Part shown: positions 1 to 64,000 of the stretch, one piece after another
Numbering within the stretch: position 1 is the first letter of the stretch
How the letters are laid out: each line of letters begins with the position of its first letter
Source: Candidatus Jettenia sp.
GTDB lineage: Bacteria > Planctomycetota > Brocadiia > Brocadiales > Brocadiaceae
Reading direction: 5' to 3'
Length of the DNA stretch: 64,000 nucleotides
Assembly (NCBI GenBank): GCA_021650895.1
Contig: CP091278.1
Span: 124,001 to 188,000 of the forward strand
Program-made: the position numbers and the translations under genes
The notes under the pieces: model-generated
Told to the model about the DNA's origin: nothing
What the model saw: the letters and a program-made list of their open reading frames with translations, nothing else
Databases searched by the model: none

Positions 1-2
1 TG

Positions 3-3000
3 GATGGAACCGTTACGGATGACGGCTTACCGACGGGCACCATAACGGTTACCTGGAGTGTAGTGAGTGGTACGGGTACGGTAAGCTTCGGTGATGTGAA
101 TGCCGTAGATACAACGGCAAGCTTCTCAGAGGCCGGTACGTATGTGCTGGGTCTAACGGCCGATGATGGAGACTTAATTACGAGCGATGAACTCAGTATC
201 GTAGTATCAAACCCCATTGTGAATCAGCCGCCAGAGGTAGATGCAGGGGTAGATCAGGCGATTACCTTACCGGATAATGCAATCCTGGATGGAACGGTGA
301 CGGATGACGGCTTACCGACGGGTACCCTAACGGTTACCTGGAGTATGGTGAGTGGTACGGGTACGGTAAGCTTCGGTGATGTGAATGCCATAGATACAAC
401 GGCGAGCTTCTCAGAGGCCGGTACGTATGTGCTGAGTCTAATGGCTGATGATGGCGCTTTAATGATGAGTGATGAACTCAGTATCGTGGTATCGAATCCG
501 ATTATAAATCAGCCGCCAGAGGTAGATGCAGGGATAGATCAGACGATTACCTTACCGGATAGTGCAATCCTGGATGGAACGGTTACCGATGATGGTTTAC
601 CGACGGGTACCCTAACGGCTACCTGGAGTGTGGTCAGTGGTACGGGCACCGTAACCTTCGCTGATGCGAGTGCCGTAGACACAACGGCAAGCTTCTCAGA
701 GGCAGGGACGTATGTGCTGGGTCTAACGGCCGATGATGGAGACCTAATTACGAGCGATGAACTCAGTATCGTGGTATCGAATCCGATTATAAATCAGCCG
801 CCAGAGGTAGATGCGGGGGTAGATCAAGCGATTACCTTGCCAGATAATGCAGCATTGGATGGAACGGTGACGGATGACGGCTTACCGACGGGCACCCTAA
901 CGGCTACCTGGAGTGTGGTCAGTGGTACGGGTACCGTAACCTTCGGTGATGCGAATGCCGTAGACACAACGGCAAGCTTCTCAGAGGCCGGTACGTATGT
1001 GCTGGGTCTAATGGCTGATGATGGCGCTTTAATGATGAGTGATGAACTCAGTATCGTGGTATCGAATCCGATTATAAATCAGCCACCTACAGTAGATGCA
1101 GGGATAGATCAGACGATTACGTTGCCGGATAATGCAATCCTGGATGGAACCGTTACGGATGACGGCTTACCGACGGGCACCATAACGACTACCTGGAGTG
1201 TAGTGAGTGGTACGGGTACGGTAAGCTTCGGTGATGTGAATGCCGTAGATACAACGGCAAGCTTCTCAGAGGCCGGTACGTATGTGCTGGGTCTAACGGC
1301 TGATGATGGAGACTTAATTACGAGCGATGAACTCAGTATCGTAGTATCAAACCCCATTGTGAATCAGCCGCCAGAGGTAGATGCAGGGGTAGATCAGGCG
1401 ATTACCTTACCGGATAATGCAGCATTGGATGGAACGGTGACGGATGACGGCTTACCGACGGGTACCCTAACGGTTACCTGGAGTATGGTGAGTGGTACGG
1501 GTACGGTAACCTTTGCCGATGCGAGTGCCATAGATACAACGGCGAGCTTCTCAGAGGCCGGTACGTATGTGCTACAACTAACGGCCGATGATGGAGACCT
1601 AATGACGAGCGATGAACTCAGTATTACGGTATCGAATCCGATTATAAATCAGCCACCTACAGTAGATGCAGGGATAGATCAGACGATTACGTTGCCGGAT
1701 AATGCAATCCTGGATGGAACCGTTACGGATGACGGCTTACCGACGGGCACCCTAACGGCTACCTGGAGTGTGGTCAGTGGTACGGGTACGGTAAGCTTCG
1801 GTGATGTGAATGCCGTAGATACAACGGCAAGCTTCTCAGAGGCTGGTACGTATGTGCTGGGTCTAACGGCAGATGATGGCGCTTTAATGACGAGCGATGA
1901 ACTCAGTATCGTAGTATCAAACCCCATAGTGAATCAACCACCAACGGTAGATGCAGGGATAGATCAGACGATTACCTTACCGGACAGCTGCAATCCTGGA
2001 TGGAACGGTGACGGATGATGGTTTACCAGCAGGTACCCTGAACGGCTACCTGGAGTGTGGTCAGTGGTACGGGCACCGTAACCTTCGCTGATGCGAGTGC
2101 CGTAGACACAACGGCAAGCTTCTCAGAGGCAGGGACGTATGTGCTGAGTCTAACGGCCGATGATGGAGACCTAATTACGAGCGATGAACTCAGTATCGTG
2201 GTATCGAATCCGATTATAAATCAGCCGCCAGAGGTAGATGCGGGGGTAGATCAAGCGATTACCTTGCCAGATAATGCAGCATTGGATGGAACGGTGACGG
2301 ATGATGGTTTACCGGCGGGTACCCTAACGGCTACCTGGAGTGTGGTCAGTGGTACGGGCACCGTAACCTTCGCCGATGCGAGTGCCATAGATACAACGGC
2401 AAGCTTCTCAGAGGCCGGTACGTATGTGCTGGGTCTAACGGCAGATGATGGCGCTTTAATGACGAGCGATGAACTCAGTATCGTAGTATCAAACCCCATA
2501 GTGAATCAACCACCAACGGTAGATGCAGGGATAGATCAGACGATTACCTTACCGGATAGTGCAATCCTGGATGGAACGGTGACGGATGATGGTTTACCGA
2601 CGGGTACCCTAACGGCTACCTGGAGTGTGGTCAGTGGTACGGGACCGTAACCTTCGCTGATGCGAGTGCCGTAGACACGACGGCAAGCTTCTCAGAGGCA
2701 GGGACGTATGTGCTGAGTCTAACGGCCGATGATGGAGACCTAATTACGAGCGATGAACTCAGTATCGTGGTATCGAATCCGATTATAAATCAGCCGCCAG
2801 AGGTAGATGCGGGGGTAGATCAAGCGATTACCTTACCGGATAATGCTATCCTGGATGGAACGGTTACCGATGATGGTTTACCAAGTTCTCCTGGAGTAGT
2901 AACGACTACCTGGAGTGTAGTGAGTGGTACAGGCACGGTAACCTTCGCCGATGCGAGTGCCATAGATACAACGGCAAGCTTCTCAGAGGCCGGTACGTAT

Positions 3001-3330
3001 GTGCTGGGTCTAACGGCAGATGATGGCGCTTTAATGACGAGCGATGAACTCAGTATCGTAGTATCAAACCCCATAGTGAATCAACCACCAACGGTAGATG
3101 CAGGGATAGATCAGACGATTACCTTACCGGATAGTGCAATCCTGGATGGAACGGTGACGGATGATGGTTTACCGACGGGTACCCTAACGACTACCTGGAG
3201 TATGGTGAGTGGTACGGGTACGGTAACCTTTGGTGATGTGAATGCCGTCGATACAACGGCGAGCTTCTCAGAGGCTGGTACGTATGTGCTGAGTCTAACG
3301 GCTGATGATGGCGCTTTAATGACGAGTGAT
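3..3330 (+). repeat. Tandem array of about twelve 285-bp units
   Basis: Near-identical 285-bp units in direct orientation encode the 95-residue domains of the giant protein. Blocks are shared between units in a mosaic way (ILDG versus ALDG, FGDVNA versus FADASA, DLITSDE versus ALMTSDE), as expected from recombination or conversion between copies. Confidence 0.9.
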
Positions 3331-4722
3331 GAGGTGATCGTTGTTGTTAATAACGGTGTTATCTTAGTGAGAGAGATCCGGGTTGCAGCCAGCACAGATG
3401 ATGCAGAAGAGAGGCCTTCGGGCAGCATGCTACTCTCCAGTACGGATCTGGATCTGGTATTTGATAAGTACAATCAGATGATAGGTATACGTTTTAATGG
3501 GATTAATATTCCGGAAAATGCTACTATTACAAATGCCTATATTCAGTTTAAGGCAGATGAGATAACCTCAGAGGCAACTTCATTAACGATTCAGGGTGAA
3601 GATGTTGATAATGCCGTGACGTTTGCCGCCGTTAGCAGGAATATATCATTAAGGCCAAGAACAACAGCCGCAGTGCCGTGGTCTCCTGTGCCGTGGACAA
3701 CGGTGGGGGAAGTTGGCCCTAATCAACAGACGCCTGATATATCTTCGATTATTCAGGAGATTATGGATCGACCGGGTTGGTCAAGCGGCAATTCAGTGGT
3801 AGTTATTTTCACGGGAACTGGTAAGCGTGTAGCAGAGGCATATGATGGGAATCAGGCAGAAGCTCCATTACTCCATATTGAATATAGTGTAGTAGCCCAG
3901 GGTAATCAATCTCCCACAGTTAATGCAGGGGCAGATCAATCGATTACGTTATCGAACAATGCAATCCTGAATGGTACCGTTACCGATGATGGCTTGCCGA
4001 ATCCGCCTGGAGTAGTAACGACAACCTGGAGTGTGGTCAATGGCCCTGGTACCGTTACATTTGCCGATGTGAATGCTGTTGATACAACGGCGAGCTTCTC
4101 GGATGCCGGTACGTATGTGCTGCGTCTGACGGCTGATGATAGCGCTTTAACGGCGAGCGATGAGTTGACTGTTGTTGTTAATAACGGTACTACCATAGTG
4201 AGAGAGATCCGAGTTACGGCCGGTTCAGATGATGCGGAAGAGAGACCTTCAGGTGGCATGCTACTCTCCAGTACGGATCTCGATCTGGTATTTGATAAGA
4301 ACAATCAGACGATAGGTATACGTTTTAATGGGGTTGATATTCCGAAAAATGCTACTATTACAAATGCCTATATTCAGTTTAAGGTAGATGAGATAACCTC
4401 AGAGGCAACTTCATTAACGATTCAGGGTGAAGATGTTGATAATGCCGTGACGTTTGCCGCCGTTAGCAGGAATATATCATTAAGGCCAAGAACAACAGCC
4501 GGAGTATCGTGGTCTCCTGTGCCATGGACAACCGTGGGAGTATCCGGTTCTGATCAGCAGACATCTGATATATCTTCTGTTATTCAGGAGATTGTGAACC
4601 GTTCTGGTTGGTCAAATGGTAACTCTCTGGTAGTTATTATCACGGGGACTGGTAGGCGTATGGCTGAATCGTATGAAGGAAGCCAATCTGGTGCACCCTT
4701 GCTCCATGTGGTGTATCATTAG
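3..4722 (+). pseudogene. Giant PKD-like repeat surface protein, 5'-truncated by the window, three frameshifts
   Basis: The frame is already open at the left edge, so the N-terminus lies outside. The first 3.3 kb encode about twelve tandem units of 95 residues (285 bp), each PKD/K319L-like: [32 protein letters not shown]. After the array come two copies of a roughly 170-residue domain (REIRV, AYIQFK, LTIQGED, APLLH) like the DNRLRE/disaggregatase-associated beta domains, separated by one more diverged PKD unit. Stop at 4720-4722. Comparing units shows one extra base near 1985, one extra near 2040 and one missing near 2644, splitting the frame into 3-2018, about 2040-2650 and about 2645-4722. 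Such proteins are usually secreted adhesins or envelope proteins; that role is inferred. The indels may be real decay or errors in a hard-to-assemble repeat. Confidence 0.8.
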
Positions 4723-4908
4723 GAAACCATCGACTGGTCTCTATATCAATAAACACTATCTCTATTGCTGTAATTCATAGTTCATAGTATAATTTGAGTT
4801 AATCTTTCTTTGAGGAAAGTTTAAAGAAAACAGAAATATTCCAGATATATTCAAGACTTTTTGAAGTTTTTGAAGTATTAATCATTCCTGGAAGAAGTTA
4901 CAATTTCC

Positions 4909-4936
4909 TTGCACAAAAAAGTATTTTTTGTATAAT
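4909..4936 (+). promoter_or_regulatory. Sigma-70-type promoter, probably for tRNA-Ser
   Basis: TTGCAC at 4909-4914, a 16-bp spacer, and TATAAT at 4931-4936, about 90 bp before the tRNA. The rest of the 300-bp gap from 4723 to 5024 shows no gene. Confidence 0.5.
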
Positions 4937-5024
4937 GAAATTTCTTGATACAGGGGGGTATTCATTACTATATTTAAACTAAAGGTAATTACTTGTTATA
5001 AGGCTTGCGTTTTAAACGAACTTT

Positions 5025-5117
5025 GGAGAGGTGGCTGAGTGGCTTAAAGCGACGGTTTGCTAAACCGTTGTAGGGACTAAATCCCTACCCCGGGTTCGAA
5101 TCCCGGCCTCTCCGCCA
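5025..5117 (+). tRNA. tRNA-Ser (GCU anticodon)
   Basis: A 93-nt cloverleaf with acceptor GGAGAGG pairing CCTCTCC. The anticodon stem-loop has GCT in the loop. A long variable arm (TAGGGA...TCCCTA) is typical of class II serine tRNAs, followed by a T arm with GGTTCGAATCC and an encoded CCA end. Confidence 0.95.
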
Positions 5118-5183
5118 TATCTTTATCATAGTACGTACAGGCCCGCCTCAGATATTTTCAATAAATAATCGAATGCCGATTTG

Positions 5184-5678
5184 ATGAAGATTGGGATTAT
5201 TGCAGATACACACGATAATATTATTGCTATTCAAAAGGCCGTTTATTTTTTTAACACACAAGATCTACAATACGTCATTCATGCAGGTGATTATGTTGCC
5301 CCATTTTCTTTAAAGGAATTCATGAAGGTGAAGGCAAAATTTGTAGGGGTATTCGGGAATAATGATGGTGAGCGAAAGGGATTGCTTAGCGTTTGTAAAA
5401 ATATTCATGAACCACCTTACGATATGCTCCTCGGTGGTAAACATATTGTAGTAACCCATATGCTTGACTGTTTTTCAAAAAGATCTAAAATGAATACTGA
5501 TGTCATTATCAGCGCCCATACCCATATTCCAGAAATCAAAAAGGAAAATCCTGTCTATATTAATCCCGGAGAATGTTGTGGATGGTTACATGGCAGGAGC
5601 ACGGTAGCAGTGTTAGATCTCGAAATATCTCACGCAGAGATTATAGACCTATCAAACGTATCTTCGGATACTATTTAA
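5184..5678 (+). CDS. YfcE/MJ0936-family metallophosphatase
   Basis: A 164-residue calcineurin-like phosphoesterase of the small YfcE/MJ0936 type. Metal-binding motifs are visible in order: DTHDN near residue 8, GDY near 36, GNND near 58, a histidine in VVTHM near 92, and SAHTH near 108-112. Members hydrolyse phosphodiesters with Mn or Ni; the substrate here is unknown. ATG at 5184 follows an in-frame TTG at 5181. The stop overlaps the next gene's start (TAATG at 5676-5680), so the two genes are translationally linked. Confidence 0.85.
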   Translation: MKIGIIADTHDNIIAIQKAVYFFNTQDLQYVIHAGDYVAPFSLKEFMKVKAKFVGVFGNNDGERKGLLSVCKNIHEPPYDMLLGGKHIVVTHMLDCFSKRSKMNTDVIISAHTHIPEIKKENPVYINPGECCGWLHGRSTVAVLDLEISHAEIIDLSNVSSDTI

Positions 5679-6136
5679 TGTACGGGCAATTATTTAAACA
5701 AATAACTCGGTTTGTTATAGCCGGTTTATTCTGGTGTGCTACGCTTTGTGGATGTGTTTTGCGATCTCTCACCATTGATTCTAATCCTCCAGGCGCTGTA
5801 GTTTATTTAGACGATAAACTGATTGGTGAAACACCCGTTACAACTGAGTTCACCTATTACGGGACCCGAAAGATTACCCTGGAAAAAACAGATGCAGAGG
5901 GCAGGCTTCTCTTTGAGAGAAAGATTGCATACGAAAAAGTTAAAGCTCCTGTCTATCAGATTTTTCCCATAGACTTTTTTTTTGAATTAATAATCCCCGT
6001 AAAACTGAAGGATGAGCATTATTTTAGTTATCAATTGGACCCCTTAAAGCAGGTACCTGTTGAAGAACTTCGGAAGGAGGTTATGAGAAACGCCGAAGAA
6101 TTGCGGGATCAACTCCAGGAACCCACAGTTCAATAA
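5678..6136 (+). CDS. PEGA-domain lipoprotein
   Basis: 152 residues. An N-terminal hydrophobic segment ends in a lipobox-like LCGC, so it is probably a lipoprotein with the cysteine near residue 22. A PEGA domain follows (IDSNPPGAVVYLDDKLIG, then TPVT and a KITLEK strand), a small beta domain common in surface proteins. The C-terminal part is helical and charged. The start at 5678 overlaps the upstream phosphatase stop. The last 7 bp overlap the convergent nitroreductase gene. Function not known. Confidence 0.8.
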   Translation: MYGQLFKQITRFVIAGLFWCATLCGCVLRSLTIDSNPPGAVVYLDDKLIGETPVTTEFTYYGTRKITLEKTDAEGRLLFERKIAYEKVKAPVYQIFPIDFFFELIIPVKLKDEHYFSYQLDPLKQVPVEELRKEVMRNAEELRDQLQEPTVQ

Positions 6137-6636
6137 ATACATTTTATCATTTCTTCTAACGGTTTGCGGTACGTTGGTTCCGGGGTGTTTAATGGATATC
6201 CAAGAGGAGTTATTGCTATCGGCTCGACTCCTGCCGGGAGATTGAGAATGGATTTTAAGAGGGGTGCTTTAAAAGCGGCAATCCAACATGTGCCTAATCC
6301 CTCAGCCGTTGCAGCAAGAATGAGATGATCCATCACGATTGTTGCATCAATATCTGCATAGTTTTTTCCATCGCTTCGTTTCCATGCCCTTTCCGGGACA
6401 CTGCAGACACAGATAATCACAGGAGCTGTATAAAACCATTCCTCGCGGTATGCCATTTTTAACTGTTGTTTTATCTTCTCGTCCTTAATAACTACACAAA
6501 AGACCGGCTGCCTGTTAGCAGCGCTTGGGGCAAACCGCACAGTCTCCAATATCCGATGTACCTTCTCCTCTTCAACTGGCTCCGGCTTATAGGAACGTAT
6601 ACTCCGTCTTTTCTTCATAATCTCATAAATATCCAT
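6130..6636 (-). CDS. Nitroreductase-family FMN protein
   Basis: 168 residues. The N-terminal KKRRSIRSYKPEPV and APSAANRQP match the FMN-binding start of the nitroreductase fold, and GLGTCWIAAF plus the ITPLGYP segment match its C-terminal part. These enzymes use NAD(P)H to reduce nitro groups, quinones or flavins; the substrate cannot be told. I chose ATG at 6636 because an AAGGGA sits just upstream and because an 11-residue upstream extension would run into the preceding gene. It follows the HAD gene by 11 bp and is probably co-transcribed. Confidence 0.85.
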   Translation of the reverse strand: MDIYEIMKKRRSIRSYKPEPVEEEKVHRILETVRFAPSAANRQPVFCVVIKDEKIKQQLKMAYREEWFYTAPVIICVCSVPERAWKRSDGKNYADIDATIVMDHLILAATAEGLGTCWIAAFKAPLLKSILNLPAGVEPIAITPLGYPLNTPEPTYRKPLEEMIKCIY

Positions 6637-6647
6637 AGTATTTTCCC

Positions 6648-7298
6648 TTAAAATTCTATAACCTTCCAACGATTTATCTTTGCATAGAGTCGGAGCATAG
6701 GGCTTGCGTTTACGGCTATTGGGTACCCTACCATACGCATAAACTTTACATCTACATATTGATTGGCATAAGCATACGATGATGAAAGGTCGATATTATA
6801 TTCTGTAGCAAGGCGATTCACAACCTTTACTTTTCCACTGCTATATGAATGTATCCCATCTATTTCTCCGGTAATTATGCCCTCATCGTTAATTGCGAGA
6901 CTGGTTCCAATGCCTATATCGGCATTACAATATTTCCTGAAACATTCTACGAAAGGACTTAATGTTCCTGATAATAATATAATTATATAACCCGTATCTT
7001 TTAATTCTTTTATCTCTTTTGTGGCAATTGGAGAAATATAGGGAGAAATCCGTTCTGTAAAACATTCATGCACCGTTGAGAGTATTTTTTCATATTCTTT
7101 ATTCTTGAGATAATATTTGTTTTTTCTAACGTAGATTCCTTTAAGGGATAGAAGCCTATAAATAAAAACATTTGCAAGCCGCAATAAATCCTCGGAGTTA
7201 ATCAGTTTTTTTTCAAGAAGATAGCGAAAAAATACCCTTTCAGAAGAGATACTCTTAATAATCGTCCCATCAATATCAAAAATGGCTGCCTTTTTCAT
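6648..7298 (-). CDS. HAD-IB family phosphatase with altered motif IV
   Basis: 216 residues from ATG at 7298 (MKKAAIFDIDGT). Motif I is DIDGT near residue 8, motif II is LLSGT near 105, and the motif III lysine is in GKVKVV near 155. This order fits subclass IB, the SerB/CicA-like phosphatases. Motif IV, usually [G/S]DSxxD, reads ANQYVD: the first metal-binding aspartate is asparagine and the second is kept. The enzyme may still work or may have a changed metal site. An in-frame upstream start at 7334 would add 12 residues. Confidence 0.75.
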   Translation of the reverse strand: MKKAAIFDIDGTIIKSISSERVFFRYLLEKKLINSEDLLRLANVFIYRLLSLKGIYVRKNKYYLKNKEYEKILSTVHECFTERISPYISPIATKEIKELKDTGYIIILLSGTLSPFVECFRKYCNADIGIGTSLAINDEGIITGEIDGIHSYSSGKVKVVNRLATEYNIDLSSSYAYANQYVDVKFMRMVGYPIAVNASPMLRLYAKINRWKVIEF

Positions 7299-7489
7299 GA
7301 AATGGATTTTACAACGTATGCAGATGTCTTTCAATAAAAAAACGTATTACCTATACGCTATTTTACAGATACAATACATTGATTTATCTCAAATATTTTA
7401 TTTAATCATAAGTGTTTACAAAAAAGACAGTTAATTACCAATATATTGTGCTTTTATGGAAAACATATACAAAGTATTGTGCTTTATTC

Positions 7490-7518
7490 TTGACAAAGGT
7501 CATTTTTGTGATTAGATA
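7490..7518 (+). promoter_or_regulatory. Sigma-70-type promoter for the glycyl-radical-like gene
   Basis: TTGACA at 7490-7495, a 17-bp spacer, and TAGATA at 7513-7518, about 150 bp before the ATG at 7667. The rest of the gap between 7299 and 7666 is AT-rich and shows no gene. Confidence 0.6.
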
Positions 7519-7666
7519 GTATAAAAGTGGGTATACAACATATGGGATATATTTTCTTAAGAAAGAGAGGTGATCTGGAAAAGAGATTAACGAAAGTGAA
7601 AAGACAAAGCGGGTATAATCAATAAGTAAGGAATTATTAGGTATTCTTGATAAGGAGGTTTAACAG

Positions 7667-8062
7667 ATGACAACAGCAGTATTAGAAAATGCGGTAATAA
7701 GTAGAGTTGGTAGCGAAAAGGAAGACGTACAATTATTTATCGAAGAAAGACTAAAGGCCTTTGATGAAACAATCGAAGGGCATGAGTTCTTAGAGATAGA
7801 TGGTGATATTGACGGAAGCACACCACAAGAACATTTACTCAAGATTATTAATCACAAATTAGAATGTGCTTTCGCTATTAGTATTGATGCAGTAATTCGA
7901 CAAGATTTAGATTTTGTTATCGATGCACTGGAAACAGGAACAACGAATCGGCTCCATGGAGTTACCCGTATTGTAGGATATTATAGCAGGGTATCTAACT
8001 GGAATAAGTCAAAAATCGGCGAATTAAACGACAGACACATGGGAAGATATTCAGTGCGATAA
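7667..8062 (+). CDS. Small stand-alone protein with an NrdD-like glycyl-radical tail
   Basis: 131 residues. The C-terminal 32 residues contain TRIVGYYSRV then NWNKSKIGELNDR, resembling the C-terminal glycyl-radical segment of class III anaerobic ribonucleotide reductase (R-[VI]-x-GY, then WN.GK..EL.DR). The candidate radical glycine is Gly104. The N-terminal 95 residues look helical and lack the catalytic barrel. By analogy with YfiD/GrcA, which repairs pyruvate formate-lyase, it could supply or repair a glycyl-radical domain; that is inference. An exact AAGGAGG at 7652-7658, a good promoter and a strong terminator suggest a monocistronic, well-expressed gene. Confidence 0.65.
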   Translation: MTTAVLENAVISRVGSEKEDVQLFIEERLKAFDETIEGHEFLEIDGDIDGSTPQEHLLKIINHKLECAFAISIDAVIRQDLDFVIDALETGTTNRLHGVTRIVGYYSRVSNWNKSKIGELNDRHMGRYSVR

Positions 8063-8097
8063 ATAAAGACAGATTTCTCTCTGAGAAATCTTTTTAT

Positions 8098-8147
8098 AAA
8101 AGCCATTGCAGTGTGTATGAGTTACACTGCAATGGCTTTCTTTATTT
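8098..8147 (+). terminator. Rho-independent terminator
   Basis: A perfect 14-bp stem (8101-8114 with 8124-8137, a 9-nt loop) extends by two A-T pairs into a T-rich run and lies 35 bp after the stop of the glycyl-radical-like gene. Confidence 0.9.
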
Positions 8148-8259
8148 GTAATGCAGGGAGATTCAGTTCTGTAGGGCAAACCTTTACAGATTGTCCGGGA
8201 ATTGTTTTGTAAATCAAATGCTCTCCGGTATGTTGATCAATCTTTACATGTACACAATA

Positions 8260-8287
8260 GTAGAAACGCAAGATTTTGCGTCTCTAC
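8260..8287. repeat. REP-like palindrome of the GTAGAGACGC family
   Basis: A near-perfect 28-bp inverted repeat (GTAGAAACGC...GCGTCTCTAC). A related palindrome lies at 11095-11122. Confidence 0.6.
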
Positions 8288-8334
8288 CTAATCTCGTAGG
8301 GATGTCATGATTATAGCAAAAAACAGAAAAAAGC

Positions 8335-8446
8335 CCTTAAACCCCGAAGGGGTGATATAGGAAGCCTGTGTTGAGATGTTATTCCTTCGGGATTTGATGG
8401 TATGGTAATATTTCTCTAGCATTATTTCATCCTTTCGGGGTTCTGT
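8335..8446. repeat. Inverted CCCCGAAGGGG / CCTTTCGGGG repeats
   Basis: AAACCCCGAAGGGGTGA near 8339 is mirrored by TTTCATCCTTTCGGGGTT near 8426, with CCTTCGGG between them, an imperfect inverted repeat. No coding gene is seen from 8063 to 8894; the gap holds only a terminator and palindromes. Confidence 0.5.
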
Positions 8447-8631
8447 ATTCAAGGTTGTGTATTATCTATAACCCCCTTCAGACCTGAAGTATAGATATCA
8501 ACAATTTGCTTGTTTTGCCTGGGGTTGTCCAAAAGATGAAAGCCTATAGATAACTTAGCGAGAAATACTCCAGTAAGTATTCTTTTGTTACTCAATAGTA
8601 ACTTGATGTATAGGATTTTCATTTTGTGCAA

Positions 8632-8745
8632 GCGGGCTCAGGGTGGCACGGACAAACTCTGTTTGTCCGTGCTTGTTTCAATATCGGAGTGGAGAGGGAA
8701 TATCATACACGGACAAACAAAGTTTGTCAGTGCTACCCTGGCTCA
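8632..8745. repeat. Nested palindrome with GCACGGACAAAC arms
   Basis: A perfect hairpin GCACGGACAAAC-TCT-GTTTGTCCGTGC lies at 8646-8672. A second related hairpin is at 8708-8731. Together they form a larger inverted repeat bounded by GGGCTCAGGGTGGCAC and GTGCTACCCTGGCTC. Confidence 0.6.
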
Positions 8746-8894
8746 ATAATACCTTAATAGGTAAGCTATTGCATACCGTAATTCTATTGAATTTATCTAT
8801 ATGTACCATAGGCAGAAGCGAATCTTGTATTCGCCCTTATCGATTGCATAGGCAGATACTTTTTGGACAACCCCAAAGAATATACGCGTGTGGA

Positions 8895-9380
8895 TCAACT
8901 TGCACCAGGAATGCTCCCGCTGGGAATAATAGGGGGCGTAGATGGCATTCTAACCATAAGGACGGGGCAGGGCGCCTTGCGGACAACCTTTTCAGCTACA
9001 CTGCCCATCATAACATGAGAAATTCCTGTTCTTCCATGCGTACCCATTACGATAATATCTACCCCGAGTTCCTTAGAAGCGTTTGTTATCTCATAAAAGG
9101 GCACACCCTTTACGATAATAGTTTCTACCTCCAGTACATCCGTTGTTCCCTCAGGGAGACTCTTTATTAAATTTGCCCGAATTTTGGCAACATCAATCTC
9201 CTCGGGCTTATTATAAGGGCTGAATTTGTATATTTCTGTATCGTAAAAACGGGAATCTATTACATGCATGAGATATAATTTTGCCTCATCTTTCAGCGCC
9301 AAAGAAATTGCATATTTTAAGGCAAGATACGAACATTCGGAGTGGTCTACAGGACATAATATCTTCTTTAATACGATCAT
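8895..9380 (-). CDS. Universal stress protein (UspA family)
   Basis: 161 residues. KKILCPVDHSECSYLAL at the N-terminus and GTHGRTG-(9x)-GSVAEKVV near residue 113 form the ATP-binding signature of UspA proteins, ending in CPVLMVR. A 15-residue tail rich in Pro and Ser is unusual. The ATG at 9380 has GAGGA upstream. It follows the AmrS gene by 24 bp, so the two are probably an operon. Its stress role is by family only. Confidence 0.9.
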   Translation of the reverse strand: MIVLKKILCPVDHSECSYLALKYAISLALKDEAKLYLMHVIDSRFYDTEIYKFSPYNKPEEIDVAKIRANLIKSLPEGTTDVLEVETIIVKGVPFYEITNASKELGVDIIVMGTHGRTGISHVMMGSVAEKVVRKAPCPVLMVRMPSTPPIIPSGSIPGAS

Positions 9381-9404
9381 ACGGTCTCCTCGTTATTTTT
9401 GTAC

Positions 9405-10415
9405 TTACATGCCAATACCATCGATGCCGGTATTGCATGCCGGACATCTTGAATTGATAATGTTATTTTCAACGATCTGGTATCCATATCTTTTAATAAG
9501 GATCTTCTTACATGCATAACAATAGGTGTTTTCTCCTCCTTCGCCAGGCACGTTGCCTTCATACACATATCGCAGTCCCGCTTCCAAACCTATTTCACGT
9601 GCCATTCTCAACGTATCAACTGAAGTTGGGGGTTTTTCAATGAGGCGGTATCCCGGATAAAAGCGACTTACATGCCACGGAACCTCAGGTCCCAGACTTC
9701 TTATAAATCCAGCAATCTGCCTTAATTCTGATTCTGAATCGTTAATTCCCGGTATGATCAATGTGGTTATTTCTATCCAGATGCCCATCTCTTTGTAGGA
9801 ACGGATGCAATCGATTACCTCGTCCAATTGCGCACCGCACAGCTTTTTATAGGTTTCTCGAGAAAAACTTTTCATGTCCACGTTTGCGGCATGCAGATAC
9901 GGTTTTATTGTCGTAAGGGCCTCACGGGTTATATATCCGTTTGTTACAAATACGTTTTTAATCGATTTATTATCTGCTATTTTAGCTATTTCATAGGCAT
10001 ACTCAAAAAAGATCGTAGGTTCCGTGTAGGTATATGCAATACTCTTACAGTGATAACCCAAAGCATCTTCAACGATCCTTTCCGGAGCAACATCTCTCCC
10101 TACGATTTGCTCATAATTTCCGGGCAGTTGTGATATCTCATAATTTTGGCAGTTCAGGCACTTGAAGTTGCATCCTACCGTTGCAACAGAAAAAGAGGTT
10201 GTGCCTGGATAAAAATGATACAGTGGTTTTTTTTCAATAGGGTCGATATTTTCCGAGACGAGCTTTCTGTAAACAAGGGAATAGAGTATGCCTCTGCGGT
10301 TCTCTCTGACCCGGCAAATGCCCTTTTTCCCATCTGCAATAATACAGTGATGGCGGCAAAGATAACACCTTACCTTCGTATCTCCAAGTTTCTCAAAAAA
10401 CATCGCTTCTTTCAT
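9405..10415 (-). CDS. amrS: AmmeMemoRadiSam-type radical SAM enzyme (AmrS-like)
   Basis: 336 residues. The radical SAM motif CNFKCLNC (Cys82, Cys86, Cys89) coordinates the 4Fe-4S cluster. The N-terminal CYLCRHHC and GKKGICRVRENR and the downstream SAM-barrel segments (YTEPTIFFEYA, VTNGYIT, PGINDSE, PWHVSRFYPGY) match the PflA-like AmrS family. A C-terminal zinc-ribbon-like CYAC...CPAC pair is also present. AmrS usually sits with amrA and amrB; neither is in this window. The reaction is not established from sequence. Confidence 0.85.
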   Translation of the reverse strand: MKEAMFFEKLGDTKVRCYLCRHHCIIADGKKGICRVRENRRGILYSLVYRKLVSENIDPIEKKPLYHFYPGTTSFSVATVGCNFKCLNCQNYEISQLPGNYEQIVGRDVAPERIVEDALGYHCKSIAYTYTEPTIFFEYAYEIAKIADNKSIKNVFVTNGYITREALTTIKPYLHAANVDMKSFSRETYKKLCGAQLDEVIDCIRSYKEMGIWIEITTLIIPGINDSESELRQIAGFIRSLGPEVPWHVSRFYPGYRLIEKPPTSVDTLRMAREIGLEAGLRYVYEGNVPGEGGENTYCYACKKILIKRYGYQIVENNIINSRCPACNTGIDGIGM

Positions 10416-10501
10416 AAGTCATTTTCCTTAAACTTGAACATTGCATTTGGACACAGAAGAACACAGATAAACACAGACCTTTCAGCTGAAGAGAGTGATG
10501 T

Positions 10502-10732
10502 TATAGTATTTCAAGGATGAAACCGAACATATCCTCAACAGAGGAGAGACTATCCCACTGGTCATTGCGAGGGTCTTGTCCGAAGCAATCCTTTGCATGT
10601 TTCAGAAGAGATTGCTTCGGACAAGACCCTCGCAATGACATTTTAGGATTCCATAACGTTCCATGTACCAGCATACAACCAAAGACTCAACTTGCACCAT
10701 ATTTTGTTCGGTTTCATCTCTTAGATGCTATA
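10502..10732. repeat. MITE-like element, copy A
   Basis: 231 bp. Imperfect terminal inverted repeats carry TATAGTAT and GATGAAACCGAACA motifs (left 10502-10530, right 10705-10732). Inside is a perfect 29-bp palindrome (10562-10590 with 10610-10638) with a 19-nt loop. Copies C (32158) and D (45765) share this plan. No real gene is encoded. Confidence 0.85.
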
Positions 10733-10901
10733 ATCATTTGTTAGATGAGTTACCTGCGATATCTGCATCATGAGTTTATTGGTATATATCTGTGTTAATC
10801 TGTGTCCCATTGAGAATTTGGGCATAAAAATAATCTTACCGTTTTTTCTGTATGCTGGCAAGTAATTTGATCCAAATTTCAATATCGTGTAAAAATATTA
10901 G

Positions 10902-10929
10902 TTGACTCGAATATTTCCCGTGATATAAT
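10902..10929 (+). promoter_or_regulatory. Sigma-70-type promoter of the prepilin-like leader
   Basis: TTGACT at 10902-10907, a 16-bp spacer, and TATAAT at 10924-10929. Transcription would run through a leader of about 440 nt holding the riboswitch-like motif and a terminator before the gene at 11381. Confidence 0.6.
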
Positions 10930-11029
10930 GCGCCAAAATCGATATTGTTGTAAAGATATTATTTTAATGAATATATTTATGAGATAAAAGAACGTACATG
11001 ACCAAATAAGTAAGTATTATAAAACACCA

Positions 11030-11122
11030 CATAACGATAAAGGCAAACCCTGAGTGATCAGGGGACGCAAAGTAAAGGATCTTTAATCATACTGATAGAG
11101 ACGCATAATGATGCGTCTCTCC
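11030..11122 (+). promoter_or_regulatory. Cyclic-di-GMP-I (GEMM)-like riboswitch
   Basis: GGCAAACC, then the hairpin CCTGA-GTGA-TCAGG with a GNRA loop, then GGGACGCAAAG (11041-11072) match the conserved GCAAACC / GACGCAAAG half of the GEMM-I aptamer. The second half is weaker: TGATAGAG stands where GGTAGCCGG is usual, and the 3' end merges with a REP-like GAGACGC palindrome. A terminator lies downstream before a prepilin-like gene, the kind of gene GEMM elements often control. A degenerate or variant aptamer is possible. Confidence 0.55.
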
Positions 11123-11183
11123 TATGAATATAAAGATAGCCCTACTACCGAACATGATAAATAAATTTAAAATAAATTTAGAC

Positions 11184-11235
11184 AACCTTACTACGGGAAT
11201 ATTCCGTCAATTATTCCCGGGGTAAGGTTTTTTTG
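11184..11235 (+). terminator. Leader terminator before the prepilin-like gene
   Basis: AACCTTAC (11184-11191) pairs GTAAGGTT (11222-11229), CGGGAAT pairs ATTCCCG inside, and a T7 run follows. It lies in the 5' leader about 145 bp before the ATG, so it can act as the expression platform of the upstream aptamer-like motif. Confidence 0.8.
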
Positions 11236-11380
11236 TTTTAAAGGCATTTACAAGAACATGGATTTTCAATCTGCTGTTAAAGATATATGTCCTTTTGCAA
11301 GAAGGAGGTGAGAAAAAAAGCATCTTTGTAACATCGTGAGAGGATACGTCTTAACAATCTTAAAAGGAGAGGAGTTGGCT

Positions 11381-12019
11381 ATGAAGATGAAGAAAAGGAG
11401 AAGTGCGGGTTTTACGTTAATCGAGTTACTTGTTGTAATCGCAATTATTGGTATCCTTGCAGGTATCCTGTTGCCTGCATTAGGCAGGGCGCGTGAATCA
11501 GCACGCAGGACGCAGTGCGCCTCTAACTTGAAACAGATCGGGATGGCTATGCATATGTATGCGAATGAGAATGGCGAAACTTTTCCTACGGGTGGTACAG
11601 GAGCTACGGAAAGAGAATCGCTCGGTAAACTTTTTGATACATATATTACCGACAGGAAGGTTTTCAGATGTCCAAGTGATGCTGGTGTTACAGAAGCAAA
11701 TGTTTTAACTTTGACAACTACAAATACCTCATTTACAGCAAACACATGCAGTTATGGTTATGATGATAATCATACACCTGCAGATGATCCTGGCGTGGCT
11801 ATTGTGGCTGATAGAAAGGGTACAGATACTTCGACAACAGGTCTTTCTGATAACCACAAAAATAAAGGACAAAATGTACTCTATATTGATGGCCATGTAG
11901 AATGGAAGGGAACTGCTACCTGTGGATGGTATGGAACAAGCTCATCAGGCGTTTTTGGTTATGATAACATATATAGCGATACAGGTACGGAGACTACAGA
12001 TACATGGATACAGCAGTAA
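11381..12019 (+). CDS. Type II secretion / pilin-like prepilin protein, planctomycete type
   Basis: 212 residues. The type IV prepilin signal [17 protein letters not shown] near residues 10-26 is cleaved before the Phe and methylated in this family. [19 protein letters not shown] and a C-terminal YIDGHVEW match the DUF1559/G-X9-DG pseudopilin-like proteins abundant in planctomycetes. ATG at 11381 follows AAAAGGAGAGGAG; longer in-frame starts upstream lack this site. The protein is expected in the inner membrane and then in a pseudopilus or filament. Expression is probably set by the leader at 11030-11235. Confidence 0.85.
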
Positions 12020-12043
12020 TAAATTTTAATTATTAACTGATTA

Positions 12044-12082
12044 TAAAGGGTAATATTCTTTTTGGATATTACCCTTTTTTAT
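12044..12082 (+). terminator. Terminator between convergent genes
   Basis: AAAGGGTAATAT (12045-12056) pairs ATATTACCCTTT with a T6 run after it. It ends the prepilin-like gene and overlaps the stop codon of the convergent larE-like gene. Confidence 0.85.
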
Positions 12083-12911
12083 TAAGCACCTCATTCATAC
12101 TTCCGCTGCGATAGCCCTCCATATCAAGGGTAACGTATTTATAACCGATCTCCTTGAATTTTTTAACGATCTCTTTCCTTGTGTCATCCTGCAAGAGTGC
12201 GGGGATATCTTCGGGCAATACCTCAATCCGCGCAATGGTATCGTGGTGTCTGACACGGAATTGCCTCAGACCAATACTTCTTAAATAGTTTTCTGCAGCA
12301 GCAACTAATGATATTTTTTCCTCCGTGATAGTTTGTCCATAAGGGAACCGCGAGGACATACATGCATAAGAGGGTTTATCCCAGTTGGAGAGGTTAAGAT
12401 ACTTCGATATCTGGCGGATATCGGCCTTTCTTAATCCGCTCTCCTTCAGAGGGCTGCGTACATTAAGCTCTCTTGCGGCATCAAGTCCGGGCCGATGTTC
12501 ACCGGTATCATCAAGATTAGCGCCATCTGCAACATTTTTGTAGCCCTTCTCCTTAGCAATCTCTTTAAGTTTTCCAAATAATTCTGATTTACAAAAATAG
12601 CATCGATTGGGGGGATTGTTAGCAAATCCTTCGATACCAAGTTCGCTGGTGTCGATAGTCATATGAGGGATGCCTATTTCTTTTGCTATCTTTTTTGCTT
12701 CCTCGTATTCATACGCTGGATATGTTTCTGAGCGTGCAGTTACAGCGAGTGCCTTTTCTCCGAGGATATCATAACAAACCTTTGCCACGAGGGAGCTATC
12801 TACTCCGCCGGAAAAGGCTATCACAACACCTTCCAGGGTTTTCACGGCGTCTTGTAATTTTTTGAGTTTTTCTTTTATATCCATAGGTAACAAAGAAAAA
12901 ATTTTATTCAC
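12069..12911 (-). CDS. larE: LarE-type ATP-dependent sulfur transferase, three-cysteine form
   Basis: 280 residues. A PP-loop SGGVDSS at residues 34-40 adenylates the substrate. NRCYFCK (Cys104, Cys107) and PSYACMSSRFPYG (Cys184) give three conserved cysteines. LarE proteins add sulfur to the nickel-pincer nucleotide precursor. Some use one sacrificial cysteine; three-cysteine relatives are reported to bind a 4Fe-4S cluster instead, which this pattern suggests. No larA, larB or larC is in the window. The start is GTG at 12911 or ATG at 12884; neither has a strong ribosome site. Confidence 0.85.
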   Translation of the reverse strand: MNKIFSLLPMDIKEKLKKLQDAVKTLEGVVIAFSGGVDSSLVAKVCYDILGEKALAVTARSETYPAYEYEEAKKIAKEIGIPHMTIDTSELGIEGFANNPPNRCYFCKSELFGKLKEIAKEKGYKNVADGANLDDTGEHRPGLDAARELNVRSPLKESGLRKADIRQISKYLNLSNWDKPSYACMSSRFPYGQTITEEKISLVAAAENYLRSIGLRQFRVRHHDTIARIEVLPEDIPALLQDDTRKEIVKKFKEIGYKYVTLDMEGYRSGSMNEVLNKKG

Positions 12912-12944
12912 TGCATGGAAATGAACTCACCCCTGATCCCTCTC

Positions 12945-13182
12945 AAGAGGGGAAGGAACACACCCACAACTCCCTCCAATAAAAGTCCCCTCTTGGATGG
13001 GTAAAAAGTTGTTGGGTTTTGCTTTTTAAAATCCAACCTAATTTAACGTTTAAGAATTTTAATTCCGTAGGGTAACCCTTTCGGGTTGTTATCCCTCGTA
13101 CAAGTTCAGATGAAAAAGGCAAGGCTAAAGCCTTGCCCTACAATCGATTATAGTAGGGGCAGGTTTGAAACCTGCCCCTACT
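12945..13182. repeat. Cluster of dispersed palindromes
   Basis: The 331-bp gap before nadA has no gene. It holds inverted CCCTCTCAAGAGGGG / CCCCTCTTGGATGGG arms, the palindrome GGCAAGGCT-AA-AGCCTTGCC (13118-13137) and a perfect 14-bp-arm hairpin (13152-13165 with 13169-13182). Related AAGGCTTTAGCCTTG units recur at 37581, 43749 and 57447. Confidence 0.7.
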
Positions 13183-13242
13183 GCTTAATTTATTAACCTT
13201 AATGTCTTTCGTTGTGCTCTTTGCTTCTCTGCGGTGAGTTAT

Positions 13243-14160
13243 TTATGATAAATCCAGCATTCTTTGGATTGCTGTTCGCGCTTTCTCTGCGATAGTATCC
13301 GGCACCTTTACTTGGTAAACGAGGTCCTCCAGAGACCATAACACCTTTTCCAGGGTAATAAGTTTCATATTGGAACAATCGGCAAGTTTCGTGATTGCAT
13401 AGAAAGATTTTTCAGGATTCTCTTTCTTTAAACGATGCAGGATACCAATCTCTGTTCCTATAATAAATTCCCGGGCATCACTTTCCCTGCAATACTTGGC
13501 AATACCTGTGGTACTGGCAACATGGTCTGCTAATGCTATTACATCAGAAGTACACTCCGGATGTACCACAACCCTGGCATGGGGGTGTTCTTCCTTCAAT
13601 TTTATAATGTGTTCAGCCAATATCCTGTGGTGAGTGGGGCAATATCCTTCCCAGAGTATCATAGGCCGATTCAGTTTTGATGCTACATAACTCCCCAGGC
13701 TTTTATCAGGTATAAACAGAATTTCTTCATCTTTAGGAATTGATGAAACAATCTTTATTGCATTAGAGGATGTGCAGCATACATCACTCTCAGCCTTTAC
13801 CGCGGCGGTGCTATTTACATAACAGACTACTTTGGCTTGTGGGTGTTCCTTTTTCTTTATCTGAAGTTGCTTTATGGTGATCATGTTGGCCATAGGGCAT
13901 CCCGCATGTTCATCGGGTAATAATACCAGTTTGTCGGGGCAAAGCAGAGAAGCCGTTTCTGCCATAAAATGTACACCGCAGAATACGATAATATCAGCTT
14001 TTGTCTTCGCTGCTTGCTGCGAAAGCCCTAACGAATCACCAGCAAAGTCTGCAATATCCTGCACTTCTCCCCTCTGGTAATTATGTGCAAGGATTACGGC
14101 ATTTCTTTTTACCTTTAATTCCTTTATTTTATCTACTATGGTAGACACCAGTATCTTCAT
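13243..14160 (-). CDS. nadA: Quinolinate synthase A
   Basis: 305 residues. Condenses iminoaspartate with dihydroxyacetone phosphate to quinolinate in NAD synthesis. Family motifs in order: ILAHNYQRGEVQDIADF, GDSLGLSQ, VFCGVHFMAETA, DEHAGCPMA, CYVNSTAAVKAESD, CCTSSNA, HPECTSDV and KLADCSNM. Conserved cysteines for the 4Fe-4S cluster are among these. Length is normal for the short bacterial form. nadB and nadC are not in the window. It appears monocistronic. Confidence 0.95.
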   Translation of the reverse strand: MKILVSTIVDKIKELKVKRNAVILAHNYQRGEVQDIADFAGDSLGLSQQAAKTKADIIVFCGVHFMAETASLLCPDKLVLLPDEHAGCPMANMITIKQLQIKKKEHPQAKVVCYVNSTAAVKAESDVCCTSSNAIKIVSSIPKDEEILFIPDKSLGSYVASKLNRPMILWEGYCPTHHRILAEHIIKLKEEHPHARVVVHPECTSDVIALADHVASTTGIAKYCRESDAREFIIGTEIGILHRLKKENPEKSFYAITKLADCSNMKLITLEKVLWSLEDLVYQVKVPDTIAEKARTAIQRMLDLS

Positions 14161-14284
14161 GCTCCCTAAATTTATTTTAAATAAGTTTGCTAAATCTTAA
14201 TCATAACAAAGCATAAATTATTTTTAAATACTTTTTTATAAAATAATGAGAAATGCAGACACGATGTCTCAAAATCGTTTTCAC

Positions 14285-14313
14285 TTGACAAGAAAAAATC
14301 ATTTTGATATAAT
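14285..14313 (+). promoter_or_regulatory. Consensus sigma-70 promoter of tRNA-Val
   Basis: TTGACA at 14285-14290, exactly 17 bp, then TATAAT at 14308-14313, both perfect consensus, 75 bp before the tRNA. Confidence 0.85.
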
Positions 14314-14387
14314 TACTAACCTTAAGTATGATATTCCTAAAGGTTTCGGGAAAAATCTTTCTATCATTTTAAACCGTAAAATACTTA

Positions 14388-14464
14388 GGGCGATTAGCTC
14401 AGTTGGCTAGAGCGCTTGCTCGACAAGCAAGAGGTCACTGGTTCGAGTCCAGTATCGCCCACCA
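14388..14464 (+). tRNA. tRNA-Val (GAC anticodon)
   Basis: 77 nt with acceptor GGGCGAT pairing ATCGCCC. The anticodon stem CTTGC/GCAAG encloses TCGACAA, giving GAC. The T arm contains GGTTCGAGTCC and CCA is encoded. Its 3' part is repeated at 19626-19676, marking an integration site. Confidence 0.95.
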
Positions 14465-14465
14465 T
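14415..14465. repeat. attL-like 51-bp direct repeat in tRNA-Val
   Basis: The tRNA's anticodon stem to its CCA end plus one base is identical, apart from one T/C difference, to 19626-19676. This is typical of tyrosine-recombinase islands that use a tRNA 3' end. Confidence 0.85.
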
Positions 14466-14469
14466 GTCC

Positions 14470-14676
14470 CTATAAGTACTTACGACTTTGATTATGTGTT
14501 TCATCTTCCAAAAATGTGAACAAATTGTGAACTCTTTTTTCTGATTGACCACTGTTCAATACTTTATCCAGCATTTCAACGGCCTTTCTCTTATGTCCAG
14601 GTGCCAAGTGTGCATATCTCAGTGTCATGGCTAAGGATTTATGTCCTAATAACTCTTTAACGCTTGCCTCCCTCAA
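14470..14676 (-). pseudogene. Tyrosine recombinase (phage integrase) C-terminal remnant
   Basis: 68 residues. VKELLGHKSLAMTLRYAHLAP is the C-terminal catalytic piece of XerC/D-like integrases: LGH, then the nucleophile Tyr in RYAHL. The N-terminal arm, the core domain and the R-H-R residues are missing. Only this fragment remains, directly beside the tRNA, as expected for an integrase that once moved the island. Confidence 0.85.
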
Positions 14677-14796
14677 TAAAAGTTATTATGCCTGGTCTGG
14701 TATTGACTTTATCTTTATACCAGGCTAGCTGGGCTGATTTATACTTTAAGTGAAAACCAGGGTATCTGATGTTCTTAAAATACTTCCGGGACAGTT

Positions 14797-14961
14797 TTAT
14801 TTATCGCCCCCTTTCCCTGTCCCGGTTATTTGATCTCCAATTGCTTTTTTCAGTAAAGCGATAACCTGTTTATTGAAACTCCGATCTTCCTTTTCTGACA
14901 ATTGTATGATTTTTTTAAATAAACTTTTTTGTAAAGTTATCGTGGTTCTTTTGTATTCCAT
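14797..14961 (-). CDS. Small ribbon-helix-helix-like protein
   Basis: 54 residues, from ATG at 14961 (GGGGAGACA upstream). KRTTITLQKSLFKKIIQLSEKEDRSFNKQVIALLKKAI has the strand-helix-helix layout of Arc/CopG DNA-binding proteins. Divergently oriented from the RHH gene at 15053, which has the same motif order, so the two are probably paralogues. No toxin partner is adjacent. Confidence 0.6.
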   Translation of the reverse strand: MEYKRTTITLQKSLFKKIIQLSEKEDRSFNKQVIALLKKAIGDQITGTGKGGDK

Positions 14962-15052
14962 TGTCTCCCCTTTTGTATATCATCATTGTGAATCATTATT
15001 ACATCACAAAGAATCATTGTCAACGAGAAAATTGATGGTAAAATAATTCATT

Positions 15053-15223
15053 ATGAGGAAAAAGGATTTAGGTAGAGAAAGAACAACTATTTATTTAACT
15101 CCGGATATTTCAGATGCGTTAAAGAAGGCTGCTATGGATGAAGGCAGATCCTTCACAAAGCAAATCGAGCGCATCCTGAAAGACTGGCTCATAGAACACG
15201 GCCACTTAAAGAAAGATCAATAA
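15053..15223 (+). CDS. Small ribbon-helix-helix protein (Arc/CopG type)
   Basis: 56 residues. RTTIYLTPDISDALKKAAMDEGRSF followed by TKQIERILKDWLIEHG fits an RHH DNA-binding domain. The region between it and the divergent RHH gene at 14961 is short and AT-rich, suggesting shared autoregulation. Likely an antitoxin or island regulator; partner unknown. Confidence 0.65.
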   Translation: MRKKDLGRERTTIYLTPDISDALKKAAMDEGRSFTKQIERILKDWLIEHGHLKKDQ

Positions 15224-15319
15224 GGCTCCTGTGACACGGTGAAATTCTCCCTGCCGTAGGACATCCCCAAAGGGATGGATCGCTATGCGGGGTTCAATGG
15301 GAGGCCCCGCCAGGAGCCT
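15224..15319. repeat. Structured spacer S1
   Basis: GGCTCCTG (15224-15231) pairs CAGGAGCC (15311-15318) around inner partial palindromes. It overlaps the 3' end of the antirepressor gene. Similar imperfect palindromes lie between the other modules of the island. Confidence 0.55.
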
Positions 15320-15968
15320 GCTTAAATGGTAACCCAAGCTGGATTATTACCTTTTCCATCGTCTCACTATCAGAGATAACAATATCCGGATAAACCTTCT
15401 GTAACGTCTTCTTGAGAAGCTGGTAGGTGTTGGCGCTTCTGGTCTTCTCATAATACTTAATCATCTCAAAGATAGCGTTCATCTCCTGGGCTGTTAGTGG
15501 GATCCTATCTGAATTCAGATGATACCTTTCCTGGAACATAATCTTCCTGAGCGTAGGTATCGCCCACCTCTGAAATGCCAGAATCTTCTCCTGCCGTTCG
15601 ACATTTTTCACCCTTTTTGGATTGATTTTGACCATCAAACCGATAAAACCATCGAGGGTTAAGGCCATAACTTCATAGTTTTTGCCGTCAGTCATTTCCA
15701 TAACGGAAATAACTGACCATTCTTTTAAGAGCATATCGCCGTTAATCAACTTCCAAATGCTATCTTTTTGATGTCCTATGTATTGGGCGATATCCGATAA
15801 TGCTACAACGGGAACTTTCTCACCACATATAACCACAATAGCAATTCTTACAGGCTGTCCGTTAAATTCCTCAAATCTTACATCCACCGGCTTAAGCGCC
15901 TTTTGCCTGTCAAACCCTTCCCTTACGTCTTCAAACTTTACAAGACTTTCCATACTTGAGCCCTCCAT
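15294..15968 (-). CDS. Phage-type antirepressor (P22 AR N-terminal domain)
   Basis: 224 residues from ATG at 15968 (or 15953). FNGQPVRIAIVVICGEKVPVVALSDIA-QYIGHQ matches the P22_AR_N/BRO-like antirepressor N-terminus. ALTLDGFIGLMVKINPKRV and FQRWAIPTLRKI follow as in these phage proteins. Antirepressors bind repressors and help lysogens switch; the target here is unknown. A decayed copy of its 3' end lies at 16479-16545. Confidence 0.75.
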   Translation of the reverse strand: MEGSSMESLVKFEDVREGFDRQKALKPVDVRFEEFNGQPVRIAIVVICGEKVPVVALSDIAQYIGHQKDSIWKLINGDMLLKEWSVISVMEMTDGKNYEVMALTLDGFIGLMVKINPKRVKNVERQEKILAFQRWAIPTLRKIMFQERYHLNSDRIPLTAQEMNAIFEMIKYYEKTRSANTYQLLKKTLQKVYPDIVISDSETMEKVIIQLGLPFKQAPGGASH

Positions 15969-16080
15969 TCAAAAAATTAAAAATGTTAAATTGTTAGCAT
16001 TGTAATAATGTTAGAATTATTAACATATCATGTCAAGTAATTTTGTTGACATGTATAACAAATAATGATAAAGTTTATGC

Positions 16081-16290
16081 ATGACCGTGAAAAACAATTC
16101 AACAAAACAAAGCATTCCAATAGGATTTAGGGTCTCTGAGTCCACAGCAAAAAAACTTGAAACTGCAAAGTGGACATTGAGGATGAGCAAGGCTCAGATC
16201 ATAACCACTGCCCTGGAAGAATTTTTTGACAAGCACGGCATCAAAGAAGAAATAAGCGGAACCTCAAAAAAAGATCCCTCAAAGAAGTAA
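16081..16290 (+). CDS. Ribbon-helix-helix protein
   Basis: 69 residues. SIPIGFRVSESTAKKLETAKWTLRMSKAQIITTALEEFFDKHG has the RHH pattern: a short strand, then two helices. The tail is basic. It starts with ATG 112 bp upstream of the antirepressor start on the other strand, so it may control that gene. No clear toxin follows it. Confidence 0.6.
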   Translation: MTVKNNSTKQSIPIGFRVSESTAKKLETAKWTLRMSKAQIITTALEEFFDKHGIKEEISGTSKKDPSKK

Positions 16291-16292
16291 GG

Positions 16293-16425
16293 GTACAAGC
16301 GGTTAGTCTAACTTGTCCTTTGGGGAAAACCCATTGATGAGATAATGGGGGATGGCGCCCCTACTCTTGTACTTCCTGGGAACGTATATGGCTAGGGGGG
16401 ACGCCCTGTCATGAGACCATATACG
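16293..16425. repeat. Structured spacer S2, two imperfect palindromes
   Basis: GTACAAG (16293) with CTTGTAC (16372 end), and CGTATATGG (16383-16391) with CCATATACG (16417-16425). It contains GGGATGGCGCCCCT, which recurs in spacer S3 near 17323. Confidence 0.55.
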
Positions 16426-16478
16426 GGCCGTAGTGCGCTCCGCTTCTGCCATGTCCCGGTTCCTTCATCCATTACCTT

Positions 16479-16545
16479 ACCATCGTCTCATTATCAGAGA
16501 TAACAATATCGGGGTACACCTTCCATAACATCTTTTGAATACTAT
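16479..16545 (-). pseudogene. Fragment of a second antirepressor 3' end
   Basis: About 66 bp strongly resemble 15351-15416, the antirepressor's C-terminal coding part (CATCGTCTCA-TATCAGAG shared). No open frame is preserved, so a second copy has been lost or cut by the HigBA module. Confidence 0.65.
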
Positions 16546-16553
16546 AATTTCCC

Positions 16554-16583
16554 TTGACGATAATAAACATAATGTTTATTATC
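16554..16583 (+). promoter_or_regulatory. higBA promoter with a 25-bp palindromic operator
   Basis: TTGACG at 16554-16559, a 17-bp gap, and TATTAT at 16577-16582. A perfect palindrome at 16559-16583 (GATAATAAACAT-A-ATGTTTATTATC) covers the spacer and -10, an obvious site for autorepression by HigA. The predicted transcript would begin almost at the GTG start at 16589. Confidence 0.75.
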
Positions 16584-16588
16584 ATTCT

Positions 16589-16870
16589 GTGATAAAATCG
16601 TTCCGTTGTGGTGATACTCAAAAAATATTCGACCGCGAATACTCACGAAAGTTCCCACGCGATATTCAAGCACGTGCATTTGCAAAGCTCAACGCGATTG
16701 ATGCCGCCGTCCATCTTCAAGATTTGCGCTTACCACCATCAAATCGGCTTGAAGCGTTGAAGGGAGAACGCAAGGGACAGTATAGTATTCGTATTAACGA
16801 TCGGTGGCGTATTTGTTTTGAATGGTCTGGCGATAACGCAGAACAGGTAGAAATTGTCGATTATCATTAA
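16589..16870 (+). CDS. higB: HigB-type toxin (RelE superfamily)
   Basis: 93 residues from GTG at 16589. IKSFRCGDTQKIFD at the start, LNAIDAAVHLQDLRLPP in the middle, LEALKGERKGQYSIRIND, then WRICFEW and the end EIVDYH are the HigB pattern. HigB cuts mRNA on the ribosome. HigA follows after 10 bp with the usual toxin-first order. Expression is probably leaderless or nearly so, since the -10 element ends only 7 bp before the start. Confidence 0.9.
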   Translation: MIKSFRCGDTQKIFDREYSRKFPRDIQARAFAKLNAIDAAVHLQDLRLPPSNRLEALKGERKGQYSIRINDRWRICFEWSGDNAEQVEIVDYH

Positions 16871-16880
16871 GGAGTTAAGT

Positions 16881-17186
16881 ATGGTTAAACATCGTATTGC
16901 GCCGGTGCATCCCGGAGTGTATCTGAAAGAATTGCTCAACGAATTGAAAATATCGCAATACCGGCTCGCACAGGGTTTGCATGTGCCTGCCATGCGAATA
17001 AACCACGTGGTCAACGGCAAACGCCCGGTAACCGCCGAACTTGCATTGCGTTTAGGACGCTATTTTGGCCAGAGCCCACGTTATTGGATAAACTTGCAAA
17101 GTCGGTATGATATGGATAGTGCTGAGGATTCTTTATCAGAACAGATAACACACGAAGTACACCCATTGACAACAGCCGGAAATTAG
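16881..17186 (+). CDS. higA: HigA-type antitoxin with HTH domain
   Basis: 101 residues from ATG at 16881, with AAGGAG at 16869. PVHPGVYLKELLNELKIS then QYRLAQGLHVPAMRINHVVNGKRPVTAELALRLGRYF is the XRE-type helix-turn-helix of HigA; SPRYWINLQSRYDMD is its usual tail. It neutralises HigB and should bind the palindrome at 16559-16583. Confidence 0.9.
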   Translation: MVKHRIAPVHPGVYLKELLNELKISQYRLAQGLHVPAMRINHVVNGKRPVTAELALRLGRYFGQSPRYWINLQSRYDMDSAEDSLSEQITHEVHPLTTAGN

Positions 17187-17239
17187 AAACAGGGTTATCA
17201 GACACCCGTTATTGATTATGTGTCCATTGTATGACAAAA

Positions 17240-17345
17240 AGGGGGTTGACAACTGGAAAGTCGCCGTGGCCAGTTGGACGGACTTTTAAAGTCGGCCCTA
17301 TGAGGGATGCCCGCATAAATGCGGGATGGCGCCCCTCCATCCCCT
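17240..17345. repeat. Structured spacer S3
   Basis: CAACTGG (17250) pairs CCAGTTG (17276 end), GCCCGCATAAATGCGGG forms a hairpin, and GGGATG pairs CATCCC. It shares GGATGGCGCCCCT with spacer S2. It separates HigBA from the HicB-like gene. Confidence 0.5.
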
Positions 17346-17387
17346 GTATATTTCAATTCCAGAAATTTTAGTTATGGGGAATTTACT

Positions 17388-17558
17388 ATGCAAATTAAAT
17401 TGACGGCAGTCTACCAAAAGGTACCCGAAGGATATATCGGATTTGTGGAAGAGCTGCCAGGAGCTAATACGCAAGGAGCCACATTAGAAGAGGTACGGAG
17501 TAATCTGGAAGAGGCAGTACAATTAGTTCTGGAGGCCAACCGGGAATTAAAGGAGTGA
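17388..17558 (+). CDS. HicB-like antitoxin domain protein
   Basis: 56 residues. KVPEGYIGFVEELPGANTQG then TLEEVRSNLEEAVQLVLEAN is the partial RNase H-like fold of HicB antitoxins. It lacks the C-terminal DNA-binding part and no HicA lies beside it. The ATG at 17388 was chosen because the longer frame upstream runs through the structured spacer. It precedes the next small gene by 4 bp. Confidence 0.75.
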   Translation: MQIKLTAVYQKVPEGYIGFVEELPGANTQGATLEEVRSNLEEAVQLVLEANRELKE

Positions 17559-17562
17559 ATAC

Positions 17563-17790
17563 ATGAGTGCATCATTAACGCGTAAGAAAGACCTTATCAA
17601 GGTCAAACAGTTTGTAACCAATAGCGAAGGACAGAAAGTTGCTGCTATAATCGAAATGGAAGAGCTGAAACGGCTAGAGGAGTTACTTGAGGACATGGCT
17701 GATATAAAGGCTATTGAAGACAGAAAAAACGAGCCTGGAGAGGATTACGAGGCCTATAGTAAAAAAAGAAAGTCAAAGCTAGGTGTATAA
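17563..17790 (+). CDS. Phd/YefM-like antitoxin-type protein
   Basis: 75 residues, AAGGAGTG upstream. KQFVTNSEGQKVAAIIEMEELKRLEELLEDMADIKAIEDRKNEPG resembles the VTxxGxxxAVVIxxEEYxxL pattern of Phd/YefM antitoxins, followed by a charged tail. Coupled with the HicB-like gene, it may be one of two antitoxin-type genes without a toxin, or an unusual pair. No certain function. Confidence 0.55.
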   Translation: MSASLTRKKDLIKVKQFVTNSEGQKVAAIIEMEELKRLEELLEDMADIKAIEDRKNEPGEDYEAYSKKRKSKLGV

Positions 17791-17810
17791 GCTCATCATC
17801 CAATTTTTAA

Positions 17811-17908
17811 TGCAGGATGACAGTAGGAAATTTTCGGCGTTGCCTACGGCGGGCCTGTTATACCAAACAGCTCCGGTATGGTGGGGAGAAGCCGGCCACC
17901 CATCCTGC
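17811..17908. repeat. Structured 98-bp repeat R1
   Basis: Ends TGCAGGATG / CATCCTGCA pair. Inner GTAGG/CCTAC and GGCC/GGCC arms give a branched fold. It is nearly identical over its 5' half to the copy at 18402-18500; the two flank the RelBE-like pair. Confidence 0.8.
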
Positions 17909-17933
17909 AATTTACTTATGAGGAGATTTTGTT

Positions 17934-18137
17934 ATGAAAGTATCAGATTTAACGATTGAAGAGTTTGAAGATTTGCTTCGCAAAACGATAGAGGAAGAGA
18001 TTGAAGACCTCTCTATCATGTTAGACCCTACTGTAAAGGCGAAGATCGAGGAAGGATTGAAGGATATTAAAGAGGGTAGGGTTATATCCTTGGATGATCT
18101 CATAGCCCGAAGAAAGGCTAAACGTGGGAAAGTTTAA
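17934..18137 (+). CDS. RelB-type antitoxin partner
   Basis: 67 residues, from ATG at 17934 with AGGAGA upstream. VSDLTIEEFEDLLRKTIEEEIEDL then PTVKAKIEEGLKDIKEGRVISLDDL is like short antitoxins that precede RelE toxins. The C-terminus is basic. It overlaps the toxin start by 14 nt. Confidence 0.75.
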   Translation: MKVSDLTIEEFEDLLRKTIEEEIEDLSIMLDPTVKAKIEEGLKDIKEGRVISLDDLIARRKAKRGKV

Positions 18138-18390
18138 AGTCGTCTTTTCTGATAAGGCAGAAAAGGATACAGATACCCTAACAGATGATGACTTTAATCG
18201 TATTGTAACTGGATGTAAAAGACTCGAGGATAATCCCATTCCTGACGGCAAGCATATAAAGAAGCTTAAGGGCTATGAAGATCTTTACCGCTTACGAATT
18301 GGAGATTACAGAATCATCTTTGAATGGAAAGGATCGCAAATTAACATTGCAAGGGTTCTTACCCGGCAGGGCTTTGGAAAAAAATATTAA
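18124..18390 (+). CDS. RelE/ParE-type toxin
   Basis: 88 residues, GTG start at 18124. KFKVVFSDKAEKDTDTL, then PDGKHIKKLKGYEDLYRLRIGDYRIIFEW and INIARVLTRQG are the RelE superfamily signature; basic residues for RNA cleavage are present (R in YRLRIGDYRI). It overlaps the antitoxin, the common coupling. The pair is framed by structured repeats R1 and R2. Confidence 0.9.
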   Translation: MGKFKVVFSDKAEKDTDTLTDDDFNRIVTGCKRLEDNPIPDGKHIKKLKGYEDLYRLRIGDYRIIFEWKGSQINIARVLTRQGFGKKY

Positions 18391-18401
18391 GCAAACATAA
18401 T

Positions 18402-18500
18402 GCAGGATGACAGTAGGAAATTTTCGGCGCTGCCTACGGCGGGCCCGTTGAAAAAAATGGCTCCGATATGAGGGGACAAGGCCGGCCCTCCATCTTGCAA
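18402..18500. repeat. Structured 99-bp repeat R2
   Basis: Second copy of R1: identical from TGCAGGATGACAGTAGG through TTTTCGGCG with one change, then diverging in the loop, and closing with GGCCGGCC and CATCTTGCA. Confidence 0.8.
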
Positions 18501-18614
18501 TCTTTAAATAAAAAGGCCCATAACAACATTTGCAACGAAAGGAGGATATTTAAGCTGGATGAGAACTTAAATATTATTTTATGCTTTGTCATTACAGGCC
18601 TTTTCTCGTAATTT

Positions 18615-19205
18615 CTAATCCATTCCAACAAACTCATTCCAGAGTTTTTCTTTTAATGTAATACTTTCCTGTGTATCTGGTGCAGCTATCGCCCTGAATC
18701 TTTCTGGTAAGTCTGAACGTGATAACAGAGGCACATAACGACCACCACTCCGCATAGCTACCCATAATAAATTTGCTGTATTGCCAACTGCTTTCTCAAA
18801 TTTATCCTGGTATATCTCTGCTATTTTATCCCATATACCCAAAGAAGTATCAACCATTTTCCGCTCTATTTCTGCTATGAAGTTTCCTTGTTTTGCAATA
18901 ACATCTTCGCTAAAGCTAATAAGTTCCATTGCATCGTTATATTCCTTTGCCATTGCAATCGATTTTTTCCTTATGCCTTCCAGCTCAGCTTGTGTAATTT
19001 CGTTTCTAATAAAGCGTCCAATAGCATCTTTTTGATTATACTCACCCTTTGACGCCTTATCCTCCAATTCTTTAAGATCCTTCTTTATCTGAGCCAGTTT
19101 AGATTCAATATCGGACAGCTTATTTTGTTCTGCTACCAACTGGCTTTGTAATTCCTTATACACTTTAACTTCCTGAATTTCTAATAATGCTGTTTGCTTC
19201 GCCAT
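18615..19205 (-). CDS. Unknown coiled-coil protein of the island
   Basis: 196 residues. The first half is strongly coiled-coil (VYKELQSQLVAEQNKLSD, then LAQIKKDLKELEDKA) and continues helical to about residue 125. The C-terminal part is aromatic and basic (ANLLWVAMRSGGRYVPL, DLPERFRAI). No recognised domain, signal or membrane segment. It follows a small unknown gene by 4 bp and both lie at the distal end of the island; a phage-related role is only a guess. Confidence 0.6.
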   Translation of the reverse strand: MAKQTALLEIQEVKVYKELQSQLVAEQNKLSDIESKLAQIKKDLKELEDKASKGEYNQKDAIGRFIRNEITQAELEGIRKKSIAMAKEYNDAMELISFSEDVIAKQGNFIAEIERKMVDTSLGIWDKIAEIYQDKFEKAVGNTANLLWVAMRSGGRYVPLLSRSDLPERFRAIAAPDTQESITLKEKLWNEFVGMD

Positions 19206-19209
19206 ACCC

Positions 19210-19455
19210 TTAACTCCTTTCTAAAAAGTTTTGGATTATAAAAAGTTCTGGATTTTTCTTTGAAACCTCGGAGAATGCCTCGCTATAGGTGACATTTGGA
19301 TCATTTCTCATATATCCCTCAATAAGTACTTCTGTAGTTCTACGGTTGTATTCAGTTTCATCAAGGGAAACTCTATTTATCAACATGCCTGTATCATCAT
19401 TCATAAATTCCAAAAAGCGTTCCTCACCTATTTTAACCGTTCTTTTTGTGATCAT
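19210..19455 (-). CDS. Unknown small island protein
   Basis: 81 residues. No recognised family. It is acidic-to-neutral, with RTVKIGEERFLEFMNDDTGMLI and VTYSEAFSEVSKKNPEL. It is the first gene of the pair with the coiled-coil protein downstream. Its start lies about 170 bp from the distal att repeat. Confidence 0.55.
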   Translation of the reverse strand: MITKRTVKIGEERFLEFMNDDTGMLINRVSLDETEYNRRTTEVLIEGYMRNDPNVTYSEAFSEVSKKNPELFIIQNFLERS

Positions 19456-19625
19456 GCCTTTCCTATCTTCTTTCTAAAAAAGCACTGTGAACTATGTGAA
19501 CTAATTGTGAACACAATTCTCCAAAACAACCCGAAATTAACTTTAACTGAATTCATCAATATAAACGATAACACAAACAAAATAAAACACTTGAAACTAT
19601 CAATAAAAAAGTTATAATTATAAAA

Positions 19626-19676
19626 CTTGCTCGACAAGCAAGAGGCCACTGGTTCGAGTCCAGTATCGCCCACCAT
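19626..19676. repeat. attR-like 51-bp copy of the tRNA-Val 3' half
   Basis: Matches 14415-14465 with one difference (AGGCCACTGG for AGGTCACTGG). No 5' half of a tRNA is present, so it is not a functional tRNA. Confidence 0.85.
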
Positions 19677-19790
19677 AGAGTAATGAAAAGATTTACTAAT
19701 TACGATATCGAATACCTAAAAGAGGTTGTTGCTAAATCTCAGTATAAAGTTATAGTATAGCGAGGAGCAGGAAGGGATACATTTTAAGGA

Positions 19791-21602
19791 ATGGTTAAGG
19801 TTACATTGCCTGACGGAACAAAAAAAGAGTGTAAAGATACTCTGGCTGCATCTGTAGTTACCGGGAATACAAAAGAAGATTTGGAAATTCTTCGTCATAG
19901 TGCAGCTCACATTATGGCACAAGCGGTCAGCAGGTTATTTCCTGGTGTGAAACTCGGTATAGGTCCTACTATTGAGAATGGATTCTATTACGATTTTGGT
20001 CTTCAGCACGGTCTGTCTGAAGAGGATCTGAAAAAAATTGAAGATGAAATGTCCAGAATTATTCGGGAGGATCTTGTCTTTAAAAGGACGGAATTGCCTC
20101 GTGACGCCGCTATAAAGAAGATGGAAGCTCTTGGACAGCCTTTTAAAGTGGAACTTATTAAGGATATCGAGAGTGATACGGTATCATTTTATTCACAAGA
20201 CGACTTTGTAGATTTGTGTCGTGGACCCCATATTCATCGGACAGGCGCACTAAAGGTCTTTAAACTTCTGAACGTAGCAGGCGCTTATTGGCGTGGAAAA
20301 GAGACGAATCCCATGCTACAGCGCATTTATGGTACTGCATTTTTTACTCAGGCTGAGCTTGAGAAATATTTAAAATTTCTGGAAGAGGCAGAAAAACGGG
20401 ATCATCGAAAAATAGGCAAAGATTTAGATCTCTTTAGCTTCCATGAAGAGGGGGGACCGGGGTTAACCTTTTGGCATCCAAAAGGCGCCCGGATGCGGAA
20501 TCTGATAGAGAATTTTTGGAGAGAAGAACATTTCAAGCGGGGGTATGAGATCCTTTATAGTCCGCACATAGCAAAAATCAATTTATGGAAGACCAGTGGT
20601 CATTGGAATTTTTATCGGGAGAGTATGTACTCGCCTATAGATGTTGAGGGGCAGGAATATATCCTGAAGCCTATGAATTGCCCCTTTGCTGTGCTTATGT
20701 ATAAGACGAAACTCCATAGTTACCGTGAGCTTCCCCTACGATGGGGGGAACTAGGGACTGTATACCGATACGAGAGGTCCGGTGTCTTACATGGCTTGCT
20801 GCGTGTACGAGGGTTTACTCAGGATGATGCTCATATATTCTGTACCCCTGATCAGCTAGAGGATGAGATACTGGGGGTATTAGAACTGGCCCAGTTTATG
20901 CTATCAAGCTTTGGGTTTCATGAATATGAGATAGAATTAAGTGTGCGTGGCAAGGGTGAAAAAGAAAAGTATATAGGACGGGATGATGTTTGGGATCATG
21001 CCGAAAACGCCTTAAAAATTGCCCTTGATAAGAAAGGGTTGCCGTATACCCGTATGGAAGGAGAGGCAAAATTTTATGGTCCGGCCATTGATATTAAGGT
21101 TAGGGATGCTCTTGGAAGAGGATGGCAAGGGCCTACCATTCAGGTAGATTTTAACCTTCCTGAGAGGTTTGATGTGAAGTATGTTGGTTCAGACGGTTTT
21201 CATCATCAGGTAGTAATGGTTCATCGTACAGTCCTGGGCGCTATGGAACGATTTATAGGATGTTTGATAGAACACTATGCTGGTGATTTTCCGTTATGGA
21301 TAGCGCCAATTCAAATGCGGATATTGCCGATTACTGATACGCATATTGAGTATGCAAAAAAATTGCAAGCGATGTTGCTTTCAAAGAGTTTTAGGGTAGA
21401 ATGTGATACAGGGAATGCAAAGATTAATTATAAAATACGGGAAGGCACCCTGGAAAAAATTCCTTATTTATTGATTGTTGGTGATAAAGAAATGCAGGAT
21501 GGCACTGTTTCTGTCAGAAGTAGAAGGAAAGGGAATGAGGGGGCAGTTTCTGTTGAAGATTTTATAAAAAATATCGATGCTGAAATTCAGGAAAAGAGAT
21601 AG
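19791..21602 (+). CDS. thrS: Threonyl-tRNA synthetase with shortened TGS domain
   Basis: 603 residues, short for ThrRS (about 640). Charges tRNA-Thr in the cytoplasm. The editing domain (HSAAH, DLCRGPH) and class II catalytic core (RSGVLHGLLRVRGFTQDDAHIF, the zinc ligands, and TVLGAMERFIG) are intact, and the anticodon-binding domain ends the protein. The N-terminal TGS domain is cut down: VKVTLPDGTKKE and a few residues run directly into VTGNTKEDLEILRHS, where about 40 residues usually intervene. The frame is kept, so this is an internal deletion rather than a frameshift. It starts the thrS-infC-rpmI-rplT-pheST block. Confidence 0.95.
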   Translation: MVKVTLPDGTKKECKDTLAASVVTGNTKEDLEILRHSAAHIMAQAVSRLFPGVKLGIGPTIENGFYYDFGLQHGLSEEDLKKIEDEMSRIIREDLVFKRTELPRDAAIKKMEALGQPFKVELIKDIESDTVSFYSQDDFVDLCRGPHIHRTGALKVFKLLNVAGAYWRGKETNPMLQRIYGTAFFTQAELEKYLKFLEEAEKRDHRKIGKDLDLFSFHEEGGPGLTFWHPKGARMRNLIENFWREEHFKRGYEILYSPHIAKINLWKTSGHWNFYRESMYSPIDVEGQEYILKPMNCPFAVLMYKTKLHSYRELPLRWGELGTVYRYERSGVLHGLLRVRGFTQDDAHIFCTPDQLEDEILGVLELAQFMLSSFGFHEYEIELSVRGKGEKEKYIGRDDVWDHAENALKIALDKKGLPYTRMEGEAKFYGPAIDIKVRDALGRGWQGPTIQVDFNLPERFDVKYVGSDGFHHQVVMVHRTVLGAMERFIGCLIEHYAGDFPLWIAPIQMRILPITDTHIEYAKKLQAMLLSKSFRVECDTGNAKINYKIREGTLEKIPYLLIVGDKEMQDGTVSVRSRRKGNEGAVSVEDFIKNIDAEIQEKR

Positions 21603-21629
21603 TTCTAAACTTTTTGGAGGAGACTATAC

Positions 21630-22127
21630 ATTTCACAAGAACTAAGGATTAACGAACGTATTCGCGCTGCTACGATACGATTGATAGACGAGAATGGTGC
21701 ACAGGTTGGGGTGATTAGCAAAGAAGAAGCCCTTGCAAAAGCAAAGAGCGTGGAGCAAGACCTTGTTGAGGTAGCTCCGGATGCAAATCCTCCTGTTTGC
21801 CGGATTATGAACTACGGCAAGTATAAATATAAACAAAAGAAAAAGATGCATCAAAAGCAGCATGTAGTTCAATTGAAAGAATTAAGAATAAGGCCAAAAA
21901 CCGGAGAACATGATATTCAAACGAAGATTCGTCAGGCGAGGAAATTTTTAGAAAGCAAAAATCGTGTACTTATCAATATGCTGTTTAAAGGAAGAGAACG
22001 GGCTCATTCTGAGCTGGGAGAAAATATTTTAAAACAGTTTGCTACCGCATTAGAGGATATTGCTAAGGTAGAAAAGGAAAAGATAGCAGATGAGCGAAAA
22101 ATGGGAATGATCCTGGCGCCTAAGTGA
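21630..22127 (+). CDS. infC: Translation initiation factor IF-3, AUU start
   Basis: 165 residues. I chose ATT at 21630 as start: GGAGGAG at 21616-21622 sits 9 nt before it, and the frame then reads the conserved SQELRINERIRAATIRLIDENG. An ATG-only start would delete the N-terminal domain. AUU initiation is the known autoregulatory start of infC in Enterobacteria. The protein binds the 30S subunit and checks the start codon. GVISKEEALAKAK, LVEVAPDANPPVCRIMNYGK and KELRIRPKTGEHD follow as in the family. Confidence 0.95.
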   Translation: MSQELRINERIRAATIRLIDENGAQVGVISKEEALAKAKSVEQDLVEVAPDANPPVCRIMNYGKYKYKQKKKMHQKQHVVQLKELRIRPKTGEHDIQTKIRQARKFLESKNRVLINMLFKGRERAHSELGENILKQFATALEDIAKVEKEKIADERKMGMILAPK

Positions 22128-22196
22128 TACAGATCTGCTCCTGTTGTGTTATTCGCATCATCGTATCTTCATTATCATTATCAGGGAGATTTATAG

Positions 22197-22394
22197 ATGC
22201 CAAAATTAAAAACCCATAAAGGGCTTAAGAAAAGAATAAAGATTAGTGCTAAAGGCAAGGTAAAGAGGCCGAAGGCCGGGAAAAGCCACTTGATGTCCGG
22301 AAAGCCAGGAAGGAAAAAGGGACATTTGAGAAAAAAAGATGAAGTATCCCCTGCTTTCAGTAAGAATATGAAAAGGGCTTTACGATTGCGTTAA
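22197..22394 (+). CDS. rpmI: Ribosomal protein bL35
   Basis: 65 residues, highly basic: MPKLKTHKGLKKRIKISAKGKVKR and the SHLMSGKPGRKKGHLRKK segment are bL35. It follows infC by 69 bp and precedes rplT by 36 bp, the standard infC-rpmI-rplT order. GGGAG lies just upstream of its ATG. Confidence 0.97.
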   Translation: MPKLKTHKGLKKRIKISAKGKVKRPKAGKSHLMSGKPGRKKGHLRKKDEVSPAFSKNMKRALRLR

Positions 22395-22430
22395 ACATAC
22401 TATTTAAATTTTTTATGAGAGATTAGTAAT

Positions 22431-22787
22431 ATGCCAAGAGCAACAAAAGGTGCTGCAAGAAAAAGGTCAAGAAAAAGGTTATTAAACAAAACAGAGGGCT
22501 ACTGGGGCGGAAGAGGTAACTTATACCGCAAGGCCATGGAGACCTATATCCGTGCCATGGTCTTTTCATTCCGGGACAGGAAGGCACGTAAGAGAAAATT
22601 TAGAGAATTATGGATTTCCAGAATCAATGCTGCCGTAAGGGAACGTGGCATGTCCTATAGCCGTTTTATCAGTGGATTAGTCAAGGCCAATGTAGATTTA
22701 AATCGAAAAATGCTGGCTGAAATGGCGGTAAATGATAAACCTGCCTTTGATAAGTTAGTCGAACAAGTAAAGGCAGCAGCAGGATAA
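22431..22787 (+). CDS. rplT: Ribosomal protein bL20
   Basis: 118 residues. MPRATKGAARKRSRKRLLNKTEGYWG, FSFRDRKARKRKFRELWISRINAA and the SRFISGLVKANVDLNRKMLAEMA part are bL20. It binds 23S rRNA early in 50S assembly and can repress its own operon in other bacteria. Confidence 0.97.
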   Translation: MPRATKGAARKRSRKRLLNKTEGYWGGRGNLYRKAMETYIRAMVFSFRDRKARKRKFRELWISRINAAVRERGMSYSRFISGLVKANVDLNRKMLAEMAVNDKPAFDKLVEQVKAAAG

Positions 22788-22892
22788 GGTATTCGTAGTT
22801 GCTGTATAATGTTTCTTTATCTTCGGTAAAGAACCATCAGTAGTCTGTTTTCAGGCGCTTCACTCGGTAGACCGCGGAAGCTTGTAAGATAT

Positions 22893-22940
22893 TAGGCACG
22901 TCTTTTCCTATAGACAAGGATAGAACGTGCCTCTTTTTTA
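22893..22940 (+). terminator. Terminator or attenuator between rplT and pheS
   Basis: AGGCACGT (22894-22901) pairs ACGTGCCT (22925-22932), followed by a T-rich run, ending 31 bp before pheS. It may end the ribosomal transcript or attenuate pheST. An upstream hairpin TTCTTTA/TAAAGAA (22813-22837) could be part of the same leader. Confidence 0.7.
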
Positions 22941-22970
22941 TAGAGTTTATTTTTAAGAAACACCTTTTTT

Positions 22971-23987
22971 ATGTTAAAAAAAACAGAAAAAGTAAAAAGA
23001 GACTTACAAGAAGAAATTCGTGCGGTAACTACATTGAAAGATGCAGAGCAACTCAAGATAAAATATCTTGGAAGAAAAGGTATTATCCAGGATTTCATGA
23101 AGCTTATTCCAGCGTTACCGGCAGAGCAACGTGCCGAGTTTGGACAACAAATTAACGCTTTAAAGGCGGAAGCTGCCAATTTTATAGAAGAGGCTATAGG
23201 AAAATTATCCCGGGAAGCGATTCCAAAAGTTAACAATGAGATATTTGATATAACCTTGCCGGGGAAATTGCCTCTGACAGGGAAAAAGCATCCACTTACT
23301 CAAACAATTGACGATGTCAAAGAAGTATTTGCCCGATTGGGTTTCGATGTAGTTTACGGACCTGAGGTTGAGCTGGAGTATTATAATTTTGAGGCCTTAA
23401 ATATTCCGGCGGATCATCCCTCCCGAACTGATTTTGATACCTTCTATATTAAAAATGATATTCTTTTAAGAAGCCAGACGTCTACGGTTCAGATTCGTGT
23501 TATGGAGAAACAAAAACCGCCGATCCGTATTATTGCCCCTGGTAAAGTATACAGACCTGATACGGTTGATGCCAGGCATTCATTTATGTTTCATCAGGTA
23601 GAAGGTCTGCTTGTGGATGAGGGGGTAAGCTTTGCAGACCTGAAGGAAGTACTGAACCAATTTATTAAAACCTATTTTGGCAAGGATGTTCGGATGCGTT
23701 TTAGACCATCCTTTTTTCCCTTTACAGAACCGAGTGCAGAGGTAGATATTTCGTGTTCTCTGTGTTCGGGTAAGGGATGCAGTGTTTGTTCTTACAGTGG
23801 ATGGGTGGAAATACTGGGGGCCGGAATGGTTGATCCTCATGTATTCAAGGCTGTCCATTATGATACTGAAAAATATACGGGTTTTGCGTTTGGGATGGGA
23901 GTCGAGAGGATTACCATGCTAAAACACGGTATCTCTGATATCCGCCTTTTCTATGAAAATGATATACGTTTTCTCTCTCAATTTTAG
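22971..23987 (+). CDS. pheS: Phenylalanyl-tRNA synthetase alpha subunit
   Basis: 338 residues. N-terminal coiled coil to about 90, then the class II catalytic core: HPLTQTIDDVKEVFARLGF, PGKVYRPDTVDARHSFMFHQVEGL, FRPSFFPFTEPSAEVD and GFAFGMGVERITMLKHG. A CSLCSGKGCSVC cluster is a zinc-binding-type insert known in some PheS. Its stop abuts the pheT ATG directly, so the pair is co-translated as an alpha2-beta2 enzyme. Confidence 0.97.
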   Translation: MLKKTEKVKRDLQEEIRAVTTLKDAEQLKIKYLGRKGIIQDFMKLIPALPAEQRAEFGQQINALKAEAANFIEEAIGKLSREAIPKVNNEIFDITLPGKLPLTGKKHPLTQTIDDVKEVFARLGFDVVYGPEVELEYYNFEALNIPADHPSRTDFDTFYIKNDILLRSQTSTVQIRVMEKQKPPIRIIAPGKVYRPDTVDARHSFMFHQVEGLLVDEGVSFADLKEVLNQFIKTYFGKDVRMRFRPSFFPFTEPSAEVDISCSLCSGKGCSVCSYSGWVEILGAGMVDPHVFKAVHYDTEKYTGFAFGMGVERITMLKHGISDIRLFYENDIRFLSQF

Positions 23988-25991
23988 ATGAAGATCAGCT
24001 ATAACTGGTTAAAAGAATATGCGTATTTTTACTTATCTCCTGAAGAGCTGGCTGATAAGTTAACCAATGCAGGATTGGTAGTTGCCGATATTAAACCGGT
24101 AGAAGACGATTACTGCCTGGAGGTAGAAGTTACTTCCAATCGACCAGATTGCCTTGGTATTATTGGTATAACGCGTGAAGTAATTGCGGCGGTTGGAGGA
24201 GAGTTACGCATACCAGATACGGATTTTGAGACATTATCTACCAAAGTAACAAAATTCATTGATGTTACCGTTGAAGATCCTGTGTTATGTCCTCATTATA
24301 CCGCCAGAGTTGTACGGCATGTAACCGTGAGACCCTCTCCAGAGTGGATGCAAAAGAAGTTGAGATGTATAGGCATCCGGCCGGTAAATAATATTGTAGA
24401 TATCACAAATTATGTGATGATGGAGACGGGACAACCGATCCATGCCTTCGATCTGGATAAGATCTCAGATCAAAAAATCGTGGTAAGAAGAGCTTTAGAT
24501 GGGGAAATGATTGTTGCTATAAACGGAGTAAAGCGGGCGCTTTTTCATGATATGTTGGTTATTGCCGACAGCAAAAGGCCTGTAGCTATTGCAGGTGTTA
24601 TGGGAGGCAAAGAAACAGAAGTATCTGATTCAACCAGGAATATCCTTCTGGAATGCGCTTTATTTGAGCCAGGACACGTGCGACGCACATCAAAGGAGTT
24701 AGGCGTATTCACGGATTCATCGTATCGTTTTGAGCGGGGTACAGATCCAGGGGGTATAGAACGGGCGTCTAAAAGGGCTGTAAAGCTTATGAAAGAACTG
24801 GCTGATGGAGAGATAGTGAGCGGAGTTATTGATATAAAACAGAGAGAGTATGAGAAGAAAAGGATTCCGCTTCGTATAGAAAGACTTCAGAAGATTTTGG
24901 GCATAGAAATAAAAAGAGACATTGCCAGCGATATCCTAAAAAGGCTTCAATTTACTATCGTAAACGAGATTGATAACTTTATAGATGTTGTGGTGCCAAG
25001 CTTCCGGGGTGATATTTATCGTGAGATTGACTTGATTGAGGAAATAGCCAGAATTTATGGGTACAATAACATTCCTGCAAAGACATCCATTTGTGTCCGG
25101 GGCAGTATAAAAAGCAAATATGAGGTGGTAGAGGATTGTATTCGTCAGTTTTTCATTGGCCTTGGGTTTTATGAAGTCAAGACCTTTAGTATTGTCGATA
25201 TCTCACCATTACAATCAGTAAAACTGTGGTCAGAGCAAGATGCCTTGGATATTGCCAATCCGCTTAGACAGGAAGAGAGTCGCATGCGGACGAGCTTATT
25301 ACCAAGCCTTATCAATGCCAAGAGATATAATGTGAATCATGGTAACGAATCCATAAAGATATTTGAGATCGCCAGAGTCTATCTTGCAGGTGATAAACTG
25401 CCTCACGAAAAGACCTGTTTATCCCTGCTCATAGATGCGGATTTTTTCACTTTGAAGGGTATTATTGAATCATTAGTATTGCACTTAGGTATCTCTTTAA
25501 AACGTGAATGGATTTCCTTCAGTGAACCCAAATTGTTTAGGGATGAAAGGGCAGCAAAGATTCAACTCGATGATAAAACTTTGGGGTATTTGGGGGAGGC
25601 CAGCAGAGAATTGGGGTTTAAAACATCCTTCTGCTTATCCGAATTGGATATGGACTTCCTGGCAGAAAAATCAAATTTTGAAAAAAGATATCATCCTTTG
25701 TCGCTATACCCTCCTGTCTTCCGCGATCTGGCAATTATTGTTGATGAAGAGGTACTGTGGACGTCTATTGAAAAGTGCATTACAGCCACACATATATCTT
25801 TCTTAAAAGGAATACATTTTTTTGATGTTTATCGTGGTAAGCAGATACCGGCAGGAAAAAAAAGTGTTGCCTTTAACCTTTGTTTTCAAGCTGAAGACCG
25901 TACATTAAAAAGTGAAGAGGTTGAAACTGCTGAGTGGACTATCCTCGATGTGCTTCATACAACACTCGATGCAGAATTGCGAAAGCTATAA
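23988..25991 (+). CDS. pheT: Phenylalanyl-tRNA synthetase beta subunit, short form
   Basis: 667 residues, versus about 790-800 in most bacteria. The N-terminal NWLKEYAYFYLSPEELADKL runs straight into LEVEVTSNRPDCLGIIGITRE, so the inserted tRNA-binding OB fold (B2) is absent. The editing B3/B4 core, B5 fold, catalytic-like domain and the C-terminal anticodon-binding FDX-ACB domain (YPPVFRDLAIIVDE) are present. Length and motifs suggest a natural short PheT, not a broken gene. Confidence 0.95.
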   Translation: MKISYNWLKEYAYFYLSPEELADKLTNAGLVVADIKPVEDDYCLEVEVTSNRPDCLGIIGITREVIAAVGGELRIPDTDFETLSTKVTKFIDVTVEDPVLCPHYTARVVRHVTVRPSPEWMQKKLRCIGIRPVNNIVDITNYVMMETGQPIHAFDLDKISDQKIVVRRALDGEMIVAINGVKRALFHDMLVIADSKRPVAIAGVMGGKETEVSDSTRNILLECALFEPGHVRRTSKELGVFTDSSYRFERGTDPGGIERASKRAVKLMKELADGEIVSGVIDIKQREYEKKRIPLRIERLQKILGIEIKRDIASDILKRLQFTIVNEIDNFIDVVVPSFRGDIYREIDLIEEIARIYGYNNIPAKTSICVRGSIKSKYEVVEDCIRQFFIGLGFYEVKTFSIVDISPLQSVKLWSEQDALDIANPLRQEESRMRTSLLPSLINAKRYNVNHGNESIKIFEIARVYLAGDKLPHEKTCLSLLIDADFFTLKGIIESLVLHLGISLKREWISFSEPKLFRDERAAKIQLDDKTLGYLGEASRELGFKTSFCLSELDMDFLAEKSNFEKRYHPLSLYPPVFRDLAIIVDEEVLWTSIEKCITATHISFLKGIHFFDVYRGKQIPAGKKSVAFNLCFQAEDRTLKSEEVETAEWTILDVLHTTLDAELRKL

Positions 25992-26016
25992 AGCTATAAC
26001 AGTGTAATGCCGTTAC

Positions 26017-26517
26017 TCATTCAATACTAACCATAATGGCAACTAAGCCGAAATTTGAATTTCTTACGTAAACGTTTGCTTTTTTTCCTACAGCAGGTAT
26101 TCCCTTTATGCAGAGGGCTGAATTGATGTCTATTGCTTGCCCCATAAGTGTAATAGTATTCATACCTACCTCTGTAATAATGCCCTCCAGGCTTGAGGAT
26201 CCTTTCAGTTTTATCTTTTCAGCGATAAAAGAATCATTCTTTATATATCCTTTTGCCTCGATCACATCACCTGCTGCAATATCACTGGCGTGAAGAGAAA
26301 TAGCGCAATCTTCTAACTTTATTTTAGCCTTGCTCGCATCTATATCCATGGTATCGTTGAGAATTGAAATGATAGACCCTAATACTGAGCTTACTACACC
26401 GTGCATTTCAGCCTTAGCGTTGCTATTTCCATAAATGGTATTTTGAAACAGTACAACTGGTAAGCCAAGACAGAAAAGAAACGTAGTTATAATAATGCCG
26501 ATACCCTTATGTTTCAT
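26017..26517 (-). CDS. Secreted DUF5666-like protein
   Basis: 166 residues. A signal peptide-like hydrophobic segment covers residues 5-24 and the strong GGGGAGGGG-type ribosome site precedes ATG at 26517. Two OB-like repeats follow: ISLHASDIAAGDVIEAKGYIKNDSFIAEKIKLK, then SLEGIITEVGMNTITLMGQAI and IPAVGKKANVYVR, resembling DUF5666 domains. Probably exported to the periplasm or paryphoplasm; ligand unknown. Confidence 0.7.
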   Translation of the reverse strand: MKHKGIGIIITTFLFCLGLPVVLFQNTIYGNSNAKAEMHGVVSSVLGSIISILNDTMDIDASKAKIKLEDCAISLHASDIAAGDVIEAKGYIKNDSFIAEKIKLKGSSSLEGIITEVGMNTITLMGQAIDINSALCIKGIPAVGKKANVYVRNSNFGLVAIMVSIE

Positions 26518-26742
26518 TTCTTCCCCTCCCCTTTTGGAAAAGTATTCTCAATATAAAAGGCTTATGGCCGCTTAATAAAGTTTCTTTACCGGAAGAATAA
26601 AGTTTATATGCTTTAATTCTATAAAAATGAATTGGGTGTATCGAATCTCCGCATTACATTGCTTTTCATTCTATAACTAATTTCGTAATTGTCAAGTTAA
26701 TAGTAATCTCTGAAAAATTGCTGTTTTTTACAAACCAGAAAT

Positions 26743-27690
26743 ATGTCACCCTATAAGCGAATTATTGACAAGGCGTGGTCTTTAAGAAAAAAGTATATAA
26801 ATTATACTGTCACAAATGTGTTTCGTCTGGTAAATTCTTATGGAGATGTCTTACCTGAGGTAACGATTGATGTTTACGACAAAAACCTCCTGATCCAATA
26901 TTTCAAGCCATATGAAGAGCATATAAAAAATAAGATTTCTATCGCTCTTAATGAGATCTTTAAACCAGAAAATATTACAGAAAAGACACGATTGAAAGGT
27001 GAAGATGTTGAGACCCGTCTTATTTTTGGGCCAGAAATTCCTAAAGATTTTGTAGTAGTGGAGAATAGTATAAAGTTCAATATATCATTTCAGGATGGCG
27101 GTGGTACCGGACTTTTTCTCGATCAAAGGGATAATAGAAAAAAGATACAAACCCTGTCCAAAGGTAAAGAGTTATTAAACTGTTTTTGTTACACCTCCTC
27201 CTTTTCAGTTTATGCGGGCCTGGGAGGCGCTAACAGGACAGTTAATGTTGATTTGTCGAAAAAGGCAATAGAATGGAGTAAGAAAAATTTTTTACTCAAT
27301 CAACTGGATAGAAACAATCATGAGTTTATCGTGGGAGATGTGTGGGATTGGATCAAAAGATTTCAAAAAAAGGGTCGATTATTTGATGTAATTATTTTGG
27401 ACCCTCCAAGTTTTTCCACCAGTAAAACAAAGGTGTTTAGCGTGGAGAAGGATTTTCCGGAATTAATCGGGCTCGGACTCAATATCCTTCGCGATGATGG
27501 TATTCTTATCTTCTCTACCAATATAGCGAAAATCAACTTTTCCAAATTTTTTCAGCTATTGCCCAGGATTAAAAATTATACATCAAAGACATACAAGATT
27601 ATTGACGTATCATCACAGGGATTGGATTTTCCTATTGATGGAGTCCATGTAATAGAACCTTATTTGAAGTTTGTTATGCTGACGTGTTAA
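26743..27690 (+). CDS. RlmI/RlmK-like rRNA methyltransferase without PUA domain
   Basis: 315 residues. A class I SAM-dependent methyltransferase: FQDGGGTGLFLDQRDNRKKI is the RlmK/L/RlmI signature, LNCFCYTSSFSVYAGLGGA is motif I, DVWDWIKR and IILDPPSFSTS (motif IV) follow, and FSTNIAK is near the end. The usual N-terminal PUA domain of RlmI is not seen. It probably makes m5C or m7G in 23S rRNA; the exact site is not known. Confidence 0.85.
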   Translation: MSPYKRIIDKAWSLRKKYINYTVTNVFRLVNSYGDVLPEVTIDVYDKNLLIQYFKPYEEHIKNKISIALNEIFKPENITEKTRLKGEDVETRLIFGPEIPKDFVVVENSIKFNISFQDGGGTGLFLDQRDNRKKIQTLSKGKELLNCFCYTSSFSVYAGLGGANRTVNVDLSKKAIEWSKKNFLLNQLDRNNHEFIVGDVWDWIKRFQKKGRLFDVIILDPPSFSTSKTKVFSVEKDFPELIGLGLNILRDDGILIFSTNIAKINFSKFFQLLPRIKNYTSKTYKIIDVSSQGLDFPIDGVHVIEPYLKFVMLTC

Positions 27691-27742
27691 TGGTAAATTT
27701 GTAGAAACAGGTTTTTAGAATTAGGCTTGAAAGTCAAAAAAA

Positions 27743-27904
27743 ATGATTCAGGATAAACGTCAGGCGGTATTAAATTTTTTTGGAATATGGAGAGATATAT
27801 CTTCTGAAGAAGCTGCAGTGCTCAATGAAATTCAACTAAGGCGTGAAAGAATCTTCAGGAAGAGACTAGAAGCCATCCCAAAACCTAATTTGAGGTTTAT
27901 GTAG
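27743..27904 (+). CDS. VapB-like antitoxin, 3' end replaced by an IS
   Basis: 53 residues. MIQDKRQAVLNFFGIWRDIS-SEEAAVLNEIQLRRERIFRKRLE looks like a short VapB-type antitoxin. An IS inserted at the CTAG of its last codons. Without it, the frame would read ...RKRLV and stop at a TGA overlapping the VapC ATG (ATGA). With it, the C-terminus now ends in IS-derived EAIPKPNLRFM. Only the final residues change, so it may still be made. Confidence 0.65.
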   Translation: MIQDKRQAVLNFFGIWRDISSEEAAVLNEIQLRRERIFRKRLEAIPKPNLRFM

Positions 27905-27938
27905 GTCTCTAATATCATGTATTTTAGGAGGTAAATAC

Positions 27939-28385
27939 ATGAGTTGGAGAAAATTAACAGACATACAATGGGGAAAGATATCTAAGCATTTACCTGTTCG
28001 TAAGAAATCTCCTCAAGGAGGTCGTCCACCAACAGACAACAAAAAGTGTTTTGAAGGAATTTTATGGATACTCTGGACAGGAGCCCCCTGGAGTGATTTA
28101 CCCAGTCGATATGGTTCAAAAAGTACTGTCCATAGAAGACTCCAAGAATGTACAGAAAGTGGTACTTTAGAGCATCTCTGGAAGACTTTTTTAAGCCAAT
28201 TGCAAGAGAAAGAACAGATTCGATGGAATGAATGCTTTGTTGATGGTACCTTTAGTAGTGCTAAAAAAGGGGAGAAAGATTCGGAAAAACCAAGCGGGGT
28301 AAGGGAACAAAGCTTATGGTATTGGTTGATGGCAAGGATACTCCGATCGGAATTCACGTGGACTCGGCGAGTCCATCGGAAGTAA
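27939..28385 (+). CDS. IS5-family transposase ORF A
   Basis: 148 residues, with TAGGAGG before the ATG. It is the N-terminal DUF4096-like half: WRKLTDIQWGKISKHLP, GGRPPTDNKKCFEGILWILWTGAPWSDLP, and the first catalytic aspartate in NECFVDGTFSSAKKG. The real reading of the DDE core requires a -1 frameshift into ORF B near the A-run at about 28284-28290. The out-of-frame C-terminus after that point is not conserved. Confidence 0.9.
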   Translation: MSWRKLTDIQWGKISKHLPVRKKSPQGGRPPTDNKKCFEGILWILWTGAPWSDLPSRYGSKSTVHRRLQECTESGTLEHLWKTFLSQLQEKEQIRWNECFVDGTFSSAKKGEKDSEKPSGVREQSLWYWLMARILRSEFTWTRRVHRK

Positions 28386-28723
28386 AGCTCCTTGTGCCTA
28401 CCCTTGCTACAGTTCAAATAAAAACTCATCAACCTCAGAGATTGATAGCAGATAAAGGCTATGATAGCAATGAGATTCGGAAACGGTTGAAAGATCGAGG
28501 AATTGAACCGATAATCCCCGCACGGAAGAATAATCGCAAAGCAACCGATCAAGACAGAAGGAAATTGCGCCGATACAGAAGTCGATGGATCGTGGAGAGA
28601 ACCATTGCTTGGCTTCAGAATTTCAGACGATTGGTTGTTCGCTATGAACGATCGGTAACCATTTATAGTGCTTTGGTTCATATGGTCTGTGCTCTTATTG
28701 CCTTAAAAAGGGTTTTGGGATGA
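28316..28723 (+). CDS. IS5-family transposase ORF B
   Basis: 135 residues. Contains MVLVDGKDTPIGIHVDSASPSE, the second aspartate in IADKGYDSNE and the glutamate in RWIVERTIAWLQNFRRL, the DDE triad. It is translated as a fusion with ORF A by programmed -1 slippage at a GGAAAAACC site, common in this IS group. Confidence 0.9.
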   Translation: MVLVDGKDTPIGIHVDSASPSEVKLLVPTLATVQIKTHQPQRLIADKGYDSNEIRKRLKDRGIEPIIPARKNNRKATDQDRRKLRRYRSRWIVERTIAWLQNFRRLVVRYERSVTIYSALVHMVCALIALKRVLG

Positions 28724-28731
28724 CTTCTAGT

Positions 28732-29043
28732 ATGAGCAAGTATCTTCTGGATACCAATATAATCTCCTTTTATCTCAAAGGTGATGAAAGGCTTAAAGAG
28801 AAGATTTCTTGCAATATTGATTTACTTGCCACTTCTATAATCTCCTATTATGAAATTGTTAGTGGACTTCAAAGTATAAATGCAAACAAAAGAATTAACG
28901 AGTTTAAGATGTTTTGTGGAATCGTTGATGAATTGGACCGTGATGACTATCAATTTCACAGGCCTGTGAAGTCCGTTAAAGATATCGAAATACTTGGTCA
29001 AATTGGCTGGAGGGTAAGAACTACTGTACTCAGACAATTATAG
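28732..29043 (+). pseudogene. VapC-like PIN toxin, C-terminally altered
   Basis: 103 residues, where PIN toxins have about 130. SKYLLDTNIISFYLKGD gives the first aspartate and SIISYYEIVSGL the conserved glutamate. After residue 65 the sequence no longer looks like PIN and lacks the later acidic residues (the D in the IAA/D..I motif). Its stop TAG is supplied by the left end of repeat copy B (29038-). The IS separates it from its antitoxin gene, so the pair is probably inactive. Confidence 0.7.
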
Positions 29044-29509
29044 TATTCAAGAGATGAAACCGAACAGGATATGGAGAAAGTCAAGACTTTTGCTATATGC
29101 AGGCGTGTAGGATGTACGGAATCCTTAATCATGTCATTGCGAGGGCCTTTTCCGAAGCAATCTTTTTTATAATGCCAGATTCAATCAGAGTAATGAAAAA
29201 ATTATACTGCGTTTACATAATGACGAATAAAAATAATACAGTACTCTACACAGGGGTCACGAGTAATCTTAAAAGAAGAGTATATGAGCACAAAGGGAAG
29301 ATGAGAAAGGGATTTACAAAAAAGTATAATGTTACAAAATTAGTATATTATGAGATATTTCCTGACGTAAGAGATGCCATATCCTGGGAGAAACAAATTA
29401 AGGGTGGCTCAAGGGCTAAAAAAATAGAATTAATTCATGGAATGAATGCAGGATGGAAGGATCTCTATGATGGTTTATGAGATTGCTTCGGACAATACCC
29501 TCGCAATGA
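29038..29509. mobile_element. Palindromic element copy B carrying a GIY-YIG gene
   Basis: The left end matches copies A and D (TATAGTATTCAAGAG, GATGAAACCGAACAGG). The 29-bp palindrome arms lie at 29134-29162 and 29481-29509 (imperfect: 25 of 29), and the loop is 318 nt instead of about 19. The GIY-YIG gene fills that loop and its stop at 29478-29480 abuts the right arm. The right terminal repeat of copies A and D is absent. Confidence 0.75.
29193..29480 (+). CDS. GIY-YIG nuclease
   Basis: 95 residues from ATG at 29193. VYIMTN-(7x)-LYTGVTSNLKRRVYEHK is the GIY-YIG core (VYI then YTG), with the conserved arginine in LKRR and glutamate in WEKQIKG. The protein is a single small domain of the YhbQ-like type, found in many genomes. 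It lies in the loop of a palindromic repeat and ends exactly at its right arm. It may cut or move that repeat; this is inference. A longer in-frame start at 29097 would run into the palindrome and is unlikely. Confidence 0.85.
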   Translation: MKKLYCVYIMTNKNNTVLYTGVTSNLKRRVYEHKGKMRKGFTKKYNVTKLVYYEIFPDVRDAISWEKQIKGGSRAKKIELIHGMNAGWKDLYDGL

Positions 29510-29545
29510 CCTGTATTCCTACTCCTATCATGAGATTGAAGTTAA

Positions 29546-29722
29546 TATAGTGATGATAATGAGTTTGACATTGATATTATCGTCACTGAAAAAGTATGGG
29601 GTAATAAACCGCCGCCACAAATAGGAGATGACATCGAGGGAACGCTTTGGTTACAGGGATATCTGTGGTACCCAGATAGTATAATTCCTAAGCTAAACTA
29701 CCCGCTAAGCGGGTACGAATAG
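29546..29722 (+). pseudogene. Gene fragment in the 29.5-30 kb gap
   Basis: A 58-codon open frame with no start (DDNEFDIDIIVTEKVWG, then GDDIEGTLWLQGYLWYP) looks like coding sequence cut off at both ends. The family is not recognised. The gap 29481-29981 otherwise has only the repeat arm and nothing convincing. Confidence 0.35.
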
Positions 29723-29981
29723 CAAAAGCTGTGCTGCAGTATTTACAAAAAATCTCCTTCAGTAGAGTACGATTGGGAATGCTTTAAGGAAATAAACATA
29801 ATCAAAGCAAGTTTTCCTGAAACGAAAGGACATGAAAAAGGTGATTAGCCTTCCTTTGGGAAACAGAAAAGAATACAACAATTCTGAGTTTATATTGGTG
29901 AAACAAGATTGAAGGAATTCTAAAAATTTAGTAGGGTCTCAAATTGGTGGATTAGAGTGGGCAACTACGGGATACTCAAAC

Positions 29982-30389
29982 TCAAACATTCAGAAATACC
30001 TGTACCTTAAGCATAGCCCATGGTTCAGATTCTGGAGAGACTTCAAATACTTCACAGCATAATTTAGCATCTTGACGTAAAAGCCTGCTAATATGCTTAT
30101 TGTCACTTCTCGGAATATATCCGAGCTTGTGACCTTCATAGAATATTTCTACGGCAAACTCATCATAGATATTCTGTGGTTCTGCCCGAAGTAGCAAACA
30201 ATCGCCACCTTTCAGTTGATGAATGATATTTTTCCCGGAATAATATTGAAAGCCTGCCACGGTAAATCTATTTAAGAGGAATCTTTGAAATTTAAATAAA
30301 TTTGCGTGTGTTAATTTATTTAAAACGCTGGTAAAGAATGGAGTAGAAGCCATCCATAGTATAAATTTTCTTCTTGTTGTTTGATTCAT
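29982..30389 (-). CDS. HIRAN-domain protein with N-terminal RR motif
   Basis: 135 residues. FTVAGFQYYSGKNIIHQLKGGDCLLLRAEPQNIYDEFAVEIFY, then GHKLGYIPRSDNKHISRLL, is a HIRAN domain, known to bind DNA ends in eukaryotic HLTF and found in bacterial stand-alone proteins. The N-terminus TTRRKFILWMAST resembles a twin-arginine or type-I signal, odd for a DNA-binding fold. It could be exported, or the domain may do another job. It has no operon partner. Confidence 0.8.
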   Translation of the reverse strand: MNQTTRRKFILWMASTPFFTSVLNKLTHANLFKFQRFLLNRFTVAGFQYYSGKNIIHQLKGGDCLLLRAEPQNIYDEFAVEIFYEGHKLGYIPRSDNKHISRLLRQDAKLCCEVFEVSPESEPWAMLKVQVFLNV

Positions 30390-30907
30390 AACACCTTTCC
30401 TGTCCTGTGTAATCCGTCAATAGTTAATGGTAAAAGAAAGTCATCGTTCCTATTCCTATTCCTATTCCTATTCTCATGAGAATAAAATTCAACGGGTTCT
30501 CATTTCCTACACTATTTTTTTGAATTCTCACTCCCCACTTTCGTGAGGATAAGTTTCATGGAAATGATAAGAAGTTAAAAATCTTTGTTATCTACAATTG
30601 TCAAATTTCTAACAAAATTTATAGTGTAAATCAAGAATGAATTGTAACAACAAACTAATGAAGATTTCTGTAATACGGTTTTGAAGTAACACCAGAACAA
30701 GGAAATCTTTTTAGATGCGGGACTCTTATATATGCAAGTATATGCAAGACCGGATGATTTAGAAAACAAAACTTGTTAGTTTGCATTAAAATTTGTAGTA
30801 TTAAGATGCTAATACATTCTCTGTAAGAGCAAAAGGAAAGACTATGTATACAAAAAAGATAAACAAATTCTGTTTTATAAATATTTTTAATACAATGGAG
30901 AAAGATA
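30390..30907. other. Gap with a short microsatellite, no gene
   Basis: 518 bp without a convincing gene. It holds four TTCCTA hexamers (30447-30470) and AT-rich sequence. Confidence 0.6.
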
Positions 30908-31465
30908 ATGATAACGGTGAGAGAAAAGGTATATAACATAAAAGATTATAAACTCTTACCAGAAGGGTCACCATATCAGCTTATCGAAGGGGAGCTTGTT
31001 ATGGCGCCGGCACCGAGTTTAAGGCATCAAATCATTTCTGCAAATATTTTTGAAAAAATGAGAGAGTTTTCAAAAGGGAAAGGGATCGTTCTTTATTCTC
31101 CAGTAGATGTCTACCTTGGCGAGGAAAATGCTTGTCAGCCTGATATAGTATTTATTTTAAAACAAAGGAGTGAAATTATAAAGAATGATGGAATATACGG
31201 TTCTCCCGACATCATTATTGAAATACTTTCCCCGGCTACAGCATATTATGATATAAGAAAAAAGTTTAGAGTTTACGAAAGGTACGGGGTAAGTGAGTAT
31301 TGGATCGTTGATCCAGAGATGAATTCTGTGGAAGTTTATCATAATAAAGAAGGTCATTTCTCGTTAATGTGTAAGACGGAAGGTATGGGAGAAATTGAGT
31401 CGTCCGTTTTACACGGGCTTACATTATCCATGGAAAATATATTTTCTTTCGAGCACCTGCTATAA
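30908..31465 (+). CDS. Uma2-family (DUF820) endonuclease-like protein
   Basis: 185 residues. YQLIEGELVMAPAPSLRHQ, VYLGEENACQPDIVFI, SPDIIIEILSPAT and RKKFRVYERYGVSEYWIVDPE are the PD-(D/E)XK-like Uma2 motifs: D in QPD, E in IEIL and K in KKFRVYE. Such proteins occur in large families in cyanobacteria and planctomycetes, with unclear substrates. Ends 19 bp before nnr starts. Confidence 0.85.
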   Translation: MITVREKVYNIKDYKLLPEGSPYQLIEGELVMAPAPSLRHQIISANIFEKMREFSKGKGIVLYSPVDVYLGEENACQPDIVFILKQRSEIIKNDGIYGSPDIIIEILSPATAYYDIRKKFRVYERYGVSEYWIVDPEMNSVEVYHNKEGHFSLMCKTEGMGEIESSVLHGLTLSMENIFSFEHLL

Positions 31466-31484
31466 CTTTATTGAGTCTTTCTTT

Positions 31485-32159
31485 ATGAACACATCTTTAA
31501 CACGGGAAGAAATGCGGGAGTTGGACCGGAAGGCCATTGAGGAATATAAGATTCCCGGCATTATCCTTATGGAAAATGCCGGGCGGAATGTGGCTGAAGA
31601 GGTTATGAAGATGATCGATAATCCGGAGAAGGTAAAGGTGGCTATCTTATGTGGGAAAGGGAATAACGGGGGAGACGGGTTTGTCGTTGCCCGGCATCTT
31701 CATAATTACCACATTCCTCTGAAAGTTTTTCTCCTCGCAAAGATTGCCGATATTTTAAAGGATGGAGATGCAGGTACAAATCTGCAAATACTCTTACGTA
31801 TGAGAGTGCCTGTTCAAGAGATGATTGATAGTGCTGATAGAGATAATGCTGTGAAGGAACTGGATAGTTATACTATCCTGATTGATGCGTTGTTTGGGAC
31901 GGGTCTTTCAGGGGAGGTACGGGAACCTTTTAAGACGTTTATTCGCGGTATCAATAATCTCAATAAACCTACGGTATCTGTGGATATACCTTCCGGGATT
32001 GACTGCAATACGGGTAAGGTCTTGGGCGCTGCTATTAAGGCTGTAAAGACTGTGACCTTCGCGGCTGGTAAGAGGGGATTTTATCTGGAGGACGGGCCAA
32101 GCTATACCGGTGAAGTTGTCGTAACAGATATTAGTATTCCAGGGGAATTGATACCATAA
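31485..32159 (+). CDS. nnr: NAD(P)H-hydrate epimerase (YjeF N-terminal domain)
   Basis: 224 residues from ATG at 31485. PGIILMENAGRNVAEEV, CGKGNNGGDGFVVARHL, IDALFGTGLSGEVREPF and VDIPSGIDCNTG are the YjeF_N domain, which repairs R-NAD(P)HX. The C-terminal ADP-dependent dehydratase half found in fused Nnr proteins is absent, so this is the epimerase-only form. Repeat copy C begins just after the stop. Confidence 0.9.
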   Translation: MNTSLTREEMRELDRKAIEEYKIPGIILMENAGRNVAEEVMKMIDNPEKVKVAILCGKGNNGGDGFVVARHLHNYHIPLKVFLLAKIADILKDGDAGTNLQILLRMRVPVQEMIDSADRDNAVKELDSYTILIDALFGTGLSGEVREPFKTFIRGINNLNKPTVSVDIPSGIDCNTGKVLGAAIKAVKTVTFAAGKRGFYLEDGPSYTGEVVVTDISIPGELIP

Positions 32160-32353
32160 ACAAAAGATTCCCCAGTCTGTCATTGCAAGGGTCTTTTCCG
32201 AAGCAATCTTTTTCTGAAATATTCAAGGGATTGCTTCGGACACTACCCTCACAATGACATTTTAAGAATCCTCTCCATTTCATACACTTACCCATTAGCC
32301 AAAGACTCAACTTTCTCCCTATTCTGTTCGGTTTCATCTCTTGGATACTATAA
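32158..32353. repeat. MITE-like element, copy C
   Basis: A copy of the A/D family in reverse orientation. Palindrome arms TCATTGCAAGGGTC.../...ACCCTCACAATGA flank a short TGAAATATTCAAGG loop. The right terminal repeat ends at 32353 with GGATACTATAA; the left end is truncated by the nnr gene. A short GGCGAATCTTGTATTCGC palindrome lies at 32393-32410, and no gene is seen before 32529. Confidence 0.8.
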
Positions 32354-32528
32354 CCGTAGTTACCCAAAATAATATGCAAAATTGACGGTAGGGGCGAATC
32401 TTGTATTCGCATTCATTAAGGAAAATATACAGGTTTGAATTTGTTTAAAAGGGTGGGCGAACACAAGGTTCGCCCTATCCCATACCACAAATGTAATCCA
32501 GCAGTATTTAGAACAACCAGGTATTAAC

Positions 32529-33986
32529 TTATCTGCTGACAAGCTCGCCTAGCTGGATATGTTTACGAATTATATCATCGATGTCCTCAAGATATTTACC
32601 TTCCGGGGGATAACACTTGATACCATGTATGTTCACATCGAGGCCGTCGAGTTCTTCTGTTCTGGAGACCCTTATGCCAATGGTATGTTTCAACCCGAAG
32701 AATATGGCAAAACCAAGTCCGCCTGCCCAGACAATAGCGGTGAGGAAGGCAATAAACTGGGCAAGGAATTGCTGCCCGGAACCCGTAATCAATCCGCTTA
32801 CTTTGCCGTATGAGCCATCAGCGAATATGCCTACAGCAAGGAGTCCCCATAGTCCATTGGTTGCATGGACAGATATGGCCCCAAGCGGGTCATCTACCTT
32901 AAATTTGTGTTCAACCAGCCAGGTAGTGCCACACATCAATAAACCGCCAATGAGCCCGATGATAACAGCAGACCAGGGAGCAACATATGCGCATGGTCCT
33001 GAAATAGCCACAAAACCTGCCAGAGCGCCGTTGCAAGCCTCGGCTACATTGGCTTTTTTTGTCTTTATATATAAATATAAGATGACGATAACAGCGCCTG
33101 AAACACCGGCAAGGAAGGTGTTGGATGCAATGATTGAGGATCTTAAGTCTGATATGGCGAGTGTGCTTCCGGCATCATAAGCGAGCCATCCAAAGGCAAG
33201 GATAATCGTCCCAAGGATTACATATGCAATATTATGCCCTGGTAAGACGTTAGCAGAACCATCCACATTAAATCTGCCGATTCTTGGACCCAGAGCCCAT
33301 GCGCCCATAAAGGCACATATTCCACCTGATGCATGAACCACTCCTGAACCTGCAAAATCCTTAACTCCGACTCCAAATGGTAATTTTGCCAGCCAGCCTT
33401 CACCCCATATCCAATGGCCGTAAAACGAATAAACAAAGGTATACACCAGGAAACATGCAAGTAAATAAGCAGGGAATTTAATCCTTTCTGCTACAGCACC
33501 AGCTATAATGCTGCCAATAAAAGTTGCTACAACGGCCATAAAGATAAAGAGTAAAACGGTTTTTACATCGTACGTTTCTCCGAGAAGCATAAAACCACTG
33601 TAACCAATAAAGGGATTGCCTTTATCAAGTCCGGGTCCAAGTTCGGAACCGCCAAACATAAGCGCAAAACCGAAAAGCCAGAAAATAAAGGCGCCTGCTG
33701 TTGTTGCCATGAAGCAATGTGTCATATAGCTGAGCATATTTTTAGAACTTACAAGACCACCTAATAAAACAAATCCTGCCTGCATAAACAGAATAAGGAA
33801 AGCCGTCATGAGTATCCAGACAAAATTTCCTGAGATATTCAACCCTTCGAGGCTGTGAGAGAACGTCAATGCGCCGTTGGGGTCGCCTGCCTGTGCGCTT
33901 TTCCATGTACAAAACAAAATCATGGGAATGCTGTATCCTATGAACCTTCCGAGAGATTTTAATTTCATTCCTGATATACTAAGCAC
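32529..33986 (-). CDS. amt: Ammonium transporter Amt
   Basis: 485 residues, GTG start at 33986 with AAGGAGG five nt upstream. The N-terminal signal ends near SAQA-GD. The hydrophobic core spans eleven predicted helices. The pore twin histidines are His218 (GSGVVHASGG) and His374 (SVHATNGLWG). The FHS-Amt signature DDPLGAISVHATNG is kept. It carries ammonium across the inner (or anammoxosome) membrane. It is the third gene of a PII-like/PII/amt operon, where PII usually blocks the transporter. The C-terminal tail of about 60 residues, with ELDGLDVNIHGI, is a common Amt regulatory tail. Confidence 0.95.
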   Translation of the reverse strand: MLSISGMKLKSLGRFIGYSIPMILFCTWKSAQAGDPNGALTFSHSLEGLNISGNFVWILMTAFLILFMQAGFVLLGGLVSSKNMLSYMTHCFMATTAGAFIFWLFGFALMFGGSELGPGLDKGNPFIGYSGFMLLGETYDVKTVLLFIFMAVVATFIGSIIAGAVAERIKFPAYLLACFLVYTFVYSFYGHWIWGEGWLAKLPFGVGVKDFAGSGVVHASGGICAFMGAWALGPRIGRFNVDGSANVLPGHNIAYVILGTIILAFGWLAYDAGSTLAISDLRSSIIASNTFLAGVSGAVIVILYLYIKTKKANVAEACNGALAGFVAISGPCAYVAPWSAVIIGLIGGLLMCGTTWLVEHKFKVDDPLGAISVHATNGLWGLLAVGIFADGSYGKVSGLITGSGQQFLAQFIAFLTAIVWAGGLGFAIFFGLKHTIGIRVSRTEELDGLDVNIHGIKCYPPEGKYLEDIDDIIRKHIQLGELVSR

Positions 33987-33998
33987 GAGAGCCTCCTT

Positions 33999-34487
33999 TT
34001 ATGGTTGAGCATAGTTATTAACATCATGACTATCTTTTTGTAATTTTGAATAAGCTACGTTTTTATTTGCAATACCTTTTTCGGGAATCTCAACGACCTC
34101 ATTGTTTTTTGTTTCCTCTTTGGGTGATAATTTAACAACCCTTCCATTCGCAATGGCACGGTCTCCTGCCTCACCCGTGCGGATGCGGATTGCAGATTCT
34201 ACATGCGATATGAATATTTTGCCATCTCCGTTTGCCCCTGTTTGCGCCCCATCAATAATCATGTTAACAACCTGGTCTACATCCGCATCGTGAACCACGA
34301 TCTCAAGTTTTAACTTTTGATGCAAATCCACCTTATATTGCCTGCCACGCCATATCTGGACTGCGCCAGCTTCACTTCCGTGTCCTCTGACCTCGCTTAC
34401 CGTCATTCCGCTTTTTTCTATCTCCTGTAACGCCGCACTTATTGCCGGAAAACGTTCAGGGCGAATAACTGCCTCTATTTTCTTCAT
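33999..34487 (-). CDS. glnK: PII nitrogen regulatory protein (GlnK type)
   Basis: 162 residues from ATG at 34487. Residues 1-112 follow PII: MKKIEAVIRP, T-loop with Tyr51, B-loop QTGANGDGKIF and C-loop IRIRTGE. The uridylylation tyrosine (Tyr51, in RQYKVDL) is kept, but the nearby Tyr46 is tryptophan, and the residue aligning with Gln39 (2-oxoglutarate contact) is glutamate. A tail of about 50 extra residues follows (SPKEETKNNEVVEIPEKG...). It precedes amt by 12 bp and probably gates it. Confidence 0.9.
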   Translation of the reverse strand: MKKIEAVIRPERFPAISAALQEIEKSGMTVSEVRGHGSEAGAVQIWRGRQYKVDLHQKLKLEIVVHDADVDQVVNMIIDGAQTGANGDGKIFISHVESAIRIRTGEAGDRAIANGRVVKLSPKEETKNNEVVEIPEKGIANKNVAYSKLQKDSHDVNNYAQP

Positions 34488-34525
34488 TTTCAATTTCCTC
34501 CACAAAATTTCTCTACAAATAAAAA

Positions 34526-34948
34526 CTACGCATAAACATCAGTAATTTCCAACAGTTTTTCTTCAGATTGTTCATCAATTTTTAGTTCTTCTTTTGGTTG
34601 CATCCTTACCCATCTACCCTTTTCTGTTGCAATATCCTCTTGAACTACCTTTGACTTTAATCGTAACGCATATTCATGTTCTCCATTATTTCCATTTTTT
34701 TCATATAAAAGATTATCAATAGCGCCAGTTACCTCATCGACATCTTCGTCTATCAAAATAACTTCAATCTTTGCATGTGATATTAAGTCGACGATATATT
34801 CCTCACCACGCCAGAAAACAGACCGGCTTGCGCCTTGTTGATCATATCGTATATATGCCATTTTCAATACCGGATATCCCATTGACTTAAAATAATCTTT
34901 TACTGCATCTACTGCCCTGGGCTTCACCAATGCCGTTAATCTTTTCAT
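34526..34948 (-). CDS. Divergent PII-like protein lacking nucleotide loops
   Basis: 140 residues. MKRLTALVKPRAVDAVKDYF, a T-loop with FWRGEEYIVDL (Tyr51 kept, Tyr46 replaced by Trp) and KIEVILIDEDVDE follow PII. The B-loop TGxxGDGK is missing, replaced by YEKNGNNGEHEYALRL, and the RTGE C-loop is absent, so nucleotide binding of the usual kind is unlikely. It is first in the operon behind a sigma-54 promoter. Its role may be to titrate or partner GlnK; unknown. Confidence 0.8.
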   Translation of the reverse strand: MKRLTALVKPRAVDAVKDYFKSMGYPVLKMAYIRYDQQGASRSVFWRGEEYIVDLISHAKIEVILIDEDVDEVTGAIDNLLYEKNGNNGEHEYALRLKSKVVQEDIATEKGRWVRMQPKEELKIDEQSEEKLLEITDVYA

Positions 34949-35016
34949 TATCTGTGCCTTTCATGAAAAATGATTTTTAATTTTAGACTCATAACGGTTC
35001 TTCACGATTTTCAAAA

Positions 35017-35032
35017 AGCAATCAAAGTACCA
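35017..35032 (-). promoter_or_regulatory. Sigma-54 promoter of the PII-like/glnK/amt operon
   Basis: Read on the minus strand: TGGTAC-TTTGA-TTGCT, close to the consensus TGGCAC-N5-TTGCW with exact -24/-12 spacing. The start site would be about 57 bp upstream of the first gene. Confidence 0.8.
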
Positions 35033-35090
35033 TTGAGAATAAAAAATAAAAAAGCCGTATAAGAGCTTCCTAAGTGGTTTTAAGTTATAT

Positions 35091-35159
35091 ACTTACTAAT
35101 TTAGTAAGTGTATTTTAACAACGTATAGGAAAAATATATGCAAAGGGCATATATGCCCT
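35091..35159. promoter_or_regulatory. Two palindromes, candidate activator sites
   Basis: ACTTACTAA-T-TTAGTAAGT at 35091-35109 and AGGGCATATATGCCCT at 35144-35159, both perfect, lie about 60 and 110 bp upstream of the -24 element. This is the position of enhancer sites for NtrC-type activators. The actual binding protein is inferred. The rest of the gap 34949-35341 has no gene. Confidence 0.55.
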
Positions 35160-35341
35160 AAAAATGATGTTATTGAGATTGACGAGATATAAGTTTATGA
35201 TATGAGATACTTTATAAAAATTAGGGCATGAAAGGAATTTTCGGGAATTTCTGCACTATTCTATGAACATTTCTTTCCTACGGGGCTATTTCAATTATCT
35301 GAATACAGATGTTATTCAATAGGGAGGTTTTCAGATAAACC

Positions 35342-36736
35342 TTAATCTTTAAAAAAATCTTTATTGATATTGTACTTCTTCATTTTTCTATAAAGGGTTT
35401 TCACATCGATTCCGGAGATCTTTGCGGAGGAATCAATTCGCCCTTTACATTGTTTTAATAGCCTGGTTATGTACTTATTTTCACAATGCGCCAGGAAATC
35501 CTCCAGGCTCATGTCTATAATTTGATTGTTATCTATATCCTCAATTCTTTCCTTTGTTTGTTTTTGGTTAGACACGGGTAATTCTATCTCACTAATAATA
35601 TGGTCTTTTGCCATTATTAAAGCGCGTTCTACCAGGTTCTCTAGTTCTCTTACATTACCTGGCCAACCATAAGACATCATTATATTAAGGACATTTTGTG
35701 AGATAGACTTAATTTCCTTTTTAAAAACCTTGTTATACTTCTCAATAAAGTGAGTTACGAGCAGGGGGATATCCTCCCGTCTCTCTTTTAACGATGGCAG
35801 TTGTATTGGAATAACATTTAAGCGGTAATATAAATCTTTTCTAAAACACCCTTCTTCTGATAGTTTATTGAGATCCTTATTCGTGGCTGCAAGAACTCTT
35901 ACATCAACTTTTATTGTCTGATTTCCGCCAATCCTTTCAAAAGACTTTTCCTGCAATAGTCTGAGAAGTTTTGTTTGCATGGAAAGGGGCAGATTACCCA
36001 TCTCGTCAAAAAAGACTGTTCCGGTATCTGCAAATTCAAATTTACCAACTCTTTGTTTTGTTGCCCCGGTGAAAGCGCCTTCCTCATGCCCGAAGAGTTC
36101 ACTTTCCAGTAAAGATTCAGGTAAGGCGCTACAATTGATGACTACAAAAGGGCAATTTTTTCTTTTACTATTGTGGTGGATAGCGTGCGCTACCAGCTCC
36201 TTCCTCGTACCTGTTTCACCGGTAATCAAAACAGTAGCATCAGTATTTGCGACCTGAAGGATCAAATCGTAAACCCGCTGCATTGCGTACGATTTTCCTA
36301 TGATATTGTCAAGACTGAATCTCTCCTCAAGCTCCTTTCGTAAGGTCTTGATTTCGGTAATCAAGTTTTGTCTTTCAAGGGCGCGTTGAATAACCAGCCG
36401 TATCTCTTCTGCAGAAACAGGTTTGGTAACATAGTCATAAGCGCCCATTTTCATAGCCTCAACTGCAGTTCTAATACTTCCGTATGCCGTCATCATAATC
36501 AAAGATACATCAGAAAATTCGTGTTTTAACTGCTTTAATAATTCAATTCCATCCATTTGAGGCATTTTAAGGTCGGCAATAACCAGATCATACGATTCTC
36601 TTCGGTATAAATTCAACGCTTCCAATCCATTCAAAGCTGTATTGACCTCATATCCTTCTTTATTCAAAAGGATCCTGATACTACCCAGAACATATTCATC
36701 GTCTTCTACCACTAATATCTTCTTTTTTCTGATCAT
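35342..36736 (-). CDS. NtrC-family sigma-54 response regulator
   Basis: 464 residues. Receiver domain 1-120 with phospho-Asp55 (VIADLKMPQ). AAA+ domain 145-385 with GAFTGA at 220-225, Walker B-like GTVFFDEMG and the arginine-containing FRKDLYYRLNVIP; C-terminal Fis HTH (IDSSAKISGIDVKTLYRKMKKY). Walker A reads GETGTRKELV: Arg178 stands where glycine is almost invariant (GxxGxGK). GAFTGA contacts sigma-54 in this family. Likely partner of the histidine kinase at 37743, and activator of the sigma-54 promoters nearby. Confidence 0.9.
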   Translation of the reverse strand: MIRKKKILVVEDDEYVLGSIRILLNKEGYEVNTALNGLEALNLYRRESYDLVIADLKMPQMDGIELLKQLKHEFSDVSLIMMTAYGSIRTAVEAMKMGAYDYVTKPVSAEEIRLVIQRALERQNLITEIKTLRKELEERFSLDNIIGKSYAMQRVYDLILQVANTDATVLITGETGTRKELVAHAIHHNSKRKNCPFVVINCSALPESLLESELFGHEEGAFTGATKQRVGKFEFADTGTVFFDEMGNLPLSMQTKLLRLLQEKSFERIGGNQTIKVDVRVLAATNKDLNKLSEEGCFRKDLYYRLNVIPIQLPSLKERREDIPLLVTHFIEKYNKVFKKEIKSISQNVLNIMMSYGWPGNVRELENLVERALIMAKDHIISEIELPVSNQKQTKERIEDIDNNQIIDMSLEDFLAHCENKYITRLLKQCKGRIDSSAKISGIDVKTLYRKMKKYNINKDFFKD

Positions 36737-36862
36737 CGATTAGCTACCTCGTTTAAAATAGGGCAAAAAGGTTGATTTCAGCCATTTTTTTGAAATTATA
36801 CTCTATTCTAGAGAAAGTCATAACTTGTAATTTAATAGCTATTTATAGAATAAATAGACAAT

Positions 36863-36878
36863 TGGAATAATTATTGCA
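36863..36878 (+). promoter_or_regulatory. Sigma-54 promoter of the 122-residue gene
   Basis: TGGAAT-AATTA-TTGCA, matching TGGCAC-N5-TTGCA with correct -24/-12 spacing. It lies between the divergently transcribed NtrC-type gene and the gene at 36954, about 76 bp before its ATG. Confidence 0.7.
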
Positions 36879-36953
36879 CCTCTTTTTTTATAGAGAACTT
36901 ATTAAGGTAATTCATATTTGCTAATTTGGATTAATATCCAAAAGGAGTGTCCT

Positions 36954-37322
36954 ATGCAAAAGATAAAGGTCGTAGACCATGAACAACCGCTGTATTCAGA
37001 GCCTGACGTTATTACAGACAAAATTGTCGATAATAAGAGATATCAATATTGCCGGTTCTCCGTTCAGGATAATCTCTATAAGGAAATAAGCAGTATTGCG
37101 AAGCGGTGGAAACATGGTGAGATATCACAAAAAACTGCTTACGAACTCTTAGAGATTGCGTCACTTCCATACGAGCGATGGCTTTTTGATATTATTGTTG
37201 ACCTGGCTAAAGAGACGAAACATCTCGAGTACATTGCCTACGATGATGAGCATAAGAAGGTAAAGGCAATTGCATTTCTACAACACGGCAATGAGAGATC
37301 GTATAATATCCAGTATAAGTAA
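36954..37322 (+). CDS. Unknown 122-residue protein under a sigma-54 promoter
   Basis: I do not recognise the family. From ATG at 36954 (AAAGGAG upstream) it encodes a soluble, charged protein, with ISSIAKRWKHGEISQKTAYEL in the middle and PYERWLFDIIVDLAKE near residue 80. The end has AIAFLQHGNERSYNIQYK. No signal, membrane or cysteine motifs. It is the only gene transcribed rightwards among the nitrogen-sensing genes and starts after a sigma-54 promoter, so it probably belongs to the NtrC-type regulon. Confidence 0.75.
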   Translation: MQKIKVVDHEQPLYSEPDVITDKIVDNKRYQYCRFSVQDNLYKEISSIAKRWKHGEISQKTAYELLEIASLPYERWLFDIIVDLAKETKHLEYIAYDDEHKKVKAIAFLQHGNERSYNIQYK

Positions 37323-37742
37323 AAACCTGGCTCAATGAGTCGGAAAATATGGTAAAGACGTTTAGAGTTTAGAGTTGACAAAAAATTCTAAACTCTAAAC
37401 CTTTCTCTTCTTTTCCTCATTTCCTCTTTCCTGCACAGGCCTATGAAAAGCATCTATAAATAACTTAAGTAGAAATGCTCCATTTAACCACTCGTAATCC
37501 CCCTTAATCCCCCTTTAGAAAAGGGGGTTAGGGGGTGTTCATGGCATAACGAAAAACTTTGAAATTCCTATACATTGTAGGGCGAGGCTTTAGCCTTGCC
37601 GACCCGCCTAAATATGTGCACGGGGATAGCAATCCTGAAGGGTTGCCCTACGCAATTGAAATTTCTCTCCATTACATGAGATTGTAAACCAGGATATACC
37701 ATAATTCTGATGAATTTATCTATAAATCCTCTCAGGGGAAAG
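37323..37742. repeat. Cluster of dispersed inverted repeats
   Basis: No gene is seen. Contains the palindrome GTTTAGAGTTTAGAGTT / AATTCTAAACTCTAAAC, a CCCCCTTAATCCCCCTTTAG / AAAGGGGGTTAGGGGG repeat, and a GTAGGGCGAGGCTTTAGCC ... GGTTGCCCTAC REP unit preceded by TTGAAATTCCTA. Confidence 0.7.
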
Positions 37743-40700
37743 CTAAAGAGGCAAAGTAATTTGAATCGTTGTTCCCATGTTAAGTTTACTTTTAACATCG
37801 ATCCTGCCTGCATGTTCGGTAATGATATTATAGCATATCCATAAACCCAGTCCTGAACCGGTTCCTTTTTTCGTACTAAAAAAGGGCTCAAAGATTTTTG
37901 GCAGGTCTTTATCTGGTATTCCATAGCCGTTATCGGTAAATCTGATCAACAGGTGTTCGTTTTCCATCTGGGTAACAATATTGATAACTCCGCCATATGG
38001 CATTGCATCGATGGAATTAAGTATAAGATTCGTAAACACCTGTTCTAATTGATTAGGGTGGCATCTTATCTGAGGGAGGTTATTGTCCAAAAATTGATTT
38101 ACCGTTACGGTATTTTGAGTAAGCTTTCTTTGCAATAAACTTACAATATTTTGAATGTGATGGTTAATATCATGGTCTCCCTTTTCTTCCATGATATTCA
38201 GATTGGATTCTAACAAACGCCTTACAATGCCTGCTATTCTGTGAATACCTTCCATTACAAGTTCAACATACCTTCTTTCTTCTTCATCTTTGGACATATT
38301 CTCCAGAAGTAACTGTAAGTAATTCGTGATCCCTTCCAGTGGGTTATTGATTTCGTGAGCAACACTTGCAACAACCCTTCCCAGTGAGGCTAGCTTTTCT
38401 GCCGCTACAAGCTGTACCTCCAGCTTCCTTTTGGCAGTTATATCTCTGTAGACAGATCTGATGGCAATAATTCTCCCACTATTATCACATATATGGTTAT
38501 CGTTCAGACTTACATCTATAATACTTCCGTCCTTTTTTACCATCTGCAACTCTAACCCTTTTGCGAGTTGTCCACTAAAACGTTTTGGTAATAATTCTTC
38601 CATGATCCTTCGTGTCTTTTCTGTTTGAAATTCAAAGATATGCCTTCCAATGAGTTCTTCTTTTTTATACCCAAGAATCGCTGCGCCTGTTTGATTACAA
38701 TTAATGATACTGCCATTTTCATCATTCGTTATGTAAATATCCGGAGCATTATCATACAGATCTCTGTATCTTTCCTCCGATTCTTTTGTTTTTGCAAATA
38801 ACCGCGTATTTTCTATTGCAATGGCTAATTGCATGGCAATTTGCTCTAGTATGGTGAAATGTTTTTCTGAAAAGTTGTTTACCCTTTTACTTCCGAAATT
38901 AATTGTTCCGACAATGGCGCCTTTGTACTCAAGGGGAAAACCCAGTCTGGATTTTATTCCCTCTCTCATTAACGTTTGATCCGACCAAAAGGCGCTTTTT
39001 GAAGTATCTCTCACAATAAATGGCTTACCGGTAAATGTTACCCGTTCTAACAGACTACCTTCTTTCGGGAACCAGTCACCTTCGCTGATTGCCGTATAAT
39101 CATATGGCGTATCAACTGCCAAAACTTCAAATTTTTGTGTTTTTTCATCAAGCAGGGCAATACTAATCCGGTCAAAATCAATAATGCGCTTAAGTTCGTT
39201 ACTTATGGCTTTGAACATTTCAGGCATGAGACCCGATGTAATAATTTTGTTGATATTGTAGATAATCTCCTTTTGATGCTCCATTTGCCACATCTTGGTA
39301 ATATCCTGTATCAATTCGAGCACCTGGACGATATTCCCCTGAGCATCCTTTATTGGCGAACTGATAAAATGGTAGTATTTCTTCTCATTATCTTTGCCAA
39401 TCACCAGCCTTTTTGTTTCTTGTATTTTACCGGTTTTGAATACACGGCTTGCTGTACAATCTTCAGGAGGCACTTCGCCACAACCGAAGATACTGTGACA
39501 ATTCGGTACGATAAAACTGTTTATCTTACCAAACCGGTCTTCGAAGGGTTTATTCGCCCATGCTATTTTCATATTGTTATCTATAAGGCAGAGATAAGCG
39601 CCGATCTCGGTTACTATCAATTCCAGTTTCTTCTCTTCCCTTTCTAATTCCAAACGCGTTTTTTCAAGATCGCTCAGCATATACAAAGTGGCCTCTCTGA
39701 AGTCAGATAATTCACTGATAAGTTTTTTTATCTGCCTCATATCGCGGGCAACGCCGACAATTCCTAGTATCTCTCCTTCATGATTCCGCATAATACGTCC
39801 GCAAAAATGCATAGGTATATCTTCGTTATTGCGATTGCGGTAAGTAATATCGTAATCTTTAAATACATCATCATTCGAAATAGCGTCCCACTTCCTGTTT
39901 ACAATAGGATTGCCTTTATCATGTAAAATAATACTTACCTCTTTGCCGATTAAATCTTTTTCTTCGTACCCTAAGAGCTTCAACGTTGATTTATTAACGG
40001 TTTTTATCTTATTATTTTTATCTACTACAATTAAGGTATCGATCATACTCTCAATGATATTATCTACGTAAGCTTTCGATACCGTAGTTTTCTGCAGGTC
40101 TTCAGTCATTTTATTTATGGAGGTAACGAGCATTCCAATCTCGTCCCTTGAATTCATATGTATCCTTTTCCCGAGATCGCCGCTGGCAATGGCGCTCATG
40201 GTGTGGGAGATCTTTGCTATTGGGCGTGTAATTAATTTTCTGATCAGCAGAAAGGTAATAGAAATAACAATTCCAATAGAACATGATGCGATACCGATGA
40301 GTATTATGATATTTGTCTTTAAACTGGCATAAATAGGTTCCAAAGGAGCGATAATACTTATAGCGCCCCTCAAATCTCCTATTTTGTATCCTTCCTTTTT
40401 ATGTCCAGAAATATCCAGTTCTCCCGCGGGTTCGCCGTGACATTGGAGACATTCTTCTTCGATATAAAGGGGATCGATATAATGCAATATTTTCTTATTA
40501 TTTGCGTCTAATGATTCGCGCGAAAATGCATCTTGTGGCTTTTGTTTTTCCATAGTTTTCAGGATTTCTGTTTCAAAATCGTCCGGTGCATTTTGCGGGT
40601 TTCTGTATTTCAGGCTTATTTGCCGAATGATATAAGGGGTGCTCTTGCTGATGCGATGAGAGATCTCACTGCCGGCTTTTGCCGGATTCAGACCTTTAAA

Positions 40701-40919
40701 AACCTTATTGCCACTTATGGGATCGGTGTTGATAATATCCTGAACACTTGCCAGATATCTGCGGGTAATCTCTACTTCCTTCACGAGGATTCTTGCCTGT
40801 TTTTTAATCTCTTCCTTTAATAAATAGCGTTGCCTTTGAATAATCCATGTAAAGCTGATTCCCAGAATGAGCGCCAGAGTAATACTTATGGATAAGGCAC
40901 ATTTAGTACCGAGTTTCAT
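37743..40919 (-). CDS. Haem-type multi-PAS sensor histidine kinase
   Basis: 1058 residues. TM1 near 9-27; periplasmic Tll0287/DUF3365-like domain with CLQCH (157-161), a c-type haem attachment site; TM2 near 202-226; HAMP near 227-282; PAS at about 285-400; a cysteine-rich PAS near 430-545 (NCHSIFGCGEVPPEDC); GAF near 555-700; PAS near 705-830; HisKA with the phospho-His in VASVAHEINNPLEG near 845; HATPase with DNGYGIP and GTGSGLGL. It could sense redox, oxygen or NO via haem. It follows an Amt with a signalling coiled coil by 12 bp and probably phosphorylates the NtrC-type regulator. Confidence 0.9.
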   Translation of the reverse strand: MKLGTKCALSISITLALILGISFTWIIQRQRYLLKEEIKKQARILVKEVEITRRYLASVQDIINTDPISGNKVFKGLNPAKAGSEISHRISKSTPYIIRQISLKYRNPQNAPDDFETEILKTMEKQKPQDAFSRESLDANNKKILHYIDPLYIEEECLQCHGEPAGELDISGHKKEGYKIGDLRGAISIIAPLEPIYASLKTNIIILIGIASCSIGIVISITFLLIRKLITRPIAKISHTMSAIASGDLGKRIHMNSRDEIGMLVTSINKMTEDLQKTTVSKAYVDNIIESMIDTLIVVDKNNKIKTVNKSTLKLLGYEEKDLIGKEVSIILHDKGNPIVNRKWDAISNDDVFKDYDITYRNRNNEDIPMHFCGRIMRNHEGEILGIVGVARDMRQIKKLISELSDFREATLYMLSDLEKTRLELEREEKKLELIVTEIGAYLCLIDNNMKIAWANKPFEDRFGKINSFIVPNCHSIFGCGEVPPEDCTASRVFKTGKIQETKRLVIGKDNEKKYYHFISSPIKDAQGNIVQVLELIQDITKMWQMEHQKEIIYNINKIITSGLMPEMFKAISNELKRIIDFDRISIALLDEKTQKFEVLAVDTPYDYTAISEGDWFPKEGSLLERVTFTGKPFIVRDTSKSAFWSDQTLMREGIKSRLGFPLEYKGAIVGTINFGSKRVNNFSEKHFTILEQIAMQLAIAIENTRLFAKTKESEERYRDLYDNAPDIYITNDENGSIINCNQTGAAILGYKKEELIGRHIFEFQTEKTRRIMEELLPKRFSGQLAKGLELQMVKKDGSIIDVSLNDNHICDNSGRIIAIRSVYRDITAKRKLEVQLVAAEKLASLGRVVASVAHEINNPLEGITNYLQLLLENMSKDEEERRYVELVMEGIHRIAGIVRRLLESNLNIMEEKGDHDINHHIQNIVSLLQRKLTQNTVTVNQFLDNNLPQIRCHPNQLEQVFTNLILNSIDAMPYGGVINIVTQMENEHLLIRFTDNGYGIPDKDLPKIFEPFFSTKKGTGSGLGLWICYNIITEHAGRIDVKSKLNMGTTIQITLPL

Positions 40920-40931
40920 ACTACTCCATCG

Positions 40932-42548
40932 CTATGAGCGCTCTTTCTGTTTTAATGTCTTCAGTTCTTCTTCCATCTTTTTCATCTTGAGTTCTCTTCC
41001 GATAGCAACTTTGGCAAAATTTTCTAATTGCTCTACTTTTTTCTTCAGTTCGTCCCGCGATGCTTCTAATTCGTATGTTCGATTCTTTACATCCTCTTCG
41101 AGATGTTCCTTTATATGTTCAAGCTCTCTTGTTCTTTCTTTTATTTTGTCCTGTAATGCAGCATTCAGGTCCTGGACTTTCGAGATTTTTACAAAGTCAA
41201 GCCATGAGGTAACGTCTGCATACTCACTGATATTCAGCCCCTTTACCTCTTCTTCCTTACTGATCCGAATACCAACAAATTTTTTTAGACACCAGAAAAG
41301 TAAAAGACCCATCGAAAAAGCCCAGACAAATCCCGTGATAATTCCTAAACATTGAACACCTGCCTGCAGAAGCCGGTTAGAATTTGTTATAGAGAATGCG
41401 GATGCGGGTGTAAACAGACTTACGGCTAACGTACCCCAGGCGCCGCAAAAACCATGGACGGAAACAGCGCCTACAGGATCATCCACCTTTAACACCCTCT
41501 CAACAAAATCCTTTGCTAATATTGCAATAATTCCTGCGCAGAATCCCACAACGCATGCATAGAGAGAACTCACCCTGCTTGATCCGGCGGCAATGGCAAC
41601 TAATCCGCCCATAATTCCCAGGAGTATCTCTGCCGCATCTAGTCTCTTGTTTTTCAGTCTTCCAAAAGTGACAGCGCAAACACCTGCAACTGCGCCCGCA
41701 AGGGTTGTATTGATGATTACTAACCCGATACTGGTATCTACCTGTAAAATAGCCCCACCGTTAAATCCAAACCAGCCAAACCAGAGGAAAAATGTGCCTA
41801 TGGTAGCCAGAGGCAGATTGTGTCCGTACATCCTGTTTGCGGTGCCGTCCGGATTAAATTTTCCCATCCTTGGCCCCAGCATAATGGCTCCGGACAATGC
41901 TACCCATCCGCTTATAGAGTGAACTACGGTAGAGCCTGCAAAGTCGATAAATCCCAACTTCCCAAGCCAGCCAAATTGGTTATGGTGAAATAAATGCCCC
42001 CATGCCCAGTGACCAAAAACAGGATAAATGAAGCTTACTACAAAAATGGTGGTACAGACATGCATTGAAAGTTTTGCCCTTTCTGAGAAGGCGCCGGATG
42101 TAATAATAGCTGCAGTACTTGCAAATACCAGTTGGAAGAATACAAAGGCATATCCCAGAGAGGTAAGGTGGGTATCGATACCGAAAAATAAAAAATTATT
42201 TGTTCCTAAATACCCTTTATAGCTTGTGCCAAACATTATTCCAAAACCGAGTAAAAAGTACATTATGGCGCTTACGAGAAAGTCCAATATGTTCTTTACT
42301 GCAACGCTTATTGCATTTTTAGCCTGCACAGAGCCAGCCTCGAAGGCAGTAAATCCGACTTGCATGAAAAAGACCATGCTGGCAGAAACAATAAGCCAGA
42401 TAAAATTCAGTTTTTTCTGAAATAACTGCAAAGGTGTTTCTGCATATACAGCATAAGAGGGGTAAAAGATTATGGTTAACATACTGATACCTGAAAGAGT
42501 AGCTAAAACCAGCCTGTTACCTCTGTAGTAGCTTTGTTTCCTGAGCAT
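40932..42548 (-). CDS. Amt-type ammonium sensor/transporter with C-terminal signalling coiled coil
   Basis: 538 residues from ATG at 42548 (AAGGAG upstream). An 11-TM Amt core has twin histidines His210 (STVVHSISG) and His365 (SVHGFCGAWG), FxWFGW and the DDPVGAVSVHG motif. After about residue 455 comes a helical stretch: KIKERTRELEHIKEHLEEDV, ELKKKVEQLENFAKVAIGRELKM and EEELKTLKQKER. This is the kind of signalling helix that joins sensors to histidine kinases, but no kinase domain follows; a kinase gene starts 12 bp later. Amt domains fused to kinases are known from Kuenenia (Ks-Amt5). This looks like the split arrangement. Confidence 0.9.
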   Translation of the reverse strand: MLRKQSYYRGNRLVLATLSGISMLTIIFYPSYAVYAETPLQLFQKKLNFIWLIVSASMVFFMQVGFTAFEAGSVQAKNAISVAVKNILDFLVSAIMYFLLGFGIMFGTSYKGYLGTNNFLFFGIDTHLTSLGYAFVFFQLVFASTAAIITSGAFSERAKLSMHVCTTIFVVSFIYPVFGHWAWGHLFHHNQFGWLGKLGFIDFAGSTVVHSISGWVALSGAIMLGPRMGKFNPDGTANRMYGHNLPLATIGTFFLWFGWFGFNGGAILQVDTSIGLVIINTTLAGAVAGVCAVTFGRLKNKRLDAAEILLGIMGGLVAIAAGSSRVSSLYACVVGFCAGIIAILAKDFVERVLKVDDPVGAVSVHGFCGAWGTLAVSLFTPASAFSITNSNRLLQAGVQCLGIITGFVWAFSMGLLLFWCLKKFVGIRISKEEEVKGLNISEYADVTSWLDFVKISKVQDLNAALQDKIKERTRELEHIKEHLEEDVKNRTYELEASRDELKKKVEQLENFAKVAIGRELKMKKMEEELKTLKQKERS

Positions 42549-42635
42549 TTTTACTCCTTTTTCACTCTCTGTAAACAACATGAGGTGGTAATCACAAATT
42601 CCTCCGGTTCACCGTCCACGCACCGTTTTATTTCA

Positions 42636-43487
42636 TCAGATAAGGACGTAGTCCGTTTGCCTCTGTGCGTGGTAGGAACTTCGCACGAGTGGTCCTGATT
42701 CCACATATTTAAATCCTATACAGATACCTTCTCGTTTCAATATTCCAAATTCTTCCGGGGTATAATAGCGCTGAATGGGCAGAGCATTTCTCGTTGGGCT
42801 TAAATACTGTCCTAAGGTGAGGAGATCGCAGCCGGCATTTCTTATATCCTGCATAACCTCGATTATTTCGTTCCATTCTTCACCCAGACCTAACATCAAT
42901 CCTGACTTTGTTATCAGGAACGGGTTTTTTTCATGCACATGTTTCAATAACTTCAGGGAACGTGCATAATCTGCCACAGGTCTTACTTTTGAATAAAGAC
43001 GAGGCACCGTTTCTATATTATGATTTATTATATCAGGTCTTGCATGAATTACTATCTCCAGCGCCTTTAAAGACCCTCCAAAATCGGGTATTAAAACCTC
43101 TACTTTACAATTTTCAATATACTTTCGGATATGGTAAACAGTTTCTGCATAAACCGATGCGCCACCGTCAGAAAGATCATCTCTTGTCACAGAAGTAACT
43201 ACCACATAGGTTAGCCCCATTTCCTTAATAGCCTCTGCAATCCGATGAGGTTCGCCTTTATCTATTCTCGCGGGATCCCCTTTCTTTACAGCACAAAATC
43301 CACACCGTCTGGTACAGGTATCGCCAAGGATTAAAAACGTCGCAGTTCGCTGTTCAAAGCATTCACCGATATTTGGACATATGGCTTGTTCACAAACCGT
43401 ATGGAGCTGTTTTTCCCGTAAAATACCTTTTATGTCATGAAAATTTTTACCGGTAGGTAATTTTATTTTTAGCCAATGTGGACGCAT
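42636..43487 (-). CDS. lipA: Lipoyl synthase
   Basis: 283 residues. Adds two sulfurs to octanoyl groups on lipoyl domains. Cluster motifs: the auxiliary CEQAICPNIGEC, the radical SAM CTRRCGFC, and the C-terminal VRSSYHA. GDTCTRRCGFCAVKKG and VVTSVTRDDLSDGG are family hallmarks. It is upstream of the Amt-sensor gene on the same strand by 87 bp, but belongs functionally with lipB and the E2 gene at 60-62 kb. Start ATG at 43487. Confidence 0.97.
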   Translation of the reverse strand: MRPHWLKIKLPTGKNFHDIKGILREKQLHTVCEQAICPNIGECFEQRTATFLILGDTCTRRCGFCAVKKGDPARIDKGEPHRIAEAIKEMGLTYVVVTSVTRDDLSDGGASVYAETVYHIRKYIENCKVEVLIPDFGGSLKALEIVIHARPDIINHNIETVPRLYSKVRPVADYARSLKLLKHVHEKNPFLITKSGLMLGLGEEWNEIIEVMQDIRNAGCDLLTLGQYLSPTRNALPIQRYYTPEEFGILKREGICIGFKYVESGPLVRSSYHAQRQTDYVLI

Positions 43488-43739
43488 GGGTATTGGTAAT
43501 TTTGTAGAGAAGTAAGTATTGTAGTATTATGGAATTATAATAATTATGATTGCCAGATTATACGGCGATAAGCATCGGTAATCAAGTGTTATCTTGTATC
43601 ATTTTTGTACCGGAGAATCTTATCAACTACCGTGAGAGAAGTTGCTCAAGATAAGGTGCAACAACATTTTTGATTGGGTAATTACTATAATTCTATGCTT
43701 TTTTACAGCAGATTGATATAATGCGCTGCAATGAGTCTA

Positions 43740-43945
43740 TCTTTATCAGTAGGGCGAGGCTTTAGCCTTGCACAGGTGCAAACCTAAACAGGCTGTCCGA
43801 GAATTCAATCAACTCACAAATACCATGCTAAATATTGTTACCGTGTTAATATTTCTTCAACATATAGTATAGGATTTGTCGTGTGAAAGCATTCTCGGAC
43901 AGCCTGTAAAGGGTTGCCTACGGGATTGAAATTCCTAAACGGTTC
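43740..43945. repeat. MITE inside a REP-like unit
   Basis: Outer arms GTAGGGCGAGGCTTTAGCC (43749) and GGGTTGCCTACGGG (43911) are the REP family also seen at 37581 and 57447. Between them sits 43788-43907, bounded by perfect 17-bp terminal inverted repeats (ACAGGCTGTCCGAGAAT). A TTGAAATTCCTAAAC motif follows. The rest of 43488-43999 holds no gene. Confidence 0.8.
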
Positions 43946-43999
43946 ATTAATAAATAATTGTACTGATATATTCATAGCCACTCAGGAGACTGAAAATTT

Positions 44000-45412
44000 A
44001 TGAAACTTGCAGAAAATCTTGTAACTATTCGTCTAAAATTAAAAAATGTTCCAGGTACACTTGGCAGGGCGCTCAACACCATTGGTAAATTAGGTGGAAG
44101 TATGGGTAATATCCAGATCATTAAAGCAGATAGGGAATTTAAGATTAGAGATTTAGCCGTGTACGTTACTACAGACAAACAGGTTAAAGAAATTGCAAAT
44201 GCCCTTTCTGCTATAGGAAAAGAACACATAGAAATAATCAGCATGAAAGATAAGGTCTTCGAACTTCATGAAAAAGGGAAAATTTTCCTCAGCAACCGTA
44301 TTAATATTACTACCTTCGAAGACCTTTCAAGGGTATATACACCCGGCGTAGCAAAGGTATGTAAGGCTATTCAGGAAAGGCCTGAACTAGCCAGAGAATA
44401 TACTATTATCAAAAATACCGTTGCTGTTATAACCGATGGTACGGCGGTCCTTGGGTTAGGTGATATTGGTCCTGTGGCAGGAATGCCCGTCATGGAAGGC
44501 AAGGCCATGTTATTCAAAACATTCGGGAATATAGACGCATTTCCCATTCTTCTCAACACAAAGGATGCAGGCGAAATAATTAAAACGATTTTAAATATTG
44601 CCCCTACTTTTGGGGGCATTAATCTGGAAGATATCTCGGCCCCGCGCTGTTTTGAAATCGAAAAGAGATTACAGGCAGAATTAGCTATTCCTGTATTTCA
44701 CGATGATCAGCATGGCACTGCGGTGGTTTGCCTCGCAGGCCTTATCAATGCGCTAAAAGTAGTTAAAAAAGAAATGGAAGGCATTTCAATTGTTATCAGT
44801 GGTGCTGGCGCCGCTGGAACGTCTATTGCCAGAATACTCCTCAGGGCCGGGGCAAGAAATATCGTAGTATGCGATACTGCAGGGTCTATTTACAAAGGTA
44901 GAAAAGTCCACATGAATCCCGATAAGGAAGCTTTGGCAGAAATCACAAATCCAAAGAGGGAAAAAGGGACTCTGGCCGATGCCATGAGAGACAAAGATGT
45001 CTTTATTGGCGTTTCCAGCCCCAATATTATCCATAAGGACTTAGTAAAAACCATGAATGAAAATCCTATCGTATTTGCTATGGCAAACCCTGATCCTGAA
45101 ATTGAGCCGGATTCAATTGAGGGTATTGCAAGAATTATTGCCACAGGTCGATCGGATTATCAGAATCAAATTAATAATGTACTCTGTTTTCCCGGTATTT
45201 TCAGAGGGGCGCTGGATAGTGGGGCAACAACAATTAACGACGAGATGAAGATGGCAGCGGCTTACGCTATTGCTTGTGGTATTGAAGAAGAACACCTGTC
45301 AGAGGACTACATTATACCAGGGGTATTTAACGAGAATGTCCATAGAGATGTAGCCCGGGCAGTTGCCGATGCCGCAAGAAAAAGTGGTGTGGCTACGCGG
45401 GAAGTTTTGTAA
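44000..45412 (+). CDS. NAD(P)-dependent malic enzyme with N-terminal ACT domain
   Basis: 470 residues. Residues 1-80 form an ACT domain (TIRLKLKNVPGTLGRALNTIG). The malic enzyme follows: YTPGVAKVCKAI, ITDGTAVLGLGDIGPVAGMPVMEGKAMLFKTF, the metal site FHDDQHGTAVV, the Rossmann motif GAGAAGTSIARIL, and NNVLCFPGIFRGALD. It decarboxylates malate to pyruvate; the ACT domain suggests amino-acid regulation. Start at 44000 follows CAGGAGAC. Pyruvate formed could enter the dehydrogenase encoded at 58-61 kb. Confidence 0.95.
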   Translation: MKLAENLVTIRLKLKNVPGTLGRALNTIGKLGGSMGNIQIIKADREFKIRDLAVYVTTDKQVKEIANALSAIGKEHIEIISMKDKVFELHEKGKIFLSNRINITTFEDLSRVYTPGVAKVCKAIQERPELAREYTIIKNTVAVITDGTAVLGLGDIGPVAGMPVMEGKAMLFKTFGNIDAFPILLNTKDAGEIIKTILNIAPTFGGINLEDISAPRCFEIEKRLQAELAIPVFHDDQHGTAVVCLAGLINALKVVKKEMEGISIVISGAGAAGTSIARILLRAGARNIVVCDTAGSIYKGRKVHMNPDKEALAEITNPKREKGTLADAMRDKDVFIGVSSPNIIHKDLVKTMNENPIVFAMANPDPEIEPDSIEGIARIIATGRSDYQNQINNVLCFPGIFRGALDSGATTINDEMKMAAAYAIACGIEEEHLSEDYIIPGVFNENVHRDVARAVADAARKSGVATREVL

Positions 45413-45524
45413 TAGATGTTCCTTAAGGCAGAAATGAAGAAATATTTTGCAATTAAAAGTATGAAATATATAATAATAACAGAACTATATCTTTTAATAT
45501 TTTCTCCGAAAATAGAAACTCTAT

Positions 45525-45599
<75 letters not shown>

Positions 45600-45764
45600 T
45601 TTTTAAGTTTTTACTTATAACTACTTATGACTTTTTCCACCCCTAAAAAACCATCCTCAATGTATCCCCGGAACGTTACCAAATCAAACGAAAATACTTT
45701 CAAATGTGATGAATGAGAATAATAAAGGCTCATAGCGCAATATACAAAAACCTGAAAAGCCTTA

Positions 45765-45998
45765 TTATAGTATCCAATAAATGAAACCGAACAGAATAGG
45801 GAGAAAGCTGAGTCTTTGGCTAATGGGTAAGCGTATGAAATGGAGAGGATTCTTAACATGTCATTGCGCGGGTAGTGTCCGAAGCAATCCCTTGAATATT
45901 TCAGAAAAGATTGCTTCGGAAAAGACCCTCGCAATGACAGACTGGGGAATCTTTATTCATCTGATGATATGTTCGGTTTCATCATTTGGATACTATAA
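45765..45998. repeat. MITE-like element, copy D
   Basis: 234 bp, the most complete copy. 29-bp terminal inverted repeats (TTATAGTATCCA... to ...GGATACTATAA) agree in 26 of 29 bases. Inner palindrome arms flank the 19-nt loop CCTTGAATATTTCAGAAAA. Copy C is almost its reverse complement. Confidence 0.85.
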
Positions 45999-46046
45999 AT
46001 AAAGCAAAATTGGTTATGAATAAGTTGTAAGAGGAAGTTATATACT

Positions 46047-48533
46047 ATGGCAATAAAAAAATCAGAATTATACAGTTCGCTTTGGGCAAGTTGCGATGAA
46101 CTGAGAGGCAGCATGGATGCAAGCCAATACAAGGATTATGTATTGGTTTTGTTGTTTATGAAATACGTATCCGACAAAGGCGGCGCATTGGTCGATATTC
46201 CCAAAGGCGGCAGTTTCAAAGACATGGTGAAGCTGAAAGGGCAGTCCGATATTGGCGACAAAATCAATACAATTATAGGAGAACTTGCCAAGGCCAACGA
46301 CCTGACCGGTGTTATCACTGTTGCCGACTTTAATGATGACGAAAAACTCGGAAAAGGTAAAGAGAAGGTTGACCGGCTGAGCAACCTAATTGAAATTTTT
46401 GAAAAGCCGGAACTGGATTTCAGCAGTAATCGAGCAGAGGGTGATGACATACTTGGGGATGCCTACGAATACCTGATGCGGCACTTCGCTACCGAAAGCG
46501 GAAAGAGTAAAGGTCAATTCTACACACCTGCCGAAGTTTCCCGCATTATGGCAAAGGTGATTGGGATCAATCCGCATAACGCCACCGGACAAACCACGGT
46601 ATATGATCCCACCTGCGGGTCGGGTTCTTTGCTGTTGAAAGTAGCCGATGAGGCCGGTAAATCAATTTCCATTTACGGACAGGAAAACGACAATGCCACC
46701 CGCGCCCTGGCCGTTATGAATATGTGGCTGCATGGCAATCCTGCCTCTGAAATTGTGCAGGGAAATACGCTGGCTTCACCAAAATTTACTGATGAGTCTA
46801 CGGGCGAACTAAAACAGTTTAACTATGCCGTTGCTAATCCCCCGTTTAGCTATAAAGCCTGGATGAATGGATGGGACCCCGCCAACGATATGTATAAACG
46901 TTTTGAAGGATATGACGCCCTGCCGCCTAGAAAGAATGGCGACCTTGCCTTTCTTGCGCACCTGGTTAAATCGCTGAAATCAAAAGGCAAGGGTTGTATT
47001 GTTATGCCGTTGGGCGTATTGTTTCGTGGCAATACTGAGGCCGATCTTCGCAGGAAGATTGTTCAAAAGGGATATATCAAAGGCATTATTGGTTTGCCGC
47101 CCAACCTGTTTTACGGAACGGGCATTGCCGCTTGTTTAATCGTCATTGATAAAGAAGATGCCCAAAACCGCAAAGACATTTTTATGATTGATGCAAGCAA
47201 AGATTTTATAAAGGACGGAAACAAAAACCGCCTTCGTGAGCAGGACATTCACAAAATAGTGGACACCTTCAACAATCGCATTGAGATTGACAAATATTCA
47301 CGCATCATTCCCATCTCGGAAATTGCTGACCCAAAGAATGATTACAACCTAAATATCCCCCGATACATTGACAGCCAGGAAGCGGAAGACTTGCAAGACA
47401 TTGAAGCCCACTTGCTGGGCGATATTCCCAATCGTGATATTGAGGATTTGGGCAAGTATTGGGAGGTGTATCCCACATTAAAAATCGCTTTATTCAAACC
47501 TGCTGAGAGTACAGCCACACGGCCGTGCGGCTCAAAAAATTATTCTTCATTAAAAATTGCCAAAGAGGAAATGAAAAACACCATCTTCCACCATCCGGAG
47601 TTTACCGCCTTCAGCAAAAAGATGGACGCCGTGTTTGGCACATGGAAAAAAGAAACCATCGCTTACACCAAGTCATTAAACAAAGGGTTGCATCCCAAGC
47701 AGGAGATATACAAGATTTCTGAAAATCTTTTGAAACGTTACACAGGCAAACAATTGACCGATAAATACGCCATGTATCAACACCTGATGGATTATTGGGC
47801 TGAAACGATGCAGGACGATATGTACGAACTTGCAGCCGATGGCTGGAAGGCTGGCAACGAGGTAAAACGCATGGAAAAGAAGACAAAAAAAGGGGATAAA
47901 GAAGTCGTGAAGCAGGTGGCAGGTATTGAAGGTTTGGAAGGCAGACTGATTCCTCCTGCTTTAATCATACAGGCATATTTTGCCGAAGAACAAAAAGCCA
48001 TTAACGATTTGGAGGCGCAAGCCGAAACCCTGAATACCAGGATGGACGAATTGCGAGAAGAGCACGGAGGCGAAGACGGTTTGCTTGCCAATGCCTTAGA
48101 CGAAAAGGGAAAAATCAGCAAAAGCAATTTGCAGAAAGCCATTAAAGAAGAGACACACGGCCGTGCGTCTCTACAGGAAGACAATACCGAGGAATACGAC
48201 ATGCTGCAAGCATACAAAAAGCTGATGGATGACGAAGCCGGGGTGCAGGCAACCATAAAAACCGCAAAGGCCGATTTGGAAAAGAAGGTAATTGCCAAAT
48301 ACCCCAAATTAAGCATAGACGAAATTAAAACCATCGTGGTGGAGAAAAAATGGATGCACAGCATAGAGCAACGCATTCGTACCGAAATGGACAACATCAG
48401 CCACCGCCTTACCCAACGCATTAAGGAACTGGCAGAACGCTACGAAACACCTATATCTAAGCTGAGCATTGAAGTGGATGAATTGACAGACAAAGTAGAG
48501 AACCATTTAAAACAAATGAATTTCAAATGGTAG
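46047..48533 (+). CDS. hsdM: Type I restriction-modification DNA methyltransferase (M subunit)
   Basis: 828 residues. N-terminal HsdM_N helical domain; methyltransferase motifs GQFYTPAEVSRIMAKV, DPTCGSGSLLLKV (motif I) and ANPPFSYK (motif IV, NPPF). The long C-terminal half has coiled coils typical of the large HsdM type. Two palindromic insertions lie in the coding frame at 47513-47532 and 48151-48170 (reading SNYR-free TATRPCGSK and EETHGRASLQ). It is followed by hsdS with overlap. It makes m6A with S and R subunits. ATG at 46047. Confidence 0.95.
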   Translation: MAIKKSELYSSLWASCDELRGSMDASQYKDYVLVLLFMKYVSDKGGALVDIPKGGSFKDMVKLKGQSDIGDKINTIIGELAKANDLTGVITVADFNDDEKLGKGKEKVDRLSNLIEIFEKPELDFSSNRAEGDDILGDAYEYLMRHFATESGKSKGQFYTPAEVSRIMAKVIGINPHNATGQTTVYDPTCGSGSLLLKVADEAGKSISIYGQENDNATRALAVMNMWLHGNPASEIVQGNTLASPKFTDESTGELKQFNYAVANPPFSYKAWMNGWDPANDMYKRFEGYDALPPRKNGDLAFLAHLVKSLKSKGKGCIVMPLGVLFRGNTEADLRRKIVQKGYIKGIIGLPPNLFYGTGIAACLIVIDKEDAQNRKDIFMIDASKDFIKDGNKNRLREQDIHKIVDTFNNRIEIDKYSRIIPISEIADPKNDYNLNIPRYIDSQEAEDLQDIEAHLLGDIPNRDIEDLGKYWEVYPTLKIALFKPAESTATRPCGSKNYSSLKIAKEEMKNTIFHHPEFTAFSKKMDAVFGTWKKETIAYTKSLNKGLHPKQEIYKISENLLKRYTGKQLTDKYAMYQHLMDYWAETMQDDMYELAADGWKAGNEVKRMEKKTKKGDKEVVKQVAGIEGLEGRLIPPALIIQAYFAEEQKAINDLEAQAETLNTRMDELREEHGGEDGLLANALDEKGKISKSNLQKAIKEETHGRASLQEDNTEEYDMLQAYKKLMDDEAGVQATIKTAKADLEKKVIAKYPKLSIDEIKTIVVEKKWMHSIEQRIRTEMDNISHRLTQRIKELAERYETPISKLSIEVDELTDKVENHLKQMNFKW

Positions 48534-49609
48534 AAGCAATGAAAATACTAAAAGGATACAAGAAAACAGAAGTTGGGATAATTCCAAATGATTGGGAGGT
48601 GAATATATTAGGGAATTTAATTGAGAAATTTGTTAATGGAGGAACTCCTTCAACCCAAGTAACTGAATATTGGAATGGTAATATTCCTTGGATAACTGGT
48701 GCTGATATTTTAAATCAAAAAGTTGCTGTTATTAGAAGATATATTTCAAAAGAAGCAGTCAAAAATAGTTCTACCAATATCATTGAAAAAGGCAATCTTT
48801 TATTTGTTTCAAGAACCGGAGTTGGAAAGTTAGCAATTGCGCCTTTCGATATTGCAATAAGTCAAGATTTTACAGGTATATATGTTAAGCAATCGGAATT
48901 ATCCACTCAGGGGATTACTAGAGACACTCTTTCTTCTTTTCAAATTCCCCTTCCCCCTACCAAATCCGAGCAAACCACCATTGCCACTGCCTTAAACGAT
49001 GCAGATGCACTCATTACCCAATTAGAAAAACTCATTGCCAAAAAACGAAATATCAAGCGAGGGGCTATGCAGGAGTTGCTGAGGCCGAAAGAGGGGTGGG
49101 AGGCGAAGAAGTTAGGGGAGATACCATTATCAGTAGCATCAGGCAAATCAAATACGCAATCGAAAGAAGGAAAATACCCAATCTATGGTTCAACTGGAAT
49201 AATCGGTTGGCGTAATGTTTATGATTACGAAGGAAATAAAATCTTAATTGCAAGAGTTGGTGCAAATGCTGGAACTGTTAATAAAGTATCAGGTAAGTAT
49301 TGTGTTTCGGATAACACTTTGATAGTTTCGTTACAAAGTAATATTGATATAGATTTTATTTTTTTCAAGCTAATTAATTATCATCTCAATAGACTTGTTT
49401 TTGGTTCAGGACAGCCATTGATAACAGGGGGTCAATTAAAGAATTTAGAATTCTCGCTACCATCAAAAGAAGAACAAACCCGCATCGCTCAAATCCTTTC
49501 CGACATGGATGCCGAAATAGAAGCCCTGGAAAAGAAATTGGAGAAATACAAAATGATAAAGCAAGGTATGATGCAGAATTTATTAACCGGGAAAATCAGG
49601 CTTGTTTAA
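48527..49609 (+). CDS. hsdS: Type I restriction specificity subunit, TRD1 shortened
   Basis: 360 residues. Two target-recognition halves: KKTEVGIIPNDWEV...EQTTIATAL, then KLGEIPLSVAS...EEQTRIAQIL, each with a conserved coiled-coil spacer. TRD1 is short: IYVKQSELSTQ runs into GITRDTLSSFQIPLPP where homologues have an extra stretch of tens of residues. An in-frame deletion is likely; DNA specificity may be altered. The start is ATG 48527, overlapping the hsdM stop, or 48539. Confidence 0.9.
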   Translation: MVEAMKILKGYKKTEVGIIPNDWEVNILGNLIEKFVNGGTPSTQVTEYWNGNIPWITGADILNQKVAVIRRYISKEAVKNSSTNIIEKGNLLFVSRTGVGKLAIAPFDIAISQDFTGIYVKQSELSTQGITRDTLSSFQIPLPPTKSEQTTIATALNDADALITQLEKLIAKKRNIKRGAMQELLRPKEGWEAKKLGEIPLSVASGKSNTQSKEGKYPIYGSTGIIGWRNVYDYEGNKILIARVGANAGTVNKVSGKYCVSDNTLIVSLQSNIDIDFIFFKLINYHLNRLVFGSGQPLITGGQLKNLEFSLPSKEEQTRIAQILSDMDAEIEALEKKLEKYKMIKQGMMQNLLTGKIRLV

Positions 49610-50032
49610 TGGTGAATTGTAAATTGTGAATGGTAAATGAAAGAGAATGTGATTAAAAATAAGAGTTTTGCGTTTGCACTGCGTATTGTAAAAATGTTTC
49701 AGTACTTGCAAACGGAAAAGAAGGAATTTGTTTTGAGTAAACAATTGCTCAGAAGCGGTACAGCCATTGGTGCATTGGTTCGAGAGGCAGAGCAGGCTGA
49801 AAGCAAATCGGATTTTATTCATAAAATGGCAATTGCTCAAAAAGAAACTAACGAAACGGATTACTGGATTGAACTTTTATTTCAATCCGCATACTTACAC
49901 GAAAGCCAATACAAATCAATTATTGCAGATGTTACTGAACTAAAAAAGTTGTTGGCATCTATTATCATTACATCAAAAGAGAATAGGAATGATAAAAAAT
50001 AATTCACCATTCACCACTCACCATTCATCATT
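49608..50032. mobile_element. Inverted-repeat-bounded four-helix-bundle gene
   Basis: The left arm 49608-49634 (AATGGTGAATTG...GTGAATGGT) is mirrored by the right arm 50001-50032 (AATTCACCATTCACC...CCATTCATC). The gene 49637-50002 lies between. Its stop and the hsdR start both fall at the right arm. Confidence 0.6.
49637..50002 (+). CDS. Four-helix-bundle (23S rRNA intervening-type) protein
   Basis: 121 residues. SFAFALRIVKMFQYLQTEKKEFVLSKQLLRSGTAIGALVREAEQAES then FIHKMAIAQKETNETDYWIELL match the S23/IVP-like four-helix bundle family, also related to Avd proteins. The function is not established. It interrupts the type I system between hsdS and hsdR, which otherwise would be adjacent. Confidence 0.8.
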   Translation: MKENVIKNKSFAFALRIVKMFQYLQTEKKEFVLSKQLLRSGTAIGALVREAEQAESKSDFIHKMAIAQKETNETDYWIELLFQSAYLHESQYKSIIADVTELKKLLASIIITSKENRNDKK

Positions 50033-53000
50033 AAGTTCCATTGGCAAAAAAGAACGTGAAACCCAAAATCGTGCGGTTGCTTTATTCCATAACGAATTGA
50101 AGTATCGTTATCTGGGTAATTGGGAAGAACGGGAAAATAACAGTAACATCGAAGAGGAAATCTTAACCGCCTGGCTTACCAAAAAAGGTTACAGTCAAAA
50201 TCTGATTGTCAAAGCCTTATATAAGTTTAGCAAAGTTGCTAACGACCAAAGCAAATCGCTGTATGATGTAAACAAAGAAGTGTATTCCATGCTTCGCTAT
50301 GGCGTAAATGTGCAACCCGAAATCGGGCAAAACAAAGAAACCGTTTGGCTTATTGACTGGAAATATCCGTTTGAAAACGACTTTGCCATTGCCGAGGAAG
50401 TTACCATAAAAGGCGTTCACCATAAACGCCCTGACATTGTACTGTATGTAAATGGTATCGCATTGGGGGTATTGGAACTCAAGCGAAGCACCGTTTCCAT
50501 ATCCGAAGGTATCCGGCAAAATTTAGATAATCAGAAACATATTTTCATCAAGCCGTTTTTCTCAACCATTCAGTATATAATGGCAGGGAATGACATTGAA
50601 GGCGTTGCCTACGGCGCCATTGAAACCAGAGAAAAATACTTTTGGAAATGGAAAGAAATAAATGAAGACATCAATAAAAACGATACTTACCTGTTGCGAC
50701 TGACCAAACCCATCAGAGATAGGGCCGCCCAATATGATTATCCTTTGGATAAAAATATCGTGGAGTTGCTCAACAAAGAACGGTTTATTGAACTGCTGCA
50801 TGATTTCATTGTATATGATCGTGGCATAAAGAAACTGTGCCGGCCAAATCAATATTTTGGGGTAAAAGCTGCGCAAGACCATGTTAAACGTAGGGAAGGC
50901 GGTATTATTTGGCACACACAGGGAAGCGGAAAGAGTTTAACGATGGTATGGCTTACCAAATGGATTAGGGAATACAATCCCAATGGCAGGGTGCTTATCA
51001 TTACCGACCGTGAAGAATTAGACGAGCAGATAGAAAAGGTTTACAACGGTGTTTCCGAAAAGATATACCGGACCAAAAGTGGAAAAGATTTACTGAACAA
51101 ACTTAACGATAATTCGCCCTGGCTTTTATGTTCGCTGGTGCATAAGTTTGGCGGAAAAGAAGAAGGCGATGTGGATGCCTGGTTGCAGGAATTGAAAAGC
51201 GGCATTCCGGCCGACTTTAAAGCCAAAGGCGACATCTCTGTATTTGTGGACGAGTGCCACCGCACCCAATCAGGAAAACTGCACGATGCCATGAAAGGTT
51301 TTTTGCCCAATGCCCTATTCATCGGTTTTACAGGAACACCGCTTTTGAAAGCTGACAAGCAGACCAGTCTGGAAGTTTTTGGCAGATACATCCACACCTA
51401 CAAATTTGATGAAGCTGTTTATGACAAAGTAGTATTGGATTTACGCTATGAGGCCAGAGACATCGAGCAAAAGATCACTTCCCTTAAAAAGATAGACGAA
51501 TGGTTTGAACTGAAAACCCGTGGACTTACCGAATTTACCAAAACTGAACTGAAACAAAAATGGGGAACGCTGAAAAAGGTGTTCAGTTCAAAATCACGTT
51601 TAGAGAAAATCGTGCTTGACATCATGATGGACATGGAGAAAAAAGAACGGCTGCAAAACGGCAGAGGCAACGCCCTGTTGGTTTCGGATAGTATCTACAA
51701 TGCTTGCCGTTATTACGAGCTATTTCAAAATGCCGGGTTAAAAAATTGTGCCATCATTACCTCCTTCGTTCCGACCCATGCCGACATCAAAGGTGAAGAA
51801 ACAGGCGAAGGTTATACAGAAAAATTACAGCGTTTTGAGATTTACCGGAAAATGCTGACAAATTATTTCAACGAAGACCCCGATACCGCCATCAACAAGG
51901 TAGAACAGTTTGAAAAAGAGGTAAAGAAAAAATTTGTAGAAGAACCTGCCCAAATGAAATTGCTCATTGTTGTAGGCAAACTACTTACCGGCTTTGATGC
52001 CCCTCCGGCAACCTATTTATACATTGATAAAAATCTGAAAGATCATGGCTTATTTCAGGCGGTATGCCGTGTGAATCGGTTGGATGGCGAGGATAAAGAA
52101 TACGGTTACATCATTGACTATATGGATTTGTTCGACAGTCTAAAACATGCCTTCAATGATTATACATCGGGTGCTTTTGACGCTTATGAAAAATCAGATG
52201 TTGAAGGTTTATTGAAAGACCGTTTAAAGAAAGGCAAAGAACGCCTGGATGAAGCGTTGGAAGCAATCAAGACACTCTGTGAACCAGTTGAACCGCCGAA
52301 AGACACATTAGCACATATTCGTTACTTCTGTGGCAAGAATACAGAAAATCCAGACGAACTAAAAGATACCGAACCAAGACGAGTTGCCTTATACAAACTT
52401 ACCATTGCACTTATACGGGCTTATGCCAGCATAGCCGATGAAATGAAAGAAGCAGGTTATACAGAAAAGGAAACTGGACAAATAAAGAACGACATCAAGC
52501 ACTTTGAAAACCTGCGAAAGGAAATACAGCTTGCCAGTGGTGATTATATTGATTTGAAGCAATACGAACCAGCCATGCGTCATCTGATTGACAGTTACAT
52601 CGGAGCAGAAGAGAGCCGAATACTTGCCAATTTTGATGATTTGAGTTTGGTGGAATTGTTGGTGGAGAAAGGTAAGGACGCCATCAGAGATTTGCCCAAA
52701 AATATACAAGGCGATAAAGATGCAATGGCGGAAACCATTGAAAACAACTTGCGGAGAGTAATCATCGAGGAAAGTCCGGCCAACCCAATGTATTACGAGA
52801 AAATGAGTGTGCTTTTGGACGAGTTAATAAACATGAGAAGAGAAGCCACTTTGGAGTATGAAAAGTATTTGCATGAAATCATTGCCCTTTCAAGGAAGGT
52901 TAAAAAACCAAATACAGCAATGGAATATCCTGTTTCTCTCGATACCAATGCGAAAAGGGCATTGTATGACAACCTTGGTAAGAATGAGGACTTGGCAATC

Positions 53001-53168
53001 GAATTAGACCATAAAATAATGACAACGAAAAAGGACGTTTGGCGAGATAATAAAATTAAAACACGTGAAGTAGAGTATGCTATTAAAGAAGTACTGGATA
53101 TGTATCAGGTAAAAGAGCCTGACGTGGCATACATCATTGAATTAGTGAAAAACCAGAAGGATTATTAA
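49989..53168 (+). CDS. hsdR: Type I restriction endonuclease (R subunit)
   Basis: 1059 residues. N-terminal PD-(D/E)XK nuclease (DIVLYVNGIALGVLELKRS near 155-172), SF2 helicase motifs QGSGKSLTMVW (Walker A), DECHRTQSGKLH, GFTGTP, and the C-terminal EcoR124-like helical part. The first 16 residues (MIKNNSPFTTHHSSLS) are encoded by the inverted-repeat arm, not by hsdR-like sequence, and IGKKERETQNRAVALF is the usual start region. The insertion may therefore have given the gene a new start. It cuts unmodified DNA as HsdR2M2S. Confidence 0.93.
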   Translation: MIKNNSPFTTHHSSLSSIGKKERETQNRAVALFHNELKYRYLGNWEERENNSNIEEEILTAWLTKKGYSQNLIVKALYKFSKVANDQSKSLYDVNKEVYSMLRYGVNVQPEIGQNKETVWLIDWKYPFENDFAIAEEVTIKGVHHKRPDIVLYVNGIALGVLELKRSTVSISEGIRQNLDNQKHIFIKPFFSTIQYIMAGNDIEGVAYGAIETREKYFWKWKEINEDINKNDTYLLRLTKPIRDRAAQYDYPLDKNIVELLNKERFIELLHDFIVYDRGIKKLCRPNQYFGVKAAQDHVKRREGGIIWHTQGSGKSLTMVWLTKWIREYNPNGRVLIITDREELDEQIEKVYNGVSEKIYRTKSGKDLLNKLNDNSPWLLCSLVHKFGGKEEGDVDAWLQELKSGIPADFKAKGDISVFVDECHRTQSGKLHDAMKGFLPNALFIGFTGTPLLKADKQTSLEVFGRYIHTYKFDEAVYDKVVLDLRYEARDIEQKITSLKKIDEWFELKTRGLTEFTKTELKQKWGTLKKVFSSKSRLEKIVLDIMMDMEKKERLQNGRGNALLVSDSIYNACRYYELFQNAGLKNCAIITSFVPTHADIKGEETGEGYTEKLQRFEIYRKMLTNYFNEDPDTAINKVEQFEKEVKKKFVEEPAQMKLLIVVGKLLTGFDAPPATYLYIDKNLKDHGLFQAVCRVNRLDGEDKEYGYIIDYMDLFDSLKHAFNDYTSGAFDAYEKSDVEGLLKDRLKKGKERLDEALEAIKTLCEPVEPPKDTLAHIRYFCGKNTENPDELKDTEPRRVALYKLTIALIRAYASIADEMKEAGYTEKETGQIKNDIKHFENLRKEIQLASGDYIDLKQYEPAMRHLIDSYIGAEESRILANFDDLSLVELLVEKGKDAIRDLPKNIQGDKDAMAETIENNLRRVIIEESPANPMYYEKMSVLLDELINMRREATLEYEKYLHEIIALSRKVKKPNTAMEYPVSLDTNAKRALYDNLGKNEDLAIELDHKIMTTKKDVWRDNKIKTREVEYAIKEVLDMYQVKEPDVAYIIELVKNQKDY

Positions 53169-53884
53169 TGGAGCAGATCATCATAAGCGATATTACAATT
53201 GATGTAGTTCGTAAAGCGATAAAAAACATACATCTTGCTGTTTATCCTCCAGGGGGCAGGGTTCGCATTGCCGCTCCGTTCCAGGTAAATGAAGATGCAA
53301 TACGGTTATTTGCCATTTCAAAATTAGGTTGGATAAAACGACGCCAGCGCAAATTTGAAGGTCAGGAAAGAATACCGCAAAGAGAATACCAGTATAGAGA
53401 AAGCCATTACTTCCAGGGCAAAAGATATTTGCTGAATATAATTGAAGCAGACGCCCCACCCAGAGTAGTTTTGAAAAGCAAAACGTATATAGACCTTTAC
53501 GTAAGACATGGAACATCCATTGCCAAACGACATGAAATCATGAACGAGTGGTATCGTTTTCAACTCAAGAGACAGATTCCAGAACTCATTGATACGTGGG
53601 AAAGAAAATTGAATGTAAAGGTTAGTGAATGGCAGGTAAAATTAATGAAAACCAAATGGGGATCATGCAATATCGGGAAGAAAAGAATCTGGCTAAACCT
53701 GGAATTGGCAAAGAAACCAATTCGTTGTTTAGAGTATATTATAGTTCATGAAATGGTTCACTTACGGGAAAGGTATCACAACGATACATTCCTTTACTAC
53801 ATGGACACATTTTTACCCAACTGGAAACAACTAAAAACAGAATTGAATAAATTACCGGTAAGTCATGCTGAGTGGAACTACTAA
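53168..53884 (+). CDS. YgjP-type M48-family metalloprotease-like protein
   Basis: 238 residues. N-terminal DUF45 region, then WGSCNIGKKRIWLNLELAKKP and the zinc motif HEMVHL, with HNDTF downstream (metal ligands His, His, His/Glu). YgjP-like proteins often accompany type I systems. The start overlaps the hsdR stop by one base (ATTAATGG). The biochemical role is not established. Confidence 0.9.
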   Translation: MEQIIISDITIDVVRKAIKNIHLAVYPPGGRVRIAAPFQVNEDAIRLFAISKLGWIKRRQRKFEGQERIPQREYQYRESHYFQGKRYLLNIIEADAPPRVVLKSKTYIDLYVRHGTSIAKRHEIMNEWYRFQLKRQIPELIDTWERKLNVKVSEWQVKLMKTKWGSCNIGKKRIWLNLELAKKPIRCLEYIIVHEMVHLRERYHNDTFLYYMDTFLPNWKQLKTELNKLPVSHAEWNY

Positions 53885-53981
53885 GACTGAAAAAGAAGGC
53901 TCGGATAATCTTTTGTATATGTAATCATCCCTGTTTCACAGGTATATTGTTTTTAATTGAAATAGGTTTTTTAGATACGGG

Positions 53982-54465
53982 AAAGTCCCCCTTAACAAAG
54001 GGGGATTCAGGGGGTTGTTTTCCTTGACAAGGGGGTGTTAAAAATATCATATGAGGATTTACTATAATTCAAAATTAAAAACCCTTTCCAGAGAACTCAG
54101 AAAAAAGGGTACTTTGTCAGAGGTCTTACTCTGGAATATATTAAAAGGCAAGAGAATAAAAGGGTATCAGTTCATGCGGCAAAAGCCTATTGGCGACTAT
54201 ATCGTTGATTTCTTTTGTAATAAGCTAAAATTGGTAATTGAAATTGATGGTATTAGCCATAATGAAAAATCTGCGAGTGATCAAATAAGACAACAGAAGT
54301 TAGAATCATTAGGTTTATCTGTGTTACGATTTTATGAATGGGATGTTAAAAAAGATATACACGCTGTAGTGCAGGTAATTGAAAACTGGATAGAGGAATT
54401 TGAAAGGAAAGATACAACTACAAAAAACACAACCCCCTGAATCCCCCTTTATTAAGGGGGACTTT
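53982..54465. mobile_element. Inverted repeats flanking a DUF559 gene
   Basis: Left arm 53982-54037 (AAAGTCCCCCTTAACAAAG, GGGGATTCAGGGGGTTGT) matches right arm 54423-54465 in reverse (AAAACACAACCCCCTGAAT, CCCCCTTTATTAAGGGGGAC). This G/C-rich repeat is the same type as those at 37500, 56080 and 63800. The DUF559 gene 54051-54440 sits between the arms, its 3' end overlapping the right one. Confidence 0.75.
54051..54440 (+). CDS. DUF559 endonuclease-like protein
   Basis: 129 residues. RIYYNSKLKTLSRELRKKGTLSE, VLLWNILKGKRIKGYQFMRQKPI, the PD-(D/E)XK-like GDYIVDFFCNKLKLVIEIDGISHN and VLRFYEWDVKKD are DUF559, the family with Vsr-like folds. The D in YIVDF and E in IEIDG are the likely metal residues. 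The last residues (KDTTTKNTTP) are encoded by the repeat arm. It lies between inverted repeats, as small nuclease genes of this family often do; mobility is inferred. Confidence 0.85.
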   Translation: MRIYYNSKLKTLSRELRKKGTLSEVLLWNILKGKRIKGYQFMRQKPIGDYIVDFFCNKLKLVIEIDGISHNEKSASDQIRQQKLESLGLSVLRFYEWDVKKDIHAVVQVIENWIEEFERKDTTTKNTTP

Positions 54466-54662
54466 GTGGATTGTTTCCTCTGGTAAGGGTGACTTTGTGG
54501 ATTGTCTTCTTTGGTAAAGGAAACTAATTTTACAGATTATCATTGAAAGAAAATAAGAAGAGAATATGATTGATTTAATGGGAAAACCACCCCATCCGGG
54601 TATTTTGAAACATCTCCGGAACTTTGGATAAATCTCCAAAATCAATACAAGAGAAATAAACT

Positions 54663-55562
54663 ATGCGAATTGCTATTACCGGTTTAACAGGATTTTTGGG
54701 CTATTATGTGGCAAAAAGGCTTTTTGAAAGGGATGTTCAGATCCAGGCCATGATAAGAAGCGACAGCAAAACCTTGCATCTGTCGGATTATCAAAAAAAA
54801 ATTACCTTTGTAAGAGGAGATCTTACTGATAAAGAAACTTTGGGGAAGTTTGTCCAGGGAGCCGATGTTGTTATCCACATGGCGTATGAGCGAAAGGGCG
54901 CTACCTTTCAGGAGGCGGCCAATAAGGATCTGAAAAGATTCGTAGAGGCAAATCTTTTCGGTAGTATAGAATTGTTAGAGGCATCGAAGCAAGCCCATAT
55001 CAGGCAATTCATCTTTATCAGCTCCTGTGCAGTGTATGGGCACATCTTTCCTCATATCAAGCTGGATGAATTCCATCCCCTGATACCCGATTCAAACTAC
55101 GGCGCTTATAAGGCATCAATAGAGGCATTTTGCCATGCATACTTCACAACAAAAGCCTTTGATACAACGATCTTCCGTCCCGTAGGCATCTACGGTATCA
55201 ATCCGCATCTGGCTCACTCTGCCTGGTACCATATCGTGAAAGATATTAAGCACGGGTGTAATATAGAGGTTTCCGGCGGTGGAAAGATAGTTTGTGCGGA
55301 GAATGTAGCACAGGCTATAGATTTGGCAATCGGCAACAAAGAGACCTCTGGAAAGATTTATAACCTGGTCGACTTCTACGCAGATAACATGAGCATAGCC
55401 CGTATTGCAAAAGAACTCTGTACCTCCAACTCCCATATCAGCGGTACACCTAAGCAGCCTGTCAATACAATTGATAACACTCAATCCAGGATATTAGGTG
55501 TACACTATACAGGAATTGAGGGTTTAAGGCGATATATTCAAGAATTACTCCGTTGTATGTAA
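54663..55562 (+). CDS. NAD-dependent epimerase/dehydratase (extended SDR)
   Basis: 299 residues. GLTGFLGYYVAKRL is the Rossmann TGxxGxxG-type motif, DVVIHMAYER the NAD-pocket motif, and SSCAVYG with YGAYKAS gives Ser and the YxxxK catalytic pair. Members change sugar nucleotides or related substrates; this one cannot be assigned. It ends 76 bp before a small antitoxin-like gene. Confidence 0.85.
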   Translation: MRIAITGLTGFLGYYVAKRLFERDVQIQAMIRSDSKTLHLSDYQKKITFVRGDLTDKETLGKFVQGADVVIHMAYERKGATFQEAANKDLKRFVEANLFGSIELLEASKQAHIRQFIFISSCAVYGHIFPHIKLDEFHPLIPDSNYGAYKASIEAFCHAYFTTKAFDTTIFRPVGIYGINPHLAHSAWYHIVKDIKHGCNIEVSGGGKIVCAENVAQAIDLAIGNKETSGKIYNLVDFYADNMSIARIAKELCTSNSHISGTPKQPVNTIDNTQSRILGVHYTGIEGLRRYIQELLRCM

Positions 55563-55638
55563 CGTTGTATTCTCAGAGCATTTGATTTATTAAGGATAAT
55601 AAGCGCAAGGCGCGCGAAGCGGCAAGAAAGAAAGATAT

Positions 55639-55902
55639 ATGAGAACGGTTAAACATGGAGAAATGCGTAAGGAGTACAGGAGAGAAGACTTGGGTAAAGG
55701 AATAAGGGGCAAGTATTTTGAGGAGTACAAAAAAGGAACAAATCTCGTTCTTCTCTGTCCTGATGTGGCTGCTGCATTTCCTGATGACGCCTCAGTCAAT
55801 GATGCTTTGCGCAGTTTGATGAAAATAGCTCAACAAACAACTGGTCTAACACTTAAAAAGCCGGTTGCCAAAAGAAAAAATGTTCCTGACCGGGAAAAAT
55901 AA
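55639..55902 (+). CDS. Small CopG-type antitoxin-like protein, solitary
   Basis: 87 residues. MRKEYRREDLGKGIRGKYFEEYKKGTNLVLLCPDVAAAFPDDASVNDALRSL resembles the short proteins that pair with PIN or HEPN toxins: a lead peptide, RGKYFE...GTN, then a DA-SVN helix. No toxin gene is adjacent. The in-frame start at 55639 may be upstream of the real one (MRKEY at 55663). Confidence 0.55.
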   Translation: MRTVKHGEMRKEYRREDLGKGIRGKYFEEYKKGTNLVLLCPDVAAAFPDDASVNDALRSLMKIAQQTTGLTLKKPVAKRKNVPDREK

Positions 55903-56068
55903 GTAAATATTTTTCTCCATTATTTAACGATACGTTGTTCTAAACTTAGAAAATCTTTCATACTTTTATGGATAACAGATGTCCATAGTATTCGTAAGAG
56001 AATTTTTACTTATTTTCGGAAAATAGATGCTTTTAACTATAAAAGCATGATGGAGGGGGAAACCCCAT

Positions 56069-56253
56069 ATGCATCAAGTCTAATCCCCCCTAACCCCCCT
56101 TTAAAAAAGGGGGGAAAGAAGGATAGGTTAGAAAAGGGGAGAACAAGGGATTTCCCCCTTTTTTAAAGGGGGATCAAGGGGAATTGGATTTCCCCCTTTT
56201 CTAAAGGGGGATTATGTTATTCTTCACCGTTTACCCATGTTAGCTTGATGCAT
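56069..56253. repeat. 185-bp element with ATGCATCAAG termini and G-rich core
   Basis: Ends ATGCATCAAGTCTA (56069-56082) and TAGCTTGATGCAT (56241-56253) pair. The inside has several CCCCC/GGGGG hairpins (AAAGGGGGATT, CCCCCTTTTCTAAAG). A second, larger copy begins at 63718. The 3' end runs into the MidA-like gene's upstream part. No other gene is seen from 55903 to 56295. Confidence 0.8.
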
Positions 56254-56295
56254 GTGGGGAGAAACCCTTGTGTTCTCTCCTGCGATTTACCTTGT

Positions 56296-57447
56296 ATGCA
56301 ATCTCTTAAAGACCTGATTGTAGAAAAAATACAGAAAAAAGGGAAGATCCCCTTTGCCGAATTTATGCAAACAGTATTATATCATCCGCACTATGGCTAT
56401 TATAACGCAGAGAAAGAGCGGATAGGAAAATTTGGGGATTATTATACAAGCCCTACTATCCACAGAATATTTGGGGAACTTATTGCAAAGCAATTGGAAG
56501 AGATGTGGAAAATAATGGGAGAAGGGACATTCAGCGTTGTTGAGATAGGTGCCAATAGGGGCTGGCTATGTTATGATATTGTGCAATGTATAAGAAAGGA
56601 GTATCCGGAATTTTACCAGTATCTCCGCTATACCATTATTGAAACCAACCCTTATGCACAGGAAAGACAAAGAGCGCTTCTGGGCTCTATTGAATCGGTA
56701 GATAAAAAGATTTCATGGCATACCCACACCAGAGATGGATTCTCATTCGACAAGATTCAAGGATGTTTCTTATCGAATGAATTTATTGATGCGCTACCTG
56801 TTCACCGGCTCAAGGTAAAAAATAAGACTTTAAAAGAAATTTATGTGGGTTATAATGGTCTGGAATTTTTCGAAATAGAAGATGAAGTATCCACATACGC
56901 ATTAGAAAGCCATCTTGAAACGCTTTCATTAGCGAGAGAAGAAGGGCACGTATACGAAGTAAATTTAGATGCTGCAGAATGGTTAAGGCATATTGCCGAA
57001 AGACTGAGAAAAGGGTTTGTCATAACTATTGATTATGGAGATACTATTGATGGAATATACCGGGAAGGCGCTATGGACGGAACCCTGAGATGCTTTTATA
57101 AACATACGGTAAATAAAAATTACTACGACCGGCTTGGTGAACAAGATATTACAGCGCATGTTGATTTTACCAGCTTGATGAATGTGGGTAAATCTTTTGG
57201 ATTGGAGGTTACCGGTTTTACAAAACAATCCCATTATTTAATTGCCTTAGGTATTTTGGAGAGATTAGCTACTATGAGCAATGATTTTGAAACATTACTG
57301 AAGGTAAAAAATCTTTTCCATCCGGAAGGAATGGGAGAGATATTCAAGGTACTAATCCAGCATAAGAATATTGAAAATCCTCAACTTATGGGTTTAAGAC
57401 CTTTATGCTCATTACCTATAGTCAACACCAAAACTAAGTTAACGTAG
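56296..57447 (+). CDS. MidA/NDUFAF7-family (DUF185) methyltransferase
   Basis: 383 residues from ATG at 56296. IPFAEFMQTVLYHPHYGYY, GDYYTSPTIHRIFGELIAKQLEEMW, VEIGANRGWLCYDI (SAM site, usually GxGxG), FLSNEFIDALPVHRL and TIDYGD, DITAHVDFTSL follow the family closely. In mitochondria it methylates an arginine of complex I subunit NDUFS2; the bacterial substrate is unknown. The 16 residues between the longer frame (from 56245) and this start come from repeat sequence. Confidence 0.85.
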   Translation: MQSLKDLIVEKIQKKGKIPFAEFMQTVLYHPHYGYYNAEKERIGKFGDYYTSPTIHRIFGELIAKQLEEMWKIMGEGTFSVVEIGANRGWLCYDIVQCIRKEYPEFYQYLRYTIIETNPYAQERQRALLGSIESVDKKISWHTHTRDGFSFDKIQGCFLSNEFIDALPVHRLKVKNKTLKEIYVGYNGLEFFEIEDEVSTYALESHLETLSLAREEGHVYEVNLDAAEWLRHIAERLRKGFVITIDYGDTIDGIYREGAMDGTLRCFYKHTVNKNYYDRLGEQDITAHVDFTSLMNVGKSFGLEVTGFTKQSHYLIALGILERLATMSNDFETLLKVKNLFHPEGMGEIFKVLIQHKNIENPQLMGLRPLCSLPIVNTKTKLT

Positions 57448-57498
57448 GGCAAGGCTTTAGCCTTGCCGAGAGCAACCCTAAAAGGTTGCTCTACAAAG
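57447..57498. repeat. REP-like palindrome, GTAGGGCAAGGCTTTAGCC family
   Basis: GTAGGGCAAGGCTTTAGCCTTGCC, then GAGAGCAACCCT-AAAAGGTTGCTCTAC. Same family as 13118, 37581 and 43749. It overlaps the stop region of the previous gene. Confidence 0.7.
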
Positions 57499-57687
57499 AA
57501 AATATTAAGGTATTTCTGTCGTTTACTACAGGCAGGGAGCAGATTACCACGGAACGATCCAGAACATTATGGAAAAGAATACCCATTCGGGAAATCCCAA
57601 TTACGGAGTTAAAATCGCTGGCGCTCCGTGACTATCCGTGGTAAGTGGTAAACCGAACCGTATCTATTAATACAGAAAGGAGTTCGC

Positions 57688-57933
57688 ATGAAGATAAGTT
57701 ACACATCGGAGCCTTCTTCTATAATGGAGATACTGATGGAGGCAATCAAAAGGGAGCAGGAATCTTACGATTATTACTATCGGGCTGCATTACAAGCAGC
57801 AAAGCCTGCTACCCGTAAGCTATTGCTGAATTTAGCAGATTGGGAAAAAGGACATGTCGAAGAGCTTACAAATCATGTGATGGAACTTAAGGCTCAAATG
57901 GAGATTGACCGGGCTATGACCGGTGGTTTATAA
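57688..57933 (+). CDS. Half-length ferritin-like (rubrerythrin-type) protein
   Basis: 81 residues, two helices only. IKREQESYDYYYRAA carries the ExxY-type iron ligands of helix 1 and LADWEKGHVEEL the E-x-x-H of helix 2. A full ferritin-like domain needs four helices, so it probably forms a dimeric bundle, as encapsulated ferritins do. Strong AAAGGAG lies before the ATG at 57688. It may hold iron for the adjacent dehydrogenase genes or act separately; this is inference. Confidence 0.7.
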   Translation: MKISYTSEPSSIMEILMEAIKREQESYDYYYRAALQAAKPATRKLLLNLADWEKGHVEELTNHVMELKAQMEIDRAMTGGL

Positions 57934-58047
57934 AACTCACAGGTGTTAAGAAGCGTATCATTGAGGGAAGCAAAGCGAAGAAACAATCCTTAAAATTCGT
58001 GCTAATTCGTGTAAATTCGTGGCTAATATATAAAGATGGAGAAAACG

Positions 58048-59016
58048 ATGGATATTAAGCGAGAAGATCTCGTACAGCTATACTATTATCTGAGATTGAC
58101 CCGAAGGCTGGAAGAACGGTTTACATCGCTCTATCATCAGGGAAAGATACTGGGAGGTGCATGGACAAGTAATGGTACAGAGGCTGTTTCCGTCGGATAC
58201 GGCTATGCCCTTAAGAGAGACGATATAGCGGCTCCTTATTTCAGGGATATGGGAGTTTTCCTGGTCAGAGGTATTACCCCTAAGCGCCTTATGGCTCAAT
58301 ATCTCGGGAGAAAGACCGGCGTTACTGGTGGTAAGGAAGGGAATGTCCATGTTGGGGATTTGAATTTTGGTGTTATTGGATTCCCCAGTCATTTGGCGGA
58401 TAATTATCCTATAGGGACAGGTGTTGCTCTTGCCTTTAAGATACGGGGCGAAAAAAGGGTTGTTGCCGCATGCACCGGGGATGGTGGAACGAGCCGTGGT
58501 GATTTTCACGAGGGGATGAATCTCGCATCGGTAAGGAAATTACCGATTGTGTTTATCTGTAACAATAACCAATATGCCTACTCGACACCATTGCAGTTAC
58601 AAATGGCCATTAAAAATATTGCGGACCGCTCCCTTGCTTATAATATCCCCAGTAAGATTGTAGACGGAAACAATGTGATAGCCGTTTATACTGCGGCAAA
58701 GGAAGCCTACGAGATGGCAAGAGATGGCGGCGGCCCTACCTTTATAGAATGCAAGACCATGAGGATGCACGGTCACTCAGAACATGACAGCGCTAAATAC
58801 GTGCCGCGGGAATTATTGGAAGAGTGGAAGAAGAAAGACCCGATTTTGCATATGGAAAACTATTTGCTGGAAAGTAGTATATCTACAAGAGAGGAACTGG
58901 AAGACATCGACACACGGGTAAAAAAAGAGGTTGATGAGGCTGAGGCATTTGCGGAGGAAAGTCCATATCCTGATCCGGAAGACTGCTTGAAGGGTGTTTA
59001 TGCAACACCTCTCTAG
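58048..59016 (+). CDS. pdhA: Pyruvate (2-oxo acid) dehydrogenase E1 alpha
   Basis: 322 residues from ATG at 58048 with GGAG upstream; an earlier ATG at 58036 is also possible. RLTRRLEERFTSLYHQGKI, CTGDGGTSRGDFHEGMNLASV (thiamine pyrophosphate motif GDG...) and NNNQYAYSTPL are typical, and the HGHSEHD with AKYVPR end is also kept. It decarboxylates a 2-oxo acid, most likely pyruvate. E1 beta, E2 and lipB follow. No E3 (dihydrolipoyl dehydrogenase) is in the window. Confidence 0.93.
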   Translation: MDIKREDLVQLYYYLRLTRRLEERFTSLYHQGKILGGAWTSNGTEAVSVGYGYALKRDDIAAPYFRDMGVFLVRGITPKRLMAQYLGRKTGVTGGKEGNVHVGDLNFGVIGFPSHLADNYPIGTGVALAFKIRGEKRVVAACTGDGGTSRGDFHEGMNLASVRKLPIVFICNNNQYAYSTPLQLQMAIKNIADRSLAYNIPSKIVDGNNVIAVYTAAKEAYEMARDGGGPTFIECKTMRMHGHSEHDSAKYVPRELLEEWKKKDPILHMENYLLESSISTREELEDIDTRVKKEVDEAEAFAEESPYPDPEDCLKGVYATPL

Positions 59017-59055
59017 AAGAAATGTAAATGGTTCATGAAAAAGAAAAGGAAAATT

Positions 59056-60030
59056 ATGAAAGAGATTACCTACCTCGAAGCAATTAAACAGGCAATGGAT
59101 GAAGAAATGACAAGAGATCCAAGCGTGTTTATTTTGGGTGAAGATGTTGGAATTTTTGGCGGTGCTTTCCGTGCGACTGAAGGATTTTTGGAAAAGTACG
59201 GAACATGGCGCGTTATTGACACTCCATTATCTGAATCCGGCTTTACCGGTGCTGCAATTGGCGCGGCGCTCGCTGGTATGCGGCCAATAGTGGAAATGCA
59301 GTTTGCAGATTTTATCACATGCTCCTTTGATCAGTTGGTAACGGTAGCAGCAAAGAACCATTACCGATGGGGAGCGGCGACTCCGATTGTCGTGCGGGCG
59401 CCGTGCGGGGGAAATATTCATGGTGGACCATTCCACTCCCAATGTATTGAAGGATACTTTTTTAATGTGCCCGGATTAAAAATCGTTTTTCCTTCCACGG
59501 TATATGATGCGAAAGGCTTATTAAAGGCGGCGGTTCGCGATAATGATCCTGTTATTTATTGCGAACATAAATACCTCTATAGACGTATCAAAGATTCTAT
59601 TCCCGAAGAAGATTACGTTGTGCCGATAGGGAAGGCCCGGGTTGCTCTGGAAGGGAATGATGTATCAGTTATTACCTATGGAGCAATGGTATATACCGCC
59701 CTGGAGGCTGCGCAAAGATTAAAGGAACAGGGTTGTTCGGTTGAAGTTATCGATCTGAGGACTCTTCTGCCTTTAGACAACAAATCTCTGTTCGATACCG
59801 TAAAAAAAACAAACAAGGTTGTTGTGTTACATGAACAAACGAAGACGGGTGGCGTAGGCGCCGAAGTCTCCGCCTTAATCAATGAGTACTGTTTTGATTA
59901 CCTCGATGGCCCTATTATCCGCATTGCTGCCCCTGATACCCCTGTACCCTATAGCCCGCCATTGGAAGAAGCTTTTATTCCGCAGGTAAAGGATGTCGTT
60001 TCTGCAGTAGAGAAACTCATGCGATATTAA
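59056..60030 (+). CDS. pdhB: Pyruvate (2-oxo acid) dehydrogenase E1 beta
   Basis: 324 residues from ATG at 59056 (AAGGA upstream); 59035 would add seven residues. KEITYLEAIKQAMDEEM, LGEDVGIFGGAF, DTPLSESGFTGAAIGAAL, EMQFADF and the C-terminal TGGVGAEVSALI are the family's. Forms the E1 heterotetramer with the alpha subunit, with 39 bp between the genes. Confidence 0.95.
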   Translation: MKEITYLEAIKQAMDEEMTRDPSVFILGEDVGIFGGAFRATEGFLEKYGTWRVIDTPLSESGFTGAAIGAALAGMRPIVEMQFADFITCSFDQLVTVAAKNHYRWGAATPIVVRAPCGGNIHGGPFHSQCIEGYFFNVPGLKIVFPSTVYDAKGLLKAAVRDNDPVIYCEHKYLYRRIKDSIPEEDYVVPIGKARVALEGNDVSVITYGAMVYTALEAAQRLKEQGCSVEVIDLRTLLPLDNKSLFDTVKKTNKVVVLHEQTKTGGVGAEVSALINEYCFDYLDGPIIRIAAPDTPVPYSPPLEEAFIPQVKDVVSAVEKLMRY

Positions 60031-60058
60031 TAAGCATTCGTAAGAGGAGGTTAAGAAT

Positions 60059-61309
60059 ATGCCTATTGACGTGATTATGCCACAGATGGGTGAAAGCGTA
60101 GCTGAAGGAACTATTCTCAAATGGCTTGTACATGAAGGGGATCGTGTTGAGAAGGAACAACCTATTGTTGAAATAAGTACCGATAAGATTGATACTGAAG
60201 TGCCTGCATCTGTTACCGGTGTTATAAAGAAAATTCTGTATCCTGAAGGAAAGACCGTGCCGGTACAGACAGTAATTGCTCACATTGAAGCTGTTGAACA
60301 AACAGAAGGCGCAGATATATCAGAAGAAAAGCTCAAGGTCGCAAAAGCGGTTGAAAAAGCAAAGGTAACAGAAGAAATTGAAAAAGCAGAAGAGAGAGGA
60401 AGAAGATACTCGCCCCTGGTGCGGAAATTAGCTCAGGAATATGCTATTAATCTGGAAGAAGTAAAGGGTACGGGTGAAGGAGGACGTGTTACAAAAAGGG
60501 ACGTTATGGATTATATGGCTTCAAAAGCCGTTACTCCTGCACCTTCCCGAACAGAAGGCGAAACAAAGGTTTTTGAGAGAGAAACGCTTATTCCTTTCAA
60601 TCCCAAGCGAAAGATTACCGCCGACAGGATGGTACAAAGCAAGCGGACAGCAGCTCATGTAACAACCGTATTTGAGATTGATATGACATCTATTGAACGA
60701 TATCGGGAATTAAATAAAAACGCCCTGAAAAGAGAGGAAATACATCTTACGTATCTGCCGTTCATAACGCTTGCAACAGTACGCGCACTTAAAGAACATC
60801 CTCTCCTGAACTCCTCCTGGACAGATGAGGGTATTGTGCAGAAAAATTATTATAATATAGGAATAGCCGTGTCTCTTGAGGATGGACTCATCGTTCCTGT
60901 GGTACACGATGCTGATAAAAAGGATCTGCTGCAATTAGCTCAGGAAATTCAGGATCTGGCTCAACGTTCACGCACAAAGAGATTAAAACCCGAAGATGTA
61001 CAGGGAGGGACTTTTACTATTACTAATTATGGTATTAACGGAAGTTTGTTTGGAACGCCTGTCATCGTATTGCCACAAGCGGCTATATTAGGTGTTGGAT
61101 CTGTACTAAAAAGACCTGTTGTCATAGCGGATGCGATTGCAATTCGTTCCATGATGTATCTCAGCCTCTCATTCGATCATCGGATTATGGATGGAGCAAA
61201 TGCCGATATGTTTCTTCGCAGAGTAAAAAATATTTTAGAAGGATGGGAGGTTTCCCCTTATAAGAAGGAGATATCGTATGAAAAGACAAAATCTTCTCCT
61301 CCAGCTTGA
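60059..61309 (+). CDS. pdhC: Dihydrolipoamide acyltransferase E2
   Basis: 416 residues. Lipoyl domain 1-80 with the lipoylated lysine in STDKIDTEV, a peripheral subunit-binding domain near 120-155 (YSPLVRKLAQEYAINLEEVKG), a linker, and the catalytic domain with SFDHRIMDGA near the end. AGGAGG precedes ATG at 60059. It moves the acyl group from E1 to CoA. One lipoyl domain only. Its 3' end overlaps lipB by 32 nt. Confidence 0.95.
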   Translation: MPIDVIMPQMGESVAEGTILKWLVHEGDRVEKEQPIVEISTDKIDTEVPASVTGVIKKILYPEGKTVPVQTVIAHIEAVEQTEGADISEEKLKVAKAVEKAKVTEEIEKAEERGRRYSPLVRKLAQEYAINLEEVKGTGEGGRVTKRDVMDYMASKAVTPAPSRTEGETKVFERETLIPFNPKRKITADRMVQSKRTAAHVTTVFEIDMTSIERYRELNKNALKREEIHLTYLPFITLATVRALKEHPLLNSSWTDEGIVQKNYYNIGIAVSLEDGLIVPVVHDADKKDLLQLAQEIQDLAQRSRTKRLKPEDVQGGTFTITNYGINGSLFGTPVIVLPQAAILGVGSVLKRPVVIADAIAIRSMMYLSLSFDHRIMDGANADMFLRRVKNILEGWEVSPYKKEISYEKTKSSPPA

Positions 61310-62015
61310 TATCATGGAATACGGTGAAGCCTGGGAGCTTCAAAAGTTGTTATTAGATGCCAGAATTTCTGATAAAATAAAGGATTGTTTTCTCTTACTT
61401 CAACACCCTCCTACTTTTACGTTTGGCCGCAGATATAAAGAAATTAATTTAATAGCGAATAAAAGGCAGTATGAGGATAAGGGTTTTGCCGTCTATAAAA
61501 CGGATCGGGGTGGCCTGGCTACTTATCATGGTCCAGGTCAGATAGTTGGTTATCCTGTCATAAAAATGTGTACCTATACGAAGGACTATTATCAATACCT
61601 GAGAATGCTGGAAGAGGTGATGATAAGGACGCTATCAGACTTTGGCATCAGGGCGGAACGAAAAGAGGAATACACAGGTGTCTGGATAAACAAGGCAAAG
61701 ATCGGATTTATTGGTGTTCGGATTGCACTTGGCTATACCATGCATGGATTCTCTCTTAACGTGAATAACGATGTATCGCCATTTAATTATATAACTCCTT
61801 GTGGAATTCAGGGAGTAACGACTACGTCTGTTCAGGAGCTGTCCAGTATAAAGATATCTGTTTCTGATGTGTATACGAGAATTGCCAGTCATTATTCAGA
61901 GGTATTTCAAATACAGCTCCTACCGGTTGAAATGGAACCAATATTTCAAAAGATTGGTTTTAAGAAAAAGAGACTTCTTTGCAAAGGCGCAAATCTGAAG
62001 GTTTGTCCTGCGTAG
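61278..62015 (+). CDS. lipB: Lipoyl (octanoyl) transferase
   Basis: 245 residues. Moves octanoyl from acyl carrier protein to lipoyl domains. HPPTFTFGRRYKEINL, DRGGLATYHGPGQIVGYPV, KAKIGFIGVRI with its lysine, HGFSLNVNND and the catalytic cysteine in ITPCGIQGVTTTSVQEL are the family's. Co-located with E2, whose lipoyl domain it serves; lipA lies at 42.6-43.5 kb. ATG at 61278 overlaps the end of E2. Confidence 0.95.
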   Translation: MKRQNLLLQLDIMEYGEAWELQKLLLDARISDKIKDCFLLLQHPPTFTFGRRYKEINLIANKRQYEDKGFAVYKTDRGGLATYHGPGQIVGYPVIKMCTYTKDYYQYLRMLEEVMIRTLSDFGIRAERKEEYTGVWINKAKIGFIGVRIALGYTMHGFSLNVNNDVSPFNYITPCGIQGVTTTSVQELSSIKISVSDVYTRIASHYSEVFQIQLLPVEMEPIFQKIGFKKKRLLCKGANLKVCPA

Positions 62016-62122
62016 TTGAAATTCCTAAACATTAAGTTAGGCACGGGAAAACCATCCCTGCTTAAAGCCTGCAGGGACAGGGTTTGTTCATGCCACCCTT
62101 TAACACTTACAAGGATCATTTT

Positions 62123-62968
62123 ATGATCAAACAAGAAGATATAAATATAAAGGATTGCAAAAATAATATTCGTGAAAAGGGTATGAAAAAAGAGATCTTT
62201 GGCAGTATAAAGGATAAGGAAATAGCTCACATAACGTATGACCGATGGATGGGAGGCCCACGCGGGCCAGAAAGAATAACATTTAAGGATGGTAGCGCTG
62301 TAATATTTAAGTGTGATATCCGGCATTACTGGATGGCCGATAATCCCGATACCCCAATTCGGGAAGCGATTGTTTATCAAATTGATAAGATAGTAGAACT
62401 TGGTCTGGTGCCTAAAACGATGGTGATCGATGACACCATCAATAAAACACGATATGATGGCTCAGTTCAGGAATGGATCCAGGATGCTAAAGATGGATAT
62501 CAGGTAGAAAAATTTACCGAGGAACAGAGAAAAGATTTTATACGGTTAAAGGCATTTGATTTTGTAATTGGAAATAACGACAGGCATTTAGGAAATATAT
62601 TATTTACAGAAGATGGTAAGATGCATGCGGTAGATAATAATGCCTGCCTTATTATCGATAAGCATGAGGATATTTTATCTTTTTCAGATTCAATAATACC
62701 CTTTTTTAGCAGAACTGTTGTCCATGATATGCCATATATTGTTGATCTCATAGAAAAGTTTTACCATAATAAAAACAAAATATTAGACCTCATAGATAAA
62801 TATATCCATGATAATACAGAACTTGCTAAGCTTATGGTAGAGTCAAGGATTAATTATCTCTACAAGATGATAAAAAAATATAAACCATTCTCCAGAAAGT
62901 ATAGAGAATGGCGAGAGGGGTTGGAGGAGGAAGTGAATGCTATCTTACAAAAGAATGTCTTACCGTAG
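62123..62968 (+). CDS. PI3/4-kinase-like catalytic-domain protein
   Basis: 281 residues from ATG at 62123 (AAGGA upstream). REAIVYQIDKIVELGLVPKTM, GSVQEWIQDA, and FDFVIGNNDRHLGNILF then GKMHAVDNNACL give the D-x-x-x-x-N-style catalytic loop of the PI3/4-kinase or FAM20C-like fold: GNNDRHLGN and D in AVDNN. It may be a protein or small-molecule kinase; bacterial members are poorly defined. It is followed by a phosphoesterase gene 25 bp later. Confidence 0.7.
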   Translation: MIKQEDINIKDCKNNIREKGMKKEIFGSIKDKEIAHITYDRWMGGPRGPERITFKDGSAVIFKCDIRHYWMADNPDTPIREAIVYQIDKIVELGLVPKTMVIDDTINKTRYDGSVQEWIQDAKDGYQVEKFTEEQRKDFIRLKAFDFVIGNNDRHLGNILFTEDGKMHAVDNNACLIIDKHEDILSFSDSIIPFFSRTVVHDMPYIVDLIEKFYHNKNKILDLIDKYIHDNTELAKLMVESRINYLYKMIKKYKPFSRKYREWREGLEEEVNAILQKNVLP

Positions 62969-62993
62969 AGTATGAAAGTAAAAAATATAAGGT

Positions 62994-63692
62994 ATGAAAA
63001 TACTGGTAATATCCGACATACATGGTAATCTCAATGCATTAGAAGCGGTATGTGAAGAAGAAGCTGATTTAGTTTTTTGTCTGGGTGATATAGTAAATTA
63101 TGGGCCATACCCCAGGGAATGTATTAAAAAAGTTCGGGACTTAACGGATATCATTGTTCGTGGAAATCATGATCATGCGGTAGGGAGGGATATGGATTGC
63201 GGGTGTTCTGTAAAATACCAGGAACTCAGTAATGCGGGAAAGGTCTTCACACGTGACATCTTAAATACATCCGAAAAAAACTTTCTTGGTAATTTACCCA
63301 TAACACTGCATAGAGAGGCAGAGGGAAAGTCATTTTTATTAGTGCACGGCTCGCCCAGTGGCGATATTTATAAATACCTTAAACCCGATATTTCTGATGA
63401 GGAATTAGAGGACAAGATAAAGGGTATTCATGCCGATGTTATTTTTATCGGCCATACGCATCTTCCGATGGTACAGAGAATAAAGGATATAGTTATCGTG
63501 AATCCTGGCAGTGTGGGTCAACCCCGTGATGGTATTCCTGAGGCATCATACGCTGTATGGGAAGATGGTCAAATTGAGATAAAACGGGCGCAATACGATA
63601 TTGAGGCAACTATTTGCGGATTACAAGCAACAAATATGTCATATCAACAGATTGAAATACTTGCAGGGATTTTAAGAAAAGGCGGAATGTAG
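62994..63692 (+). CDS. Calcineurin-like metallophosphoesterase
   Basis: 232 residues. Metal motifs: SDIHGNLNAL, GDIVNYGPYP, RGNHDHAV, then LLVHGSP and FIGHTHLPM, with NPGSVGQPRDG. This is the DUF2437-type phosphodiesterase group. It directly follows the kinase-like gene by 25 bp on the same strand, so the two may act together, one adding and the other removing phosphate; this is inference. Confidence 0.9.
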   Translation: MKILVISDIHGNLNALEAVCEEEADLVFCLGDIVNYGPYPRECIKKVRDLTDIIVRGNHDHAVGRDMDCGCSVKYQELSNAGKVFTRDILNTSEKNFLGNLPITLHREAEGKSFLLVHGSPSGDIYKYLKPDISDEELEDKIKGIHADVIFIGHTHLPMVQRIKDIVIVNPGSVGQPRDGIPEASYAVWEDGQIEIKRAQYDIEATICGLQATNMSYQQIEILAGILRKGGM

Positions 63693-63717
63693 GGACGAAT
63701 CGGCGAGTTGTCCCTCT

Positions 63718-64000
63718 ATGCATCAAGCTAAGAATAGTGTTCCATAAAAAAAGAGGTATCTCCTTGTAAGAACAACGTGTGTCCATGTTCCCCTCTAATC
63801 CCCCTTAACCCCCCTTTAAAAAAGGGGGAAAGAAGGATAAGTTTAGAAAAGGGAGAACGAGGGATTTCCTCCTTTTCTAGGGGGGAAACTTCTTTTTTTC
63901 CACACTTTTCTAAAACATTCATCATTTCCCCCTTTTCTAAAGGGGGACTAAGGGGGATTACGGGTGGTTTGTTATTCTCCACCGTTTCCACATTTTAGCT
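63718..64000. repeat. Larger copy of the ATGCATCAAG element, cut by the window end
   Basis: Starts ATGCATCAAGCTA at 63718 and runs at least to 64000, where TTTTAGCT looks like the start of the right end. Inside are CCCCCTTAACCCCCC, AAAGGGGGAAAGAAGGATAAG and related G-rich hairpins matching the 56069 copy but longer. No gene after 63692. Confidence 0.75.

Follow-up and report, generated by a model that had tools for sequence, protein, structure and literature searches.

The window analysed here, a stretch of 64,000 nucleotides, corresponds to positions 124,001-188,000 of a 3.82-Mb single-contig genome of the genus Candidatus Jettenia, an anammox planctomycete. One of its small genes raises the question of what the radical-bearing tail of a class III ribonucleotide reductase (RNR) might do when it is encoded apart from the reductase NrdD. 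The initial annotation had described the product as a 131-residue protein ending in a class III RNR-type radical segment, with the catalytic domain missing, and this proved correct: the open reading frame matches only the end of the Pfam model NRDD (530-560 of 562; E = 2.8e-5, below the gathering cut-off) and the NCBIfam model TIGR02487 at 550-579 of 581. With 530-560 as the sole part of NRDD that is matched, the ten-stranded barrel, the active-site cysteines and the zinc ribbon of NrdD are absent, and there is neither a CxxC pair nor a set of zinc-ribbon cysteines among the 131 residues. The NrdD-type C-terminal glycyl-radical loop with its conserved glycine is present. The closest named relative, from Ca. 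Jettenia ecosi, is 98% identical. The GrcA/YfiD family domain PF01228 is absent from the protein, for which the Pfam scan yields NRDD alone; a PFL-type GrcA identity was ruled out, there being no PF01228 in the genome. The features of the locus are collected in Table 1.

Table 1. Features of the stand-alone gene and its flanks (window coordinates).
Feature	Position	Strand	Basis
NrdR-like box 1, TACCAATATATTGTGC	7436..7451	.	top-scoring pair of the window; pair conserved upstream of orthologues
NrdR-like box 2, ATACAAAGTATTGTGC	7467..7482	.	begins 31 bp after the start of box 1, 15-bp spacer
Shine-Dalgarno sequence AAGGAGGT	7652..7659	+	read from the sequence
Gene for stand-alone NrdD-type glycyl-radical protein, 131 aa	7667..8062	+	ORF with ATG start; orthologues in nearly all genomes of the order
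N-terminal alpha-beta-beta-beta-alpha domain, residues ~17-91, proposed docking domain	7715..7939	+	AlphaFold2 model m99a1dacbac3a
Glycyl-radical domain (GRD), residues 97-131, GVTRIVGYYSRVSNWNKSKIGELNDRHMGRYSVR	7955..8059	+	NRDD 530-560 match; invariant residues; hhalign to NrdD tail
Codon of predicted radical glycine, Gly104	7976..7978	+	aligns with the glycine of the NrdD motif RIVGYF/RIVGYY; invariant in 70 homologues
Intrinsic-terminator-like hairpin directly past the stop codon	8071..8091	+	hairpin scan
Second, longer intrinsic-terminator-like hairpin	8099..8139	+	hairpin scan

The likeness to the NrdD tail is not a matter of chance, since all 70 aligned diverse homologues match NRDD (E < 0.01), the residues R101, V103, G104, Y105, N111, W112, N113, S115, K116, E119, L120, R123 and Y128 are invariant among them, and a profile-profile alignment (hhalign) of the family with the NrdD tail gives E = 3.9e-14. 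Homologues without the glycine, named by the initial annotation as evidence that would speak against its reading, were not encountered: Gly104 is kept in all 70. These proteins are a large family in which a small alpha-beta-beta-beta-alpha domain is joined to a GRD. The N-terminal domain is modelled by AlphaFold2 with block-mean pLDDT values of 89-96 across residues 21-90. Two AlphaFold models (pLDDT 75 and 83) gave no fold match to it in the PDB at E ≤ 0.001, a sequence-profile search of the PDB with the stand-alone family retrieved NrdD tails alone and nothing for this domain, and no domain besides NRDD was seen in a Pfam scan of the homologues. We infer that it serves as a docking handle to NrdD and/or NrdG2, a role which no structural relative backs. 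A truncated nrdD pseudogene was ruled out by the protein's own conserved N-terminal domain, the orthologues across the order and the conserved operators (see below). Protein trans-splicing via a split intein was likewise considered; no intein halves were apparent at the NrdD end or before TRIVGYY when the sequences were read.

The gene was also said to carry strong expression signals. This holds for a good Shine-Dalgarno sequence and for two terminator-like hairpins (three such hairpins were found in the region against 0.4 expected), but not for a promoter, as no match to a sigma-70 promoter was found on the + strand; a lone TTGACA lies at 7490-7495. The flanking genes, all on the minus strand, encode a HAD-IB hydrolase (6648-7334), a universal stress protein (8895-9380) and an AmmeMemoRadiSam radical-SAM enzyme (9405-10415); this neighbourhood is kept in most Brocadiaceae loci, not in other families. 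The intergenic stretch 8300-8800 contains inverted repeats such as CACGGACAAACTCTGTTTGTCCGTG, plus a second related copy. Elsewhere on the + strand of the window we noted a large cell-surface-like protein with a long array of near-identical repeats (63-4722), split into three frames at about 2018-2057 and 2650-2710 by frameshifts or assembly errors, as well as a HigB-like gene followed by one for a HigA-family antitoxin (16535-17186 for the two) and, apart from them, a RelE-like gene (18124-18390).

A radical domain of this kind calls for a partner. None of the window matches NrdD, in line with the earlier remark that it holds no class III reductase gene, and the partner is found elsewhere on the same contig: nrdR (2,672,107-2,672,541) is followed by nrdD (NRDD match at 2,673,274-2,674,998) and nrdG2 (2,675,213-2,675,788). 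The Jettenia NrdD has its own glycine intact (SRIVGYF). Neither a class I/II RNR (PF02867) nor a PFL-type glycyl-radical enzyme (PF01228) was found in this complete genome, so that class III is apparently the sole RNR of the organism. Throughout the order, NrdD was matched in 62 of 62 genomes, full-length or nearly so in nearly all; homologues in organisms devoid of NrdD, which would likewise have counted against a role with this enzyme, were therefore not seen within the order. The search for the stand-alone protein gave a match in 60 of the 62, a few of which (G024, G037) represent the NrdD tail only. Beyond the order, it occurs in other Planctomycetota, in Elusimicrobia and in further bacteria. 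As expected for a separate subunit, NrdD and NrdG2 co-occur with the stand-alone protein, the genes are adjacent in two loci (L173 and L274, see below), and NrdR-like boxes precede both the stand-alone genes and nrdR-nrdD.

The state of the NrdD glycine provides the main argument. In the order we read 40 NrdD C-termini directly. The glycine is absent in 20 of them, namely in all 19 read from the four anammox families besides Brocadiaceae (f2-f5) and in one genome of Brocadiaceae (f1), G035. At the radical site these enzymes have Ser, Thr, Cys, Asp, Asn, Leu or Ala, and in Scalindua one residue is deleted; their core cysteines and all four zinc cysteines are invariant. A stand-alone gene with TRIVGYY or TRIVGYF is present in 18 of the 20 genomes. 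In the other two (G010, locus L079, 96% complete; G061, locus L085, 77% complete), which are incomplete drafts, glycine-less NrdD and NrdG2 were found and the stand-alone gene was not detected. Within the glycine-less group, the NrdD core has a pairwise identity of 76% and the stand-alone GRD one of 78%, but the NrdD tail reaches only 37%, which argues that constraint has shifted from the tail in cis to the protein in trans. On a tree of the NrdD core from which the tail was excluded, six or more changes are required to account for the state of the glycine. Glycine loss is associated with presence of the stand-alone gene when f2-f5 are compared with f6-f9 (Fisher test, p = 3e-7) and also after addition of f1 (p = 0.015), values that are indicative only because of phylogeny; the second is weaker since f1 keeps both the glycine and the stand-alone protein. 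The protein is found beside a glycine-containing NrdD in three Elusimicrobia genomes as well.

Once the hypothesis had been formed, we predicted for 22 genomes outside the order, taken from a phylum-wide sample, which have the stand-alone gene and no glycine-containing tail in a long frame, that they would still hold an NrdD, with the glycine absent. An NrdD was found in 20 of the 22, a selection that partly implied the missing glycine but not an intact NrdD core; of the remaining two, one gave no match and one only its stand-alone gene. In non-anammox Planctomycetota with the stand-alone gene, the motif was absent from all 18 readable NrdD tails, at least four of which seem to derive from genomes already covered earlier in the analysis, and comparison genomes lacking the stand-alone gene kept the NrdD glycine in four of four cases. 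Given the loss of the glycine in most anammox families and many further Planctomycetota, the protein should there be an obligatory subunit rather than a repair part. In G001, G002, G052 and G058, anammox genomes with glycine-less NrdD and nrdG2 adjoining it, we found no class I/II RNR, so that the glycine-less NrdD together with the stand-alone subunit should supply the dNTPs; these are metagenome-assembled genomes of 93-95% completeness, and genes missing from drafts are the chief caveat on necessity. The class II-type RNR (PF02867) is distributed patchily within anammox genera, and many Brocadiaceae seem to depend on class III alone.

In some genomes the enzyme appears to be physically split. 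Locus L173 (genome G083) carries on one strand a truncated nrdR frame, a glutaredoxin-like gene, nrdG2, nrdD and the stand-alone gene (the first two named from reading the sequence). Its NrdD ends with ...CGVCGSQNVPGVSWIEEIKG*, directly past the zinc finger; the small gene begins after a gap of 73 bp and has a ribosome-binding site to itself. The same arrangement is seen on a rumen Elusimicrobia contig (L274), where NrdD ends with ...CENCGAENVFGVKEI* and the small gene follows about 32 bp on. A virus (G104) encodes a GRD-less NrdD ending with ...CENCNSGDVEGIEYYQ*, likewise past the zinc finger, and its stand-alone gene lies about 4.7 kb away. The viral GRD-less NrdD, on contig IMGVR_UViG_3300031566_000011 (L337, 1787-6661, minus strand), is a frame of 1,625 aa with two intein-like insertions, one directly after the core YC motif and the other after GGQ.

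The short form is widespread in viral contigs. Among 60 loci found in IMG/VR there is a single full NrdD; the other 59 are short ORFs (91-214 aa) of the stand-alone type. In several contigs the neighbours are clearly viral and include a Mu-like transposase, a transposition protein and Gam (L185), a head protease and a head decoration protein (L188), portal and head morphogenesis proteins (L231) and a major head protein (L198). Five viral representatives gave no significant match to PHROGs, and a tblastn search with the window protein against 50,697 records of cultured phages gave nothing at E ≤ 0.01. Some Brocadiaceae possess a second, more divergent stand-alone copy; one of these (L057 in G016) is identical in sequence to the viral contig L186, so that at least one second copy is probably prophage-borne.

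Expression of the two halves may be coordinated by NrdR, for which TIGR00244 is matched in the Jettenia genome. A pair of NrdR-like boxes upstream of the gene, overlooked in the initial annotation, is the top-scoring pair of the whole window (24 of 32; the next best reaches 23). The usual NrdR-box spacer is 15-16 bp (PMC12051234), which means 31-32 bp from start to start. With a literature-style consensus, the best pair is spaced by 31 bp in 38 of 47 upstream regions, the window included. For most primary stand-alone copies, the pair score is reached by at most one of 40 shuffles. The consensus of the first scan had been drawn partly from these very sequences; when the scan was repeated with the literature-style consensus, scores were lower and the spacing held. 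Scores of single boxes are modest, and the operator argument therefore rests on conservation. What defines a member of the NrdR regulon, i.e. two boxes, a 15-16 bp spacer and an NrdR in the genome, is found here. Similar pairs occur upstream of nrdR-nrdD; none lie immediately upstream of nrdD because nrdR intervenes and the boxes precede nrdR. Both halves of the proposed enzyme would thus be under the same kind of operator. The divergent second copies of four Brocadiaceae genomes (L054, L055, L056 and L057) lack NrdR boxes. An RNA element upstream of nrdD was not found either, as an Rfam scan of eight NrdD and stand-alone loci at gathering thresholds returned one tRNA only.

The best explanation of the sequences, the co-occurrence, the reciprocal loss and retention of the glycine, the gene adjacency in two genomes and the operators is, in our view, that the gene product is a subunit of class III RNR which carries the glycyl radical in trans, obligatory where NrdD has lost its glycine and a second or replacement carrier in Ca. 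Jettenia; judged from sequence, we hold this to be very probable. In NrdD, the C-terminal loop enters the barrel and brings its glycine to the finger loop; it is from this glycine that NrdG takes a hydrogen (PMC4493059). In the scheme that we propose, whose steps (binding, docking through the N-terminal domain, activation by NrdG2 and transfer of the radical) we infer, the C-terminal 35 residues of the stand-alone protein would replace NrdD's own radical loop inside the barrel. The N-terminal domain would dock the subunit to NrdD and/or NrdG2, and the radical-SAM activase NrdG2 would generate the radical on Gly104. From there the radical would move to NrdD's active-site cysteine, after which ribonucleotides would be reduced in the usual way; NrdR would co-regulate the stand-alone gene with the nrdR-nrdD-nrdG2 operon. 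Where NrdD lacks the glycine, as in most anammox families, many other Planctomycetota, some other bacteria and at least one virus, the result would be a true two-polypeptide split enzyme. In Ca. Jettenia, whose NrdD keeps the glycine, the protein may act as a parallel or replacement carrier, e.g. once oxygen has cleaved NrdD at the radical glycine. The initial suggestion, an NrdD radical domain that is encoded alone and works in trans as YfiD/GrcA does, is hence strongly supported, but "spare" is too weak a word for a family whose NrdD partner is often glycine-less; for Ca. Jettenia itself, a spare-part role is possible. On a broader scale, we consider it rather likely that a class III RNR lineage exists as an obligate two-polypeptide glycyl-radical enzyme, in which the radical resides on a small exchangeable subunit, the glycine of the reductase was lost repeatedly, and viruses carry copies of the subunit that charge the host's NrdD or their own.

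For Jettenia and the other Brocadiaceae, the protein might be purely a repair part of the YfiD kind that replaces the tail of an oxygen-cleaved NrdD and is otherwise idle, a reading to which we assign a serious, though somewhat less than even, chance. It would agree with the glycine and the conserved tail of the Brocadiaceae NrdD, with the rescue of oxygen-cleaved PFL by YfiD and Y06I and the spare parts suggested for other glycyl-radical enzymes (PMC8683613), and with the microaeration that anammox bacteria encounter (PMC9909701). However, the same protein accompanies glycine-less NrdD in the sister families and in G035, itself a Brocadiaceae genome, and the NrdR operators suggest routine co-expression with the RNR rather than an oxygen response. 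The same operators, and the occurrence beside glycine-containing NrdD in Brocadiaceae and three Elusimicrobia genomes, could also be expected of a regulator that occupies NrdG2 or the NrdD barrel and limits radical formation, with no catalytic radical of its own. Since the glycine and its motif are invariant and form the sole intact radical loop in genomes with glycine-less NrdD, and since an inhibitor leaves the repeated glycine loss in NrdD unexplained, we regard such a function as very unlikely.

It is hardly credible, in turn, that glycine-less NrdDs employ another radical residue and that the small protein does something else. Homologues of glycyl-radical enzymes with Ala, Ser or Thr in place of the glycine do form stable radicals (PMC11528403), but those enzymes have a conserved residue in an otherwise intact motif. 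In glycine-less NrdDs the residue varies and the motif around it is decayed or lost; together with the deletion in Scalindua and the missing tails in L173, L274 and the virus, this indicates decay rather than a conserved substitution. As to the activase, the neighbouring AmmeMemoRadiSam enzyme, a distant relative of the PFL activase, has only a slim chance of serving the stand-alone protein: it matches TIGR04337, with weaker likeness to activases, and stays nearby in most Brocadiaceae loci, but it is missing beside the stand-alone gene in all other anammox families and lineages examined, whereas NrdG2 adjoins nrdD and, in L173, the split pair.

If the obligate two-polypeptide enzyme is real, it would be the first known case of a glycyl-radical enzyme whose radical domain is a separate protein normally and not only after damage. 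DNA synthesis depends on RNR, an essential enzyme, and several of these organisms have no detected RNR of another class. A separate radical subunit would alter the view of how glycyl-radical enzymes are built and protected, as the cell could produce, lose and renew the oxygen-sensitive part at low cost and adjust its amount separately. Glycine-less NrdDs would not be dead enzymes where the partner is present, a function would be offered for many unannotated viral genes, and in the laboratory the radical domain could be loaded or mutated apart from the catalytic core. It would also answer a question raised in the YfiD literature, i.e. whether spare parts exist for glycyl-radical enzymes besides PFL (PMC8683613).

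YfiD and Y06I, both acting on PFL, are the sole validated spare-part proteins, others having been proposed as a possibility (PMC8683613). Like YfiD/GrcA of E. coli and Y06I of phage T4, the family described here consists of a small free GRD that is extended N-terminally and is proposed to make a larger enzyme complete in trans, and has bacterial and phage versions. It differs in that the radical domain is of the NrdD type and not PF01228, in that the N-terminal part is predicted to be folded whereas that of YfiD is disordered (PMC8683613), and in that its partner is often glycine-less, whereas the rescue described for YfiD concerns a partner with its glycine in place. With NrdD (PF13597, TIGR02487) it shares the radical loop and helix at the C-terminus, including their motif, and the partner NrdD and NrdG2 are found in the same genomes; unlike NrdD, it lacks the catalytic barrel, ATP-cone and zinc ribbon and has a different N-terminal domain. 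An RNR in more than one reading frame is also known from the split genes of phages (PMC3653736), but those are genes interrupted by introns, inteins or homing endonucleases, whereas here a domain resides in a gene of its own, which adds an N-terminal domain and is regulated separately, in bacteria as well as viruses, accompanied by repeated loss of the cis copy. Aminoacyl radical enzymes (PMC11528403) are likewise homologues of glycyl-radical enzymes without the catalytic glycine; they keep the motif with a conserved Ala, Ser or Thr, whereas here the motif is decayed or deleted and the glycine persists in a second protein. Literature searches in open-licence PubMed Central papers turned up no NrdD radical domain described as stand-alone or split. 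A small trans-acting radical domain as such is already known; as far as could be found, one of the NrdD type, and the permanent replacement of the cis domain by it, are new.
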